From Dictyobacter arantiisoli (GTDB lineage: Bacteria; Chloroflexota; Ktedonobacteria; Ktedonobacterales; Ktedonobacteraceae): DNA of 56,870 nt. Both the position numbers and the translations under genes were made by a program. The DNA lies in assembly GCF_008326305.1 (NCBI RefSeq), contig NZ_BIXY01000039.1, positions 1 to 56,870 of the forward strand, written 5' to 3'. Positions 1 through 56,870 of this stretch are shown one piece after another (within the stretch, counting starts at the first letter, position 1; the number at the start of each line of letters is the position of its first letter). The notes beneath the pieces were generated by a model. It did no database searches. It had not been told where the DNA came from and saw only the letters and a program-made list of their open reading frames with translations.

Positions 1-193
1 TCCTGAACTGTTTGGAATTTATCAATTTCCTTTACATCGTTCAGGAGGTTTTTTAGGTTTCACTTCCTTTGTTGAGTCTTTTATCACTCGAATATTTGTT
101 CGAAAGATTCGGGGTGACCCATGCTGGTATGTAAGTGGTGCAGAAAACTCAGCGATGAAGGGCAAATTAAAGCGCCTGCACGAAGGCATAAAA

Positions 194-230
194 AGAACCC
201 TTTCTATAAGGGTTATTATAGAAAGGGTTC

Positions 231-231
<1 letters not shown>
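194..231 (-). terminator. Rho-independent terminator of the fMet tRNA array
   Basis: A perfect 16-bp inverted repeat (194-209 and 216-231, loop 210-215) is followed on the minus strand by a run of five T (complement of 189-194). It lies directly 3' of the last tRNA copy, whose encoded CCA end (231-233) touches the hairpin. This is the expected position for the end of the tRNA transcript. The remaining bases 1-193 hold no gene I can support. Confidence 0.85.
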
Positions 232-306
<75 letters not shown>

Positions 307-352
307 TCAATAGGGATTTTGGGTTTGATCAAACATAGTGCCGAAACACTAA

Positions 353-425
<73 letters not shown>

Positions 426-473
426 TCAATAATGGGATTCCGTGTTATGTCGACCATAGCGCCGAAACGCTAA

Positions 474-546
<73 letters not shown>

Positions 547-594
547 TCAATAATGGGATTCCGTGTTATGTCGACCATAGCGCCGAAACGCTAA

Positions 595-667
<73 letters not shown>

Positions 668-715
668 TCAATAATGGGATTCCGTGTTATGTCGACCATA
701 GCGCCGAAACGCTAA

Positions 716-788
<73 letters not shown>

Positions 789-799
789 TCGACTGTCTT

Positions 800-828
800 A
801 GAATACTACATTCTCAACTAGATGTCAA
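800..828 (-). promoter_or_regulatory. Sigma-70-type promoter of the fMet tRNA array
   Basis: On the minus strand a perfect -35 TTGACA (823-828) is separated by 17 bp from a -10 TATTCT (800-805). It sits just upstream of the first tRNA and nothing else on this strand follows, so it should drive all five genes. Confidence 0.8.
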
Positions 829-846
829 GTAGGGCTAGAAAAACAC

Positions 847-1510
847 CAGGGCTACTTAATTTTCCCTTCCCCTCCCAGAAGTTCTGAAGAAGAAACAAAA
901 GGATCAGTCCCTGTTACAGTGATGAAAACAAAAACGTCACGGAACGAGGGCTGATCGTCAGATGAACTATACCATGTTGGAAGAACTAAGGGAACGAACA
1001 GAGTGGAGCAAGGAATGTGAAGCCCTTTCCATTTATCACGAATTGAGTAAAATTCAAGATCTCCGTGGGAAACGGGGAAAGAGATATGGGTTAGCCCTTC
1101 TCCTAACCTGTGTGTTGCTGGCCAAGATGGCAGGAGAAACGACGCTTCAAGCCATCAGCGAATGGATACGCTTGCGTAGCACCTGGTTACAACAGGTATT
1201 ACCTGAAACGCGTGCGACGTTTCCGTGTGCTGCGACGCACAGTAATGTGCTGCGGGGAGTGGATCAAGCTCAGGTAAATCAGGTCCTTATGGATTTGCTG
1301 ACACGTGTGAGAACAGAGAAACGCACAATAAAAGAACAAATGCATGTGGTGCTCGATAGAAAGATGTTACGAGGAACACAACATCATCTTGCAGAAGATC
1401 AAAAGAATATGCATCATATGCATCTTATGAAGCACAGACGGGTATTGTCCTCAAGGAAGAGATGGTTGCGGAGAAAGCGCATGACATGGAAACGGTCCTG
1501 TGTGGTTCGG
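847..1510 (+). mobile_element. ISAs1-family insertion sequence remnant (left part only)
   Basis: The element seems to begin at the CAGGGCTACTTAA motif at 847, which resembles the CAGGG ends of ISAs1-type elements. It carries the first two thirds of a transposase and then stops abruptly near 1505-1510, where unrelated sequence begins. No matching right end is visible. It abuts the truncated 3' end of the tetR fragment, so it probably took part in the deletion that removed the rest of both genes. Confidence 0.65.
962..1510 (+). pseudogene. ISAs1-family transposase, frameshifted and truncated
   Basis: The N-terminal part reads like the DDE_Tnp_1-associated domain followed by the start of the catalytic domain (VVLDRKMLRGTQ, matching the LDGKTLRG motif). 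Near 1425-1435 the frame changes: the expected continuation YEAQTGIVLKEEMVAEKAHD is found in another frame, up to about 1505. After that, similarity to the family ends, so the C-terminal catalytic part is missing. The Asp-to-Arg context (LDRK instead of LDGK) is another sign of decay. The annotated frame ends at 1567 in unrelated sequence. Confidence 0.75.
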
Positions 1511-1561
1511 GAAGGGGCCGATGGAACAGGGCCAGCAATGGTACCTCGCCAGCGGCCTACT

Positions 1562-1771
1562 TCATAGCTCTACCCCTTCAAGGAGATCCTGACGCGTGGG
1601 GAAGTGGCGGTACAGCGTTCCGATTGCGACCCCAGCCGACCTGGCAACGTCTTCGAGGACGATGTCAGCGCCGCGCTCCGAGACTGCGACTCGCGTCGTG
1701 TTCAGCAGGCTGGCGTAGTTGCGCTGGGCATCAGCTCGCATGGGGCGGTTGGCGTGTGTTGGCTCGTTCAT
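1562..1771 (-). pseudogene. TetR-family regulator, N-terminal HTH domain only
   Basis: Starting at Met 1771, about 69 residues encode a TetR-type DNA-binding domain: the recognition region reads DVARSAGVAIGTLYRHFPTRQDLL, split here as DVARSAGVAIG plus TLYRHFPTRQDLL. A full protein would have a further 110-130 residue ligand-binding domain, which is missing. The reading frame ends at 1562 where it meets the IS remnant. It is divergent from the broken SDR gene at 1900, and the two share the large dyad at 1808-1859. This is a typical autoregulated tetR/oxidoreductase pair, now decayed. Confidence 0.75.
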
Positions 1772-1807
1772 TTCATGCTCCCCCTTCCTCCCAGGAATAT
1801 TAGTCCT

Positions 1808-1859
1808 TGATAAAGTGAGGGTTCCTCCGTTACTATAGGGAGGAACCCTCACTTTATCA
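1808..1859. promoter_or_regulatory. Large perfect dyad between tetR and SDR remnants
   Basis: Arms of 21 bp (1808-1828 and 1839-1859) are perfectly complementary around a 10-nt centre. The core reads TGAGGGTTCCTCC. It lies in the divergent promoter region of a TetR regulator and the oxidoreductase it likely controlled, so it is best read as the TetR operator. A bidirectional hairpin of unrelated origin is the alternative. It is remarkable that it is intact although both flanking genes are broken. Confidence 0.6.
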
Positions 1860-1899
1860 CACTCACGCTTGATCTTACCAGTAGAAGGAGAACTTTCTT

Positions 1900-2644
1900 A
1901 TGCGTGTTTTCGTCACAGGGGCCACAGGCTTCATCGGTTCCGCCATCGTCCGCGAACTCATCTGACGACCTCGACAGCCTGCGCCTTGGTGCCGCCGCTG
2001 CCGACGGCGTCATTCACCTGGCGTTTGGGCAAAACCTCTCGGACTTCGCAGCCGCGCTGACCACCGATCTGCGCGCCGTCCAGACGATAGGGGCGGCACT
2101 TGAGGGCACCGGCAAGCCGTTCGTGACCACCGCTCACATAAACGGGGAAGCATCGGATAACGCGGTGCTCGCACTGGCTGGAGTGCGATCATCGGTCGTC
2201 AGTCTCGTACCGGCTGTGCATGGCGAGGGCGACAAGGGCGGCTTCATGCCCAGACTGATCACCATCGCTCGCGCGAAGGGCGTCTCCGCCTATATCGGCG
2301 ACGGATCCAACCGCTGGCCGGCTGTCCATCGTCTCGATGCGGCGCGCCTGTTCCGCCTGGCACTGGAAGTCGCCCCGGCGGGGTCACGGTTTCAAGGGGT
2401 TGGCGACGAGGGTGTCCCATTCCGCGACATCGCTGGCGTCATCGGTCGCCACCTGAATCTGCCGGTGGTCAGCATTTCCCGTGAAGAGGCTGACGCCCAC
2501 TTCGGCTCTTTTATCGGCGCCGTGGCGGCGCTCGACGCCCCGAGGTCGAGGAGTGCACAGACCCAGGAACTCTTGGGATGGCGGCCTGTACACCTCGCAC
2601 TGATCCCGGGACCTCGAACAGCACTACTTCAACAACTGATGTGA
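1900..2644 (+). pseudogene. Atypical SDR / NAD-dependent epimerase, internally deleted
   Basis: ATG 1900, preceded by AGAAGGAG, starts MRVFVTGATGFIGSAIVREL, the classic N-terminal Rossmann motif TGATGFIG, and hits a stop at 1963. The family sequence resumes immediately in another frame (DDLDSLRLGAAAADGVIHLAF) and runs to the stop at 2644. Roughly 35-50 residues between the Rossmann motif and this point are missing, so a deletion of a length not divisible by three has destroyed the gene. The remaining part has the expected LPVVSI and substrate-domain segments. Not functional as it stands. Confidence 0.8.
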
Positions 2645-2801
2645 GGCTGAGGGTCACTCCTGATGACAATGACCCTTGGGTATGAACAGACCGGAGGAGG
2701 ACACCGCTGGATACCCGTTCGGCTGCGGCGGTTCATGCTCCCCGTGATCCAGAAATGGCGTTGGAGTTTTCCGCGTATCAGTTGTGCGGCCTCCACCGTC
2801 G

Positions 2802-3062
2802 GTGCATGGCGAGGGCGACCACGATTTTGTCCAGGCTCTCGTCAGCATTGCTCGCGTGAAGGGTCGATCTGAAGATCTGGCCAGGCTCGCGCAAATGGTA
2901 GCAGAGCAGCAATTGCGGACGCCAATCGAGGTGGAGGCTTCCTGACACGACGTTGGTGATATCGCACAACGCTTTTGGGAAAGACAATTCACCGGCAAAG
3001 CTGTTCTGGATCTGGTGGAGAGAGTCCATCTGAAGCTGCCAGAATCTTCCATGTTTCGATAA
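2802..3062 (+). pseudogene. Chimeric SDR / zinc-type dehydrogenase fragment
   Basis: In one frame the first about 21 residues (VHGEGDHDFVQALVSIARVKG) resemble the SDR at 2217-2280. The frame then switches family to the C-terminus of a quinone oxidoreductase-like MDR enzyme (LAQMVAEQQL, DVGDIAQRFWERQFTGKAVLDL, split). A stop codon at 2943-2945 falls where the family usually has Trp. The shared stretch GCATGGCGAGGGCGAC near 2218 and 2805 suggests that homology or microhomology joined two different genes here. No start codon or RBS is evident. Confidence 0.55.
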
Positions 3063-3086
3063 TTGCAAAAAGAAGGATTTCTATCC

Positions 3087-3893
3087 GTGACACAACAGTC
3101 TACGCACCCTATAAAAGTAGGTGTACAAATTCATCCGCAACATACGACGTATAAAGATTTCGCAGATGCAGTGCGCCGGGTCGAGGACCTTGGTGTAGAT
3201 AGTATCTGGAACTGGGATCACTTTTTCCCGCTGTCTGGCGATCCTCAGGGGAATCACTTTGAGAGCTGGACATTGCTAACCGCAATGGCTACTCTGACCA
3301 CACGTGCTCAGATCGGTTGTCTGGTGACCGGCAATACCTATCGTAATCCCGCTTTGCTGTCCAATATGGCGAAAACAGTTGATCACATTAGCGATGGCCG
3401 CTTGATCCTGGGTATAGGAGCTGGCTGGTTTGAGCGTGACTATAAAGAATACGGCTATGATTTCGGCACTGCTGGTAGCCGCCTGGCCGCTCTTGAAGAG
3501 TCTCTGGTCACCATCAAACACCGTTGGGAGATTGATAGGCCCAAACCCATCCACGGCAGTGTGCCGATCCTGATCGGTGGCGGCGGCGAAAAGAAGACGT
3601 TGCGCATTACCGCCAAATATGCGGATATGTGGAACGGCCTAGGTGATCCTGAGACCATCAAACAGAAGATGCAGGTGCTCGACGAGTGGTGCGCCAAAGA
3701 GGATCGTAATCCCAGCGACATTGAGCGTACCGTTATTACGAAAGCAGGAGATAGCGACGAGACACGCGATGCATTCATCTCAACTGGTGTCAGCCAACTC
3801 ATCATCGGCCCGGGCGCACCGCAGGACTTACCAGCCTTCTTCCCAGCCCTCGAACAGCTCATCCGCTGGCGAGACTCCCGCAACAAGGCCTGA
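3087..3893 (+). CDS. LLM-class F420-dependent oxidoreductase (luciferase-like)
   Basis: A 268-residue protein of the bacterial luciferase / F420-dependent reductase superfamily, a TIM barrel that uses F420H2 or FMNH2 on an unknown substrate. Visible family marks are VGVQIHPQ near the start, DSIWNWDHFFP, the LGIGAGWFERDYKEYG block, PILIGGGGEKKTLRITAKYADMWN (split) and a C-terminal GVSQLIIG segment. I prefer GTG 3087 because AGAAGGA lies 9 nt upstream; an in-frame TTG at 3063 would add eight residues without a good RBS. It stands alone and is followed by a strong hairpin (3935-4011). Length and motifs look intact. Confidence 0.85.
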   Translation: MTQQSTHPIKVGVQIHPQHTTYKDFADAVRRVEDLGVDSIWNWDHFFPLSGDPQGNHFESWTLLTAMATLTTRAQIGCLVTGNTYRNPALLSNMAKTVDHISDGRLILGIGAGWFERDYKEYGYDFGTAGSRLAALEESLVTIKHRWEIDRPKPIHGSVPILIGGGGEKKTLRITAKYADMWNGLGDPETIKQKMQVLDEWCAKEDRNPSDIERTVITKAGDSDETRDAFISTGVSQLIIGPGAPQDLPAFFPALEQLIRWRDSRNKA

Positions 3894-3934
3894 TAGGTTG
3901 TGTTGCAAGAAGTAAACGGATCTGCTACAGTTGG

Positions 3935-4011
3935 GGTCCCAACATTTTTCTCTCCCAAAATTCCCGCTAAGAATTCGCCAAGGCGATTTTGGGGAGAAAA
4001 ATGTTGGGACC
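3935..4011. terminator. Long imperfect inverted repeat, probable bidirectional terminator
   Basis: Arms 3935-3961 and 3986-4011 are complementary except for one bulged base, and carry A/T runs inside the stem. It lies between the convergent LLM (plus) and SDR (minus) genes, so it could stop transcription from both sides. The 26-27-bp arms are longer than needed for a terminator, and a small non-autonomous repeat is the alternative. Confidence 0.6.
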
Positions 4012-4053
4012 ACTATACCCCACGTCGGCCACAACAAACTCGAAAGAGAGACA

Positions 4054-4881
4054 TCATCGGGGAGCGAATCTAGAGTTCCTCCATTCGTCGTATTCTGTAG
4101 ACGGAGCACGCCGCATCCGATCGCTGTCCTTTACATCCTGCCCCACCAGGAAGCGTAGCTTGCCAGTAGTGTCTGTGGCGGCTGCGAGCACAGCTTCTGC
4201 GACATCGTTCTCTGTCCCAAAGTAGTCCTTGGGCGGCTCGCCCATGAAGAAGGCTATCCTCTGAGCGACATACGCTTGATATGAAGATGGAATTGGAATT
4301 GCGTCTGCAGCTTGCTGAGCCTGCTGAGTAAATTGCGTGCTTGCTACGAATCCCGGCTCAACCATTTTCACTGCCACATTCTGGTTCTGCATCTCGTATT
4401 GCAGCGCTTCTGTGAAACAATGAAGAGCACCCTTACTCGCACTGTAAACCGACATCAGTGGTTCCGGTACAGTGGCCGTCCCCGAAGTGATGTTGATGAT
4501 GCGCCCACCACCGTTCGCTTGAAAGTGCGGAAGGATGGCTTGCGTCACGAGCATTGGGCCAAAAACATTTGTGCTAAACAGCACGTTGATCGTTGCCATC
4601 GGGGTTGCTTCAAAGACGGAGAACAACCCCATGCCAGCATTATTGACGACGCAATCGATACGACCAAATTGCTCAACGCCGAGCGTGATCGCTTGGTGAA
4701 TCGTCGCTTCATTTTGGACGTCAAGCTTCGTCACGAAAATGCCCGCTGAGTCTTGGGTCTCTTCCCACTGATCGGTATTGCGCATTGTTGCCACAACATT
4801 CCAACCTGCGCTCCGGAATGTGAGAGCTGATGCTTTTCCAAAGCCAGATGAGCATCCTGTAATGAGTACTGTCTGCGTCAT
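4054..4881 (-). CDS. Classical SDR-family oxidoreductase
   Basis: A complete 275-residue short-chain dehydrogenase/reductase with a Rossmann fold for NAD(P)H. The cofactor motif is TGCSSGFG (residues 8-15), NNAG is at 80-83, the catalytic Ser is at 133 (ITSG) and the YxxxK pair is Tyr146/Lys150. An Arg/Asn pair after the second strand (ATMRN) hints at NADP preference. The start has GAGGGAG 5 nt upstream. The gene is downstream of and codirectional with the AraC regulator, 375 bp away, and could be its target. The substrate cannot be told from sequence. Confidence 0.9.
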   Translation of the reverse strand: MTQTVLITGCSSGFGKASALTFRSAGWNVVATMRNTDQWEETQDSAGIFVTKLDVQNEATIHQAITLGVEQFGRIDCVVNNAGMGLFSVFEATPMATINVLFSTNVFGPMLVTQAILPHFQANGGGRIINITSGTATVPEPLMSVYSASKGALHCFTEALQYEMQNQNVAVKMVEPGFVASTQFTQQAQQAADAIPIPSSYQAYVAQRIAFFMGEPPKDYFGTENDVAEAVLAAATDTTGKLRFLVGQDVKDSDRMRRAPSTEYDEWRNSRFAPR

Positions 4882-5256
4882 GTTTTCTCCCTCGGGTGAG
4901 TCTTCGTAGTATTGCCCTGCCAGTGCGTGTTGTTGTTTGACTCAATAAACTTCCGATAACTTTTCGCTGGTTTACTGCCGATCAGCCTACCAAGCGGGCC
5001 AATGTTATATAATGGTTGCTGGCTTCTGCCAGATAACTTTTTGTGAGTCTGACGAAAACGACCATTTGCGAGAGCCTGACGACCGATGCAACGTATGTTT
5101 TGTTGCTACGAAAAAGAATTGTGTCAGACCAGCGAAAGGCACTGCTTCTGCATCTCAACTATTGAGATACGCGAAGCTATATGGGCAAAAAAACGAAAAG
5201 AATTACGACTCCATAGAACTCAATCGTTGTCTATGGAAGGCACCAACGGGATGCCT
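4882..5256 (-). other. Intergenic region upstream of the SDR gene
   Basis: This 375-bp gap between araC-type regulator and SDR holds the SDR promoter region. On the minus strand an AT-rich stretch with TATATAAC (about 5000-5010) could provide a -10, but no convincing -35 or AraC site is visible. A plus-strand open frame here (5012-5299) has no RBS and unusual composition, and I do not call it. Confidence 0.4.
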
Positions 5257-6201
5257 TTACTTAAAAGAGTGTAAGATAGATGTACCTTCTATGTCTTGAA
5301 CGTTCCTACCCAATCGTAGAACGTTCCTGCGATCTTTTCGGAGTTCTCCGGGTGTCACACCTACCATGCGCTGGAAATGGCGTGTGAGGTGACTTTGGTC
5401 GGCAAAACCACATTGAGAGGCAATCTCGTGAATCGAGATATCTTCAGTCAAGAGGAGTTTCTTAGCACACTCAATACGACAGGCGATAAGGTACTCGTGT
5501 GGTGCCATACCTATCGTTCTCTTGAAGAGTCGTGCGAAGTGAGAAGGACTCACATTGGCAGCAACGGCCAATTCAGCAACTGAGAGGTCTTGCGCGTAAT
5601 ATTCATGCACATACTCAAGCGTCTGGCGAAGTTGCGTCTTACTCAGACCCCTGGTGACGCTCCGCTCTCCTTTTTGGAGCGTACTGTAGTACCGCAACAA
5701 ATGGAGCGCGAGCGTGGTAGCCAACGATTCGGCATAGAGTCGTGTATTGAAGCCTGAGGAATGGATCTCACGGAGCAACATTCGCCCCAATTGCTCACTA
5801 TATTGGTCGGGCAAGAAGCTGTGTGAGAGAAGTTCAATACGGTTTGCCTCAACATCGCTTGCTTCAAGAAGAGCGCGCATAAATGTCGGATCGAAATTCA
5901 AGAAGAGAAAATCAGCATCCATCGACCAGTTTCCCTCAAGCCAGCTCCCTGCGGGCACAAAAGCATGTTCGCCCTTCTTGATAAATATGTTACTGGTGGA
6001 CGTGGAACCCATTTGTACAATCATGCTTGGCTCTCCAAGGTAGAGCAGAAGCAAGTGGACGGGAAGACCCTGTTTCTTAGAGACGTGACCAGGCGAAAGG
6101 AAATAACGCGCAGCTTTAATGCCATTCCATCCCAGTGACTTGCTTGAAAACACAGGCTGATACTGTTGGTCAAAAGAATCGATGATGAGTTCTTTGTTCA
6201 T
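5257..6201 (-). CDS. AraC-family transcriptional regulator
   Basis: A 314-residue regulator. The N-terminal about 200 residues form a cupin-like sensory region (HLLLLYLGEPSMIVQMG, KKGEHAFVPAGSWLEGNW, split). The C-terminal about 100 residues contain the two HTH motifs of the AraC/XylS domain: DLSVAELAVAANVSPSHFARLFK and ISIHEIASQCGFADQSHLTRHF, ending with the GVTPGELR signature. The start ATG 6201 has AAGGAAAAG upstream. It is likely an activator of the SDR gene behind it, by analogy with araC-linked SDR genes; this is inferred from position only. The C-terminal tail of about 30 residues after the HTH is longer than usual. Confidence 0.9.
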   Translation of the reverse strand: MNKELIIDSFDQQYQPVFSSKSLGWNGIKAARYFLSPGHVSKKQGLPVHLLLLYLGEPSMIVQMGSTSTSNIFIKKGEHAFVPAGSWLEGNWSMDADFLFLNFDPTFMRALLEASDVEANRIELLSHSFLPDQYSEQLGRMLLREIHSSGFNTRLYAESLATTLALHLLRYYSTLQKGERSVTRGLSKTQLRQTLEYVHEYYAQDLSVAELAVAANVSPSHFARLFKRTIGMAPHEYLIACRIECAKKLLLTEDISIHEIASQCGFADQSHLTRHFQRMVGVTPGELRKDRRNVLRLGRNVQDIEGTSILHSFK

Positions 6202-6229
6202 AACTGCTTTTCCTTGTGCAAATTTCCTC

Positions 6230-6652
6230 TCACACTGCCCGAGAAAAAGTGAACCTTGTCATGTCGTCCAAGGTTTCATACCAGGTGGTGCGCCCGAGGG
6301 CGCATGATTCTTTGGAAATAAGCCCCCAAAAAATATGACTCAAATTTCGGCGTGTTGTCCCATATTTGTTGGCAATCCAAGTCTTCGTCGCCCCATTCTT
6401 GAGGAGTGCCGTTTGGACGCGTTCCAAATCTCGTTTGAGGCGTCGGTTTTCTTCCTCTAATGCTGTTTGATGCCCTTTTCCTGGAAATGCCTCTTCCCCA
6501 TGCTTTGCCAACTCTTTGCGCCAGGTATGAATCGCACTATCCGAGATTCCCAGCTCTCGTGCTATCTGCGCGATCGATTTGCCCGACGTTTGCACTGGTC
6601 GCACTGCTTCCTCTTTGAATTCTTTCGAGTAGAATTTTTGAATCTTGCCCAT
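6230..6652 (-). pseudogene. IS3-family transposase OrfA, C-terminally decayed
   Basis: From Met 6652 the protein begins MGKIQKFYSKEFKEEAVR with the HTH of IS3 OrfA (KSIAQIARELGISDSAIHTWRKE) followed by a leucine-zipper-like segment (ALEEENRRLKRDLERVQ). After that the family would read ERDILKKA; instead the sequence is unrelated and runs to a stop at 6230. There is no OrfB (DDE integrase) on either side, so no active element remains. The start is set by the conserved MGKxxxFYS beginning; the open frame extends further upstream to 6709 without family similarity. Confidence 0.8.
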
Positions 6653-6960
6653 TGTTAATCCTTTTCCTAAGCTTGATTGAGTATATCTCAGCTTTGGGGA
6701 CTCTTTCAAATCGGGGCAAGATCAGTTCATCAAACCACGCAAAGGCGTAGTAGCCCAGATTGAAGGGCTGGCAAAGGGTACCTTGCTGCTCTTCGATCAT
6801 CTGGTGTGCATGGACATAGGCTGCCAACCAGCGATACACGCTGAAACACGAGGAATGGATGGACAGACCGCGAGAGGTGAGAATGAGGAGAAACACACCT
6901 ACGTTTTTCCCTATATTTTCGTTCATTGAGCGGTATTGCCTGTGAAGGGTAGCTTTGGGG
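6653..6960. other. Unidentified fragment region upstream of IS3 remnant
   Basis: On the minus strand 6710-6880 reads SVYRWLAAYVHAHQMIEE and YYAFAWFDELILPRFE in one frame. This looks like real protein sequence, perhaps from another transposase, but I do not recognise the family and no start is visible. At 6897-6945 there is a short dispersed repeat (CACCTACGTTTTT ... GGTATTGCCTGTGAA) also found at 50485-50600. Confidence 0.35.
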
Positions 6961-6983
6961 TGTCGCATTGTCGCATTTGCGCA

Positions 6984-7013
6984 TTGACAAACGTATAGAG
7001 ATTCTAGTATGCT
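6984..7013 (+). promoter_or_regulatory. Probable promoter of the rsgA transcript
   Basis: A perfect -35 TTGACA (6984-6989) is followed 18 bp later by TATGCT (7008-7013), with an alternative TAGTAT at 15 bp spacing. It precedes the small ORF at 7072 and rsgA. The transcript would have a leader of about 300 nt before rsgA. Confidence 0.6.
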
Positions 7014-7071
7014 CTAAAAAGAATACTGTTTTTTCAAGTTCTGGCTCGTCCAGTCAAGGAGGTGCAGTTTT

Positions 7072-7185
7072 ATGGCTAAACACACAAATTTCCATACTGT
7101 GCCTGCATGCACCTTGTCTACCCCGCTCGAGGGTAACGGGCGAAAACCACAAGGTCAGGATACCGGTATCCCACAGCGATGCTGA
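7072..7185 (+). CDS. Possible 37-codon leader ORF upstream of rsgA
   Basis: ATG 7072 is preceded by AAGGAGGTG at 7-8 nt spacing, among the best Shine-Dalgarno sequences in the window. It encodes MAKHTNFHTVPACTLS and a further 21 residues, ending at TGA 7185. There is no recognisable domain. AGGTGCA in the RBS could pair with TGCACCT at about 7110, inside the ORF, so the RBS might be masked by the message itself. The gap 7186-7329 before rsgA has no other ORF. A leader peptide or regulatory RNA is possible; chance is not excluded. Confidence 0.35.
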   Translation: MAKHTNFHTVPACTLSTPLEGNGRKPQGQDTGIPQRC

Positions 7186-7329
7186 AAGTGTCCGACCAGC
7201 GCAATAACACGACGCATGGTTCCACCGCCCTCCACTTCCTTCCAGCACGGTAGACAGTTTCACTAAACGACATAACACTCAACTGTTTTAGACCGTGTTT
7301 TTTTTATTCTCTGTGGAGGGAATACAGCA

Positions 7330-8385
7330 TTGATTAACAACCCGGCACAACTGACCGGCATGGTCCTCAACGGCGCACATGGCATTTACGATGTTCATAC
7401 CGATAATGGCATTATGCGTTGTACGTTGCGAGGCAAACTCAAAAAGGCGTTCGCGCAGGCCAATACAGCCAAAGCCATTGGCAAAGTACGACAGACTCAG
7501 CAGCAGCGCGCAAATAAATATAGCACTTCTAACGAAGTCGAACGCACCGAGCGCATTGAGAAGCACGATAGTAGCGAAACTCCCGCGCCGGTCCGACTCT
7601 CAGTCGGGGATTATGTGGTGATCCGTAAGTTGGATGAAACCACTGGTTTGATAGAAGAAATATTACCCCGCAAAAGTGAACTCTCACGCCTGGATGCCGG
7701 CTCAAATGCCAATAAATTAGTGCAACAAACCTTATTAGCCAATCTCAATCAAGTCGTGGTGGTATTTGCTACCGCGCAGCCTGATCCACACTTTGGTCTG
7801 CTGGATCGCTATCTGACCATCTGTGAGTCGGCCCAATTGATGCCAGTTATCTGTATCAACAAGGCTGATCTACCGCATGAAGATTACGTAGAAGAGGCTA
7901 TAGAATTATATAGTCAGCTCGGCTATACCGTCATTCGCAGTAGCACCCATACAGAAGAGGGGATTGCGCAGCTACGAGAAATTCTCAAAGATCATACCAC
8001 CCTCTTTACGGGACCCTCGGGAGTAGGAAAATCTTCGCTTGTCAACGCGATTGAGCCAGGAATGGCGCTACGCACAGGATTGGTCAGCGATGTAACTGGT
8101 AAAGGCAGACATACCACTACCGGGTCGCAACTCTATCCACTCTCCAAGGGCGGCTGGTTAGCCGACTCCGCCGGTATTCGTGCCCTGGCAACCTGGAATA
8201 TCGCTCCTGAAGAGTTGGCCTGGTGTTTCCGCGAGTTCCGTCCCTACCTCGGCGAATGCTTCTACAGCGATTGCGCCCACCTGGATGAAGAAGGATGCGC
8301 CATCTGTCAGGCTGTCGATGACGGTCTGATCAACGAACGACGGCACCGCAGCTATGTCCGTATGTATACAGGCGTAGAACGCTAA
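7330..8385 (+). CDS. rsgA: Ribosome small-subunit GTPase RsgA
   Basis: RsgA (YjeQ) is a circularly permuted GTPase that checks late 30S assembly. The 351-residue protein has an N-terminal OB-fold, here with an insert of about 40 polar residues (about 45-85), and G motifs in permuted order: G4 NKAD, then G1 GPSGVGKSSL, G2-region TTTG and G3 DSAGIR. The C-terminal zinc knuckle CFYSDCAHLDEEGC follows. The start is TTG 7330, with GGAGGG 9 nt upstream; no ATG or GTG fits as well. It converges with selA. Confidence 0.95.
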   Translation: MINNPAQLTGMVLNGAHGIYDVHTDNGIMRCTLRGKLKKAFAQANTAKAIGKVRQTQQQRANKYSTSNEVERTERIEKHDSSETPAPVRLSVGDYVVIRKLDETTGLIEEILPRKSELSRLDAGSNANKLVQQTLLANLNQVVVVFATAQPDPHFGLLDRYLTICESAQLMPVICINKADLPHEDYVEEAIELYSQLGYTVIRSSTHTEEGIAQLREILKDHTTLFTGPSGVGKSSLVNAIEPGMALRTGLVSDVTGKGRHTTTGSQLYPLSKGGWLADSAGIRALATWNIAPEELAWCFREFRPYLGECFYSDCAHLDEEGCAICQAVDDGLINERRHRSYVRMYTGVER

Positions 8386-8417
8386 ATCTTTATTCTTATC
8401 CCAACGAAAACTGAAGA

Positions 8418-8436
8418 CCTCACCTTTACGGTGAGG
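8418..8436. terminator. Weak hairpin between rsgA and selA
   Basis: CCTCACC (8418-8424) and GGTGAGG (8430-8436) form a 7-bp stem with a 5-nt loop in the convergent gap. It overlaps the selA stop region. There is no strong T run on either side, so termination here would be inefficient or need help. Confidence 0.45.
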
Positions 8437-9817
8437 TTAAGATGGAGAGAAGGGCAGGAACGATTTCTTTATCCTGCTCTTCGAGGATGGTGCGGGGATC
8501 GAGCAGCAAGGTATCTCGGAAAATGCGGGTGATGATAGGGATGGAGCGTTCACGAAGGCGTTGCGCGATCAGATCGAGCGCGCAAGGCATCTGTTCAGCA
8601 TCCAGCGCCAGTAATGTAGTGGGTAGCGTCTCGCCCGGCAATGATCCTCCACCGATAGTGGATTCACCAGACAGCGTATGGATAGCAAAGCCTCTGGCAG
8701 TGAGCTGGTGCGCCCAATCGGCGGCCCGACTGGCAAGCTTTTCAGGCCGCGCCGCAATCATCCGCCAGACAGGAATATGCGTCTCCGCCTGCCCACGCTG
8801 ATAATGGCGCAAGGTAGCTTCAAGCGCTGCCAATGTCATTTTATCGATTCTGACGGCCCGCATCAAAGGATGCTGTGCCAGACGTGCAATCACATCCGCG
8901 TTACCGACCAGGATACCAGCCTGTGGTCCCCCCAGCAGTTTATCCCCGGAGAAGCATACCAGATCAGCACCGGCCACCAGGCTCTCACGTGGGGTCGGCT
9001 CATGGCTTAAACCATACTGCTCACTCGGCAAAAAACAGCCGCTGCCAAGATCATCCATCACCAGTAAGCCATGCGCGTGGGCCAACTCGGCCATCTCCTG
9101 TGTTGAAGTTGCTTCCGTAAAGCCAGTCATCAAAAAATTGCTGGGATGGACTGTCAGCAGAACCGCCGTACGTTCGCTCAGCGCCGCAGCATAATCCTTA
9201 ATCCTGGTCCGATTCGTCGTTCCCACTTCAACCAGTGTACAGCCACTTTGACGGATCACATCAGGAATACGGAAACCACCGCCAATTTCGACCAGTTGTC
9301 CACGCGAAATAATCACCTCGCGTCCCGCCGCCAGAGCGCTCAATCCCAACAGTACCGCCGAAGCGTTATTATTTGTCACCAGCGCCGCCTCGGCCCCGGT
9401 TAATTCGCGCAATAATGCTGTGATATGGGTATGGCGTGAGCCGCGTAAGCCTGCGGCCAGATCATATTCAAGATTGGAATAGCCACCAGCCACTTCTTGT
9501 ACGGCCTGCAAAGCCATCTGACTGAGCGGGGCGCGTCCCAGATTAGTATTAATAATCACGCCAGTCGCATTGATGACGGGACGCAATTGGGGACGGGCTT
9601 GCTGGCGCAAAGAGAGATCAGCAGCTGCGAGCAGCACTTCGGGAGAGGGACAAAGCGCACCGGCCCGAATGGCATCTCGAGCCTGTGCGATATGCATACG
9701 GAGAGCGCTCACCACCAGATCATGTGAGAACGTCGCGATCAATCTTTCGCCCTCAGATGTACGCAATAATTCATCTACCGAAGGAAGGAAGCGAAACTGA
9801 TTGTGATCGAGCGTCAT
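8426..9817 (-). CDS. selA: L-seryl-tRNA(Sec) selenium transferase SelA
   Basis: SelA is a PLP enzyme that turns Ser-tRNA(Sec) into Sec-tRNA(Sec) using selenophosphate. The 463-residue length is typical. Marks include VINATGVIINTNLGRAPLS (residues about 81-99), GGYSNLEYDL and the PLP-binding Lys293 in SGDKLLGGPQAG. It implies that this organism makes selenoproteins, although selB, selD and tRNA-Sec are not in the window. It lies 61 bp downstream of the toxin-antitoxin genes on the same strand and may be cotranscribed with them. Confidence 0.95.
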   Translation of the reverse strand: MTLDHNQFRFLPSVDELLRTSEGERLIATFSHDLVVSALRMHIAQARDAIRAGALCPSPEVLLAAADLSLRQQARPQLRPVINATGVIINTNLGRAPLSQMALQAVQEVAGGYSNLEYDLAAGLRGSRHTHITALLRELTGAEAALVTNNNASAVLLGLSALAAGREVIISRGQLVEIGGGFRIPDVIRQSGCTLVEVGTTNRTRIKDYAAALSERTAVLLTVHPSNFLMTGFTEATSTQEMAELAHAHGLLVMDDLGSGCFLPSEQYGLSHEPTPRESLVAGADLVCFSGDKLLGGPQAGILVGNADVIARLAQHPLMRAVRIDKMTLAALEATLRHYQRGQAETHIPVWRMIAARPEKLASRAADWAHQLTARGFAIHTLSGESTIGGGSLPGETLPTTLLALDAEQMPCALDLIAQRLRERSIPIITRIFRDTLLLDPRTILEEQDKEIVPALLSILTSP

Positions 9818-9878
9818 AATAGCTTATCTCACCGTACAGGAATAGAAGTCGACCGCCAGAAAAATTTTCAGGAAAAGG

Positions 9879-10310
9879 TTAATGTAATGAATAGAACATC
9901 GTGATCGCCAGACTATTTGCTACCTTGCCTATCACGGCCCGCAGATCGGCGTCATTCAAGCGACAAATAGCATATTGATCAGCCAGGAGAGAGCGCAGAA
10001 TAGGATACATCAATTCTGTCTTCACCAGGCTGTCGGTGTCTAACAAAGGATAATCGCGCTTGAGAAGAAGATGGTGATAAGGGCGCAGTTTGCCACGATA
10101 GGAGGTTAATGCAACCACATTGACTGCCCCTGCATGGCGACAAAAAGGCTCTCCTGACACTACCAGTGCAGGATGCCAATCAAGTATCCGTTTTTCCTCA
10201 ATTCCGGGAGGAAGAGATGGATATCCGAAATTCACCCAATACACCATGCCAAACTGCACTGGCGTAAGGTAAGTGAGTGAGTCCGGTGCAATTTCAGGAG
10301 GATGAGGCAT
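9879..10310 (-). CDS. MazF/PemK-like toxin (putative)
   Basis: A 143-residue protein with the features of the PemK/MazF endoribonuclease fold: GMVYWVNFG near residue 21 (the family GDIYWVDL-type strand), HPALVVSGEPF, VNVVALTS and a late DLRAVIGKV helix. The family cleaves RNA and is neutralised by a small antitoxin encoded just upstream. Here the candidate is 10343-10567, 32 bp away. The first about 20 residues are not typical and no clear RBS precedes Met 10310, so the start is uncertain; Met 10247 would remove the extension. Confidence 0.65.
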   Translation of the reverse strand: MPHPPEIAPDSLTYLTPVQFGMVYWVNFGYPSLPPGIEEKRILDWHPALVVSGEPFCRHAGAVNVVALTSYRGKLRPYHHLLLKRDYPLLDTDSLVKTELMYPILRSLLADQYAICRLNDADLRAVIGKVANSLAITMFYSLH

Positions 10311-10342
10311 GGTAATTAAATTAACACATCTTTACTAATAAA

Positions 10343-10567
10343 CTACGGACGAACAAGAGCAACCGGAGTATAGGACGCCACATCACTGGTTTCGAGCTGT
10401 GAATGGAAACATGCAGACGTTAAGGCCCAGGAGCGAGCAACGAGGCCGAGGCGCTCATCACGTTCATCCTGATTTTCCTCTTGTAATGCGACAGCGATGA
10501 GTTCCATATCATGCTGGTATTGTTCACTCAGCAAGGAAGAACGGCTGAAGTCACAATTCGTCGCCAT
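10343..10567 (-). CDS. Small acidic protein, candidate antitoxin
   Basis: A 74-residue hydrophilic protein beginning MATNCDFSRSSLLSEQYQ with an acidic helix EENQDERDERLG. Its order (small gene first, toxin-like gene second, same strand) and the start context AAGAGGTAG 5 nt before ATG fit a toxin-antitoxin operon. I see no HTH, AbrB or RHH motif, so it is named from context only. The promoter and operator at 10649-10692 are 80-125 bp upstream. Confidence 0.55.
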   Translation of the reverse strand: MATNCDFSRSSLLSEQYQHDMELIAVALQEENQDERDERLGLVARSWALTSACFHSQLETSDVASYTPVALVRP

Positions 10568-10648
10568 AGAAGCTACCTCTTATTCCTAAATCCTAACAGA
10601 TTACTCGCACATTGGGTAGCGGAAAAACCGCATGAGGTGTAATGAATT

Positions 10649-10692
10649 TCTCCAACGTTGGAGATTATACCAGCAATTTAGGCAAGACGCAA
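10649..10692 (-). promoter_or_regulatory. Promoter and palindromic operator of the TA operon
   Basis: On the minus strand -35 TTGCGT (10687-10692) and -10 TATAAT (10664-10669) are 17 bp apart. A perfect 16-bp palindrome TCTCCAACGTTGGAGA (10649-10664) begins at the last base of the -10 and covers the expected start site. This is where an autorepressing antitoxin-toxin complex would be expected to bind; the role is inferred. Confidence 0.65.
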
Positions 10693-10781
10693 TGCTTTTG
10701 GTAACGACTTTCAACGAGCAGATAAAATGAATACCAATTTACCAATTTTCTCAGCATTAAAAAAATTCCCTGTAAAAGTGC

Positions 10782-10810
10782 TTGACACAACGACACCGGT
10801 CGGCTATAAT
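10782..10810 (+). promoter_or_regulatory. Consensus promoter of the tRNA-tuf operon
   Basis: TTGACA (10782-10787), 17 bp, TATAAT (10805-10810): a perfect sigma-70-type promoter. It fires toward tRNA-Tyr, tRNA-Thr and tuf. Expected start site is about 10817. Confidence 0.9.
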
Positions 10811-10868
10811 GACGTCGTTGATCACTCAGAACAATCATCCAGAGAGATCTGGAGTGTTTGACACATAG

Positions 10869-10952
10869 GGGCAGTTACCAAAGTGGACAAATGGGACTGA
10901 CTGTAAATCAGTTGCGTAAGCTTCGAAGGTTCGAATCCTCCACTGCCCACCA
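10869..10952 (+). tRNA. tRNA-Tyr (GTA)
   Basis: The acceptor GGGCAGT pairs with ACTGCCC, the anticodon loop is CTGTAAA (GTA), and the long variable arm marks a class II tRNA as expected for bacterial tRNA-Tyr. The 3' CCA is encoded (10950-10952). Placement just before tRNA-Thr and tuf is the classic tufB arrangement. Confidence 0.95.
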
Positions 10953-10989
10953 CTATCAATAACTCCAGATATTGGTAGTAAGTAATCAG

Positions 10990-11061
10990 GCCCGTGTGGC
11001 GCAGAGGTAGCGCACATTCTTGGTAAGAATGAGGTCATGGGTTCAATTCCCATCACGGGCT
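10990..11061 (+). tRNA. tRNA-Thr (GGT)
   Basis: Acceptor GCCCGTG pairs with CACGGGC; the anticodon loop TTGGTAA gives GGT. The T loop is TTCAATT. No CCA is encoded. It is cotranscribed with tRNA-Tyr and probably tuf; the 260 bp up to tuf contain no other gene. Confidence 0.95.
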
Positions 11062-11322
11062 TCCGTGGTTTCCATATACAGTATGGGCCGTTTGTTCTTC
11101 ACACTCCAGGCCCATCCTCATGAATTCCGCGTGTGTCTTATAAGAAATAAGAAAAGATCTTGCTGCCGTCTTCTGATTGATCGTCACCTCCCGTCCGTTT
11201 TATCGTAGGAAGGTTTATTCTCATTGTTTGACGATCGGATATAGGAGACGGCTGCTGCATGTCTACACCATTGCTATCTGATCTGAACGTAAGCAGGATT
11301 GCAGAAGGAGCCACAGTAGGAA

Positions 11323-12528
11323 ATGGCGAAGAAAAAGTTCGAGCGAACAAAGCCGCATGTGAACATTGGCACCATTGGACACATTGACCATGGCAAAACC
11401 ACGCTGACCGCGGCCATCACAAAAGTGTTGTCAGCAGCACAGCTTGCCAAGTATACGGCTTTTGACCAGATCGACAAAGCTCCCGAAGAGCGCGAGCGTG
11501 GTATCACCATCTCGATTGCTCACCTGGAGTATGAGACTGAGAAACGCCACTATGCTCACGTCGATTGCCCCGGTCACGCTGACTACATTAAGAACATGAT
11601 CACGGGTGCCGCTCAGATGGACGGCGCTATTCTCGTGGTGAGTGCCCCTGACGGTCCTATGCCTCAGACGCGCGAGCACGTACTGCTTGCTCGTCAGGTA
11701 GAAGTGCCTGCCATGGTGGTCTTCCTGAATAAAGTTGATATGATGGAAGACGAAGAGTTGCTCGAACTGGTTGAGTTGGAAGTACGTGAACTGCTTTCCA
11801 AGTACCAGTTCCCTGGCGATGATGTTCCAGTCGTACGCGGCTCCGCCATCAAAGCCCTGGAGAGCAAAGGCGATCTGTCCCGCAACGATCCTGATGCCAA
11901 ACCCATCTGGGATCTCATGGACCAGGTCGACGCGTATATTCCCACTCCTCCACGTGCCACTGATCAGCCATTCTTGATGCCTGTTGAGGACGTCTTCGGT
12001 ATTAAAGGTCGCGGTACTGTCGCTACCGGTCGTATCGAGCGTGGCGTCGTCAAAGTTGGTGAGAACGTCGAGATCGTTGGCATTCAGGAAGTGACCCGCA
12101 ACGTCGTCGTCACTGGCGTTGAGATGTTCCAGAAAACGCTGGACACCGGTATGGCTGGTGATAACGTTGGGTGTCTCCTGCGTGGTGTTGAGCGTGCCGA
12201 CCTCGAACGTGGTCAGGTGCTGGCGAAGCCCGGTTCCATCAAACCTCACAAAAACTTCAAAGCTCAGGTATACGTCCTCTCGAAAGAAGAGGGTGGCCGC
12301 CATACTCCATTCTTCAACGGCTATCGCCCCCAGTTCTATGTCCGCACCACGGACGTAACCGGTTCGATCAAGCTGCCAGAGGGTGTTGAAATGGTCATGC
12401 CTGGTGACAACATCGAAATGACAGTTGAGTTAATCCAGCCGGTCGCTATGGAAGTAGGCGTGAAATTCGCCATCCGTGAAGGTGGCCGCACTGTTGGTGC
12501 TGGTTTCTGCACACAGGTCATCAGCTAA
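11323..12528 (+). CDS. tuf: Elongation factor Tu
   Basis: EF-Tu carries aminoacyl-tRNA to the ribosome as a GTP complex. The 401-residue protein has G1 GHIDHGKT (Ile replacing the usual Val), the effector region RERGITI, G3 DCPGHADY, G4 NKVD and the SAIKALE segment, followed by domains 2 and 3 ([26 protein letters not shown]). The start is the ATG after AGAAGGAG-type RBS. It is linked to tRNA-Tyr/Thr upstream and to rpmG-secE-nusG downstream. Confidence 0.98.
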
Positions 12529-12546
12529 GAATAACGAACAGACAAC

Positions 12547-12570
12547 GTGGGCGCAAAAACTTGCGCCCAC
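12547..12570 (+). terminator. Hairpin downstream of tuf
   Basis: GTGGGCGCAA (12547-12556) and TTGCGCCCAC (12561-12570) form a perfect 10-bp stem with a 4-nt loop. No T run follows, so it more likely stabilises the tuf 3' end or attenuates read-through into rpmG than stops transcription fully. Confidence 0.5.
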
Positions 12571-12651
12571 AACTGTCTCTTCAAATTCCCTGATGAAATA
12601 GACAGCCTGAGTCAGCAGCAAGCCAAACCCAACCCGTTAACGGAGAAGAAA

Positions 12652-12819
12652 ATGGCAAAGAGCAAAGAAAGTCGTATCGTGGTAACATTGGCTTGCACAG
12701 TGTGTAAAAGCCGCAACTATACCACCTCAAAAAACAAGAAGAACAATCCTGAGCGCATGGAGCTGAGGAAGTATTGTAGCACGTGCCAAGAGCCTGCGCC
12801 TCACCGCGAGACCAAGTAA
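12652..12819 (+). CDS. rpmG: 50S ribosomal protein L33
   Basis: A 55-residue basic protein, usual length for L33, of the large subunit near the E site. It is the zinc-binding form, with two CxxC pairs (CTVC and CSTC) and the family core [11 protein letters not shown]. The start ATG 12652 follows GGAGAAGAAA. It sits between tuf and secE as in many bacteria. Confidence 0.95.
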
Positions 12820-12890
12820 GAAGTATGATTGTCTCCCTTCAACTCGTAGGTTGAACCAGGTGAGATCGTTACTGATCAGAAAGGTTGAAC

Positions 12891-13292
12891 GTGGCAAAGA
12901 ACATGACTGACAGAAAGAAAAATGTCAGCCGAAGTCAGGCAACTGAAGTCCAACCTCAACAGGTTCAGACGACAGCTGCAGCGAAAGCTTCGGCCCGCGA
13001 AGAACGGCGTGAGCAAAAGCGCGAGACTGCCACAACCAAGTCAGCCAGTAAGCCCGCTGCTCGTCGATCTTCTAAAGGATCTTCTCCAGTTGCACGATGG
13101 CGCAACAATAGGATTGGTCGCTTTGTCTACGAAGCTTACTATGAGCTCCGCTACAAGGTAACATGGCCAACATTTGAGGAAGCCAGAAACATGACCATTA
13201 TGGTCCTGATTATTTCTGTGATCCTCGCCGTACTTTTATCCTTAGTTGATCTCGGGCTTTTTAATCTCTTCAAAGTTATAATCGGTGGGTAA
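12891..13292 (+). CDS. secE: Preprotein translocase subunit SecE
   Basis: SecE clamps SecY in the Sec channel. The C-terminal 60 residues have the family pattern: an amphipathic helix with ELRYKVTWPTFEEARNMT and one membrane helix (IMVLIISVILAVLLSLVDLG). The N-terminal 70 residues are a basic, Ala/Lys/Arg-rich, probably disordered extension. GTG 12891 is preferred because AGAAAGG lies 6 nt upstream; TTG 12885 overlaps the RBS and ATG 12903 is possible. It is followed by nusG. Confidence 0.9.
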   Translation: MAKNMTDRKKNVSRSQATEVQPQQVQTTAAAKASAREERREQKRETATTKSASKPAARRSSKGSSPVARWRNNRIGRFVYEAYYELRYKVTWPTFEEARNMTIMVLIISVILAVLLSLVDLGLFNLFKVIIGG

Positions 13293-13329
13293 CTAGCTCC
13301 GACACCTGGAAAGCATAAGGGGAAACGCT

Positions 13330-13899
13330 GTGGTTACTGAACGTACCAGTGGAAAAGAGCCGCCCGAGGAGAAACGTGCCTGGTATGCAATACATACATA
13401 CTCCGGCTATGAAAACAAAGTAAGAAGCCACCTCGAGGCACGTATCGCTTCGATGGATATGAAAAATAAGATTTTTCGTATCATTGTTCCGATGGAAGAA
13501 GAGGTGGAAATTAAACAGGGTCAGCGACGCACAGTACAACGCAAGGTTTTTCCTGGCTATGTACTTGTCGAGATGATTATGAGCGACGAAGCCTGGTATG
13601 TCGTCCGTAACACCCCTGGAGTCACCAGTTTTGTGGGTTCCGGGACGCGCCCCGTTCCATTAATGGAACACGAGATCCAGACTATCCTGAAACAGGTTAC
13701 GCATGACGTTGAGAAGCCCAAAGCGAAGATCAACTTCAGCAAAGGTCAGAGCGTACGTGTGGTAGATGGACCTTTTACCGAATTTATTGGCACTGTCAAT
13801 GACATTAATATGGATCGCAATAAAGTGACTGTGCTTGTATCATTCTTTGGTCGTGAGACCCCAGTTGTGCTGGATTTCCTCCAGGTGGAGAAAATCTAA
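13330..13899 (+). CDS. nusG: Transcription termination/antitermination factor NusG
   Basis: NusG binds RNA polymerase and couples it to Rho or the ribosome. The 189-residue protein has the NGN domain (AWYAIHTYSGYENKV, then VFPGYVLVEM and NTPGVTSFVG) and a C-terminal KOW domain (GQSVRVVDGPFTEFIGTV). The start is GTG 13330 with AAGGGG upstream. It is 37 bp from secE, in the same operon. Confidence 0.97.
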   Translation: MVTERTSGKEPPEEKRAWYAIHTYSGYENKVRSHLEARIASMDMKNKIFRIIVPMEEEVEIKQGQRRTVQRKVFPGYVLVEMIMSDEAWYVVRNTPGVTSFVGSGTRPVPLMEHEIQTILKQVTHDVEKPKAKINFSKGQSVRVVDGPFTEFIGTVNDINMDRNKVTVLVSFFGRETPVVLDFLQVEKI

Positions 13900-13943
13900 G
13901 CCGATCACCAGTCATCGACCCATTCTGAGGAGTTTGAACACAT

Positions 13944-14366
13944 ATGGCAAAGCGTATTAAAGCGGTAGTAAAGCTGCAAATTCCAGCCGGGAAAGCAACC
14001 CCTGCCCCCCCAATTGGTACTGCACTTGGACCTCACGGCATCAACTTAATGATGTTTTGTAAGGAGTACAATGCTCGTACCGCCGAACAGGCAGGTATGG
14101 TCATCCCAGCTGAGATCACCATTTTCGAGGATCGTTCCTTTACTTTTATCACCAAGACACCTCCAGTACCTGATCTGTTAAAGACAGCAGCTGGCATCTC
14201 CTCTGGCTCTGCTACCCCTAACAAGAGCAAAGTTGGAAGCATTGATCGCGCTAAATTGCGTGAGATCGCCGAGTTGAAGATGAAAGATCTCAATGTGAAT
14301 AGCATTGAGGCTGCTGAAAAGACAATTGAAGGTACCGCTCGCAGCATGGGTGTTACCATCGAGTAG
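13944..14366 (+). CDS. rplK: 50S ribosomal protein L11
   Basis: The 140-residue length is standard for L11, which forms the GTPase-associated stalk base with 23S rRNA. Visible marks are the N-terminal [20 protein letters not shown] and the C-terminal RNA-binding domain ending [11 protein letters not shown]. The RBS is GAGGAG, about 10 nt upstream of the ATG. Operon partner of rplA, 50 bp downstream. Confidence 0.98.
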
Positions 14367-14416
14367 TCCAGCCCGAAAGTCACTGCGGTTACTGCCTCAA
14401 GGAGGGCAAAAAATTC

Positions 14417-15133
14417 ATGGCAACGACAAAACACGGAAAAAAATACCTGGAAGCGGCCAAGCTGGTCGATTCCGAGAAGCTGTACCAGCCATCAGAAGCT
14501 GTTTCACTCCTCAAAAAAATTAGCTATGCCAAATTCGATTCTACCGTCGAAGTACATATGAAGCTTGGCGTTGATCCGCGCCACGCTGATCAGATGGTGC
14601 GTGGCGTTGCTACGCTGCCAGCTGGTACTGGTAAAGACGTACGTGTGCTGGTCTTCGCACAAGGTGAGAAGGCAGCCGAGGCCGAGGCCGCTGGCGCCGA
14701 TATCGTCGGTCTGGATGATCTTATCAAACAGATCGAGGGCGACTGGTTGGGCTTCGACGTCGCAATTGCAACTCCTGATGTCATGGGTAAGGTTGGCCGA
14801 CTTGGTAAAAAGCTCGGACCCCGAAACCTGATGCCTAGCCCAAAAGCTGGAACGATCACTTTTGATCTGGCTAAGACGATTCGCGAAGTGAAGGCTGGTC
14901 GTGTCGATTTCCGTATCGACCGCACTTCCCTGCTGCACATCCCTGCCGGTAAGATCTCGTTCAGCGAAGAGGCTCTGCTGCAGAACATCAGCTCGGTCAT
15001 CGATGCAGTGATGCGTGCTCGCCCTTCCGGCGCCAAAGGCGTCTATGTGAAGAGCGTGGTGCTCTCCTCCACGATGTCCCCCAGCATCCATCTGGAAGTT
15101 GCTGCCGCCACCGCCTTAAAACCCCAGGCATAA
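14417..15133 (+). CDS. rplA: 50S ribosomal protein L1
   Basis: L1 forms the mobile L1 stalk and often represses its own operon. The 238-residue protein has family blocks [38 protein letters not shown] and the signature [16 protein letters not shown] near residue 133. ATG 14417 is preceded by AAGGAGGGC. A strong terminator follows at 15142. Confidence 0.98.
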
Positions 15134-15141
15134 TAAGTAGA

Positions 15142-15189
15142 ACAAAGAAAAAGACACAGGCACATTTGCGCCTGTGTCTTTTTCTTTGT
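15142..15189 (+). terminator. Strong terminator after rplA
   Basis: A perfect 20-bp stem (15142-15161 with 15170-15189, 8-nt loop) carries A-rich and T-rich ends. It closes the tuf-rplA transcript and can work in both directions. Confidence 0.9.
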
Positions 15190-15291
15190 AGAGATTTCTC
15201 TCCCAGACAACAAAGACCTGAACCCTCGCGGTCAGGCTCTCTTCCTCGTACGATTACTGGATAGACAATAAGCATCACGATTGTTATAATA

Positions 15292-15300
15292 AAAAAAATC
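15292..15300 (+). promoter_or_regulatory. Extended -10 promoter of the membrane-protein gene
   Basis: TGTTATAAT (15292-15300) matches the extended -10 form TGnTATAAT and needs no good -35. It is 37 bp upstream of ATG 15337 and follows the rplA terminator. Confidence 0.5.
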
Positions 15301-15336
15301 ATCGACAATGTTAACAAATATTTCAGGAGCGATCGC

Positions 15337-16515
15337 ATGGAAGCAGGCGCAACAGAAGAAGAAAAAGATAGCGTGCACACAACAGTCAATGTGGATACGA
15401 CTTTGTCTACGCAGCAGATCTATCAACATGACCCATTATTGATTTTGCTCAAGGGAAAGTTACATCTAAATAATCTCTGGATTAGTGCCGGTGCAACCCT
15501 TCTTCCAGGAAGCGTCTATCTGCTGGCGTGGTTACTCTGGCGAGTTAATGAGATAAAAGAGTGGGATAATAAAGATCTGCTCAGCCTTATCATTCAGACT
15601 TTCATCCTTTTTCCCTTTCTTTCTCTGATCTATACGTTGATTCCCAACGCTATTGTAAAGCTCTTTAATACCCTCGCGACGAATGGCGTGATTGGTCATG
15701 CTCGTAAAGATCGACCTGGTGGCGAAACATATGCAGCCTTCAAGCAACAGTTGGTCTATTGGATAGATAATAGCTGGTGGACAGTGGCAATCACCATCGT
15801 TGTCGTTCTCTACATCCTCACCAGATTATTCCTACGAGAATTACCAGCTCAAAATAATCCGATACCTTACCCGTTACGAGCTATCGTGATTATCGCCTAT
15901 GCCCCTCTGATGTTTGCTACAGGAATGAGTGTGATACGGCTCGTAATAGTATTGATCTTTACAAATCGTTTGTTTTATTTTTTCACCCTTCAAATCCAAC
16001 CAATACATCCCGATGGCTCTGGCGGACTTGGTATTCTTGAAAGTCTTCTCTGGCTCTGCGTCGGCATGATGCTCTGGGTAGTAACCCTGCTGATCGCAAT
16101 GATACTTGTTCAAAAGCTGAGCGGTCTTTCGTACGCTGAAATGTTTTTACTGGGTGCTATTTATATAGCGCTGATCCCCACGCTTTTGATTGGCTGGTTG
16201 ATCTTTCCTCATCGTATGATGGTACAAGCGCGCAATGAGGCATTACAACCACTGATGGTTGAATATCAGCATGCGCTTATACAATCTCTATCCTCAGGAA
16301 CGCAAGATACACAGAGTATTGCCGCTGAAACGCTCCACCTGGAAACACTGAAAAAGCGCTATGACCTGGTATACAATTTGTTCCCTGTCTGGCCTCTGGA
16401 CACCAACACATTAAGTCGGGCTGGTGCAACCGTGATTATACCCATCATCTTACCGCTGATTTTACCATCCACTCTTTCATTTATTTCATTCCTCCTTCAG
16501 AAGTTTGGCCTTTGA
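15337..16515 (+). CDS. Polytopic membrane protein of unknown function
   Basis: I do not recognise the family. The 392-residue protein has about seven or eight hydrophobic helices (near residues 47-70, 81-103, 147-166, 180-218, 233-259, 267-292 and 366-388). A conserved-looking loop motif HPDGSGGLG lies near residue 225. Before the last helix a soluble segment of about 70 residues contains a helical stretch (ETLHLETLKKRYDL). The start has AGGAG 8 nt upstream. It interrupts the universally conserved rplA-rplJ neighbourhood but has its own promoter and lies between a terminator and the L10 leader promoter, so it is an insertion in gene order, not an operon member. Confidence 0.8.
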   Translation: MEAGATEEEKDSVHTTVNVDTTLSTQQIYQHDPLLILLKGKLHLNNLWISAGATLLPGSVYLLAWLLWRVNEIKEWDNKDLLSLIIQTFILFPFLSLIYTLIPNAIVKLFNTLATNGVIGHARKDRPGGETYAAFKQQLVYWIDNSWWTVAITIVVVLYILTRLFLRELPAQNNPIPYPLRAIVIIAYAPLMFATGMSVIRLVIVLIFTNRLFYFFTLQIQPIHPDGSGGLGILESLLWLCVGMMLWVVTLLIAMILVQKLSGLSYAEMFLLGAIYIALIPTLLIGWLIFPHRMMVQARNEALQPLMVEYQHALIQSLSSGTQDTQSIAAETLHLETLKKRYDLVYNLFPVWPLDTNTLSRAGATVIIPIILPLILPSTLSFISFLLQKFGL

Positions 16516-16646
16516 GTCTGGCGAAGACAAGCAAGGTCAAGACGAGTGTCCGCCCGTGGTGGTGTCGTTGAATACAGCGAGGATCTTTTAGACACCGGAA
16601 AGTTTGATCTGAGAATGAAATAGCCCAGATTGGTTGCCAAAAAGAC

Positions 16647-16675
16647 TTTACAAATGCTTCGCATTGATGTATGAT
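16647..16675 (+). promoter_or_regulatory. Promoter of the rplJ-rplL operon
   Basis: TTTACA (16647-16652), 17 bp, TATGAT (16670-16675). It starts the about 380-nt leader that carries the L10-binding element. The stretch 16516-16646 before it has no gene. Confidence 0.7.
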
Positions 16676-16722
16676 AGCTGGGCTGTGCGTAAGGCACACA
16701 TTTCTAGATGATTTATTCATCG

Positions 16723-16786
16723 CCGAAGACAGCAAGCATGCCACTGGCATCTAAGCAATCTTTTGAGAAGATTGACTTGCCGAGGG
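16723..16786 (+). promoter_or_regulatory. Ribosomal protein L10 leader (autoregulatory RNA)
   Basis: The segment begins CCGAAGACAGCAAGC and ends TTGACTTGCCGAGG, bracketing a small internal hairpin. This closely follows the L10 leader known from Firmicutes and related bacteria (CCGAAGACAGC ... CTGCCGAGG), where the L10(L12)4 complex binds and lowers expression of rplJ-rplL. Position upstream of rplJ agrees. Confidence 0.85.
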
Positions 16787-16866
16787 GATAACTATTCCAG
16801 AATAGAATTCGCGGCTGGATCACATGATCGCTGCGTATGATAGATAGAGAATAGAGGTTCTCTCCG

Positions 16867-16895
16867 GCCTTCGGTGCTTTATCGAAGGCATTTTT
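16867..16895 (+). terminator. Attenuator hairpin in the L10 leader
   Basis: GCCTTCG (16867-16873) pairs with CGAAGGC (16883-16889), followed by A and five T. It lies about 80 nt downstream of the L10 element and 160 nt before rplJ, in the place of the transcription attenuator seen in other L10 leaders. Confidence 0.75.
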
Positions 16896-17058
16896 GTTGC
16901 CCTTAAAAGCAATTGTAGGACGGTTTTAGGACTGTCCCTCAAATCAAGCGGAAGACTACTCTGGCTGATCAACAGGCGCCCATAACGCGAATCAGAACCA
17001 ACAGCGGCAGTCATCCACTGCTTGAACAGCACTATTCGGGAAAGGAGGAGAGCACCTT

Positions 17059-17598
17059 ATGCCAACACAGGCAAAAGCAGGTAAAATTGACGAGTTAACT
17101 GATAAGCTGGGTCGTGCGACGATCGCTATCCTGGTTCAAACTCAGGGTTTGAGCGTAAAGGATATGAACGAACTGCGCAAGAAAATGCGCGATGCCAGGG
17201 TGGAGTTCCAGATTGCGAAAAACACCTTGCTGCGTATCGCCGCCGAGCGCAACAATATGACCGGAGTCGATAACAAAATCTTCAATGGTCAGTCCGCTGT
17301 CGCCTTCGGTTACGAAGACGAAGTCGCCGCGGCCAAAGCTGTCACTGACTACATCAGTACCTCGAAGGTAGCAGTTCTCAAATCTGCCATTCTTGGCGGT
17401 CGTTCATTGACGGCCGATCAAGTCGAGGGCATTGGTAAAATCAAAGGTGGCAAAGACCAGTCGAAAGCAGAAGTCGTTGGTACACTCCAGGGACCACTTG
17501 CCGGAGCGTACGGTCTATTCACCGCTCCATTACGCGATTTAACGTATGTGCTGCAAGCACGTGCCGACCAACTCAACAGTGGGACGTCCGCTGAATAA
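17059..17598 (+). CDS. rplJ: 50S ribosomal protein L10
   Basis: L10 anchors the L7/L12 dimers to the stalk base. The 179-residue protein has the N-terminal rRNA-binding domain (TIAILVQTQGLSVKDMNELRKKMR, split, and FQIAKNTLLRIA) and a C-terminal helix that holds L7/L12. The start ATG follows AAAGGAGGAG. It is 19 bp from rplL and controlled by the leader upstream. Confidence 0.97.
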   Translation: MPTQAKAGKIDELTDKLGRATIAILVQTQGLSVKDMNELRKKMRDARVEFQIAKNTLLRIAAERNNMTGVDNKIFNGQSAVAFGYEDEVAAAKAVTDYISTSKVAVLKSAILGGRSLTADQVEGIGKIKGGKDQSKAEVVGTLQGPLAGAYGLFTAPLRDLTYVLQARADQLNSGTSAE

Positions 17599-17617
17599 TT
17601 ATTAGGAGGAACCAACC

Positions 17618-17995
17618 ATGGCTGTACAAGACATTATCGCCGAGATCGAAAAGTTGAACGTTCTTGGGCTCGTAGAGCTGACAAAGATCCTGCAGGAAAA
17701 ATGGGGCGTAAGCGCCGCTCCTGTCGCTGCTGCCGCTGCTCCAGTTGCTGCTGAGGCCGCTCCTACCGCCGCTGCTGAAGAGCAGACCGAGTTCGACGCT
17801 GTTCTGACCGAGGTCGGTCCTAACAAGATCAACGTCATCAAAGTCGTTCGTGAGATCACTGGTCTGGGCCTGAAAGAGGCCAAAGCCGTCGTTGACGAGG
17901 CTCCAAAGGCTGTCAAAGAGGGTGTCTCTAAAGAAGAGGCCGAGAAGATCGCTGCAAAACTTGCTGAGGCTGGCGCGAAAGTCACCATTAAGTAA
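17618..17995 (+). CDS. rplL: 50S ribosomal protein L7/L12
   Basis: The 125-residue stalk protein recruits translation factors. The N-terminal dimerisation region ([12 protein letters not shown]), an Ala/Pro-rich hinge (about residues 30-52) and the C-terminal domain with [20 protein letters not shown] are all present. RBS is AGGAGG. A hairpin at 18011 follows. Confidence 0.98.
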
Positions 17996-18010
17996 GATTG
18001 CGTCTCCACA

Positions 18011-18050
18011 GGCACCTCACCAACAAGTAATTGTCGGAGAGGTGCCTTTA
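18011..18050 (+). terminator. Terminator after rplL
   Basis: GGCACCTC (18011-18018) and GAGGTGCC (18039-18046) form an 8-bp stem followed by TTTA. The T run is short, so moderate strength is expected. Confidence 0.65.
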
Positions 18051-18099
18051 CGCACATGTTCCATTTCATGCATAGAGGCTTTCAAGGCATGCTGATTCA

Positions 18100-18128
18100 T
18101 TGCGCCCTTGAGGTATCCATGTTATAAT
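18100..18128 (+). promoter_or_regulatory. Promoter of rpsO
   Basis: TTGCGC (18100-18105), 17 bp, TATAAT (18123-18128), about 145 bp upstream of the rpsO start. Confidence 0.6.
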
Positions 18129-18271
18129 GCGAACATATATGATAAGCCCACAAGGAACACATGTATACCTGCACAGGTTATATGCACAACTGTAAGGCTT
18201 TCCTGTATGTCTCAAAAGACATACCTCAGTATCTTTTCCCAAGCAGATTACATTGGAGGTGATTTAGTAAC

Positions 18272-18559
18272 GTGGCATTGACATTAGAAGAAAAAACCGA
18301 AGTTATTGAGAGTGCACGTGTTCATGAGACCGATACCGGCTCTCCTGAAGTACAGATTTCTATTCTGACAAATCGCATCACTCAGCTCACAGAGCATCTG
18401 AAAGTTCACAAGCACGACCTCCATTCACGTCGAGGCCTGCTGATGTTAGTTGGACAGCGCCGACGCTTGCTTACATATCTGAGCAAGAAGAGTCCAGAGC
18501 GCTACCGCGCGTTGGTGGCAAAGCTGGGCATTCGCGTAAAACTTGGCCCACGCCAGTAA
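18272..18559 (+). CDS. rpsO: 30S ribosomal protein S15
   Basis: S15 binds the central domain of 16S rRNA. The 95-residue protein has the family core [37 protein letters not shown] and a basic C-terminus. GTG 18272 is preceded by GGAGGTGATT. Gene order rpsO-pnp is conserved across bacteria. Confidence 0.98.
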
Positions 18560-18943
18560 ATCTCAGGTTGCTGTGGATGCGGTCGGCGCAAGCATGGCGA
18601 GCGCCGTACGTTATGCCCGACCGCTGCTCCATTTTTCTCCGCTTGATCCATTCAGACAGTTGTTAGCACAAGACAAGACGAAACAAAACGAGACAGAACG
18701 GACGAGAAATCAAGCCCATCCAGGCAGGGTATCCCCACACAGAAGTACGTGATAGAGTAAAAAAAGAAGACAAGACAGAAAAACCACAAGCAGGTAGAGG
18801 CGTGACGAGGATTGCACGCAAAGCTTTACCCTTATAAGTAAAGAATAACTGCACCCAGTTTTAGATGATATGGGATGTGAAAGGCCCTCCACCAAGGATT
18901 CCAAGACAGAGATTAAGATAGGGTGCCATTTATCGGAGGAAAT
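18560..18943 (+). other. rpsO-pnp intergenic region
   Basis: This 384-bp gap contains no supported gene and no clear promoter or terminator. In other bacteria the pnp leader here is a hairpin cut by RNase III and controlled by PNPase itself; I do not see an obvious long stem. Confidence 0.4.
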
Positions 18944-21376
18944 ATGATTCACCGTCAAGAAGCTGTTATCGGCGGTCGGGTAATGAGCATAGAGACCGGC
19001 CGGGTAGCAGAACAGAGTAGTGGCGCAGTGCTATTGCGCTACGGAGATACCATCATACTGGCAACAGTCGTAGGCAGTGACGAGCCTCGCGAGGGTATTG
19101 ATTTTTTCCCGTTAACCGTTGATGTAGAAGAACGTATGTACGCTGCAGGGAAAATCCCTGGTGGTTTTATCAAACGTGAAGGCCGCGCAACTGAACATGC
19201 CATCCTCTCTTGCCGCCTCGCAGATCGCCCACTCCGTCCTCTTTTCCCCAAAGGTTACCGCAACGACGTCCAGGTTGTTATCACTGTACTTTCCGCAGAT
19301 CAAGAAAACGATTATGATATCCTTGGTATTGTTGGCGCGTCTGCCGCACTCAGTGTTTCGGATATCCCTTTTGCTGGCCCTGTTGGTGCCGTGCGGGTCG
19401 GATATATCGATGATCAGTTTGTGATCAATCCGCTCGAGTCACAGATGGCTCAGAGCAAGCTGGATCTCGCGATCGCTGGTACCTCTGACGCTGTGATGAT
19501 GGTTGAGGCTGGCGCGAAAGAACTGCCTGAAGAGTTGATGCTGGAGGCAGTCCGCATCGGTCAGGAAAGCCTGCAGGATATCATTAAAATGCAGGAGAAA
19601 CTGGCTCAGCTGACCAATAAGGCAAAACGCCCCTTCGTTCCCGCTCTTGTGGATGAGGCTTTGCGGGTAGACGTCGCGACGTTTGTCCGCCCTCGTTTTG
19701 AGGCTGCGGTGAACAACACTGATAAAACCGCTCGCTCCAATGCTCTGGGTCTGGTACAGGAAGAGTTGGTCTCAACTCTGGGTGTCCAGTATCCTGAGCG
19801 CTTGAAGGAAATTATCTCCTTCTACGAAAAAGAGCTCAAGGCTTATGTCCGTAACAATATTCTGGACAATGGCGTGCGTCCCGATGGTCGCGATCTGAAA
19901 ACGATCCGTCCGATCAACTGCGAAGTTGGTTTGTTACCTCGCACCCATGGTTCAGCCATTTTCACGCGCGGCCAGACTCAGGTACTGAGTGTGGTTACCC
20001 TGGGTTCACCCGGTGATGAGCAGGTATTGGATGGTCTGAGCTCAAGCGAGAAGAAGCGCTTTATGCATCACTACAATTTCCCACCATATTCCACTGGTGA
20101 GAGCAAACCTCTCCGTGGTCCTGGTCGTCGTGAAATTGGGCATGGTGCTCTGGCTGAACGCGCGGTGTCGGCCGTTCTGCCTTCTCCAGGCGAGTTCCCT
20201 TATACTATTCGCGCCGTCTCCGATATCCTTTCCTCCAACGGCTCGACCTCGATGGGTTCGGTCTGTGGTACGACCCTGGCTCTGATGGATGCTGGTGTGC
20301 CAATTCACGCTCCAGTCGCTGGTGTGGCCATGGGCTTGATCACTGGTGAGGGTGAGCGCGCTGGCAAATGGGCCGTTCTGAGCGATATCCAGGGCATTGA
20401 AGATGCACTGGGCGATATGGACTTCAAAGTGGCCGGTACCGCCGATGGTGTCACTGCTCTGCAGATGGACATCAAGGTGAAAGGTATCACCTACGAGATC
20501 ATGTCGAAGGCTCTTGAGCAGGCTCGCGAAGGCCGCATGTTTATCATGGAGAAGATGCTCGATGCGATCGATGCACCTCGTGAGGAGTTGTCAGAGTACG
20601 CACCACGTATTCAGACGATTAAGATCAATCCTGATAAGATCGGCGCTGTTATCGGACCAGGCGGCAAGACGATTCGCAAGATCCAAGATGAGAGCGGAGC
20701 CAAACTCGATATCGAGGATGATGGCTCGGTGAATATCTCTGCCACTTCTGGCGAGGCGATGCAGCATGCAATGGATGCCGTACGCGCCCTGACTGAAGAG
20801 GTTGAGGTAGGCCACATCTACACCGGTACGGTTCGCCGTATCGTGGATTTCGGCTGCTTCGTTGAGATCCTGCCCGGCAAAGAAGGTCTGGTGCGCACAT
20901 CACAACTGGCTGATTACCAGGTGGCACGTCCAGAGGATGTCGTTTCGGTCGGCGATGAGATCACTGTGATGGTGATTGAGGTCGATGGACAGGGACGCGT
21001 TAACCTCTCACGCCGTTCAGCATTAAGTGGCGAAATGCCAACTGCTGCTGAGATGGAGAGCGAGCGTAGCAATCGTGGTGGTCCAGGCCGTGGCGGCCCG
21101 GGTCGCAGCTCCGGTGGCTACGGTATGCGCGGCGGTGATCGCGACGGTGGCCCTAATCGCGGTGGCTATAACAATGATCGCGGCGGTTACAATCGTGGCG
21201 GTTATAATAATGACCGCGATAATGGCTCACGTGGCGGTGGCTATGACCGCAATAGCGGTGGGGGTGGTTTCGGCCAGCGCCGTCCAATGGGCGGACCGAG
21301 CCGGACACCTAATCCTAATGGCCCTTCCGGACCTCGCCGTGACAACTACGGTCAGCGTCCTGACCGCCGCTGGTAA
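18944..21376 (+). CDS. pnp: Polyribonucleotide nucleotidyltransferase with RGG-rich tail
   Basis: PNPase degrades RNA 3' to 5' with phosphate and is a trimer. The 810-residue protein carries two RNase PH domains, the second with the family signature GxxSMGS ([11 protein letters not shown]). A KH domain ([20 protein letters not shown], near residue 565) and an S1 domain (about 622-690) follow. After residue 700 comes an unusual tail of about 110 residues rich in Gly, Arg, Asn and Tyr, with repeated RGG, RGGY and YNNDRGG units. ATG 18944 is chosen because GGAGGA lies 4 nt upstream; GTG 18923 is in frame but has no RBS. A strong terminator follows. Confidence 0.97.
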
Positions 21377-21396
21377 TTCTGCTACATGAATAAGTG

Positions 21397-21434
21397 ATAA
21401 GATAAGGCGACCTTTGCTGGTCGCCTTATCTTAT
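21397..21434 (+). terminator. Terminator after pnp
   Basis: A perfect 16-bp stem (21397-21412 with 21419-21434, 6-nt loop) directly after the pnp stop. The 3' arm itself is T-rich. Confidence 0.8.
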
Positions 21435-21477
21435 AAAGACCTCGGTTATCAATCAGCTTTGAAGAAGGGGTAAAAAT

Positions 21478-22143
21478 GTGATGTCGTCAGAGGAGATTTT
21501 ACAAGAAGTAGCTGTAGAAGTCTCTACCTGTTCCAGGTGTAAACTCTGCAAAGGTCGCACAAAGGCAGTTCCAGGCGAGGGCTCGCCCACCGCAAAGATT
21601 ATGTTTATCGGCGAAGGCCCCGGCTATCATGAGGATAAGCAAGCCCGACCTTTTGTGGGACCGGCAGGACAATTTTTGGATGAACTGCTTGCCAGCATCA
21701 AGCTCAAACGTTCCGATGTCTTTATTACAAATGTTGTCAAATGTCGCCCCCCCAGCAATCGCGATCCTGAACGCGATGAGATGGTCGCCTGTAACGATTA
21801 TCTGGATCGTCAGATAGCCGCAATTCGTCCTCAAGTCATAGTAACCCTGGGCCGCTTCTCTATGTCAAAATTCTTCGGCTCAGAGCGTATTAGCGCTATT
21901 CATGGCCGTGCCCGCAGAAAAGATGGCTATCTATGTATTGCTATGTACCATCCAGCCGCCGGACTGCATGATCCCAGTAAAAAAGATGTCATACGGCAAG
22001 ATTTTAAGAAGATACCATTAATTATTGCTGAGGTTGAGCGCCGGGCTGCGTTACGCGCAGCAGAACAGCCCGCACAAACAATCGTCCCTACCTCTCCACA
22101 GCAACGTGAACAAGAGCCTCCCCAACAACTCTCACTGTTCTAA
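21478..22143 (+). CDS. Type 4 uracil-DNA glycosylase (Fe-S)
   Basis: The enzyme removes uracil from DNA in base excision repair. Cys18, Cys21, Cys89 and Cys105 fit the four ligands of the 4Fe-4S cluster of family 4 UDGs. Other marks are VPGEGSPTAKIMFIGEGPG, RPFVGPAGQFLDELL, FITNVVKCRPPSNRDP and the late YHPAA motif. The first catalytic motif reads GEGPGYHED instead of the usual GEAPG. The last five residues, QLSLF, match the bacterial beta-clamp-binding motif. The start is GTG 21478 or ATG 21481, both behind AAGGGG. Confidence 0.92.
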   Translation: MMSSEEILQEVAVEVSTCSRCKLCKGRTKAVPGEGSPTAKIMFIGEGPGYHEDKQARPFVGPAGQFLDELLASIKLKRSDVFITNVVKCRPPSNRDPERDEMVACNDYLDRQIAAIRPQVIVTLGRFSMSKFFGSERISAIHGRARRKDGYLCIAMYHPAAGLHDPSKKDVIRQDFKKIPLIIAEVERRAALRAAEQPAQTIVPTSPQQREQEPPQQLSLF

Positions 22144-22172
22144 TCGCACTGCACCATCAATAACCACAAAGA

Positions 22173-22207
22173 GGGAGCAGATCCCATGAATAGATCTGCT
22201 CCCCTTT
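22173..22207 (+). terminator. Terminator after UDG gene
   Basis: GGGAGCAGATC (22173-22183) and GATCTGCTCCC (22193-22203) form a perfect 11-bp stem followed by CTTT. Confidence 0.75.
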
Positions 22208-22255
22208 ATCATTACATCATTCAATAAATATATATTAGCAATTCATTAATTGTAG

Positions 22256-22276
22256 GCCCTGCCATTTCGGCAGGGC
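22256..22276 (-). terminator. Probable terminator after the GtrA gene
   Basis: GCCCTGCC (22256-22263) and GGCAGGGC (22269-22276) form an 8-bp stem 8 nt beyond the stop of the minus-strand gtrA gene. The downstream tract is AT-rich but not a T run. Confidence 0.5.
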
Positions 22277-22283
22277 TATTCTG

Positions 22284-22901
22284 TTACGCAACTACATCGG
22301 CAGTTTTAACACGGCGATAAGTAAAGAATTGATGGAAGAAGAAGTTGTAGAACAAGACGATGATGATCGCGATAGCCTGTGCGATCAGGGAATTCATATG
22401 CAACGCTGAGTTCAATATACTTTCAATAACGCTGGTAAGCACAAGACCAACCAGACCGGTAAGATTGAAACGGCACATGCGTATATACCAGGGGCGATTC
22501 TGACCGGGAGCATCGTGGAAGGTATATCTATCATTCAAGGCAAAATTAACCAGTAACGATAGCTCACCTCCTAGCAACGAAGCAAAGGTACTATTGAATG
22601 TAGGAGAGACCAGCACCGGAAATAGATGTGTATAAGCAGCCATAATGATCAGGTTGATGACCGCACATGTACCACCGATGATGAGGAATGAGGTGAACTT
22701 CATTAAAGAGCCGGCACGGCCCTTGGTGATATGATCCACCTGATCCAATACGGTATTGGCGAGAGCCCAACGTGTAGGGCGATAGCTGGGAAGCTGCTGA
22801 AGGGGAGCTACCTGGTCTACCATCTCGACCAGTTCTTCCATAACCTCTTGAGAGGGATTTAGAATTTCTTTTGAATTATTCTGAACGAATGATTGATCCA
22901 T
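22284..22901 (-). CDS. GtrA-family membrane protein
   Basis: A 205-residue protein. After a polar N-terminus of about 65 residues it has four membrane helices in the GtrA pattern (FTSFLIIGGTCAVINLIIMAAY, LLGGELSLLVNFALNDRYTF, LTGLVGLVLTSVIESIL and IAIIIVLFYNFFFHQFFTYRR, all split here for reading). GtrA proteins help move lipid-linked sugars or take part in wall glycosylation. No glycosyltransferase is adjacent, so its partner is unknown. The extended N-terminus is longer than the usual about 130-residue family core. Confidence 0.85.
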   Translation of the reverse strand: MDQSFVQNNSKEILNPSQEVMEELVEMVDQVAPLQQLPSYRPTRWALANTVLDQVDHITKGRAGSLMKFTSFLIIGGTCAVINLIIMAAYTHLFPVLVSPTFNSTFASLLGGELSLLVNFALNDRYTFHDAPGQNRPWYIRMCRFNLTGLVGLVLTSVIESILNSALHMNSLIAQAIAIIIVLFYNFFFHQFFTYRRVKTADVVA

Positions 22902-23045
22902 AAAATTTTATTGTGCTCCAAATTTTCTACATAGTCTAGTACAGTCAAATCGACCTACATGATTCTCAGACGAAAAGAGGATAGTGAATGTAACGGCCCC
23001 CCCAAAAGTAATCCATAATGTTCCATGTAAATCAACTCTTTGAGA

Positions 23046-23159
23046 GTGTCAGCCTCCCGTGGTCTCCACCACACACTAAAAAAGACGTCACCTGCGCATA
23101 TTTTATGAAGTGTTGCTGAAAAAGTTTAAACTTTTTCAGCAACACTTCATAAAATATGC
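23046..23159. repeat. Hairpin repeat copy A (64-bp perfect palindrome)
   Basis: The segment opens with GTGTCAGCCTCCCGTGGTC, words shared with copies at 31749 and 35639, and then contains a perfect 64-bp palindrome (23096-23159) with no loop, centred on TTTAAA. The palindrome ends 4 bp before the stop of the minus-strand gene at 23164 and could act as its terminator. Confidence 0.85.
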
Positions 23160-23163
23160 AGAC

Positions 23164-23673
23164 TTATTCCTCTTCCCCTGCGGAGGCGCCAACGACGAAG
23201 GCGTCGACTTGATTGAGTTTGCCACGCCAGTAGGGGAGTTTGACTTTATGTCCGGCACTCATGAGGGTAACATCCCGTAGATGAGCATAGCGGAATATGA
23301 CAGGTAAGCCTTCCGGGCCAAACTCAGGCTGATCTTCAGGGGGAACAAGCGCGGCATAGTATTCTCCCAGGAAGTCAGCGGTCTCAGGTGATGCATCTCG
23401 ATACATGCGCTCATGCAGGTTGACATAAAACTGCGCATAGGCCAGGGTACTGACCATGGTGCCAAAGACGAGTAATCCTTGCATCTGTAACATGATCTCT
23501 AGCTCCAGGCCTTGCTGTTCGACCAGACGGGCCCAGGATTGGAGCGCGATGTCTTGTTCCTGATAGTCATGAATCCAGATATTACGACGTTCACTGCGCG
23601 AAAGGGGACGAAAGCCTGTTTGCGCCAGCGTTTGCTGTAAATTTTCTTTATCATTCTCGGAAAGGTCCGCCAT
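23164..23673 (-). CDS. Hypothetical protein, 169 residues
   Basis: I do not recognise a family. The protein is hydrophilic and mostly helical, begins MADLSENDKENLQQTLAQTG and has a moderately hydrophobic central helix (MLQMQGLLVFGTMVSTLAYAQF, split as MLQMQGLLVFG and TMVSTLAYAQF). It ends with an acidic VGASAGEEE. ATG 23673 has AGAGGAG upstream. No signal peptide is present. It stands alone between a palindromic repeat and the PBP gene. Confidence 0.7.
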   Translation of the reverse strand: MADLSENDKENLQQTLAQTGFRPLSRSERRNIWIHDYQEQDIALQSWARLVEQQGLELEIMLQMQGLLVFGTMVSTLAYAQFYVNLHERMYRDASPETADFLGEYYAALVPPEDQPEFGPEGLPVIFRYAHLRDVTLMSAGHKVKLPYWRGKLNQVDAFVVGASAGEEE

Positions 23674-23913
23674 GCCAAATCTCCTCTAGAGCACTCCAGC
23701 GTCATCTTTGCTGACACTGGATATGAATTGTTGCTATCAAGTTAAAGTATTGCGTCAATTGTCCATGCCATGAATACGTGGCACAGCTGATTGCTTTTTG
23801 TAATAGCATACCATTATTTTGCGTTGCGTCTATATCAACCACAATTCGGGCAGGGCATTCCAATGCTCATGCCCCAACCGCGAGGGATCGGGCCTTCTCT
23901 GTGGGGACGATGG

Positions 23914-26436
23914 TTAAGGATTGTTTTGATCCTGACTCTGATTGTTGTCCTGGTTCTGGGTATTATCCTGTCCCTGGTTCTGGGTATTATCCTGGTTCTG
24001 GCTGTTTTTTTCATTTGGATTTTTCTTGTCTCCATTGCCAACATCAGGATTAGGATTGACAGCGATGATGGGCGGAGCATAATAGGGTCCTTCAATGGTC
24101 GGTTGCGTGCCATCTATAAACCAGTCGCTGACAGTTGGTTCAGTCAGATGCGGCAGGAGGCCAGTGTAGGCCGAGACAATGTCTTTATGGACGTCAGGAG
24201 GCGAAGGGAAGCCATCAGAGGGAAAATGATAGTGTTTGTTGGCCCAGGTCATGACATCATGCCAGATAGGACCTGCTCCGGTGATACCAATGACATTTTC
24301 CATGGGCGTGTTGTCACTGTTACCCGCCCAGACACCGACGGCGAGATGGGGTGTATATCCCAGAGTCCAGTTGTCGACAAAACTATCGGTGGTGCCGGTT
24401 TTGGCGGCGGCCGGACGATCCAATTCCAGGGGATTCCCAGGGCCAAACTCTTCATAGCGGGCGGGATTGTCCGATAAAATACTACTCATTAAGAAGGCGA
24501 CCTCTTCACTGATGACTCGCACACCCTGCACTCTCTGAGGATCGAATTTGTAGATGGGATGTCCCAGATTGTCATTAATCTGTAAGATGGTGACCTGGGG
24601 CATACGGACTCCTTTGTTGGCAAAAACTGCATAGGCGTTGGTCATATTGAGCAAGGATTCGACGCTCGAACCCAGTGCCATTGAGGCTCCTTGCTGGCTT
24701 TTGGGAGTATGCGCAACGTTGGTTAAACCAAAACGGGCCGAGGTATTCATCACGTTGGGAATGCCCGCGAACTCAAGGGCTTGAATGGCGGGCAAATTAA
24801 AGGAGTTGGCGATAGCACGACGTATTGTCATGTTATATGCTCCTCGGAAGTGACGGTCATAGTCCAGTGGTCCATAGGGCGTTACGCCATCGGGAAAATA
24901 TGTGCGGATATCTGGTATGATCATCGCGGGATACCAGCCCATTTCAAACGCGGTGGCGTAGACAAAGGGCTTGAAGGATGAACCGGGCTGGCGTAAGGCA
25001 TCGGCGGCGGAATTAAATTGTCCTTGTACACGGGGATCATTGGAGGTGTCGTTATAGTTGACGCTGCCATTCATAGCCAGCAGTTGGCCGGTAGTAGGAT
25101 CGGTTACAACGACGGCCGCATTGTTGAGATTATGCGCGGTTTTGAGATTAGTATAGCCATAGGCATCGACCGCGTTTCCATTGATGCGGCTAGCGGTGAT
25201 CTTTTCCACCTGCCGTTCCAGATCCAGATCCAGGGTCGTATAAATCGAATAGCCACCATCCACCAGATTACGAGCACCAAAGAGCGGGATCAGCACCTGA
25301 TCAACCAGATAATCCACAAAGTGCGGGGCATTTTTGACCATGGGCAGGCGTTTAAATTTAAAGTTGACCATCTCTTGATGCGCTGCCTTGCTTTGCGCGG
25401 GCGTGATCATATGCAGAAGTAACATATTGTCCAGAATATGCTGCTGGCGCTCCAGGGCGGCGCGCTTGTTATAGAATGGCATATAGGCGGTCGGACTTTG
25501 CGGCAGGCCAGCTAATAGAGTAGACTCTCCCAGCGTCATCTCTTCGACAGCGGGGGTACAACGCCCCGATCTGGCACATTTCGGTTGCAGGCCAAAGTAA
25601 TCCTGAGCCGCCGCCTCAATGCCAAAATTGGTATCTCCATAAAAGACAGTATTAAGATACATCTCCATGATCTGGCCCTTGGAGTAGCGCTGTGTCAGCG
25701 CCGTTGCCAGCAGGGCCTCCTCGCCCTTAATTTGCAATGTACGATCCTGGTTTAAGAACAACTGATTTTTAATCACCTGCTGGGTAATGGTGCTACCACC
25801 CTGGGTCACATTGTGAGACTTCACATTGGCAACCATTGCACGTGTAATTCCATAATAGTCAACACCGCTATTTGTCCAGAAAGTATGATCTTCAGCGGCA
25901 ATGGTAGCATTCACCAATGAATTAGGAATATCAGAAAAGGTTACATAGGTGCGGCGACCGGCCACCGCATTACTTCGCGCATCTGTCGCATGATCATACA
26001 ATTCATAGAGAAGCTTACCCGTTCGATCATAAATATGGGTAGTTTGAAAGAGCGAATGCTGGGCAATCCCATCCAACAAGGGGAGTTGTGACACATAAAA
26101 GGCTACGGCAGCCCCGCCAAGGCCTGAAGAGAGAGATACACATAGCGCCATCAACACTAATCCTATGAAGGTCAGGCGCGGCATAAACACAACGTAGAGG
26201 CGCTCATGCCGATGCTTCCGCATAAACACGCGGTTAATACGCCGGCGTTTCTGTAACGTCTTCGCATGGGTGCGCAAACGCCTGAGATAAGACAACTCAG
26301 TGACCGCAGCCTGGGGCTGAACAACTTTCTCTATGTCATGTGCTTGATCCTGAATGGAAACGTTATCGTGTCCCCCACGCTCAGATGGTAGCAATACACT
26401 ATCTTGCTCATGTTTATAAATATCATCCATTGGCAT
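23914..26436 (-). CDS. Bifunctional class A penicillin-binding protein
   Basis: A PBP1A-type wall synthase of 840 residues. It has a cytosolic basic stretch (about residues 50-95) and one membrane anchor (LTFIGLVLMALCVSLSSGLGG). The GT51 transglycosylase contains the catalytic Glu in TIAAEDHTFW and GGSTITQQ. The transpeptidase has SSFKP (SxxK), a Ser-x-Asn-type motif and KTGTTD. The C-terminal about 45 residues are repetitive NQDNTQNQ-type, Gln/Asn-rich. ATG 26436 is preceded by GGAGGAGGG; the open frame begins 15 nt earlier with a GTG that overlaps this RBS. It is the main wall polymerase visible here. Confidence 0.95.
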   Translation of the reverse strand: MPMDDIYKHEQDSVLLPSERGGHDNVSIQDQAHDIEKVVQPQAAVTELSYLRRLRTHAKTLQKRRRINRVFMRKHRHERLYVVFMPRLTFIGLVLMALCVSLSSGLGGAAVAFYVSQLPLLDGIAQHSLFQTTHIYDRTGKLLYELYDHATDARSNAVAGRRTYVTFSDIPNSLVNATIAAEDHTFWTNSGVDYYGITRAMVANVKSHNVTQGGSTITQQVIKNQLFLNQDRTLQIKGEEALLATALTQRYSKGQIMEMYLNTVFYGDTNFGIEAAAQDYFGLQPKCARSGRCTPAVEEMTLGESTLLAGLPQSPTAYMPFYNKRAALERQQHILDNMLLLHMITPAQSKAAHQEMVNFKFKRLPMVKNAPHFVDYLVDQVLIPLFGARNLVDGGYSIYTTLDLDLERQVEKITASRINGNAVDAYGYTNLKTAHNLNNAAVVVTDPTTGQLLAMNGSVNYNDTSNDPRVQGQFNSAADALRQPGSSFKPFVYATAFEMGWYPAMIIPDIRTYFPDGVTPYGPLDYDRHFRGAYNMTIRRAIANSFNLPAIQALEFAGIPNVMNTSARFGLTNVAHTPKSQQGASMALGSSVESLLNMTNAYAVFANKGVRMPQVTILQINDNLGHPIYKFDPQRVQGVRVISEEVAFLMSSILSDNPARYEEFGPGNPLELDRPAAAKTGTTDSFVDNWTLGYTPHLAVGVWAGNSDNTPMENVIGITGAGPIWHDVMTWANKHYHFPSDGFPSPPDVHKDIVSAYTGLLPHLTEPTVSDWFIDGTQPTIEGPYYAPPIIAVNPNPDVGNGDKKNPNEKNSQNQDNTQNQGQDNTQNQDNNQSQDQNNP
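23940..24003 (-). repeat. Short tandem repeat coding the Gln/Asn tail of the PBP
   Basis: The plus-strand text repeats units like CCTGGTTCTGGGTATTAT several times with small changes. It encodes NTQNQ/DNTQNQ units at the PBP C-terminus and may vary in length between strains. Confidence 0.75.
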
Positions 26437-26737
26437 GTGACCCTCCTCCACACCCGGCTACATTATTTTTCATATACGCCTCAACATCCTCCAACACCTG
26501 CGTAAATAGGTATAATCCGCATAGATACTTTTTTAAATCATACCATAGCAACCTAAAGCATACACCATATGTTCTAATAACGTATCGTTTCTCATCTCTG
26601 TTGCGAGTCTATGACCATCTGGCGTAGATACAGATTGGCTACCGCTGGAAAAAGATATATCTACTACTTGCAACCCTCGTCTTAAGCAAACGTAGATTTT
26701 TAGTAGGGTTTTTATGCACCTATGAGGTAGGGAGACT

Positions 26738-27382
26738 ATGAGCCAACAGGAATTCATGCCCGAGTCCCAACAAGCACGCGAGGAGGCTCAGGACAACGAA
26801 GAAGTAACGATTCAATCGTACAGCCAGTACCGCACCAGCGATATGCCCAAGCGGGATCATCCTGCAGATTTTGAAAACTCGATTCCGCCGTATAGCTATC
26901 CAGCACAGGAGCGCCAGCAGCAGAAATCCAGCGAGGCGCAAGCCAACACCAGACAACAGGAGACGGGAACCTATCAGCAGAACCCGCACATCGCTCAACC
27001 GAGCAGAATAGAAGAACAGCTTGAGCGTGCTGGGCGACGTTTTTATGCTAAACAACAACGCCGTTTTGAACGTGCACGCAACGGACAGCGAAGCTATGTT
27101 CCGCCTCAGGCGAGCAGACGCCGGGCGGCCGGTAGAGCACCGGGCTGGGTGATTGTACTACTCATCGCGGTTGGCTTCCTGGTCCTGCTGCCACTATTGC
27201 TGAAACTCTTATTGGCACTCTTTGCGGTTCTGCTTGTGTTAGCGCTGGGGGCCATCTTCGCGATTATACTCGTCCTGTTTATCACTGCTATCGTATTCAA
27301 AAACCGCTGGCAGCGCAGTCGTTGGAGATATGGTCCTCCCTTGCGGCATGGACGCATGAGATATACCCGCTGGCGACGCTGA
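26738..27382 (+). CDS. Hypothetical protein with disordered N-terminus and membrane segment
   Basis: Family not recognised. Residues 1-130 are polar, rich in Gln, Glu and Arg and probably disordered, with repeated basic clusters (KQQRRFERARNGQR). Residues about 137-190 are very hydrophobic, forming two closely spaced helices (WVIVLLIAVGFLVLLPLLLK and LALGAIFAIILVLFITAIVF). The C-terminus is a basic tail ending RYTRWRR. ATG 26738 has a modest GAGGTAGGGAG upstream. It diverges from the PBP gene across about 300 bp with no other gene. Confidence 0.7.
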   Translation: MSQQEFMPESQQAREEAQDNEEVTIQSYSQYRTSDMPKRDHPADFENSIPPYSYPAQERQQQKSSEAQANTRQQETGTYQQNPHIAQPSRIEEQLERAGRRFYAKQQRRFERARNGQRSYVPPQASRRRAAGRAPGWVIVLLIAVGFLVLLPLLLKLLLALFAVLLVLALGAIFAIILVLFITAIVFKNRWQRSRWRYGPPLRHGRMRYTRWRR

Positions 27383-27609
27383 GGATGATAGAATACAATC
27401 AGCATGACAGCAGTCGCTCACCGCAAGGATGAGTTCTACGTCTGGCAACCAGCATAAAATGTGGGGCGTTGGTGTTCACCACTTTCCCTCTTCTCCCCCG
27501 CCAAAGGCGGCACCCAAGAGAATTGAGAAGTCCTCTCTCTTGCTGGAAAGTTTGACAGCAGGCAGGTGGTTTGTTAGAGTTAGAGGAGCATTAGGAAAAA
27601 GTATGACAA

Positions 27610-28530
27610 GTGAGCCAGACATTGACGGATAAAAACACACCGAATTCAGAAGATACAATACATACAGTGAACGATTTAGATTTAACCAATGTGCGTGAGC
27701 TACGTTATATGCTTACCACGCACGGCATGCGTCCAAATAAGGCCTTTGGACAGAACTTTTTAATTGACCGCTCGATTCTACAACAGATCATCGATGCCGC
27801 TGCTATTACCCCTGAAGATACCCTGCTTGAAGTGGGGGCAGGGACAGGTGTGCTAACACGTGAACTGGCACAACGAGCAAAACGGGTAGTGGCTGTAGAA
27901 ATTGAACGGGATATGCTCAGGCTACTGGCAGAGACCACGCATGAATATTCCAATGTCGAATTGATCGCCCGTGATCTGCTCTACTTTAATCCGCTTGAGG
28001 TCTTTGGAGAAACAGCGTATAAATTGGTCGCGAATCTGCCGTACTATATCACGGCCCCGACCTTTCGTCATTTTCTGGAAAACACTAATCCGCCACAATT
28101 GTTAGTAGTGATGGTGCAATGGGAAGTCGCGCAACGTATCGTAGCGGAGCCAGGCGATCTCAGCCTACTCGGGATAAGCGTCCAATTCTATGGTCAACCC
28201 GAAATTATTGCCAGAGTGCCAGCGCGGTCATTTTATCCCGCACCTAAAGTTGACTCGGCTATTTTGCGCATCAATGTAAATAAAGAAGTACGCTTGACCA
28301 GAGAGGAGCGGGATCGCTTTTTCCGCGTTGTCAAGGCGGGCTTTACCGAGCGGCGTAAACAGGTGCATAACTCACTGACACATGGGCTGCATTATAAAAA
28401 CGAGTTGGTTCGGGCGTGGCTTGAAGAAGCTGGCATTGTGCCGAGTCGCCGGGCCGAAACGATCAGCATCGAAGAGTGGATCAACTTATGGAGAGTTATT
28501 GAGCGCCAGACCGCCAGCCCGGCCTCATAA
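27610..28530 (+). CDS. rsmA: 16S rRNA dimethyladenosine transferase RsmA (KsgA)
   Basis: RsmA dimethylates two adjacent adenines near the 3' end of 16S rRNA using SAM. Conserved parts are KAFGQNFLID, the SAM site EVGAGTGVLTREL, EIERDM, the catalytic NLPYYI and PKVDSAILR. The 306-residue length includes about 30 extra N-terminal residues. The start is uncertain: GTG 27610 has only a distant AGGA, and GTG 27667 is an alternative. The gap 27383-27609 has a small GC hairpin but no gene. Confidence 0.93.
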   Translation: MSQTLTDKNTPNSEDTIHTVNDLDLTNVRELRYMLTTHGMRPNKAFGQNFLIDRSILQQIIDAAAITPEDTLLEVGAGTGVLTRELAQRAKRVVAVEIERDMLRLLAETTHEYSNVELIARDLLYFNPLEVFGETAYKLVANLPYYITAPTFRHFLENTNPPQLLVVMVQWEVAQRIVAEPGDLSLLGISVQFYGQPEIIARVPARSFYPAPKVDSAILRINVNKEVRLTREERDRFFRVVKAGFTERRKQVHNSLTHGLHYKNELVRAWLEEAGIVPSRRAETISIEEWINLWRVIERQTASPAS

Positions 28531-28711
28531 TCCAATCCTACCCCATTCAATATTCAATGATCATTGAGTGGGGCAAGCACATGTTCTATAATTGAAGCAG
28601 CAAAAGGCCAGGAAACGCCATATCATCCACAGCCATATAGCAAACAAGCAAACAATTAATTGTGCGATGTACAATATGTATCATAATTTCACATAGGAAA
28701 ATGTAAGTGTT

Positions 28712-30931
28712 ATGGCAATGCAGGAACAGTTCTGTGAGACATGTGGGGCCGCTAATCCCGGCACCGCGCGCTTTTGTCAATACTGCGCCGCGCCGCTCCC
28801 ATTCAAGCATACAACGGGAGAGTTACCAGAACAAACCCTACTGAATGGCCGCTATCAACTGGAAACCAGAATCGGTCAGGGCGGCATGGGGGCAGTCTAT
28901 CGGGCGGTAGATACACGTTTTAATAATCGTGCCATTGCGATTAAAGAGATGAGTCGGGCAGGTCTGACGCCGGTAGCAGTGCAGGAAGCGGAGGCAGCCT
29001 TTGAACGCGAGTCTCATTTGCTCGCGGATCTGCTGCACCCCAATTTGCCACGTATCTACGACCATTTCACAGAGGAAGAACGTTCGTATCTGGTCATGGA
29101 TTTCATTGAAGGGGAAACCCTTGAAGAATATCTTGAGCACAAAGGTGGCGGCCCGGTCTCCCTGGAACAGGTCCTGAACTGGGGCAAGCAGCTTTGTGAT
29201 GTTTTAAGCTATCTCCATACCCATCAACCACCGATTATTTTCCGGGATCTCAAACCATCCAATGTGATGATGAGCGACAATGGACACCTCTATCTGATTG
29301 ACTTCGGCATCGCACGCGTCTTTAAACCGGGACAATCCCATGATACAGTCGCGCTGGGTTCGCCTGGCTATGCCGCGCCAGAGCAGTATGGCAAAGCCCA
29401 GAGCACGCCACGCTCGGATATTTATAGCCTGGGCGCACTCCTGCACAGCCTGCTAACCGGGGTTGATCCCAGCGAACAGCCTTTCTTCTTCCGACCAGCC
29501 AGCCAGCTCAATCCCAATGTGCCGCAGGAGTTGGAAGAACTCTTACACCATATGCTGGATATGACCGCCGACAATCGACCAGACAGTGTAAAAGAGGTCG
29601 AGAACGTGTTGCAACATGTAGATCAGCAGCGCATCAGTGGCACGCTGCATATCACACAATCCCATACGACCGTGCCGCGCCCGCCCCAGCCACCCCAGTC
29701 GTTATCGAGCCAGCTTTTGAAAGACGCCTATCATCTCTACACGCAGCACCGTCTCAACGAAGCAATTACCCTCTATGATCGATCCATACAATTGGATGGA
29801 GGGAATGTGCAGGCATGGCAAGGTCGTGGACTGACGCAGGCGATGAAGGGACAACACCGCGAGGCACTGGCCTCATTTGAGCAAGCCCTCAAAATCAATC
29901 CCAATCTGGTGACTGTCCTCAATGGCAAAGGGACCGCCTTGAATATGTTGCATCGGAACCTGGAGGCGCTGGATGTCTTTGATCGTGCGATTCTGCTAGA
30001 GAAGGATAATGTGATCGCCTGGAATGGGAAAGGGGCCGTATTAAGTGCCCTGGGGTTGCCAGATCAGGCTCTAACCGCCTTTGATGTGGCCCTGCACTTT
30101 GATCCATTGATGGCACAGGCCTGGGGCAATAAAGGACTCGTCCTGCGCCAACTCAGGCGCTATCCTGATGCGCTACGCGCCTTTGACCAGGCATTATCCT
30201 TAGATCGCAACTCGGTGGTTTACTGGAATGGGAAGGGCCTGGTTCTGTATGAGATGGGGCGCTATACCGAAGCATTACAGGCCTATCAGGAGGTACTGAC
30301 ACGCGATCCTAACTACGCGCCAACCAAATGCGGCATCGGAGATATTCTCTATGCTCAGCATAAGCTACGCCGTGCCCTCGATAACTATGAGCAGGCGCTA
30401 CAGAGCGATCCACGCTTCATCAAAGCTATCGAGCGGCGTGCGATTGTGCTGGCCGACCTGGGCAACTTTCATAAAGCCCTGGAAGCCTATGCTAACGCCA
30501 TCAGCCTGGACCCTAATTACGCCCCTGCCTGGAACGGCAAAGCCAGTGCGCTCTGCCAACTGGGGCGTTATCAGGAAGCCCTGGAAGCCTACACCAGGGC
30601 CCTCACAATCAATGCTAACGTCCCACAGGCCTGGAATGGAGTAGGCAATGCCTATTACCACCTTGAGAACTATCCCAAGGCCCTGGACGCGTATGAGAGA
30701 GCGCTACGAATCAATCCCCGTATGGCTACGGCACAGCATAATAAGTCATTGGTCCTGAAGCAACTACAACGCTATGAAGAAGCTCTGATAGCCGCCGAAG
30801 AAGCAATTCGTCTGGCACCCAATGATCCAGATAACTGGCTACGCAAAACCGAAGCCTTAAAGAAACTGCATCGCCGCCGCGAAGCCCGCGCCGCCGAAGC
30901 CGAAGTAGCCCGCCTACGCGGAGAAGTCTAA
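28712..30931 (+). CDS. Ser/Thr protein kinase with zinc ribbon and 12 TPR repeats
   Basis: A soluble 739-residue signalling protein. A zinc ribbon (Cys8, Cys11, Cys22, Cys25) is followed by a Hanks-type kinase domain (about 47-305) with GQGGMGAVY, Lys78, Asp179/Lys181/Asn184 in FRDLKPSN, DFG at 197-199 and the APE motif in GYAAPEQYG. The usual HRD reads FRD. After a Pro-rich linker, about twelve TPR units (about 330-730) share AWNGKG-like starts. No membrane helix is present, unlike PASTA-type kinases. It likely phosphorylates partners held by the TPR scaffold; partners are unknown. The gene is monocistronic. Confidence 0.92.
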   Translation: MAMQEQFCETCGAANPGTARFCQYCAAPLPFKHTTGELPEQTLLNGRYQLETRIGQGGMGAVYRAVDTRFNNRAIAIKEMSRAGLTPVAVQEAEAAFERESHLLADLLHPNLPRIYDHFTEEERSYLVMDFIEGETLEEYLEHKGGGPVSLEQVLNWGKQLCDVLSYLHTHQPPIIFRDLKPSNVMMSDNGHLYLIDFGIARVFKPGQSHDTVALGSPGYAAPEQYGKAQSTPRSDIYSLGALLHSLLTGVDPSEQPFFFRPASQLNPNVPQELEELLHHMLDMTADNRPDSVKEVENVLQHVDQQRISGTLHITQSHTTVPRPPQPPQSLSSQLLKDAYHLYTQHRLNEAITLYDRSIQLDGGNVQAWQGRGLTQAMKGQHREALASFEQALKINPNLVTVLNGKGTALNMLHRNLEALDVFDRAILLEKDNVIAWNGKGAVLSALGLPDQALTAFDVALHFDPLMAQAWGNKGLVLRQLRRYPDALRAFDQALSLDRNSVVYWNGKGLVLYEMGRYTEALQAYQEVLTRDPNYAPTKCGIGDILYAQHKLRRALDNYEQALQSDPRFIKAIERRAIVLADLGNFHKALEAYANAISLDPNYAPAWNGKASALCQLGRYQEALEAYTRALTINANVPQAWNGVGNAYYHLENYPKALDAYERALRINPRMATAQHNKSLVLKQLQRYEEALIAAEEAIRLAPNDPDNWLRKTEALKKLHRRREARAAEAEVARLRGEV

Positions 30932-30969
30932 AAAAGCACACAAAGCACAGAGGAAAGTAAGTAGAGGGT

Positions 30970-30993
30970 GCAGGGGGAACGCGTTCCCCCTGC
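30970..30993. repeat. 24-bp perfect GC-rich palindrome
   Basis: GCAGGGGGAACG followed by its exact complement CGTTCCCCCTGC, with no loop. It lies 39 bp after the kinase stop, in a 200-bp hairpin-rich gap that also holds GCCGCCGTAGGCGG near 31028. Members of the same GC-hairpin style recur at 35761-36080 and 48160. Confidence 0.8.
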
Positions 30994-31133
30994 CGGGTGT
31001 CCCTGTACTCTCCTTATTTTCTTCTCGCCGCCGTAGGCGGAATGAAGAAAGCGGGAAAGCACTTTCCGAGAACACGACTGTATGACTGCTGAAAAGTCGA
31101 GCGGGGAAAAGAGAAGGAAACCAGAAAAAGCTA

Positions 31134-31622
31134 CTAGCGCAACTTCTTGGCAGACTGATCATAGATCACAACACTATTTGTCTCATCATCATAATGTGAC
31201 ACAATGACACCGGCAATACTACGAGTAGTGGAACCGCGCAACATCTCAAATCCAGCTACACGCATAGCGGTAGGCGGATCAACATGGACGACCACATCTT
31301 TAATAGTGCCTAACTCACTGCCCTTCTCATTCACCACAGTACGAGTCAGTAACTGCTGAGCACGTACCAGGGGAGGCAATGCCTTTGCCAGCATTTGCGC
31401 GCTACGAATCGTCACGCGACCCTTCTCAACAGCGATAATACCCGTCACCGGCAAGGACAAATCGCCATGGAGGCGTGTACGCACACACAAAGCATACACA
31501 GCGTTTGAACCTTCTTTAACAAAAAAATCCTCGACCGTTCCAAGCGATTTGCCTTCGCTGGGAACGACTACATTCAGTTTATACAGATCTGACCACTTAA
31601 TTGTAGCCTGGTTGTTTTCCAT
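31134..31622 (-). CDS. PRC-barrel domain protein
   Basis: A 162-residue protein with two PRC-barrel-like beta domains (about 10-80: LNVVVPSEGKSLGTVEDFFV; about 90-155: LLTRTVVNEKGSELGTIKDVVV, each split from a longer strand set). PRC barrels bind RNA or protein partners, as in RimM and photosynthetic H subunits. No catalytic residues are expected. The upstream region has GAGGAGCAATTC before ATG 31622. A PRC barrel also precedes MgtE at 38596, but the two are not close in sequence by eye. Confidence 0.75.
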   Translation of the reverse strand: MENNQATIKWSDLYKLNVVVPSEGKSLGTVEDFFVKEGSNAVYALCVRTRLHGDLSLPVTGIIAVEKGRVTIRSAQMLAKALPPLVRAQQLLTRTVVNEKGSELGTIKDVVVHVDPPTAMRVAGFEMLRGSTTRSIAGVIVSHYDDETNSVVIYDQSAKKLR

Positions 31623-31748
31623 GAATTGCTCCTCGAAAATTAGAACGTGTAAATATTCATTCCAATATTATCACTTTTCATAGGCACACAAAAGAGACAC
31701 AGCATTTGATACCCAGACAACCGCCATTTCTGCGTCCTTTTATTTGAG

Positions 31749-31937
31749 TGTGTCTGCCTCCCGTGATCTCCACAGTCTCTGTGCATGAGTTTTCGCACCT
31801 ACGGTGCTCAAACATCTTTTTGTTGTGTCGTGTCGAAAAAATTCTTCGAATTTTTTCGACACGACACAACAAAAAGGGCGGCGCGCAGGCACCTGCCAGC
31901 AGCAGCAAGATCCCGATGGTACTGGGAGGCTGACACA
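31749..31937. mobile_element. MITE-like element, hairpin repeat copy B
   Basis: It is bounded by 14-bp terminal inverted repeats with one mismatch (TGTGTCTGCCTCCC at 31749-31762 and GGGAGGCTGACACA at 31924-31937). Inside are the conserved 56-nt module (31760-31815), a 29-bp perfect stem with TTC loop (31816-31876) and a GC-rich remainder. There is no coding capacity. Copies A, C and D share parts of it. Confidence 0.7.
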
Positions 31938-32023
31938 TTCTTATCCATTCTCTCATTTTTTACTTAGGTGAGAGAAATCATAAGAGAGAAGCCAGCGTCC
32001 CGCATAGCGGGCATAATAATTCC

Positions 32024-34066
32024 CTACATATCAAATGTGTTGAAGAGGAAACCCAACACATCAGATTCTTCTTCGATGATTTTGGCGGTGGGTTTGCCCA
32101 TGCCATGACCGGCCTTGCTTTCGACGCGTAAGAGGATCGGCGCGTCTCCGGCCTGAGCGGGCTGTAAAGTGGCGGCGAATTTGCGGGCGTGGGCAGGCAC
32201 AACCCGATCATCGCTATCCGCCGTCATGATCAGCGTGGGAGGATAGGATACTCCAGCTTTGACGTTATGCAAGGGCGAGTAGGCGTAGAGGAAAGCAAAT
32301 TGCTCGGCATTGTGTTCCGCATCGCCATATTCTGAGATCCAGTAACGCCCAACGGTGAAACGGTGATAGCGAAGCATATCGATAACTGGCACACGACAGA
32401 TAACCGCACCATAAAGATCAGGACGCTGTACCAGACAGGCAGCAACTAACAGCCCACCATTACTACCACCCATGATGGCGATACGCGAGTTCTGCGTATA
32501 TTTCTCGGCTACCAGCCATTCGGCGGCAGCAATAAAATCATCGAAGACATTTTGCTTCTTCTCCAACATGCCATCCAGATGCCACTGCTCGCCATATTCG
32601 CTGCCACCGCGCAAATTAGCGACAGCATAGATGCCACCATGCTCGATCCAGAGGAGAGGAGTCACAGAGAAGGAGGGGGTCATACTGATATCGAAACCAC
32701 CATAGCCATAGATTAACACGGGATTATTACCGTCGCGTAGCAGCCCCTTTTTATGCGTCAGGAACATCGGGACGCGTGTCCCATCCTTCGAAGTATAAAA
32801 GATCTGAGTTGTCTCATAGCTACTGGGATCAAACTTTGAGAACAGCTGGCGCAATGGAGTCAGCGTCTGTTGGGCAAAATCATAGCGAAAAACGGTGGAA
32901 GGATAGAGATAGGAGGTGAAGGTGATAAACAACTCATCATCATTTACTTCACCGGATAGCTCAATGATTGATCCCAGGGTTGGTAACGCGATCTCATGCA
33001 GGAAAGTGCCATCCTTAGCGTAGAGTTTGAGTTGATGGTGCGCATCATGCATATATCCGAGGACAAACTGCTGATTGACGATCTTTGCAAAGTCCAATAC
33101 ATCGTCCTGCTCTGGTATCAATTCGCGCCACTGCTCACGTGCTGGCTGCTGGCTGTCCAAAGCCACGATACGGCCTCTGGGGGCGTTGAGATTGGTCTGA
33201 ATATAGAAGAGCGAGCCATCATTGCCAACCAGGCTGTAGCTCGCATCAGCCTCATCCAGTAGCCGGATAAAAGGTTCAGAGCTTTCAACCTCACGATAAT
33301 AGAGCCGGGTACGTGGATCGGTACCATTCCAGACATCCAGGAACAGATAGCGACCATCCTCCGTAATAAAGGGAGTAAAGCTGAGTTCCTTCGCATCAGG
33401 CCGTTCGTAGATCAGTTGATCATCCGACTGAGGTGTATTGAGGGCGTGCCAGTACACTGAACTATAGTTGCTTTGATCCTCTTCCGCTACCGTTCCAGGT
33501 TCCGGCAGACGATTATAAAAGAAGCCAGAATTATCATGCTTCCAGGCTATCCCACTAAATTTACACCAGTGGATCACCTCATCATAATCGTGTCCGCTCT
33601 CCACAGCGCGCACACGGATCTCTTGCCAATCGCTACCACTGGCGGAGGTACCATAAGCGAGCAACGAACCATCGTGCGAAAACACCGTAGTATTCAGGGC
33701 GACTGTCCCATCCGCGCTCAACCTATTGGGATCGAGTACCACTGTCGTCGGGCCAGAGAGACTATCCTGTCGATAGAGAATCGCTTGATTTTGCAAGCCA
33801 GTATTTTGAGAGAAGAAATAGCGACCAGCCTTTTTATTGGGAGCCGAAAAGCGAGGATAATCGTAAAGTTCTTTATAGCGTTCCCGGATCTGCTCAAGTC
33901 CGGGAATCGCATCCAGATAGGTGCGGGCAACAACATGCTGTGCCGCTACCCAATCCCGTGTCTCCTGCGTATCCTCATCCTCCAGCCAGCGATATGGATC
34001 GGCAACTGGCGTACCATGATAATCTTCCATCGTATCATCGCGCCGTGTTACAGATAGCTCAGCCAT
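32024..34066 (-). CDS. Prolyl oligopeptidase (S9A family)
   Basis: A 680-residue cytosolic serine peptidase that cuts short peptides after Pro. The N-terminal part holds DPYRWLED and the seven-bladed beta-propeller. The C-terminal alpha/beta-hydrolase domain has the nucleophile in GGSNGG, the acid in DSDDRV and the His in KAGHGMG. The YGYGGFDIS segment supplies the oxyanion hole. No signal peptide is seen. Length and motifs are complete. Confidence 0.95.
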   Translation of the reverse strand: MAELSVTRRDDTMEDYHGTPVADPYRWLEDEDTQETRDWVAAQHVVARTYLDAIPGLEQIRERYKELYDYPRFSAPNKKAGRYFFSQNTGLQNQAILYRQDSLSGPTTVVLDPNRLSADGTVALNTTVFSHDGSLLAYGTSASGSDWQEIRVRAVESGHDYDEVIHWCKFSGIAWKHDNSGFFYNRLPEPGTVAEEDQSNYSSVYWHALNTPQSDDQLIYERPDAKELSFTPFITEDGRYLFLDVWNGTDPRTRLYYREVESSEPFIRLLDEADASYSLVGNDGSLFYIQTNLNAPRGRIVALDSQQPAREQWRELIPEQDDVLDFAKIVNQQFVLGYMHDAHHQLKLYAKDGTFLHEIALPTLGSIIELSGEVNDDELFITFTSYLYPSTVFRYDFAQQTLTPLRQLFSKFDPSSYETTQIFYTSKDGTRVPMFLTHKKGLLRDGNNPVLIYGYGGFDISMTPSFSVTPLLWIEHGGIYAVANLRGGSEYGEQWHLDGMLEKKQNVFDDFIAAAEWLVAEKYTQNSRIAIMGGSNGGLLVAACLVQRPDLYGAVICRVPVIDMLRYHRFTVGRYWISEYGDAEHNAEQFAFLYAYSPLHNVKAGVSYPPTLIMTADSDDRVVPAHARKFAATLQPAQAGDAPILLRVESKAGHGMGKPTAKIIEEESDVLGFLFNTFDM

Positions 34067-34192
34067 CCTATACTCCTTTGTGTCTAATACTCATGAACCA
34101 GCTACTATCAATGAATCATAGCGAATCAGCATAAGGCTGATTGTGCTTATAGTGACTCGCTATAGCTTACTGCTCAATTTGATCAGGCCCGG

Positions 34193-34855
34193 TTAGTGCC
34201 CAACTTTAGAAGAGAGAGAGGCGGCAAAATCGGCGACCAGTGTCTGCACTTCAGGTAAATGATCCTTGAAAAAATGATCTGCACCTTGCAGGGTAAGCAA
34301 CTGTTTTGGGGCCGAAACCTGCTCAAACCATTGCTGTGTCTGTTCATAGGGAGCCAGTTCATCATCAGTGCCATGGATAAAGAGCTTAGGTTTATGGCAA
34401 TCCTGCAAAGCTTCACCATCCCGAAACATACGTGCTGGCACGCCCAGACCAACCATAGCATGCACACGATCATCCGCGCAGGCGACCCGTAAACCGACAT
34501 AGGCCCCAAAGGAAAAGCCTCCAATGATCGCAGGAATGCCAGGATAGCGGCGGCTCATAAAATCCAGGGCATAGCGCACATCATCCATCTCACCGCGACC
34601 CTCATCATAGGTACCGGTGCTATGTCCCACACCGCGAAAATTAAAGCGCAACGCGGGAATATTCGCCATTTGTAAAGCCTGCGCAACCTTAAAAACCACT
34701 TTATTATGCATAGTACCGCCGCCCAGAGGATGTGGATGACAGATCACACTCACAAACTTCGGCATCCCTTCCGGCTCCGGCTCCGGCTTCAAAATACCTT
34801 CCAAATGACCAATAGAAGTAGGTATATTCACATGCAATACTTGATTCGTTGTCAT
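34193..34855 (-). CDS. Alpha/beta hydrolase (COG2945-like)
   Basis: A 220-residue compact hydrolase. The early HPHPLGGGTMHNKV motif and RFNFRGVGHSTG are typical of the dienelactone-hydrolase-related COG2945 group. The nucleophile lies in GGFSFGAY, the acid in HGTDDEL and the catalytic His in GADHFF. Substrate unknown. It is codirectional with the prolyl oligopeptidase 127 bp downstream, possibly one transcript. Confidence 0.88.
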   Translation of the reverse strand: MTTNQVLHVNIPTSIGHLEGILKPEPEPEGMPKFVSVICHPHPLGGGTMHNKVVFKVAQALQMANIPALRFNFRGVGHSTGTYDEGRGEMDDVRYALDFMSRRYPGIPAIIGGFSFGAYVGLRVACADDRVHAMVGLGVPARMFRDGEALQDCHKPKLFIHGTDDELAPYEQTQQWFEQVSAPKQLLTLQGADHFFKDHLPEVQTLVADFAASLSSKVGH

Positions 34856-35037
34856 AACATTTCCTGTTCTGCAAACACATCGTCTATTTATTTAGAATAT
34901 AATACACTTGATAATACAACTAACGGATCTATCAAGATCATTTGCAATCTGTAATCCTACCATTTTACTATTACTCGGTTCATCTTCAGTACCATACAAC
35001 CTCCACACTTCCAGCCATGCTTCCTCTATTACCGCCG

Positions 35038-35421
35038 TTATACATCCTCTTCTTTATGATCGCGACGTGGCGCAACCGGCTGCTGTGATGCCTGCAAAGC
35101 GGACATCAAACAGCGCACCACCAGTACCACACTCACTACCAGGAGCAGGATGATCAGCGCAATCAGCACCATCTTGATGATATGCACTGTAAGCAACATC
35201 AATAGCATCACCAGGATCACCAGACCTGCAAAAACAAGGTTGTTCAAGCCAAATAAAATTGAGATCTGTTTATGCCATACTGCCCCCGAACCAACAATAC
35301 GTGCACGTGCTAATGCCTTACGACCAGAACGGATACTTCTAATCCCAAACGCACCTAACACCACCGCACAGATGCCTAAAAAAATAATACCAGCCAGACT
35401 AGCGACACTTAACACTGCCAT
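35038..35421 (-). CDS. Small membrane protein, hypothetical
   Basis: A 127-residue protein with three hydrophobic helices (about 5-25, 58-78 and 80-106). A basic loop with RSGRKALARARIV lies between the first two, and a charged C-terminus ends RRDHKEEDV. Family not recognised. It is preceded by a weak GGAGGC. The overlapping plus-strand frames are less convincing. Confidence 0.65.
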   Translation of the reverse strand: MAVLSVASLAGIIFLGICAVVLGAFGIRSIRSGRKALARARIVGSGAVWHKQISILFGLNNLVFAGLVILVMLLMLLTVHIIKMVLIALIILLLVVSVVLVVRCLMSALQASQQPVAPRRDHKEEDV

Positions 35422-35638
35422 AAAAGCCTCCGCGCTTCACACACAAGCTCATCTCCATTTCATCAATCAACAAACACTGCTTCCATACTATAGCATGCAT
35501 GACCATGCGCCACACAATTACCCTTCGCCTGAACACATCAACATGCAGAAACGCGCCAAAACAGTCGATAAAAGATAGTAGACAACAGGTGAGAAAAAAC
35601 TGAATATTTTAGCTATACTACATCCCCTAAGCGAAGCG

Positions 35639-35755
35639 CCCGTGGTCTCCACTGTCTCTGTGCCTGAGTTTTCGCACCTACGGTGCTCAAACATCTTTTT
35701 ATTGTGTGCTGTAGAAAAAGTTCTTCGAACTTTTTCTACAGCACACAATAAAAAG
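35639..35755. repeat. Hairpin repeat copy C
   Basis: The module 35639-35694 matches copy B (31760-31815) in length and almost every base, including the mini-hairpin GCACC-TACG-GTGC. It is followed by a 61-nt hairpin (35695-35755) with a perfect 29-bp stem and TTC loop. Five stem positions differ from copy B and all are compensated. Confidence 0.85.
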
Positions 35756-35811
35756 GGTGCGGGCGCTTACGCGCCCTGGCAGGTGAGACAGGGAGTGCAG
35801 GGAACCGCAGG

Positions 35812-36027
35812 CCCATAGGTGCGAACGTAAGGCTTTTCAAGCGGGATTGCAAAGGGCGGCCAGCCCTTTGCCGGGGTTTGGGGTGCCCCAAATACCTCTT
35901 TTTCTTCTTTTCTTCGCCGCCGCATGCGGCGGCGAGAGGGAGGTAAGAGATCGGGGCACAGCCCCGAGCCCCAGGTTAAGTTAAGGGTTGCACCCTTAAC
36001 AATCCCGCTTACGTTCGCACCTATGGG
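35812..36027. repeat. Nested multi-hairpin element
   Basis: Outer perfect 20-bp arms (35812-35831 and 36008-36027) enclose a second pair (35839-35849 and 36000-36010). Inside are five consecutive hairpins: 35849-35871, 35877-35892, a 20-bp palindrome 35915-35934, 35951-35967 and 35980-36000. Further hairpins sit just outside (35761-35776, 36022-36039). No coding frame is supported. The whole stretch 35422-36249 between genes is made of copy C, this element and flanking hairpins. Confidence 0.85.
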
Positions 36028-36249
36028 GGTGTCCCCATACCCTCCCTTCTCTCTCCCCGCGCCGCAGGCGGCAATAAAGAGAGCAGAAAACCCCCAAAAT
36101 TGCTGAATAGCTCAGCATAAATAAGATGATAGTATAGTATAATAGAAACTCACAGAAAAAATACCTATCAGCGCTTGACATCATGGCAGATGCTGACACA
36201 TAATCGATTTTTACATTTCCTTTGTCGTAGGAAGAAAAAGGATACAGGT

Positions 36250-36999
36250 ATGGAAACATATGGATTGCATCAGTATCCTGGCAAACTCTTTGTTGTTGAA
36301 GGAGTTGATGGTTCAGGAAAAAGTACACAGATCGCCTTGTTGCGTCAATGGCTGGTCAGCGAAGGCTATACAGTCTTTTTTAGCGAGTGGAACTCCTCGC
36401 CGCTGGTCAAAAAAACAACCCGTCGGGGCAAAAAAAAGCAGATGCTCACACCAACGACCTTTAGTCTGATTCACGCGACCGATTTCGCTGATCGGACCGA
36501 ACACGACATTATTCCTCCCCTCAAAGCCGGAGCTATTGTGCTCGCTGATCGCTATATCTATACCGCATTCGCACGTGATGTGGCCCGCAATGTAGATCGC
36601 CAATGGGTACGCGAGCTCTATCAATTCGCCGTTCAACCCACACGGGCCTTCTATTTTCGGGTTCCACTGGACATCTCCCTGGGTCGTATTCTCTCCAATC
36701 GCTCAGAACTGAAATACTATGAAGCAGGGATGGATCTAGAACTGCATAGTAATCCGCGCGAAAGTTTTGGCCTGTTCCAAAAACGCATTGTCGCCGAATA
36801 CGAAAAGATGATCGCTGAGTATAATCTGACCGTCATGGATGCAACCCTCCCTATTCCTGAACAGCAACGAATGATGCGCCAGTTGGTAGCGCCCCATCTG
36901 GAAGGGATACGCCGCTTCCGCCAGCTCATCCCCGGCACAGAGCTGGAACATATCGCCCATCGGGCAGACATCGTACATTCCACTTCTCATTCACAATAA
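36250..36999 (+). CDS. Thymidylate kinase-like P-loop kinase 1
   Basis: A 249-residue relative of dTMP kinase. It has an intact P-loop (VVEGVDGSGKSTQ), the DRYIY motif (family DRY) and a C-terminal LID-like region with EAGMDLELHSNP. It lacks the typical AYQ after DRYxxS and has an extended, His-rich C-terminus of about 35 residues. ATG 36250 is preceded by AAAAAGGA; the frame extends upstream to 36175 without an RBS. It lies 48 bp before a paralogue of similar length. Role as a true dTMP kinase is uncertain. Confidence 0.8.
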   Translation: METYGLHQYPGKLFVVEGVDGSGKSTQIALLRQWLVSEGYTVFFSEWNSSPLVKKTTRRGKKKQMLTPTTFSLIHATDFADRTEHDIIPPLKAGAIVLADRYIYTAFARDVARNVDRQWVRELYQFAVQPTRAFYFRVPLDISLGRILSNRSELKYYEAGMDLELHSNPRESFGLFQKRIVAEYEKMIAEYNLTVMDATLPIPEQQRMMRQLVAPHLEGIRRFRQLIPGTELEHIAHRADIVHSTSHSQ

Positions 37000-37047
37000 A
37001 CGAAGCCATTAATCCGCTTGCAACCCCAGACGGAGGAAAAGAAAACT

Positions 37048-37743
37048 ATGACGGCGCTAGATTTTTATGGTATTGATGCGATTGGCCTGCAAAGACGCGA
37101 GGAAGTGTTACCAGGTCGCCTGATCGCATTGGAGGGAACCGATGGGGTAGGCCGCTCTACCCAGATACGCCTTTTACGTCCCTGGCTGGAAAGTCTGGGC
37201 TATGCAGTGGTCGATAGCGAAATGACGCGCTCAGAGCTAGCCGGCAGTGGACTTAAAGAAGCCAAAGAAGGAAATACACTGGGCACCATTACCTTAAATT
37301 TGTTCTATGCGGCAGACTTTGTGGATCGCTTTGAACACCAGATCTTACCAGCTTTACGCGCAGGCTTTATCGTGCTTGCTGATCGCTATATCTATTCTTT
37401 AATGGCGCGTGCCCTGGTGCGTGGCGCAGACCCGCAGTGGCTGCGCTCAATCTATGGATTGGCCCTCAAGCCGGATGCTATTTTTTATTTGCGGGTCGAA
37501 TTGGAGGATCTGGTTCCCCGTGTTCTGCAGAAACATGGCTTTGATTATTGGGAATCAGGCATGGATATGCGTCTGGGAGAGGATCTCTTTGAGAGTTTTG
37601 TGCGCTATCAGAAATTGATGCTCAACGAATACGACAAGATGTCTAAACATTATCACTTCCAGGTGTTCGATGCAGGGCGCAGTTCTGAAGAGATCGCAGT
37701 ACAGCTAAAACAAGCTATTCAGCCGTTACTTCCCAATGGATAA
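37048..37743 (+). CDS. Thymidylate kinase-like protein 2, altered P-loop
   Basis: A 231-residue paralogue of the preceding gene, sharing the order of motifs (LVADRYIY-type LADRYIYSLMAR, YWESGMDMRL, YQKLMLNEYDKM). The P-loop reads ALEGTDGVGRSTQ: the invariant Lys of GxGK[ST] is Arg. In P-loop kinases this Lys contacts the beta/gamma phosphates, so activity should be low or absent unless compensated. ATG 37048 follows GGAGGAAAAG. The pair could form a heterodimer with one active and one regulatory subunit; this is speculation. Confidence 0.8.
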   Translation: MTALDFYGIDAIGLQRREEVLPGRLIALEGTDGVGRSTQIRLLRPWLESLGYAVVDSEMTRSELAGSGLKEAKEGNTLGTITLNLFYAADFVDRFEHQILPALRAGFIVLADRYIYSLMARALVRGADPQWLRSIYGLALKPDAIFYLRVELEDLVPRVLQKHGFDYWESGMDMRLGEDLFESFVRYQKLMLNEYDKMSKHYHFQVFDAGRSSEEIAVQLKQAIQPLLPNG

Positions 37744-37918
37744 ACTTTCGCCTTAGAGACGGAGAATGATGCCAGAATAGTATCTCAATCTGCACTATAC
37801 ATCCAACAGGAAGAGTACCAAAAATTCTAGTATAGGACTTATCGGCAAAATGAACAGGTGTATACTTGCCGTACAACCAATAAAGATGCTATACTTGCAA
37901 AAGAAATAATGTTTGTTT

Positions 37919-37932
37919 ACACCTGCAGGTGT
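37919..37932. promoter_or_regulatory. 14-bp palindrome upstream of mgtE transcript
   Basis: ACACCTGCAGGTGT is perfectly symmetric and lies about 43 bp upstream of the TATAAT box at 37975. A repressor or activator site is possible, but no cognate regulator is known here. Confidence 0.35.
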
Positions 37933-37974
37933 TTTGTGCTGACCATGCTTAAACTTTTCGATAGCCATCTGAGC

Positions 37975-37980
37975 TATAAT
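37975..37980 (+). promoter_or_regulatory. -10 box of the mgtE leader transcript
   Basis: A perfect TATAAT with only a weak -35 (TTAAAC, 20 bp upstream). It precedes the small ORF at 38025 and the about 600-nt leader of mgtE. Confidence 0.45.
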
Positions 37981-38024
37981 ATGGCCAAAAGCACACATCT
38001 GTTCAGGCAAAGGAGGTGAGGGAC

Positions 38025-38138
38025 ATGGACGCTGGCCCTAGTCATAGTAGGTATGCCACACAGAAACTATATGCATGCCTGCTTTCCGGGTTGTTCTTCT
38101 CCTCACTGAGTACTGTAAGCGGATACCTTCATTCCTGA
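38025..38138 (+). CDS. Possible 37-codon leader ORF upstream of mgtE
   Basis: ATG 38025 is preceded by AGGAGGTGAG, a near-perfect Shine-Dalgarno sequence. The product begins MDAGPSHSRYATQKLY and has a hydrophobic stretch ACLLSGLFFSSLS. Its length (37 codons) and RBS resemble the ORF at 7072 before rsgA, and both carry a GGATACC...GGTATCCCAC dyad near the end. Function unknown; a Mg2+- or translation-sensing leader peptide is conceivable. Confidence 0.4.
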   Translation: MDAGPSHSRYATQKLYACLLSGLFFSSLSTVSGYLHS

Positions 38139-38595
38139 TCCTCAAGGGTATCCCACCCCCTTTACTCGATGAGCCAGCATCACCCCATTGCTGTGAATGA
38201 TGTCGAGTAAGAACACCATTTTTCGCCAGTGAGTCCTTTGCACTGCTAAGTGCAGTGCCCCGGCGTGTCCAGAGCGTTGCGTGAAATGCATTCACTACCA
38301 TCTTGCTACTGTTCTCATAACAAAACTGTTGTATCACCATGCATTTCAAAAACGCTTTTCATCTATGTAATGTACTATTACATAGAACGGTACAAAGTGC
38401 ACATAATGATTCACAACATGTGCTAACAGAGTGCGCACGAGACAGCCATGGATGACCAGCACCAGAGCTATCTGGTGTGGAAAAGCCATGCGCGACCTGC
38501 GTCAAAGGATTGCGCGTCACCGTAATACATGTGCCAGCGCACAGATGATTACGTGCTAAAAAAACCTGTTTACTCACGAGAAGGTGGTGATACCT
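38139..38595 (+). other. Structured leader of mgtE
   Basis: This stretch has several inverted repeats: ACTCGATGAG with TGATGTCGAGT (about 38162-38208), a long-range pair GAAATGCAT/ATGCATTTC flanked by GCGTT/AACGC (about 38274-38356), and a perfect 10-bp stem TCTATGTAAT/ATTACATAGA (38362-38371, 38377-38386). mgtE genes elsewhere are often under an M-box Mg2+ riboswitch. I looked for the M-box core words and did not find them. Confidence 0.45.
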
Positions 38596-40533
38596 ATGAT
38601 TTTTTTGAGCTTGCTGCTGCATAAAAGCATCTACGATAGCGACCATCGTCGCATTGGCTCCCTGCGGGACATTTGTGTAACCTTAAATGAAACCTTTCCG
38701 ATGGTGACGGCCCTGGTGGTGAGTTCCACGGTCGGCAACGATAAAATGATTATTCCCTGGTCCCAGGTGCGCAGCATCGAAGAGACCCCGATTGAACTCT
38801 CTGTCACCCGCACAGAGATCAACGCCTATGAACCACATTGCGAAGAACTGTTGCTTAAACGCGATATCCTCGATAAACAGATTGTTGACACGCAGGGCTT
38901 CCGCGTGGTCAAGGTGAATGATTTAAAACTAGCTCAAATCAAAAAGACGGCCCGCCTGGTTGGCGTTGATATTGGCTTGAGTGGACTCCTGCGCCGCCTG
39001 GGCTGGCAAAAGGCGATGGATATGCTGGGCCGGGTAACACCCCTTCAACTGGCCGAGCGCACGGTAACCTGGAATTATGTTGAGCCCATTCAGGTGGTAA
39101 CCGCCAATACCAGCCAGCTGGCCGCAGTGGGCGCTGGCTCGATGGGTGTCGGTACGGTAGGAGTCGTGCCAAAAGTACAACTAAACGTCAGCCATAATAA
39201 ACTCGCTGACCTGCATCCTGCCGATATTGCAGACATTTTGGAACAACTCAATCTTGAAAACGCCGGGGCCGTCCTGGAACGCCTGGATGATGAAACCGCC
39301 GCCGATACATTGAATGAGATTGAATATCCACTTCAATCCGAGCTTCTGAGCGAGCTTGGACCTGAACGCGCCTCCGATCTGCTTGAGCGTTTGCGTCCAG
39401 ATGATGCAGCCGATATTCTGGCCGATATGCCAGCAGCCGAGGCAGAACACTTACTGGATTTGATGTCCGTTGTCGAGTCCCAGCCAATTCGGGATCTGCT
39501 CCGCTACGGCACTGAGACTGCTGGCGGTATTATGACCACCGAGATTCTGGCACAACCCGAAGAAGCGACCGTCGAAGAGGTCCTGGCCTATCTACGCCAG
39601 CATTCAGAACATCTGGATATGGTTTACTATCTCTATATCATTGATGAAGAAAAACATTTGATTGGCGTTGTCTCGCTGCGCCAGCTTGTTACCGCTGCAC
39701 CTGACGCACGCATGCACGATCTCATGGATGAGGATGTAATCAAGGTCCATATTGATGCCGATCAGGAAGAGGTTGCGCATGTGATTGCTAAATATGATCT
39801 ACTTGGCGCTCCTGTGGTGGATGATGAAAATCATCTGATGGGGATGGTTACAGTGGATGATGTGATTGATGTGATCCACGCCGAGCAGGCAGAAGATGTG
39901 TCGGAGATCACGGGTACCGATGTGGATGAGCCGGATAATAATGATGATTCACGCCGCAACTCAGTGAGCCGTGTCTCCTGGCTATTGGTTAATGTAGTGA
40001 TTGGCTTTTTTATGGCCCTGATCATTTCCAATGCTTTTAGCATGTTGCTGGGAGCAGCTACCGCCTATGCTTTCACGGGCAGTGCATTGCCAGCCGCCAG
40101 TAACCGCAGCGCCCTTGCCAGCCTGCTCTGCTTAATTCCGATGCTTCTCCTGACCGCTGGTGCTGCAGGCTCACAGACCCTGGCGATAGCTGGCTGGGAA
40201 TTGCGTACCACCCGTGGCCGTGACTTTGTACGGACCTTCTGGCGTGAGATACTGCATGGCTCTATCGGTGGCATCCTGACCACCATGATCGTGGGGCTGC
40301 TCTCCTGGTTGCTTTTCCACTCGCTCTACCTGAGCATTTCAGTCGGCATCGGCTTTGGCCTGACACTCTTTATCGCAGCGGTCTGTGGGCTGGCACTCCC
40401 GAATATCCTGCAACGCTTACGCCTGCGCGGCAGCTTGATCGCAGCCCCGCTACTCAATCCCGTTATCGCCATTATCAGCCTGTGCATATTCTTAGCCAGT
40501 AGTCTGACTTTGATTGACCAATTTTTGGGATAA
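38596..40533 (+). CDS. mgtE: Magnesium transporter MgtE with N-terminal PRC barrel
   Basis: MgtE is a Mg2+-gated Mg2+ channel. The 645-residue protein starts with about 180 residues of PRC-barrel type (KSIYDSDHRRIGSLRDICV), then the MgtE_N superhelical domain (about 205-310: HPADIADILEQL, DDETAADTLNEI, LRPDDAADILADMP), two CBS domains (about 325-450) and five membrane helices with the pore region PMLLLTAGAAGSQT. GTG 38584 lies inside the RBS GAAGGTGG, so ATG 38596 is chosen. The PRC extension is seen in some actinobacterial-type MgtE proteins. Confidence 0.93.
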   Translation: MIFLSLLLHKSIYDSDHRRIGSLRDICVTLNETFPMVTALVVSSTVGNDKMIIPWSQVRSIEETPIELSVTRTEINAYEPHCEELLLKRDILDKQIVDTQGFRVVKVNDLKLAQIKKTARLVGVDIGLSGLLRRLGWQKAMDMLGRVTPLQLAERTVTWNYVEPIQVVTANTSQLAAVGAGSMGVGTVGVVPKVQLNVSHNKLADLHPADIADILEQLNLENAGAVLERLDDETAADTLNEIEYPLQSELLSELGPERASDLLERLRPDDAADILADMPAAEAEHLLDLMSVVESQPIRDLLRYGTETAGGIMTTEILAQPEEATVEEVLAYLRQHSEHLDMVYYLYIIDEEKHLIGVVSLRQLVTAAPDARMHDLMDEDVIKVHIDADQEEVAHVIAKYDLLGAPVVDDENHLMGMVTVDDVIDVIHAEQAEDVSEITGTDVDEPDNNDDSRRNSVSRVSWLLVNVVIGFFMALIISNAFSMLLGAATAYAFTGSALPAASNRSALASLLCLIPMLLLTAGAAGSQTLAIAGWELRTTRGRDFVRTFWREILHGSIGGILTTMIVGLLSWLLFHSLYLSISVGIGFGLTLFIAAVCGLALPNILQRLRLRGSLIAAPLLNPVIAIISLCIFLASSLTLIDQFLG

Positions 40534-40557
40534 GCCGAAAAATCCGCCCTAAAAGTA

Positions 40558-40586
40558 TTGACGAAACCCGACTGATAGTATATAGT
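40558..40586 (+). promoter_or_regulatory. Promoter of tRNA-Asn
   Basis: TTGACG (40558-40563), 17 bp, TATAGT (40581-40586). It begins 25 bp after the mgtE stop and directs tRNA-Asn. Confidence 0.75.
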
Positions 40587-40610
40587 ATCAGTGTTCCAAG
40601 CGAACAACCT

Positions 40611-40682
40611 TCCTCGATAGCTCAATGGTAGAGCAATCGGCTGTTAACCGATTTGTTACAGGTTCGAGTCCTGTTCGAGGAG
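40611..40682 (+). tRNA. tRNA-Asn (GTT)
   Basis: Acceptor TCCTCGA pairs with TCGAGGA, with G73. The anticodon loop CTGTTAA gives GTT and the T arm has GGTTCGAGTCC. No CCA is encoded. Confidence 0.95.
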
Positions 40683-40687
40683 TTTCT

Positions 40688-40715
40688 AAAAAGGCCACCT
40701 GTAGGTGGCCTTTTT
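40688..40715 (+). terminator. Terminator of tRNA-Asn
   Basis: AAAAAGGCCACC and GGTGGCCTTTTT form a perfect 12-bp stem with a TGTA loop, ending in five T, 5 bp after the tRNA. Confidence 0.9.
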
Positions 40716-40792
40716 GCATGTATGAAAGAAACACCTCTTCCCTTCATAATAAGAAGTGCCGTAGTGCCATACAAGCAGGAGAAGATAACACA

Positions 40793-41899
40793 GTGGAACG
40801 AGAACTAGCTGACATTCATTTACAGGCCATCACCAAAAGCCTGCTTGAAGCCTCCCCTTTGCCAACCTTTATTGTCAATCGCAAGGCAAATATCCTCTAT
40901 TGCAACCAGCCTGGTATGCAATTTAACGTGCGACATCCCTGGGAACCAGGGATGGCCCTCAACCACATCGTCGAACATCCAGAGATCATCCAGCTGGTCC
41001 ATTCCAGCATTGAGACCAATACAGCGCAAAAAGGCTTATATGAGCAGGGCAATTCAGATGTCGCATGGAAGGTCAGCGTCTCCCCACTTGCCGATCAAGA
41101 GGACATCTCCAACCTCGGCTACGCGTATTTTGCAGTCATTATTGAAGACATGACCGAGTCCCGCCATATCGAACGTATTCAACGCGACTTTATCGCCAAC
41201 ATCTCCCACGAATTGCGTACCCCCCTCACCTCGGTCCGACTGCTAGCAGAAACGCTAGAAGATACCATTGATACCGATCCCGATAAAGCCCAGGAATTTG
41301 TCGAGAAGATCGAAAATGAAGTTCAATATCTCAGTGAACTGGTAGCGGAACTCCTCGAACTCTCACGCCTGGAATCGGGCCAGACCCTGATGACAATTGA
41401 GCCTGTGGGAGCCGAACATATGGTGCGTGAAGTCATGGCACGTATGCTGCCCCTGGCACAACGCCATCGGGTACAACTTATCACCAACATCGAGCAGGGA
41501 GACACTCAGGTCGTAGCCGATAGCAAACAGATCACACGTGTCCTCGTCAATCTGGTCCATAATGCCATCAAATTCACCTCTTCCGGTGGACAGATTACCG
41601 TTGGCACCGCCTTACAGGATGATCGTCAATCACAGCGCATCTTTGTCAAAGATACAGGCGTAGGCATCCAGCCTGAAGAACTCTCACGCATCTTTGAACG
41701 CTTCTACAAAACAGATCGCGCCCGTGCCAAACCCGGTTTCATCGGTCCGGGAGGAGGGGGCACGGGGCTCGGCCTCTCCATTGCCCGTCATGTCGTCGAA
41801 ACGCATGGTGGACATATCTGGGCTGAAAGCACCTTCGGCGAAGGAAGCACCTTTATCTTTACGCTCCCTGTCGCCATTCAGCCTGACACAGCCCACTAA
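40793..41899 (+). CDS. PAS-containing sensor histidine kinase (PhoR-like, soluble)
   Basis: A 368-residue kinase. Residues about 10-125 form a PAS-like domain (TKSLLEASPLPTFIVNRKANIL, split). HisKA carries the phosphorylated His in NISHELRTPL, and HATPase_c has N-box LVNLVHNAIKFT, G1 DTGVGI and G2 GGTGLGLSI with a Gly-rich GPGGGG lid. No membrane helix is present. The open frame begins inside the tRNA, but GTG 40793 after AGGAGAAG is the realistic start. No response regulator is adjacent; the CheY-like gene lies 570 bp downstream. Confidence 0.9.
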   Translation: MERELADIHLQAITKSLLEASPLPTFIVNRKANILYCNQPGMQFNVRHPWEPGMALNHIVEHPEIIQLVHSSIETNTAQKGLYEQGNSDVAWKVSVSPLADQEDISNLGYAYFAVIIEDMTESRHIERIQRDFIANISHELRTPLTSVRLLAETLEDTIDTDPDKAQEFVEKIENEVQYLSELVAELLELSRLESGQTLMTIEPVGAEHMVREVMARMLPLAQRHRVQLITNIEQGDTQVVADSKQITRVLVNLVHNAIKFTSSGGQITVGTALQDDRQSQRIFVKDTGVGIQPEELSRIFERFYKTDRARAKPGFIGPGGGGTGLGLSIARHVVETHGGHIWAESTFGEGSTFIFTLPVAIQPDTAH

Positions 41900-42469
41900 C
41901 TTCAAGGATAGGAGAAAAGAGAAGCCGGGGAATCCCCTACACCCCGGAAGATAGATGGATTGCTGCCCCCTGTCCCTGCTGCATCCTTTCAGGTGATTTG
42001 GAAGGTCTGTGCCACATGGTGTTGATAGCAGGTTACCATTCATGCTAAAGATGCCATAAAAATAGCAAGGCATGAGTTTTATGTTATACAATCACAGATA
42101 TGCGTGAATCTACCAGATAAGAATTTTAAATTTTAAGATAATCTTTACAGATTTACGTTGCAACAAGCCCTAGCGGTATGGTAACATTGCCTCATTGTAC
42201 TTGAACATGTGCACAACCGTAGACAGCAAGTTTTTAATTCTAGTAAAAGATGCCTCATAGATCCAGAAATAAAAGAATAGGTTTTCTCTTTTAGAGATGA
42301 TGCGCTATAATGGAATGCACCATGCACGAAATGGTTGCAGAGCTTGAGGTTACGGATAGTTAAAAAGGGCATAGGAATTAGCACCTGTTTGTGGTAGTAC
42401 TTGCTCTTGTGTATTGACATAATGTCAGGTACAATGGGATGGTAGTGGGACGAGAGAGAGGACACATGT
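41900..42469 (+). other. Intergenic region before the chemosensory cassette
   Basis: This 570-bp gap holds no gene. A CCGGGG/CCCCGG hairpin (about 41925-41950) follows the kinase stop. A TATAAT at 42306-42311 with weak -35 TTTCTC (17 bp) may be the cassette promoter. An odd palindrome TGACATAATGTCA (42415-42427) lies 43 bp before the RR start and could be an operator. Confidence 0.4.
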
Positions 42470-42865
42470 ATGAACAAACTCGTAATGGTAATCGATGATT
42501 CCGCAACGGTCCGCAAAATTGTGGAGACATGTCTGAGACGCGAGGGCTTTGATGTGAAGAGTTTCCCCGATGGCGTCGAAGCGATGCGCTGGCTGACTGA
42601 GCCTGACGCCCGGGTTCCCGACCTGGTTGTCCTCGATATTGGACTGCCAAAAATGGATGGCTATGAGGTGGCCCGACGTCTCAAAACAAAACCACAATTT
42701 AGTAATACTGTGATTATCATGCTGTCTCGACGTGATGGTATGATCGATAAACTCAAAGGACGCCTTGCGGGCGCTAAAGATTATTTAACGAAACCTTTTA
42801 AGACCCAGGAAATTATATCTGTAATTGAATCACACCTGGGTGGCCCTGCATTGACATCGCAATAG
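42470..42865 (+). CDS. CheY/PilG-like single-domain response regulator
   Basis: A 131-residue receiver domain with the acidic pair in VIDDSATV, the phospho-acceptor Asp in VVLDIGLPKMDG, the Thr/Ser switch as Ser (MLSRRDG) and Lys in LTKPF. No output domain. It heads a three-gene cassette with CheW and CheA and is probably phosphorylated by an Hpt or kinase partner. The YEVARRLK and GMIDKLKGRLAGAKDYLTKPF segments resemble PilG of twitching systems. RBS is GAGAGAGGA. Confidence 0.9.
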   Translation: MNKLVMVIDDSATVRKIVETCLRREGFDVKSFPDGVEAMRWLTEPDARVPDLVVLDIGLPKMDGYEVARRLKTKPQFSNTVIIMLSRRDGMIDKLKGRLAGAKDYLTKPFKTQEIISVIESHLGGPALTSQ

Positions 42866-42878
42866 AAAAACAGGTGCC

Positions 42879-43463
42879 ATGAGCCAACACCCATTGCTGT
42901 CCGCAGCTGTGCTGAACGGCACGCATGTGCAGTTTCTCGAACAATTAAGCGATACAGAGTTCTGGCAATATGCTGAGCAATTAGCTAAAACGCCATCTAT
43001 GCCTGCTGCCCAGGTAGATGAATATCTAGAGTGTGCCTGCGTGGAAGGACGCGTGATTCTCCCTCTCGCCAGTATATGCGAGGTGTTAGCCGCGCCACGC
43101 CACTATGTGCAACTACCAGCATCCCCGACCTGGATGCTTGGTGTCACCACCTGGAAAGGTGAAGCGGTAGCAGTGATCGATCTGGGTGCTTTGTTAACAC
43201 AACAGCCAGCGCAAGACCATGTGGATCAAGTCTTGTTAATTACTCATTGCGAGAATACAACGCTCGCCTTTACCGTCACGCTCTCACGTACTTATCCGAC
43301 CATACCTGTAGAATATATCCAACCATTCATACCACCAGAAGCCTCCAGCACCAATGGGCTGTCTGAAGCAATTCAAGGTATCTACGCTGGTGCTCTGGTT
43401 CTGAATATGGCATCCATTACCACTCTAATCATACATCAACTACAATTTACTGCTTATGAATGA
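42879..43463 (+). CDS. CheW-like scaffold protein
   Basis: A 194-residue protein. After about 50 N-terminal residues comes a CheW domain (ILPLASICEVLAAPRHYVQLPASPTWMLGVTTWKGEAVAVIDLGALL, given only in part: WMLGVTTWKGEAVAVIDLG). CheW couples receptors to CheA. The start ATG has a weak AGGTGCC upstream, 13 bp after the RR. It overlaps the cheA start by 8 nt, so the two are translationally coupled. Confidence 0.85.
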   Translation: MSQHPLLSAAVLNGTHVQFLEQLSDTEFWQYAEQLAKTPSMPAAQVDEYLECACVEGRVILPLASICEVLAAPRHYVQLPASPTWMLGVTTWKGEAVAVIDLGALLTQQPAQDHVDQVLLITHCENTTLAFTVTLSRTYPTIPVEYIQPFIPPEASSTNGLSEAIQGIYAGALVLNMASITTLIIHQLQFTAYE

Positions 43464-45921
43464 AACAACACCTCCATTTGATGAAAATGAGCTGACAGAT
43501 GAAGATTTAGAGATACTGAAAAGCTTCGATGCTATCGAGAGTTGGTCAGAACCTACCTCCTTATCCTCCTCCACAACGCCACAACCAGCGGATACATCCA
43601 CAACCGTGGAACAAGATGAAACACTAGAAATGCTGCTTGTTTTTCTGGAAGAGGCCAACGAGGATATTGCTAAAATAAGGCAGGCGCTGAATCAGATCCT
43701 GCAGCAGCCGCAGCCGTCTCCTACCCGCTTTACCAGCTTCCAGCGTGCAGGCCATAAGCTACGTGGTACAGCAGGTGCCGTTGGCTATAACACTATGTCC
43801 ATTGCCGCTGAACATATCGAAACCATCGCCGAGCAGGTTCAACAGGGGCGAGTACAACCAGAGACAGGACTGGAAGCCATCTCACGTGCGCTAGTCGTGC
43901 TGGATCATTGCCATCAATATCTTTCAGAAGAGGGGCATGAACCCGAGGCTCCCGATATGATTGCCAATCTGGAGGCATACTATATCACTCTGGACATAGA
44001 TATTACTCAATCCTCCAGTTCAGATACAGGACCACTGAGTGTACAGGGAACCTATACAACAGCAGATCAAGCCAGGATTACACGACACTTATCCCACAGC
44101 GAATCAACAGCAAAATTAGATACACACAAGACAACATCACAGACCAATTCTGCGATCAAACCACCAGCCAGAGAAGATGAGAACACGGCATTTATTCAGA
44201 TCGAAGCCCGGCGTTTCGAACAATTCCTCAATCATACGCGAGAATTGTTCAATCTTAAGGCAGCGCTCGATAACGCTCAACAGAATGTCACAATCGCGTT
44301 ACAAGAGCAACAAGTTGCGTTGGTCCGCTTACAACAACTTGAGCAACCACTCACCAATCAGTTGCAAGCAGAGCATCCTTTACCAGTTGAAGATACATTC
44401 AACTCATCCTCACTCATCGCACGCATCTTAAGTACGGCAGACCCGGAAACACTACGAAACAGCAAACAAAAACAGCGTCTGCGTCCTCCATTCGTCCAGG
44501 CGGAACATTCCTGGGATGAACTGGATATGGAGCGTTACACAGAAAAAGATCTGTTGTCGCGCTCCTTACGCGAAGCTATCATGCAAGTAACCGCCTGCGC
44601 CAACCGTGTCACGCTCGCCACCACAGAACTTCAGGCGCTTCAGCAAGAGTATCAGGCACATGTGGCCTTCGTCTATAACGATACCCGCCAGATGCGTCTG
44701 ACCCCACTCAGCGTCATCATACCCGGACTACAGCAGATTATTGCCGAGAGCGTCCTGGCCCGGCAATATCAGGTCGCCGTGGAATTTGCTGGCGATCAGC
44801 TCGAAATTGATCAGGCCATTTTAGAAATTCTAGCTCCAACCCTTCAACAGATGTTGCATATCTGTACATCCGATAGCTCCGTCATCCAGGAAGAACAGCA
44901 AGAACTGTATCGCATCTGGTTTCAGGCACATGGCAACGGGGAACTCATCACCATTGAGATCGGCTTCTCTATGCCTGTGCTGGGTGGCGCGTTAGAAGTT
45001 TTGCAGACGATGGTACAAAAACTAAATGGCTCCCTGAATCCACAGCGCAATGCCAGCGGAGGCGTCAGCTTTCATCTCTCCTTTCCACGCACATATGGTG
45101 GAGTCAAAAGCTTAATTGTGCGTATCGACGATCAACAATTTATAGTACCCATAGCGCAAATACAGCGTGTCGGACTTCAGGGACAGGAGAGCTGTGATCA
45201 AAACTATCAGCTTAAAGAGCTAATCGATTTCGCCGATAGCTCGACGGTCAATTCTGCTACAAATAGTCCCAGACCGTTGTTAATCATGCAATCACAGGCT
45301 ACCCGCAAAACCGTGGGCATCGTGGTTGACGAGATTATTGGTGAGGCCGAAATGATGGTCAAACCACTTGCCAATATCTTACAACGTCCCGGCATCAGTG
45401 AATCCGCTATCGATGGGCAAGGCAATGTCCTTTTTATGATTGATCTATCAGAAGCACTCAGATATTATATGAAGCAGGCGGCAACGCACAACCTGACCGC
45501 CAGACAAGAAGGAATGAGGCCAGCTCAGCCCAGACGTTCGAGCAATACTATGGCTAAAATACTCATTGCAGATGATTCAGCCAGTCACCGTCAGGCGATT
45601 ATCCGCACGCTCAAGCAAGAACGCTATGCTATCGCAGAAGCCAGAGATGGTATGGAAGCAATTGAGCAGCTTATGGAGAACACGCCCGATATCTTCCTGC
45701 TGGATATTGAAATGCCCAACCTCAATGGCTATGATGTTCTCAATATCATCCATGAATATCCTGAACTGGCCCATATTCAAACGATTATGCTCACCTCACG
45801 CACCTCAGAAAAGCATATGCAACGTGCTCTCGAACTTGGTGCGCAGGCGTATCTCACCAAACCATGTTCGCAAGAACTCTTACTTGCCACCATCCATAAG
45901 TTGCTCGCCCGCCCATCCTGA
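43456..45921 (+). CDS. CheA-like Hpt-CheW-REC hybrid with degenerate kinase core
   Basis: An 821-residue protein. An acidic N-terminus (1-55) is followed by an Hpt domain with phospho-His100 in GHKLRGTAGAVG, a long Gln-rich linker, a helical dimerisation region (MRLTPLSVIIPGLQQII, the CheA RMVPFSRL-type motif), a remnant HATPase (about 435-540), a CheW domain (about 548-680) and a C-terminal receiver (about 697-821) with DDSASHRQ, LLDIEMPNLNG and LTKP. Where CheA has LRNAVDHG the text reads MLHICTSDS, and no GxGI or GTGLGL box follows. It therefore probably cannot bind ATP. Confidence 0.85.
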   Translation: MNETTPPFDENELTDEDLEILKSFDAIESWSEPTSLSSSTTPQPADTSTTVEQDETLEMLLVFLEEANEDIAKIRQALNQILQQPQPSPTRFTSFQRAGHKLRGTAGAVGYNTMSIAAEHIETIAEQVQQGRVQPETGLEAISRALVVLDHCHQYLSEEGHEPEAPDMIANLEAYYITLDIDITQSSSSDTGPLSVQGTYTTADQARITRHLSHSESTAKLDTHKTTSQTNSAIKPPAREDENTAFIQIEARRFEQFLNHTRELFNLKAALDNAQQNVTIALQEQQVALVRLQQLEQPLTNQLQAEHPLPVEDTFNSSSLIARILSTADPETLRNSKQKQRLRPPFVQAEHSWDELDMERYTEKDLLSRSLREAIMQVTACANRVTLATTELQALQQEYQAHVAFVYNDTRQMRLTPLSVIIPGLQQIIAESVLARQYQVAVEFAGDQLEIDQAILEILAPTLQQMLHICTSDSSVIQEEQQELYRIWFQAHGNGELITIEIGFSMPVLGGALEVLQTMVQKLNGSLNPQRNASGGVSFHLSFPRTYGGVKSLIVRIDDQQFIVPIAQIQRVGLQGQESCDQNYQLKELIDFADSSTVNSATNSPRPLLIMQSQATRKTVGIVVDEIIGEAEMMVKPLANILQRPGISESAIDGQGNVLFMIDLSEALRYYMKQAATHNLTARQEGMRPAQPRRSSNTMAKILIADDSASHRQAIIRTLKQERYAIAEARDGMEAIEQLMENTPDIFLLDIEMPNLNGYDVLNIIHEYPELAHIQTIMLTSRTSEKHMQRALELGAQAYLTKPCSQELLLATIHKLLARPS

Positions 45922-45940
45922 TAGAGAAACTGCTTGCCAC

Positions 45941-45998
45941 AAACAGTAGAGCCCTGGGGCTATCCAATAAGGAAGGTTCCCAGGGCTCTACTGTTTGT
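45941..45998. terminator. Bidirectional terminator between cheA and ftsH
   Basis: Perfect 18-bp arms (45941-45958 and 45979-45996) with A-rich and T-rich ends lie between convergent cheA (plus) and ftsH (minus). Confidence 0.8.
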
Positions 45999-46019
45999 AT
46001 GCGAAGCTAGACGATGTGT

Positions 46020-48068
46020 TTAGCGATAAGAGGCGGGGGCAGCTTCGATAGCTCCGGTCTCAATCATAATCTCACGCAATTGTTTAGCATCAATGACCTC
46101 ATTGGTGCGTAACGCGTGCGCAATGCGATCCAGGGTGACGCGATGTTCGCTCAAAAGATTTACCGCACGCTCATAAGCATGCGCGACAATGCGATTGACC
46201 TCTTCATCGATCAGTGTAGCGGTCTTCTCACTATACTCACGTGAGTTGCTGGCCAGTGCGGTACCGGCAAAAGGATCTTCGCGTTCACTATAGGAGATTG
46301 TACCAAGGCGCTCACTCATACCCCACTTGGTCACCATCTGACGAGCAATCGCGGTGACGCGTTGCAGATCATTTTCGGCCCCTGTAGTAATATGACCAAT
46401 TGCGACCTGTTCGCTAGCTCGGCCACCAAGGGCCGTAACCAACTGTGCTTCCAGATAATCCTGGCCATAGTTATAACGATCATCCAGCGGCGTATACTGC
46501 GTCACACCGAGCGCCTGACCACGTGGAACAATCGTGACCTTGGTCACAGGGTCCACAAACTCGGTCAACAGGCCGGTGAGCGCGTGTCCACCTTCGTGAT
46601 ACGCAATCACATTGAGATCGCTCTCGCTCAGGATCAATGGGCGTTCAGCTCCAATCTGAATCTTATCCAATGACTCCAGGAAACAGTTCTGCGTCACATA
46701 ATCCAGATTACGACGTGCCGCCAGCAAAGCGGCTTCGTTCACCAGATTCGCCAGATCAGCGCCGACCATGCCAGGTGTCTGGCGTGCCAGGGCGACCAGA
46801 TCCACATCGTTGCCCAGAGGCACCGTGCGGGAATGGATCTTCAGGATCGAGAGACGACCATTCCAATCGGGACGATCCACAGTCACGCGACGGTCAAAAC
46901 GTCCGGGGCGGAGCAACGCCTTATCTAATCCATCGGGACGGTTGGTCGCGGCGATAACTACAACAGCCTGACGAGCATCGAAACCATCCATCTCAACCAG
47001 CAACTGGTTCAAGGTCTGCTCACGCTCATCGTTACTATTGATACTTGAGCCACGCTGCCGTCCAACAGCATCAATTTCATCAATAAAGATAATGCTTGGA
47101 GATGCCTTCTTCGCCTGATCAAACAGATCACGCACGCGACTGGCACCCACACCAACCAGTACCTCCACAAATTCAGAACCGCTTATAGAGAAGAACGGCA
47201 CACCGGCTTCACCGGCCACGGCACGGGCCAGCAGTGTTTTACCAGTTCCCGGAGGGCCCACCAGTAAGACACCGCGAGGAATCATACCACCCAGGCGCTG
47301 GAACTTCTGAGGAGTCTTCAAGAACTCCACCACCTCAACCAGATCATTTTTAGCCTCATCAACCCCTGCGACATCCGCGAAAGTAGTCGAGGGGCGATCT
47401 TCGAGGATCACCTTGGCCTTACTCTTGCCAAAACTAAAGATGTTTTGCTGGCTTGAAGTTGCTCGCCGCATCACCACCAGGAAGATACCAATCACCAGTA
47501 ACCAGGGCAGGAAGTTGATCAGTATATACAAGAAATTATTGTCCGGTACAGGCTTTGCTTGATACGGAACATGATACTGATCCAACAACTTCATCAGCGT
47601 GGAGTCGCCATTGGGGAGCATCGTGAAATGGAACTTCACGCCCGTCTTCTGGTTGACCGTAATCGCGTTTTTAAAAGTACCAGTGACATCTTGTCCCTGG
47701 AACACAACTGAATCTACATTGCCATTTTTAATTTGTTGATAAATGGTACTATTCTGTACTTCAATAGTGTCGGCGCTGACCCCACCATTGCTCTGCGTAA
47801 ATAGCTGGAAGAGATAAATCCCTACAATCAGCACCACTGCAATGATGATGACGCGAAAAATGATAGAGGAAACATTGCCGCCCTCACGTGGGCCACCCGG
47901 GGTGTTCCCATTTCCGCCACTATCTGGTCTTTTTGGACCTCGCGAACCCTGGTCATCAGGATTCTGGTACATATATGTAGCCTGAGCATCCATCGGTTCA
48001 GACCTGCTTTCTTCGTCTGTCGAGACATCCAAAGAGGATGCTCTTACAAGAGACCGGATATTGAACAC
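46020..48068 (-). CDS. ftsH: ATP-dependent zinc metalloprotease FtsH
   Basis: A membrane AAA+ protease that degrades misfolded membrane and regulatory proteins. The 682-residue protein has a disordered N-terminus of about 65 residues, two membrane helices ([19 protein letters not shown] and [18 protein letters not shown]), Walker A GPPGTGKT, Walker B IIFIDEID, the second region of homology ([18 protein letters not shown]) and the zinc site HEGGH. GTG 48068 has GGAG 11 nt upstream; the in-frame Met 26 is an alternative start and would remove a divergent extension. Confidence 0.95.
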
Positions 48069-48792
48069 GTTATAAGTATCTCCATATTACACGCATACCG
48101 ATTTTTCGTCTACTGCTATTGGCTCTGTGTGCAGAACTTTCCAATTCTCTTTGTTTGCCGCCTTCGGCGTCAGGGGAGAAGAAGGAAGAGGGAAGGTGTG
48201 GGGCTGCCGTCTCCCTAAACCCTCTGAGCCCATTCAGGGGTAGAACGAAAAATTTGAAAGATACGCAATAAATACGTTTCACAAGACTGGCAGGTTACAT
48301 AGTCAGGAACGCCAGCAGATTACACGCCATACAAAAACCTATTTTCCAACCCTTCCCCATCCATCCACAAGCACAAGACGCCCACGCCGTGCGTTTCGTG
48401 TATGCCATCCTCATCAAAACAGCTACCTCACCGAGCAAATGATCTGATATCAGACACCGACATATACCATGATATATTTATATATCATGATGTGATGTCG
48501 CGTAGAGCAGTGGGGGTATTCTTTAATAGCAGTGTATCACATATTGTTTCCATAGTTCTGAAGGTGGAATGAGAACCGGCTCGAAGAAGCTCAAAAATCA
48601 GGAGAGAAGAACTGGTAACGGGCATGGAATGGTACTACGTCTTCATTGACGTATACACAGCCAGCTAACGTTTCTGTGCTGTGAGCCGCTCCATTGCTCT
48701 GCTTTTAATACATAGCTATAAATATATGGCCTGTAGTGATTGGAAATTATTTGCGTTTACTTGTTAAGCGCAAACACAAATTAGCGCTCATG
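48069..48792. other. Intergenic region between ftsH and zinc-ribbon gene
   Basis: About 720 bp without a supported gene. A GCCGCCTTCGGCG hairpin lies near 48160, in the same style as other GC hairpins of the window. At 48448-48498 a hairpin pairs CGACAT...CATGATATA with TATATCATG...ATGTCG. A further CACAGC/GCTGTG pair lies at about 48655-48685. No tRNA or known RNA is recognised. Confidence 0.4.
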
Positions 48793-49506
48793 TTAGCGCT
48801 CATAATAGAGGATACGTCCACAGTTTGTGCAGGTCTGCAATTCGGGGCTGATACGTACTAATTGTAACTCGCTTGGTGTCAGGATAACACGGCACCATTG
48901 GCAGGAGTTTTGGTCAACTTTTGATACGGCTCTCCCTTGCTTGGTACGGCGCATCGTTTCATAGCGCTTAACCAGAGTGGGATCTAATTTGGCAACGGCC
49001 TGCTGGCGTTTGGTCTGAAAATCCTGCTCACGCGCATCCGCCTGATCACGGCGCGCTTGCAGAGTCTCTTGCTCCTGCTTCCAGAGCTCTTCAGCCTTTT
49101 GTAAGGCAACAGCCTTCTGTTCCGCAGTCTCAGCCAGGGACTCAGCCATATCCATCACTTCTAGCAAACGCTCTTCCTGGCGATTTTGTTGAGCATGGAG
49201 ATTCTGCAACTCATGCTGGAGCACCTGTAATTCTTTGCTATTCTGGATTGTGCCACCATAGAGCCGACGCTCCTGACTAGCGATACGCTGATTCACATCA
49301 TCCAGTGTCCATTCAGCATCTTTCTGAGCCTGCTGGCCGGAGAGCAATTGTTGCCGTGCCGCTTCATACTCCACGCGCAGCTTCCGCAATGTAGAACTAC
49401 CTTGCAAGGAGGTAGAAATAGATTGCTTTTCAGCAGAGACACGATCCAATTCAAGATCGATCAGTTGCAACTGATATAAGGCAGCTGCCACTATTGTCGT
49501 GTTCAT
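48793..49506 (-). CDS. Coiled-coil protein with C-terminal C4 zinc ribbon
   Basis: The 237-residue protein belongs to the C4-type zinc ribbon family (zf-RING_7 / DUF164). Residues about 10-185 are a long coiled coil with heptad Leu/Ala/Gln and the conserved turn RLYGGTIQNSKELQVLQHEL. The C-terminus has CQWCRVILTP and CTNCGRILYYE. The family is thought to bind nucleic acid or to act in protein assembly, without a settled function. It ends at TAA 48793 and diverges from the cupin gene. Confidence 0.88.
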   Translation of the reverse strand: MNTTIVAAALYQLQLIDLELDRVSAEKQSISTSLQGSSTLRKLRVEYEAARQQLLSGQQAQKDAEWTLDDVNQRIASQERRLYGGTIQNSKELQVLQHELQNLHAQQNRQEERLLEVMDMAESLAETAEQKAVALQKAEELWKQEQETLQARRDQADAREQDFQTKRQQAVAKLDPTLVKRYETMRRTKQGRAVSKVDQNSCQWCRVILTPSELQLVRISPELQTCTNCGRILYYER

Positions 49507-49826
49507 GATAGCCTGGACCCTCCTTATGAAAGCCTACAACGTGCAAAGGATAGTCTATCTATTGTACCGCTTTCCGGACCTAACAGCAATAGTTAACCTA
49601 TACACAAGAAAGTGCGATATTAACAATTTTTTTGCGATCCTTTCATATCCTGTTCACAGAGCGCCACTATACTTAAGGCAACTTTCATCGGTCTACACCT
49701 TTATCTATCGACACGGTCAGACGAACGTAGTTAGCCAGAGCCACATGGGCACAGCTACCTTCGCACAGCTGAGCGGATAGCAACGCTTATCCAAAAATAC
49801 AGTTCTCTTAAGAAAAGGAGTTTAGC
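49507..49826. other. Intergenic region between zinc-ribbon and cupin genes
   Basis: A 320-bp divergent gap. No clear promoter for either gene is visible apart from an isolated TATACT at 49668-49673 on plus. An open frame here (49499-49780) has no RBS and is not called. Confidence 0.35.
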
Positions 49827-50192
49827 ATGCAGATTACGCGCTGGAACAGCCCCACACCGCCTCAGGAACAAGAGTTGCGTCAGAAGATGCATGAGCTTGG
49901 ATTAAATCCTTATCTATGGTCCAACGCCGCTGGCGATACCTATACTCCACACACGCACAGCTATGATAAAGTCTTATATTGTGTACGCGGTTCAATTCGC
50001 TTTACATTACCCGATCAGCTGGATGTCTACGGGCATGCTATTTACGCCAATCTCGCATCTGGGGATTGTATGATTTTGCCTGCCGGCACGCGCCATAGTG
50101 CTCAGGTTGGTCCTCAAGGTGTCACATGTATGGAAGCGGCTCGCGCACCACTGATTACCGCCGCCACACTCCTCTCGCTACATCACTCCTAA
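49827..50192 (+). CDS. Small single-domain cupin protein
   Basis: A 121-residue beta-barrel protein. Metal-ligand motif 1 reads HTHSYDKVLYCVRGSIRF (HxH...E replaced by D/K-region) and motif 2 reads GDCMILPAGTRHSA. The two His of HTH plus the late His of TRH could hold a metal. Substrate unknown. ATG 49827 follows AAAAGGAG. Confidence 0.85.
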   Translation: MQITRWNSPTPPQEQELRQKMHELGLNPYLWSNAAGDTYTPHTHSYDKVLYCVRGSIRFTLPDQLDVYGHAIYANLASGDCMILPAGTRHSAQVGPQGVTCMEAARAPLITAATLLSLHHS

Positions 50193-50212
50193 GCATGCCC
50201 AATAGCGCATAA

Positions 50213-50504
50213 AATGAACACAAACGTAGGTGCGTCCCAAGGCCGCAGCCGAGGTGCGCTTTCCTCATCACGTACGAGAAACGCACCCGTAGGCTCATCC
50301 TTACCACAACTGTCATGCCAGGGACGTCACAGCGCGTTGGGGCGAGATGGTCGTACATGAACGGGGAAGCCCCCCCCGTAGGCTCATCCTTGCCACAACT
50401 GTCATGCCAGGGGCGTCACAGCGCGTTGGGGCGAGATGGTCGTACGTGAACGGGGAAGCGCACCTCGGTTGCGACCTCGGGACGCACCTACGTTTTTGTT
50501 CATT
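50213..50504. repeat. Inverted-repeat element with internal 89-bp tandem repeat
   Basis: Arms of 49 bp (50213-50261 and 50456-50504) match in reverse complement with four mismatches. Between them two about 85-bp units (from 50286 and 50375, period 89) differ by only a few A/G transitions. No coding frame is credible. It sits between the cupin gene and guaA; the rest of the gap to 50903 holds a weak possible promoter (TTGAAT 50624, TATACT 50649) but no gene. Confidence 0.85.
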
Positions 50505-50903
50505 CTCACCAATTCCGGTCTGTTCATCTCTTGTCTGAGTTCGGGGTTTTCGCGTTGTTGCACTATCCATTCTCGTTATTTTAGTGGTATTGCCTGTGAA
50601 TGACGGCTCCTAGGTGGGTTTGTTTGAATGGGATACGGTGATCTGTGATATACTCTAACATTAATATTGAATGCTTATACCAGCGCAATGAGAACTCGTT
50701 CGCAGTGGATAATTGGCAGGCCAGCGATACACGTGCACATGTGCCTGAACACCCACGAGTATCTTTGTATACCTCCTCCAATGCGCCGACGGCCTCTCTT
50801 GCCTGTAATCGTTATAGCAACGGCCATGATGTACAGGCGTCCCTCGCTGGCCGTCAACACAGCCTATTTGCCCGCGCAGTGCGCTATTTGGAGAAAGGAC
50901 CCC

Positions 50904-52550
50904 ATGCACGCTTTAGAGCGCCGAGAGGCCATTATTGTTCTGGATTACGGCTCACAATATAGCCGCTTAATCACCCGTCGTATCCGCGAATGTCAGGTTT
51001 ATAGTGAACTTGTTCCGGCCAATACAACGCTGGAAGACCTGCAAAAAAATGCCCACCTGGATATTAAAGGTTTTATCTTCTCAGGCGGCCCATCCAGTGT
51101 TTATGATGCCGATGCACCTCTCTGTGATCCCGCCATTCTGAATAGCGGACTCCCTATTCTGGGTATTTGCTATGGGATGCAACTGTTGGCACAAGAGTTG
51201 GGTGGACATGTCGCTCCAACCCAGGGCTTGCGCGAATATGGTCCTGCTACCATTGAGGTGTTGCCAGAGGCAGCCGAGGATAAACAGATTTTCCGTATTT
51301 TCGAGGGTATCTCAGCTACGCCACAACAAACCGATAATCTCGATGCCTCCCAGCCTGAGGTACTGCGCCTGCCTGCCTGGATGAGTCATGGCGATAGTGT
51401 CGATAAGCTTCCAGAAGGCTTCCGGGTGCTGGCTCGTACCGAGAGCAATCCTGTCGCGGCGATCGGGGATGCCAGAGGCTATATCGGCCTGCAATTTCAT
51501 CCCGAGGTGACCCATACGCCACAGGGAAAAGAGATTATCCGCAACTTCCTTTTCCGCATCTGCCATTGTGAAGCCAGTTGGACAGCCGGTCATGTGATCG
51601 ATGAGGCGGTGGATCTGATTCGTCAGCAGGTAGGATCTGACCATGTGATCTGTGGACTCTCAGGCGGCGTTGATTCGGCAGTGGCGGCCCTGCTGATCCA
51701 TAAGGCGATTGGCGATCAGCTGACGTGTATTTTTGTCGATACGGGATTGCTGCGGGCCGGTGAGCGTGAGCAGGTTGAGGAGACCTTTGCGAACCATATG
51801 CACATTCCCCTGGTGGTGGTCGATGCCCGCCAGCGTTTCCTGGATAAGCTCGCCAATGTGTCTGATCCAGAGCGCAAGCGCAAGATTATTGGCGCGGAAT
51901 TCATTAGCATCTTTGAGGATGAGGCGGTTCGCCTGGCCGAGACACAGGAGAATGTGACCTTCCTGGCCCAGGGCACCCTGTATCCCGATGTAATCGAGAG
52001 TACCAGTCATGATACTGCAACCACGGCCAAGAGCATTAAATCCCATCACAATGTCGGTGGTCTGCCCAGCGAGATGAAATTAAAGCTGGTTGAGCCACTC
52101 CGTATGCTCTTTAAGGATGAGGTGCGCGAGATTGGTGCGGCCCTGGGACTGCCTGAAGAGTGGGTCTGGCGTCATCCTTTCCCCGGTCCAGGTCTGGCGA
52201 TCCGTGTGATCGGTGCCGTCGATGAGCCAAAACTGAAAGTATTGCGCGAGGCGGATCGCATTGTGATTGAAGAGATCCGCAAAGCTGGCATCTATCGCGA
52301 ATTGGGACAGGCATTTGCGGTCCTGACACCTGTGCAGAGTGTGGGCGTAATGGGCGATTATCGCACCTATGCCTATCTGGTTGCGGTACGCGCCGTGACG
52401 ACCGGCGACTTTATGACCGCCGACTGGGCCCGCCTGCCAGATGAACTGCTGGGACGTATCTCAAACCGTTTGACCAATGAGATCGCGGAGATCAATCGTG
52501 TTGTCTATGACATCACTTCGAAGCCACCTTCGACGATTGAATGGGAATAA
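50904..52550 (+). CDS. guaA: GMP synthase (glutamine-hydrolysing)
   Basis: GuaA makes GMP from XMP, ATP and glutamine. The N-terminal class I amidotransferase has FSGGPSSVY, the Cys in GICYGMQ and the His/Glu in LQFHPE. The ATP-pyrophosphatase domain has the P-loop [10 protein letters not shown] and SHHNVGGLP. The dimerisation domain ends at the conserved IEWE terminus. The 548-residue protein starts at ATG 50904, after GGAGAAAGGA; the frame is open further upstream but has no family similarity there. It is followed by the NUDIX gene 21 bp later. Confidence 0.97.
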
Positions 52551-52571
52551 AAGCAGAGGTACAGCATCTCA

Positions 52572-53387
52572 ATGCTTGAATTTGAAGTACTGGCACGTGG
52601 TCTCTATCGACCCGAGCAGCTAGAGATAGAGTATCAAGCACAGCAGCGCCTGCAATTCGCTCCAGAGTTGCAGGCGGCTCTGGATAGCGATTGGCAAAAT
52701 CAACTGCAACAGGCATCCCAACAGCAGCGCCTGCTCTTCGATGCTCCCCTGTATCGCTTGCTCTCCGTCCCACCAGCGCACACATCCGACCGACTGCATC
52801 TGATTCTGGGTGACACGAGCTATAAAGAATATGTTACGACACGCACCCGTGCCTTCGCGGATCAACATACCAGAAGCGAACTCGGCAATCCTCTCGCCGT
52901 TTGCTCCGTTGTTGAGACCTGCGACCATGTGATCCTGCTCGATCAGCGCCAGGGCGTGGATGTCTATGTGGGACGCTATCATGTCATCGGCGGCTTCTTT
53001 GAACGCGACCGGGATATCACTGCTCAACAACCTGATCCCTTCAGAGCCATCCGGCGCGAAATTCGGGAAGAGACCGGCATCCAGGAACAGGATATTCAGG
53101 AGCAATATTGCCTGGGACTGGTCTATGATCTCACCATGCCGCACAGCGAACTCTGCTTCCTAACACGCCTGCGCATTCCCCTCACCGAGGTACAGAAAAG
53201 GGTAGCGGAAGATCAAGAGATTAAAACGCTGCACACATTATCTGTGACAGCCAAAAGCTTACAACAATTTATCCTTACCCACCACGGCAATATCTCAGCT
53301 ACCGGCGAGCCCAATCTACTCTTTTATGGCGCCTGGAAATTTGGCGAAAGCTGGTTAGCTGATATCATGCACAAGCTTGATGCATGA
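52572..53387 (+). CDS. NUDIX hydrolase-family protein
   Basis: A 271-residue protein with an N-terminal about 110-residue region of unknown type and a NUDIX domain. The Nudix box is FERDRDI...AIRREIREETGI: the REIREETGI half is canonical, while the first half has an insert (TAQQPDP) so the spacing G-x5-E-x7-REUxEExGU is not exact. Substrate unknown; nucleotide-sugar or nucleotide clearing would suit its place after guaA. The stop codon lies inside a copy of the hairpin repeat (copy D). Confidence 0.8.
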   Translation: MLEFEVLARGLYRPEQLEIEYQAQQRLQFAPELQAALDSDWQNQLQQASQQQRLLFDAPLYRLLSVPPAHTSDRLHLILGDTSYKEYVTTRTRAFADQHTRSELGNPLAVCSVVETCDHVILLDQRQGVDVYVGRYHVIGGFFERDRDITAQQPDPFRAIRREIREETGIQEQDIQEQYCLGLVYDLTMPHSELCFLTRLRIPLTEVQKRVAEDQEIKTLHTLSVTAKSLQQFILTHHGNISATGEPNLLFYGAWKFGESWLADIMHKLDA

Positions 53388-53415
53388 ATTTTCGCATCTT
53401 CGGCCCTCAATTTTT
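53381..53415 (+). repeat. Left half of hairpin repeat copy D
   Basis: TGCATGAATTTTCGCATC matches TGCATGAGTTTTCGCACC of copy B with few changes, continuing to the T run. The ISL3 element has inserted after it. The other half resumes at 54852. Confidence 0.6.
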
Positions 53416-54843
53416 GGTTCTCCGTCCTTTGGGGGGAAATGATGAGGTATTCTCATACCGTTCCTCCCAGAAGAATACGTACACGGAGATTACGAAAATT
53501 ACGATAGCCATACGCCTGGCGCATCATGGCTTTGGTTCGATTATTTTTGCCTTCGACAAACCCATTGGTGAGACGATTTGGCAGAAAGCGGAAAAACGCC
53601 AGGATTTCTGCTTTCCAATTGACAAAGGTTGAAAGGGCCTGGCGCATGGGCTCCGGCCCTGTTTCCCGGACCTGTATGATCCAGGCATCGAGTTGCGCCT
53701 CAGCGGTTTTCATGGTGGCTTGAGCATACCAGGTTCGCAACGCTTCTTTGAGCTCCCACGCGTGCGCCAGAGCAGGCAGATGTGTGGCAATGCGAGCCCG
53801 TTCGTGCTCTTGTTCTGCCGTCAGATCTTCTTTAGCACATAGGAACAGATGTTGTTTGCGATGCAACAGGATGCACCCTTCTTTTTTATGAGCCCAACTG
53901 GAAACGACTTTGCGAAAGGCTTTCATGAGATGCTGAATGACATGAAAATGATCCACCACAATCTGCACCTGAGGCAACGCCTTTCTGACAGCAGGAGCAA
54001 AGGAAGCGCTCATATCCATGCTCACCGCCTGGACGTTTTCAGGATGCTCCAGCCGGTTGAGCAAGGCAACCACATCGTCGAGTTTGCGACCAAGGCAGAC
54101 CTCCATCACCTCTCGCTGCTCCAGATTACAGAGAATGGTTGCATAGCGATGACCTTTGCGCACGGCAAATTCGTCAATTCCCAAAAAACGAGGCGTGGGC
54201 AACGGGCCGAGAGCATGCTCATCCAGACCTCGAGCTTGCAAAAGAGGCGTACTCAGGTGGTGCAAACACTCCCGGACAAAACGCGGACCCACCGCAAAGG
54301 TGTCTGCCACCTGTTCTACTGGCTGGGTCATCGCGTGCTTCCCAAGAGTTTCCCGCAATCGCCTTGTGGTCCTTCTCTGACGGCCACAGGCCTTATCCGG
54401 CTCCGTAAAGGTGTGGCGACAGGTGCTACAGCGAAAGCGACGTTTGATCATGATCAGGTTCACACGAGAGGTTCGCACCATCAGATCGCGCTTGACACGA
54501 TCGCGACGATCATGAATGCGATCACAGGAGACCTGACACTGAGGGCAGATCGCTGTCTGCTGCTTTGCGATCACTCTGACGCTCACACTTCCATCGTGAT
54601 GCCACGTTTGGCTCACGACCTGGAATTCAGGCAAATCAAGGGGAATGAGAATTCCTTCCTCAAGGGCTTTTCCTTCGTCGTATTCTTTGGTATGCTGATC
54701 TGGCAAGGCTTGTTTCTCCTGAACGTGGTGGTGTTTGTTTTCTTACCAAGTTCAACGAAGAATGAGCCTCTTTCTTGTTCTCCTTTCTCCTGTTCTGGCT
54801 GGTTTGGTCAAGCTCATCAGTTCCCCCTAAAGGACGGAGAGCC
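53416..54843 (-). mobile_element. ISL3-family insertion sequence, complete
   Basis: Imperfect terminal inverted repeats of about 30 bp (starting GGTTCTCCGTCCTTT at 53416 and GGCTCTCCGTCCTTT reading in from 54843) flank one transposase gene. The 8-bp direct repeats CAATTTTT (53408-53415 and 54844-54851) match the target duplication length of ISL3 elements. Ends and gene look intact, so insertion is recent and the element may be active. Confidence 0.92.
53453..54706 (-). CDS. ISL3-family transposase
   Basis: A 417-residue DDE transposase. An N-terminal zinc finger (CPQCQVSCDR ... FRCSTCRHTF) is followed by an HTH region and the catalytic core: Asp in LGIDEFAVRKGHRYAT, Asp in SMDMSASFAPAV or VDHFHVIQ, and Glu in NGFVEGKNNRTKAM. 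The end reads GYRNFRNLRVRILL as in the family. It is the only gene of the element. Frame is uninterrupted. Confidence 0.95.
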   Translation of the reverse strand: MPDQHTKEYDEGKALEEGILIPLDLPEFQVVSQTWHHDGSVSVRVIAKQQTAICPQCQVSCDRIHDRRDRVKRDLMVRTSRVNLIMIKRRFRCSTCRHTFTEPDKACGRQRRTTRRLRETLGKHAMTQPVEQVADTFAVGPRFVRECLHHLSTPLLQARGLDEHALGPLPTPRFLGIDEFAVRKGHRYATILCNLEQREVMEVCLGRKLDDVVALLNRLEHPENVQAVSMDMSASFAPAVRKALPQVQIVVDHFHVIQHLMKAFRKVVSSWAHKKEGCILLHRKQHLFLCAKEDLTAEQEHERARIATHLPALAHAWELKEALRTWYAQATMKTAEAQLDAWIIQVRETGPEPMRQALSTFVNWKAEILAFFRFLPNRLTNGFVEGKNNRTKAMMRQAYGYRNFRNLRVRILLGGTV

Positions 54844-54851
54844 CAATTTTT

Positions 54852-54913
54852 TAGTGTGATGTGCATAAAATACTCTTCATACTTATAAATCATAAAATAT
54901 ATATTTTATGATT
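54852..54913. repeat. Right half of hairpin repeat copy D with 26-bp palindrome
   Basis: After the target duplication the text TAGTGTGATGTGC continues, followed at 54888-54913 by a perfect 26-bp palindrome (AATCATAAAATAT and its complement). Together with 53381-53415 it would form one module-plus-hairpin unit without the IS. Confidence 0.55.
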
Positions 54914-55636
54914 ATTCCACTAATTAACAAAACTTTTAAGGCAAAAAAGGACGCAAGCCTTTTGATTGCTGACCGAGCGTGGCTCAACATGTAGAAAGAA
55001 TCCCGCAGGCAAAGGTATTGTAATACAACGAATTTTTGAGCTAGGAGCGGCGGGGCAGGCCAACATGCCTATTCTTGCTCATCCTTCGCCAGTGCTCCTT
55101 GTGGCGGGTAAAAAGCAGGAACACAATGCTATATTCGTTTGTCCTTCGTTGAATTGCTACAGCTTCTTCCTACTGCACATCCGCATTATACCTTTCTAAG
55201 GTAAGCCATCATAATTACTTTAAATAAAATACTTATGAACGGCCGTTCTCAATTTGGCTCTTTTACTATATTTAGTTACTATTTTAAACTCCAAACATTG
55301 ATTACAATAACCTAATCCAGTTATATCTGGATACCATATATTCTATAACTATCAACAGATAAAACTTAAAATATCAATAAGCTTGACAATACATAATTGT
55401 CAATGTTAATATATTTAAACTTGTTGATTTATAAATATTAAATATTAGTTTTTGTCACTCCCTAGTTGCAGACAGGCTTAAAGCTAGCTTGTACATAAAA
55501 TACTTGCTTGCATTTATTTTTCGATATAAATTGCAAAAACCCCAAAATTCCAATTAGGGAGGATGACCTGCGATATTTCAATTTTATTCAGCAAGCCGTT
55601 TCATTAATATATTAGCCTTATTGAAAGGGATGTCAA
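54914..55636. other. AT-rich intergenic region before the secreted-protein genes
   Basis: About 720 bp. At 55040-55140 a frame reads GQANMPILAHPSPVLLVAG, which may be a broken coding fragment; I cannot name it. From 55200 on the DNA is very AT-rich and has no clear signal except the RBS at 55623-55630 (GAAAGGGATG). The composition differs sharply from the housekeeping region, suggesting acquired DNA. Confidence 0.4.
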
Positions 55637-56143
55637 ATGAGGAAAATTTTATCCTTATTTTCAAGTGTTACGTTATGTTTGATCGTGTTGTTTCTTAGTA
55701 CCGTTAATGCTTCCGCTCATTCAGCCAGTGGTATTCCCGGGCACCACAACAACATATCAAATAGCAGTGTTATTCCTTATGCGGGTAACAGCTATAATGG
55801 CCAACAACCTGATACCTCAGGTTGCTGGGATTCTTCTGCTTACATTGTGAAAAGTGCGACAGGTACCTATAATGGAAATCCAGTCTTGATATATTTATGG
55901 TATTCCCCAACTTGTGGTACCAATTGGGGGGATTTTCAGATCACCAACCACGTAACCTTTAATTTAAGTGCACAGGTAACTAGAAATAGTGATTATTTAA
56001 CTGAAAGTGACTATTTCACGGGATGGAGAGTATGGTCTACGATGGTCTATGCACCAACCACGACCGCATATGCTTGTGGTTTTGTGATATATCACACTTC
56101 GAATTTTGATGGACAAGCTTATGAGCTTTGTGTTTCACAATAA
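55637..56143 (+). CDS. Secreted DUF2690-like protein
   Basis: A 168-residue exported protein. Residues 1-27 form a Sec signal peptide (basic MRK, hydrophobic VTLCLIVLFL, cleavage after ASA). The mature part has four Cys (63, 93, 147, 165), probably two disulfides, and the WYSPTCGTNWGDF block that recalls DUF2690 (RYSxxCGTxWA). DUF2690 proteins are found in actinobacteria and Chloroflexota, with no known function. RBS is AAAGGGATG-like, 8 nt before ATG. A near-identical copy follows. Confidence 0.8.
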   Translation: MRKILSLFSSVTLCLIVLFLSTVNASAHSASGIPGHHNNISNSSVIPYAGNSYNGQQPDTSGCWDSSAYIVKSATGTYNGNPVLIYLWYSPTCGTNWGDFQITNHVTFNLSAQVTRNSDYLTESDYFTGWRVWSTMVYAPTTTAYACGFVIYHTSNFDGQAYELCVSQ

Positions 56144-56494
56144 ACATCATGTGCTTGATGTGGAATTACGACTGTGAGATATTTTACACAACATTGTATC
56201 AATTAAATATAGTGCTACTCGGGTACCCTATAGAGCGTTTTTGATCTCAAAATTATTAGCTATTGCCCCATCAATAGCTATTCAATTACTATTTTTTGGG
56301 GCTTTTCAGATGATAGCTGATACATATGTAGATGGCATGTATTTAGTTGCCAAGTTTTAGTATTATTTGGGAACCAAATATATGTTTAGCTTTAATCAAA
56401 GAAATTTGATCAGATAATAGGGCTCGGTATCTCACTCATCATTTTTTGTAACTAGTGCCTCTGCCCGCGCAAGCGACTGAATTATGACAACAGT
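56144..56494 (+). other. Spacer between the two DUF2690-like genes
   Basis: About 350 bp of AT-rich DNA with a small AGCTATTG/CAATAGCT hairpin near 56260 that may act as a terminator. No gene is seen. Confidence 0.4.
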
Positions 56495-56513
56495 TTATTG
56501 AAAGGGATGTCAA

Positions 56514-56870
56514 ATGAGGAAAATTTTATCCTTATTTTCAAGTGTTACGTTATGTTTGATCGTGTTGTTTCTTAGTACCGTTAATGCTTCCGCTCATTCA
56601 GCCAGTGGTATTCCCGGGCACCACAACAACATATCAAATAGCAGTGTTATTCCTTATGCGGGTAACAGCTATAATGGCCAACAACCTGATACCTCAGGTT
56701 GCTGGGATTCTTCTGCTTACATTGTGAAAAGTGCGACAGGTACCTATAATGGAAATCCAGTCTTGATATATTTATGGTATTCCCCAACTTGTGGTACCAA
56801 TTGGGGGGATTTTCAGATCACCAACCACGTAACCTTTAATTTAAGTGCACAGGTAACTAGAAATAGTGAC
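56514..56870 (+). CDS. Secreted DUF2690-like protein, second copy (partial)
   Basis: Identical at nucleotide level to the first 357 nt of the gene at 55637 except the last base visible. It includes signal peptide, Cys63, Cys93 and the CGTNW block, and is cut by the window end, so whether its C-terminus (Cys147, Cys165) is present is unknown. Confidence 0.85.
   Translation, partial: MRKILSLFSSVTLCLIVLFLSTVNASAHSASGIPGHHNNISNSSVIPYAGNSYNGQQPDTSGCWDSSAYIVKSATGTYNGNPVLIYLWYSPTCGTNWGDFQITNHVTFNLSAQVTRNSD

Follow-up and report, generated by a model that had tools for sequence, protein, structure and literature searches.

The window analysed here, a stretch of 56,870 nucleotides from a contig of Dictyobacter arantiisoli, contains a hairpin-rich segment at positions 35812-36027, and a thymidylate kinase gene is located downstream of it (ORF 36175-36999; PF02223, E 2.3e-19). 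Repeats of other kinds are found elsewhere in the window. Five nearly identical tRNA-Met (CAT) genes, about 121 nt apart, are arranged in tandem on the minus strand (231-788). A perfect loopless palindrome of 64 bp maps to 23096-23159, two tandem 89-nt copies (94%) lie partly within 76-nt inverted arms (50213-50504), and a 300-nt direct repeat, 100% identical, occurs at 55618-55917 and 56495-56794, 877 nt apart. A further pair of repeats (31760-31878 and 35639-35757), called copy C, is 89% identical and features a 29-bp perfect hairpin; related places are present in contigs C33, C1 and C66 of the same genome, which is a draft of 7.2 Mb in 256 contigs. The features of the segment, named as they are interpreted below, are as follows.

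35814-36025, plus strand: putative non-autonomous element as a whole, 212 nt, with boundaries set from the target duplications of other copies and from the ends of an insertion sequence (IS) of Dictyobacter vulcani
35790-35813, plus strand: left flank, ending in GGAACCGCAGGCC, with no duplicate on the right
35814-35831, plus strand: left terminal inverted repeat (TIR), CATAGGTGCGAACGTAAG, found unchanged at both ends of the D. vulcani IS (1,516 bp)
35839-36010, plus strand: putative hairpin passenger (core), bounded by AAGCGGGATTG and CAATCCCGCTT and made of two head-to-head half-units; a core without these TIRs is found in genome G018, and a half-unit model has matches in 20 of 61 genomes
35849-35871, plus strand: hairpin 1, GCAAAGGG-CGGCCAG-CCCTTTGC, the tip of which is a landing site in arrays L030 and L072
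35877-35892, plus strand: hairpin 2, TTTGGGGTGCCCCAAA, with a loop one T shorter than in other copies
35915-35934, plus strand: hairpin 3, the central one, CGCCGCCGCATGCGGCGGCG, common to both half-units
35951-35967, plus strand: hairpin 4, TCGGGGCACAGCCCCGA, which includes GGG-N6-CCC; a matching hairpin is abutted by copies in L014 and L071
35980-36000, plus strand: hairpin 5, GTTAAGGGTTGCACCCTTAAC
36008-36025, minus strand: right TIR, exact reverse complement of the left one
36026-36044, plus strand: right flank, starting with GGGGTGTCCCC, a hairpin styled like hairpin 2, with no duplicate on the left

The anatomy given in an earlier note on this DNA was largely borne out. The outer arms (35812-35831 and 36008-36027) are perfect over 20 bp, with 100% complementarity and a spacing of 176 nt, the inner arm pair was read back from the sequence at 35839-35849 and 36000-36010, and all five internal hairpins are present. 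The description of the fold as cloverleaf-like is approximate: the segment adopts a strong multi-hairpin fold, but hairpins 2, 3 and 4 fuse into one nested arm in the minimum-energy structure. The predicted energy of the 216 nt is -138.4 kcal/mol, compared with a shuffle mean of -79.1 (sd 4.28; z -13.86), and none of 200 dinucleotide shuffles folded as well. A T/C-rich tract follows hairpin 2 and scores as terminator-like. The word said to be common to the segment and copy C does occur, matching the arm at 10 of 12 positions in each of the two copies (31791-31802 and 35670-35681), but this is chance level: the window holds six matches to the arm word with up to two mismatches, the shuffle mean is 3.99, and 23 of 100 shuffles contained at least six.

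The segment is one copy of a repeat of about 208 nt that is dispersed in this draft Dictyobacter genome (Ktedonobacteria). The absence of a second copy, named beforehand among the refuting conditions, is not what was observed: the search revealed 68 matching places in the same genome, a figure that includes both strands of some places and matches to the neighbouring repeat alone. Thirty of these places, together with 20 additional stretches, were taken forward as loci. Sixteen full copies of 196 to 212 nt, all from loci L001-L021, were compared (L017, 205 nt, was left out), and the consensus of intact copies is 208 nt long. Nine of them (L002-L010) share 98-100% identity, whereas identity between the window copy (L001) and each of the other 15 is 86-95%. 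Many additional copies are truncated. An ORF of at least 110 codons overlaps 12 of the 17 copies examined for gene placement; these ORFs are probably spurious and run through GC-rich hairpins. Hairpin 5 carries the loop TTGCA in 12 of the 16 copies and TGCAA in the remaining four, on the same stem and thus in both orientations, and the loop of hairpin 1 is inverted in L013. Stem-loop inversion seems to be frequent among the copies in L001-L021.

A candidate partner for the element was found in D. vulcani W12 (G001), the genome of which features seven inverted pairs of element ends approximately 1.5 kb apart. These pairs delimit an IS of 1,516 bp that has CATAGGTGCGAACGTAAG at both ends and a single 450-aa ORF; identity between its TIRs and those of the element is 18/18 bp at both ends. 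All seven copies of the IS are flanked by 12-bp duplications, which are located in GGG..CCC palindromes. The 450-aa protein contains the Pfam DDE_Tnp_1 domain (E 4.7e-18, above the cut-off), and the best of its seven NCBIfam matches is the IS4 model NF033592, at 96.7 bits and below the cut-off of 115. The YREK signature, Y-(2)-R-(3)-E-(6)-K, is intact (YRARWQIELLFKRIK at residue 319). With the two D residues chosen by motif, the D-D gap is 54 and the D-E gap 136; the spacing given for the IS4 family is D(60-110)D(100-150)E (PMC2266710). For the IS231 subgroup, the same source gives a target preference as well as ends of the type CAT-------AA--TAA---, 10-12 bp direct repeats and the YREK motif (its Table 1). 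Compared by eye, the ends of the D. vulcani IS match this tabulated consensus, its 12-bp duplications fall within the tabulated range, its size is within the range of 1,450-5,400 bp of the subgroup, and its transposase is encoded by a single ORF, as in the subgroup. Since the ends, duplications and YREK motif fit, whereas the IS4 score is below the cut-off and the D-D gap just short of the given range (the D-E gap being inside it), the element is referred to as IS231-like, which is not a formal placement in the subgroup.

An exact scan of the named genomes for the 18-bp end, which possibly left out own-genome records, returned 11 stretches: seven in D. vulcani, one in D. aurantiacus and three in unrelated genomes, where the single match each is probably due to chance. 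No intact partner IS was found in the draft genome of D. arantiisoli; a remnant alone was seen, in contig C93, with 85% identity over the first 192 nt of the IS. About 190 nt after the start of this remnant (L070), the sequence becomes unrelated and includes a short ORF (MARIVPFYLQ...), as either a truncation or a passenger would produce. Seventeen DDE_Tnp_1 places in the same genome were considered as partners and rejected, as no matching end pair was seen. Contig C28 carries a related IS that has the end CATATGCGTTAACTTAG and is cut by the contig end. In G002 and G022, transposases that are 33-34% identical over most of their length are located between ends of the type CATAGGCGCGGAC.... At L066 (contig C40 of D. 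arantiisoli), the same 13-bp end, CATAGGTGCGAAC, lies in a hairpin target and is followed by a different interior, which includes an imperfect inverted repeat (ATGAGTCATCCC..ATACCGTTGGGAAACCC).

Similarity between the element and the IS ends after 18-19 bp, and an origin of the interior by deletion from the IS was rejected on this ground. The interior consists of two head-to-head half-units, each composed of AGCGGGATTG followed by two hairpins, with the central hairpin common to both. This core occurs independently of the TIRs. For instance, G018 (L032) carries both halves without these TIRs, at 77% over 179 positions. A covariance model of the half-unit finds matches in 20 of the 61 genomes searched, and at least 67 matches in D. 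arantiisoli itself. A 93-nt half-unit consisting of hairpins 3, 4 and 5 forms a tandem array of at least six copies in G004 (L038; contig C2, 2583126-2583674). In hand-chosen alignments of 16 and 14 sequences, double changes that keep the stems were observed across genera at 7 of 22 and 5 of 27 pairs, respectively. The half-units were folded separately for this purpose because their joint alignment shifts hairpin 1 by one base.

The kept stems invite the reading that the segment is a structured RNA, one of the suggestions of the earlier note, or a bidirectional terminator, selected by the host and only incidentally repeated, with hairpins that act in transcripts and outer arms that belong to the RNA. 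The stretch 35400-36400 also holds four terminator-like sites, compared with 1.3 in shuffles, which fits this reading; two of these sites overlap and correspond to hairpin 2 and its T-rich tail, and one corresponds to the right flank. The outer arms, however, are exactly the ends of an IS and are absent from core copies elsewhere. Moreover, the covariation terms obtained with RNAalifold, computed without a null model, are small (-0.91 and -2.19 kcal/mol), and all eight Rfam matches in the window at gathering thresholds are tRNAs, with none at the element. Palindromes in DNA can also be maintained by repair that copies one arm from the other. We regard an RNA or terminator origin as unlikely; a role in transcripts would not exclude a mobile element.

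The same passenger is found between other transposon ends. Of 78 places examined in relatives, 9 are flanked by inverted repeats with a score of 11 or more, one of them (L044) weak, and the other 69 do not reach this score; the corresponding rate in controls is 0.9% of 3,000 spans. L037 has the ends CAGGGCTTTCCCATTCT and a 10-bp duplication, L052 the ends CAGGGCTGTTGCAAGGTCG and an 8-bp duplication, and L185 CAGGGC-type ends and a 9-bp duplication. The ends of L201 and L202 are similar, and their duplications, judged by eye, are imperfect. L047 and L049 feature TGAGTCATCCC-type ends without a clear duplication, while L190 has yet another type, and the similar L191 scored 9, under the threshold. 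Two transposases of D. arantiisoli with CAGGGC ends belong to the ISAs1 family (L084, 199.8 bits; L088, 197.5 bits; cut-off 70). A second composite in this genome, with ends like CATGAGTYATCCCGA... and a related core, is present at L233-L235, L243, L244 and L246-L249. Some of its copies are partly diverged; L235 features a 9-bp duplication, identified by eye, and none was seen in the others.

Side-by-side comparison of flanks placed the duplication of the target immediately outside CATAGG...CCTATG. Counting distinct flank pairs, and accepting only exact duplications that are 8 bp or longer and no more than 3 nt away from the element ends, duplications were identified in 17 of 27 pairs, corresponding to 11 of 21 in D. 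arantiisoli and 6 of 6 in D. vulcani, where the seventh copy, with flanks identical to those of another, was merged. With shuffled pairing of the flanks, 0.98 such pairs were obtained on average and 4 at most. The duplications in D. arantiisoli measure 12 bp in eight cases, 11 bp in L006 and L064, and 10 bp in L007; one of the failing pairs of this genome, L020 (1,500 nt), consists of ends paired by chance. Targets were reconstructed from copies with exact duplications alone (nine from D. arantiisoli and seven from D. vulcani), and several of the 16 sit in copies of one repeat, so that the 16 events are not all independent of one another. The sites targeted are palindromes of the type GGG..CCC. 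Ten of the 16 have a hairpin stem of 7 bp or more, compared with 0.9% of random 32-mers from the window, and the remaining six have 4-bp stems, as do 38% of random 32-mers. No empty site was detected for four joined targets, with up to two mismatches, among the loci compared in D. arantiisoli.

The motif GGG-N6-CCC occurs 14 times in the window, which is within chance (shuffle mean 11.14; at least 14 in 18 of 100 shuffles). Hairpin 4 holds two overlapping occurrences, and another crosses the right boundary of the element; because the motif is found inside the element, the passenger carries possible targets along. IS231A prefers GGG-N5-CCC.

Insertions into hairpins, both of other repeats and of the element's own copies, were observed. 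In L008 and L010, the element is located inside hairpins of the second composite and is flanked by 12-bp duplications. In L014, L071 and L080, it directly abuts internal hairpins of its own copies; one flank is truncated there, and a two-sided duplication is therefore not demonstrable. The suggestion of the earlier note that hairpin repeats were inserted into each other comes close to these data, in that TIRs surround an older hairpin module. A recombination site, also suggested there, is less apt a description than a transposable element, given outer arms that are the TIRs of an IS4-like IS and duplications at other copies.

No target duplication surrounds the window copy itself, whose left flank ends in GGAACCGCAGGCC and whose right flank starts with GGGGTGTCCCC. 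Both flanks resemble hairpin halves, which makes it likely that the duplication was lost by exchange or deletion between copies, as far as can be judged from the flanking sequences. Some IS copies without duplications are mentioned in the literature (PMC11708052). This copy, the arrays of 52-53-nt heads and mosaics (L030, L072, L024 and L025; in L030 and L072, the head arrays stop at the hairpin 1 tip) and the hairpin loops present in both orientations would fit a family in which hairpin repeats multiplied chiefly through homologous recombination, slippage and gene conversion. Transposition, in contrast, is needed for almost identical copies that sit at different places and carry exact target duplications, and we consider spread without it highly improbable; recombination may account for the flanks of the window copy, not for the family. 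Least probable is that a Y1 (RAYT) transposase spread a REP/REPIN-like repeat whose arms are IS-like only incidentally, as evidenced by 12-bp duplications and 18-bp perfect TIRs shared with a DDE insertion sequence, whereas Y1 transposases are not known to make target duplications; the resemblance of the interior to repetitive extragenic palindromes, with its two half-units in inverted order, and the single Y1_Tnp gene of D. arantiisoli fit it, and Y1 spread may have been an earlier route of the older passenger.

We therefore favour, with a probability of about 0.88, the reading that the segment is a copy of a non-autonomous IS231-like element (a MITE or MIC of the IS4 family) with a hairpin passenger. 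This identity is strongly supported by sequence comparison. A transposase from an IS such as that of D. vulcani would act in trans on the element, which would be excised and reinserted, with a stagger of 12 bp, over the tip of a target hairpin. Rather than a deleted IS, the interior would be a passenger: a repeat of Ktedonobacteria with several hairpins, older than the element and now located between transposon ends. Its hairpins appear to be of the landing type, and each insertion would add possible landing sites; because the passenger contains such hairpins, insertions would supply new sites and lead to nested and mosaic arrays.

A further step, which we offer tentatively and consider possible rather than probable, is that the hairpin module acts as a landing pad that is portable between elements: Ktedonobacteria transposon families with unrelated ends would each have taken it up, and it would be the preferred target of the IS231-like transposase. 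If so, new insertions would be attracted to older ones and kept away from genes, the element would construct a safe harbour for itself, and the compensatory changes in the stems would reflect selection as a target.

What began as an odd fold may thus be approached as a mobile element that can be tested, with its partner transposase named and its target defined. The family would provide a natural case of a transposon carrying hairpins of its own landing type, and of one hairpin module in transposons with different ends. It bears on the origin of hairpin-rich intergenic repeats and on why insertion sequences often sit there. It also calls for caution, as strong folding and compensatory changes do not necessarily indicate a functional RNA. 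No description of the element was found in titles and abstract openings of the open-licence literature on Ktedonobacter and Dictyobacter repeats, MITEs, insertion sequences and nested hairpins.

Among known systems, the closest are the IS231 subgroup and the MIC231 cassettes of the Bacillus cereus group. The tabulated data of PMC2266710 give the IS231 subgroup the same features as the element and its partner: ends that start with CAT and have AA and TAA at the conserved positions, 10-12 bp duplications and the YREK motif. According to PMC3913671, MIC231A1 is a cassette flanked by IS ends; it has no transposase and is moved in trans by that of IS231A. The element has the same layout, and its mobilisation in trans would be analogous. 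In contrast to IS231 and MIC231, the element comes from Ktedonobacteria, and its passenger is a non-coding hairpin array, not a gene. It also differs from IS231A in its target spacing, GGG-N6-CCC, and in a passenger that contains such targets. Like REP sequences, BIMEs and REPINs, the element is short-palindromic, dispersed and non-coding, and occurs in inverted pairs and arrays, but unlike them it has transposon ends and target duplications. The MITEs L037, L052 and L185 of other Ktedonobacteraceae have the same hairpin half-unit inside TIRs. They differ from the window element in their TIRs (ISAs1-like inverted repeats of 17-19 bp starting with CAGGGC), in duplication length (10, 8 and 9 bp, respectively) and in carrying one half-unit instead of two. 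The unusual part is that one hairpin module is common to different transposon ends and resembles the landing site.

Follow-up and report, generated by a model that had tools for sequence, protein, structure and literature searches.

A CheA homologue that appears to have lost its ATP site, and its possible place in a phosphorelay, in the Ktedonobacteraceae

How does a CheA-like protein come to keep its phosphotransfer domains when its ATP-binding domain appears to be broken, and what would supply it with phosphate? A locus of the soil bacterium Dictyobacter arantiisoli raises this question. The window analysed here is the whole stretch of DNA, 56,870 nucleotides long, that contains the locus. 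An earlier note, made from the letters alone, had proposed that the protein lost ATP binding and that another kinase, such as the PhoR-like enzyme encoded upstream, feeds phosphate into its Hpt domain. The features of the locus are as follows.

40610-40683: tRNA-Asn (GTT), between an MgtE-like gene and the kinase gene
40793..41899, + strand: PhoR-like PAS-HisKA-HATPase kinase (Pfam HisKA 1e-21, HATPase_c 1.1e-28)
42470..42865, + strand: REC1, single-domain receiver, 131 aa (Pfam Response_reg 1.9e-27; Asp56 and Lys108 kept)
42879..43463, + strand: CheW, 194 aa (Pfam CheW 1.8e-13; position conserved among orthologs)
43456..45921, + strand: CheA pseudokinase, 821 aa (open reading frame, Pfam, and orthologs in 27 of 29 family genomes)

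The genes for REC1, CheW and the CheA pseudokinase (hereafter the pseudokinase) are closely packed on the + strand (42470-45921). The pseudokinase gene begins with an ATG and shares its first 8 bp with the 3' end of the CheW gene, and FtsH is encoded downstream on the opposite strand. We place the start of the kinase gene at 40793, as the earlier note did, because the longer open reading frame from 40625 would run into the tRNA-Asn. In the window 570 bp separate the kinase gene from REC1, and thus the two may not be co-transcribed. A promoter scan performed at about chance level (8 found versus 6.4 expected).

The pseudokinase has the domain order Hpt, P3-like helices, dead P4, CheW and receiver. 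Pfam places Hpt at residues 58-136, CheW at 597-668 and Response_reg at 702-813, and the same scan detected neither HATPase_c nor H-kinase_dim. Taking alignments and models into account, the parts of the protein are these.

43627..43935, + strand: Hpt domain, residues 58-160, with phosphoacceptor His100 in HKLRGTAG (Pfam Hpt 1.6e-10)
44206..44694, + strand: predicted P3-like dimerisation helices, residues 251-304 and 363-413 (AlphaFold2; no Pfam H-kinase_dim)
44695..45093, + strand: dead P4, residues 414-546, with the N box lost, G1, F box and lid deleted and G2 vestigial (alignment, profile, fold model)
44842..44883, + strand: degenerate N box, LQQMLHICTSDSSV (alignment and residue table)
45094..45507, + strand: P5 / CheW-like domain, residues 547-684 (Pfam CheW 8.4e-8)
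45553..45906, + strand: receiver domain, residues 700-817 (Pfam Response_reg 1.4e-27)

The description of the Hpt, CheW and receiver domains as well kept holds for the orthologs too: Pfam detected each of the three in 22 of 22, and HATPase_c and H-kinase_dim in none of the 22. A residue table of 21 orthologs has His100, Lys101 and Gly104 of the Hpt invariant, as well as Asp706/707, Asp750 and Lys802 of the receiver, which in the window also keeps Thr780. The dimerisation remnant is a different matter; it goes undetected by Pfam and is read from the long helices predicted at residues 251-304 and 363-413. The full-length model matches CheA P3-P4-P5 structures. Between the P3-like helices lies a disordered loop with the motif SSLIARIL (residues 318-325, nucleotides 44407-44430). 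The general form of this motif, S[ST]L[IVM]xRIL, occurs in all 21 pseudokinases and in none of 23 intact CheAs, and judging from this pattern it is possibly a docking peptide.

The state of the ATP site was read from an alignment of 21 pseudokinase orthologs with 14 sister-family cassette CheAs and 9 Chp-type CheAs. The N box is LQQMLHICTSDSSV in the pseudokinase and LIQLVRNAVVHGIE in its nearest intact relatives. The N-box Asn, present in 14 of 14 and 9 of 9 intact CheAs, is found in 0 of 21 orthologs (Ile469 in the window), and the N-box His has become Asp473. A deletion of about 50 residues has removed the G1 box, the F box, the ATP lid and the start of G2, such that the distance from the N-box Asn to just past G2 has a median of 57 residues (51-61) in the pseudokinases, compared with 107-115 in intact CheAs. 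G1 and F are wholly deleted in 21 of 21. G2 has shrunk to VLGGALE, with two of its three glycines substituted in 21 of 21, and the G3 Gly is retained. The statement that the G boxes are absent is thus correct for G1 but too strong for G2 and G3, traces of which persist.

A profile of the P4 remnant (residues 404-548) matches the P4 domain of T. maritima CheA (4xiv_A) at 1e-15. The match is split into two blocks, chain residues 59-159 and chain residues 216-251, and the roughly 56 chain residues that separate them have no counterpart in the remnant. The AlphaFold2 model of the fragment has a pLDDT of 86.9, and its best Foldseek matches are CheA P4 domains. Judged by profile and model, the domain is a CheA P4 by ancestry and fold, minus the G1/lid segment. 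The check by structure prediction that the earlier note had called for thus gave a P4 fold with the G1/lid part missing and no intact ATP pocket. Because the motifs are missing family-wide and the predicted fold is without this segment, there is strong support for the view that ATP binding has been lost. On this point, that a CheA-like protein has lost its ATP site, the earlier note was right: the N box has lost its Asn and its His, and the deletion runs through every ortholog aligned.

The lesion is a property of the family. By profile search, the pseudokinase is present in 27 of 29 sampled Ktedonobacteraceae genomes, including Dictyobacter, Ktedonobacter, Tengunoibacter, Thermosporothrix and Thermogemmatispora, in a REC1-CheW-pseudokinase operon; a search of the genome contigs with the single protein gave no relatives. 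The two family genomes in which it is missing both belong to genus g3. Among 400 genomes of the phylum, no full-length match was found outside the Ktedonobacteraceae, and we found no literature that joins Ktedonobacter, chemotaxis and histidine kinase. The destroyed active site could suggest a decaying pseudogene or an assembly error. We rejected a pseudogene or frameshift, given orthologs in 27 genomes and an identical deletion wherever it can be checked, including all 21 full-length copies tabulated. An open frame and the same deletion recur across family genomes at 35-54% identity, with the domains constrained, and decay or misassembly is accordingly an explanation to which we give almost no credence.

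The mean pairwise identity of the P4 remnant (46.7%) is on a par with that of the neighboring Hpt (40.2%) and P5 (39.7%) domains, and for this reason the dead P4 probably keeps a role. Conservation despite catalytic death would also be expected if the protein were nothing but a scaffold whose Hpt is never phosphorylated in the cell. However, a scaffold would have no need of His100, Lys101, Gly104 and the receiver Asp and Lys residues, all of them invariant in 21 of 21, and we regard this explanation as very improbable.

Where did the pseudokinase come from? Sister families of the order (f2, f3 and f4) have a cassette with the order DUF4388-REC1-(REC2)-CheW-CheA, in which the ATP boxes are present; in a few diverged sister CheAs the G1, G2 or N box escaped a simple pattern, yet these proteins align. 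The sister-family cassette CheAs (G030, G031, G041 and others) share with the pseudokinase the gene order REC1-CheW-CheA and differ from it in their intact ATP boxes, an upstream DUF4388 gene and the lack of an adjacent kinase gene; in the sister-family loci that were read, no kinase homologue adjoined the CheA cassette. In a CheA tree, all pseudokinases form one clade with 100/100 support. Its nearest neighbor is the G030 cassette CheA, and the Chp CheAs stand apart from it. This tree was midpoint-rooted only, and its Chp rows and f2 cassette rows cluster together. An N-terminal motif like LSDEDLAILRAF is common to the pseudokinases and the intact cassette CheAs of G030 and G031. These comparisons show the pseudokinase to be a homologue of the active CheA that sister families encode in the same REC1-CheW-CheA cassette. 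Since there is a single clade whose nearest intact relative is a cassette CheA, the loss of the ATP site was, as far as the tree and alignment indicate, most likely a single event in the stem of the Ktedonobacteraceae. We also considered whether the pseudokinase had arisen when the Chp CheA of its genome was recently duplicated, and rejected this origin, because the tree splits the two proteins with 100/100 support and because the gene order and N-terminal motif shared with the G030 cassette contradict it.

If the pseudokinase cannot phosphorylate itself, the kinase encoded upstream is a plausible supplier of phosphate to the cassette, judging from its sequence and position. Its active site is intact. 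Of the 29 family genomes, 28 have an ortholog, with more than one copy in G019 only, and in most Ktedonobacteraceae genera it adjoins REC1 or lies one open reading frame away. The distance to the cassette is about 10 kb in Ktedonosporobacter (G008) and about 60 kb in Thermogemmatispora. This adjacency inside one family is a signal of shared ancestry, not multiple independent events. In sister families the kinase has distant homologues (L200, L202, L204) that lie beside open reading frames that read as pstS, pstC and pstA, and the proximity of these apparent phosphate-transport genes fits a PhoR origin of the kinase. In most genera of the family, the window genus excepted, an open reading frame of about 270 aa lies between the kinase gene and REC1 (for example L061:5202-6011, L041:8746-9594 and equivalents). 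Its product looks helical and has no Pfam match.

REC1 is 71-93% identical across the family and its phospho-site residues are invariant. In genus g3, CheW and the pseudokinase are lost, and the kinase and REC1 genes are still adjacent. For example, one g3 genome (G006) has a kinase-REC1-FtsH locus, and its only CheW and CheA are the Chp copies. Because they remain adjacent there, the kinase and REC1 look like a constant pair, at least by gene order. HisKA kinases normally phosphorylate receivers, not Hpt domains. A route through REC1 is therefore likelier than direct transfer from the kinase to the Hpt, which we judged unlikely on general two-component chemistry. The proposal that the PhoR-like kinase feeds the Hpt thus gains from the genomic linkage and the 28 orthologs, and it needs changing in that the path is likely indirect, via REC1.

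The persistence of the kinase-REC1 pair in G006 also suggests that the pseudokinase is accessory, and this raises the question of which way phosphate would flow. The pseudokinase could be a sink or brake on REC1, with phosphate passing from REC1 to His100 and on to the C-terminal receiver, there to be hydrolysed, and with REC1 as the output. That receiver has every phospho-site residue. The anatomy is identical to that of a forward relay, however, and genomics is blind to direction; moreover, REC1 itself lacks an output domain. We consider a sink unlikely.

The genome offers another possible donor. The window genome has two CheA proteins, two CheW proteins and four MCPs. The second CheA (1506 aa) is complete and belongs to a Chp-like system on a separate contig, C38 (L053, G000:C38:41104-61103), together with an MCP, a CheW, two receivers and an open reading frame that reads like DUF4388. 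Three further MCP signalling domains lie outside this cluster (G000:C35:62011-62460, C40:39686-40222 and C104:12931-13431) and are possible receptors for CheW and the pseudokinase. An intact-type CheA gave a strong match in every genome of the order that was searched, and the copies that were read have the boxes. The C38 CheA is an alternative donor, out of sight of the earlier note. It might phosphorylate His100 in trans, through a mixed dimer or shared receptor arrays; the match to an intact-type CheA in every order genome searched, the presence of four MCPs but just two CheAs and two CheWs, and the CheA3/CheA4 pair of Rhodobacter sphaeroides (PMC3591291; PMC10782961) speak in favor of this. 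The two CheAs are nonetheless on different contigs, each with its own CheW gene, and the kinase that is linked to the pseudokinase across the family is a HisKA kinase. The precedent is also imperfect: CheA4 is without P1 and is encoded in the cheA3 operon, whereas the C38 CheA is complete and unlinked, and the operon described here consists of REC1, CheW and the pseudokinase only, with no partner CheA lacking P1. Phosphorylation in trans is, in our judgment, a doubtful alternative.

Several known systems resemble parts of this arrangement. The closest homologous precedent for the pseudokinase is Rhodobacter CheA3, and RcsD is the best working analogy. CheA3 of R. (Cereibacter) sphaeroides does not autophosphorylate, its P4 having lost helices and ATP/Mg residues, and like the pseudokinase it is a CheA homologue with a dead P4 and an intact Hpt and CheW domain (PMC10782961, PMC3591291). 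It differs in being fed by CheA4 from the same operon and in having extra dead Hpt and P2 domains as well as a phosphatase function; the pseudokinase, in turn, has no CheA4-like operon partner, ends in a receiver and neighbors REC1 and the HisKA kinase. RcsD, of the enterobacterial Rcs phosphorelay, is kinase-like without a canonical active site, and its Hpt relays phosphate from receiver to receiver (PMC5651002). By analogy, the pseudokinase would likewise combine a dead kinase domain with an Hpt that passes phosphate between receivers, and the ingredients are present here, namely REC1, the kinase, an Hpt whose phospho-site is intact and a P4 that is dead. RcsD is, however, a membrane sensor and not a CheA homologue, and the receiver that donates to it is part of RcsC, whereas REC1 would be a separate donor. 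Homology to RcsD is not indicated: the domain order is that of CheA, and the structure matches listed are CheAs and receivers, none of them RcsD.

Within the CheA family, the Tfp/Chp-class (ChpA-like) proteins, of which the C38 CheA is one, share the order Hpt-P3-P4-CheW-REC. The C38 CheA retains every ATP box, carries several Hpt domains and is encoded beside an MCP, whereas the pseudokinase has neither the boxes nor a neighboring MCP. FimL of Pseudomonas aeruginosa is also a non-catalytic relative of a ChpA-type CheA (PMC3019171). It corresponds to the ChpA N-terminus only and has lost its phospho-histidines, in contrast to the pseudokinase, which keeps His100, a P4 remnant, CheW and the receiver. 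A survey of CheA domains found HATPase_c in every CheA and recommended that CheAs be identified by the pair HATPase_c and CheW (PMC10782961). This rule would miss the pseudokinase, because HATPase_c is undetectable in it family-wide.

Since nearly all of the family has the same broken kinase with its relay parts kept, we think that the pseudokinase most likely acts in a relay and receives its phosphate from another kinase, as read from the genomes. The wiring that we infer for the cassette begins with the kinase, which would autophosphorylate and hand its phosphate to Asp56 of REC1. REC1 would exchange phosphate with His100 of the pseudokinase, and His100 would pass it to Asp750 of the protein's own receiver. 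The P3/P4/P5 body and CheW would hold the relay together as a dimer, possibly coupled to chemoreceptors. That the pseudokinase is a CheA-derived phosphotransfer scaffold in this particular chain, from kinase to REC1, reversibly to the Hpt and on to the receiver, has in our view about an even chance of being correct.

We speculate that the phosphate source of the cassette may have switched from CheA to a HisKA kinase, with CheA becoming an RcsD-like intermediary. In such a family-wide swap, a PhoR-related HisKA kinase would have taken over, and CheA, disarmed by the G1-to-G2 deletion, would have been kept as a phosphorelay scaffold; we hold this history tentatively, as a serious possibility that falls short of probable. 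The pseudokinase and its intact sister-family homologues make a before-and-after pair for the roles of P3, P4 and P5 beyond catalysis. If the relay model is true, evolution can preserve a CheA/CheW body that has no kinase activity, and if the kinase swap is true, this body would regulate a relay in the Ktedonobacteraceae rather than start it.
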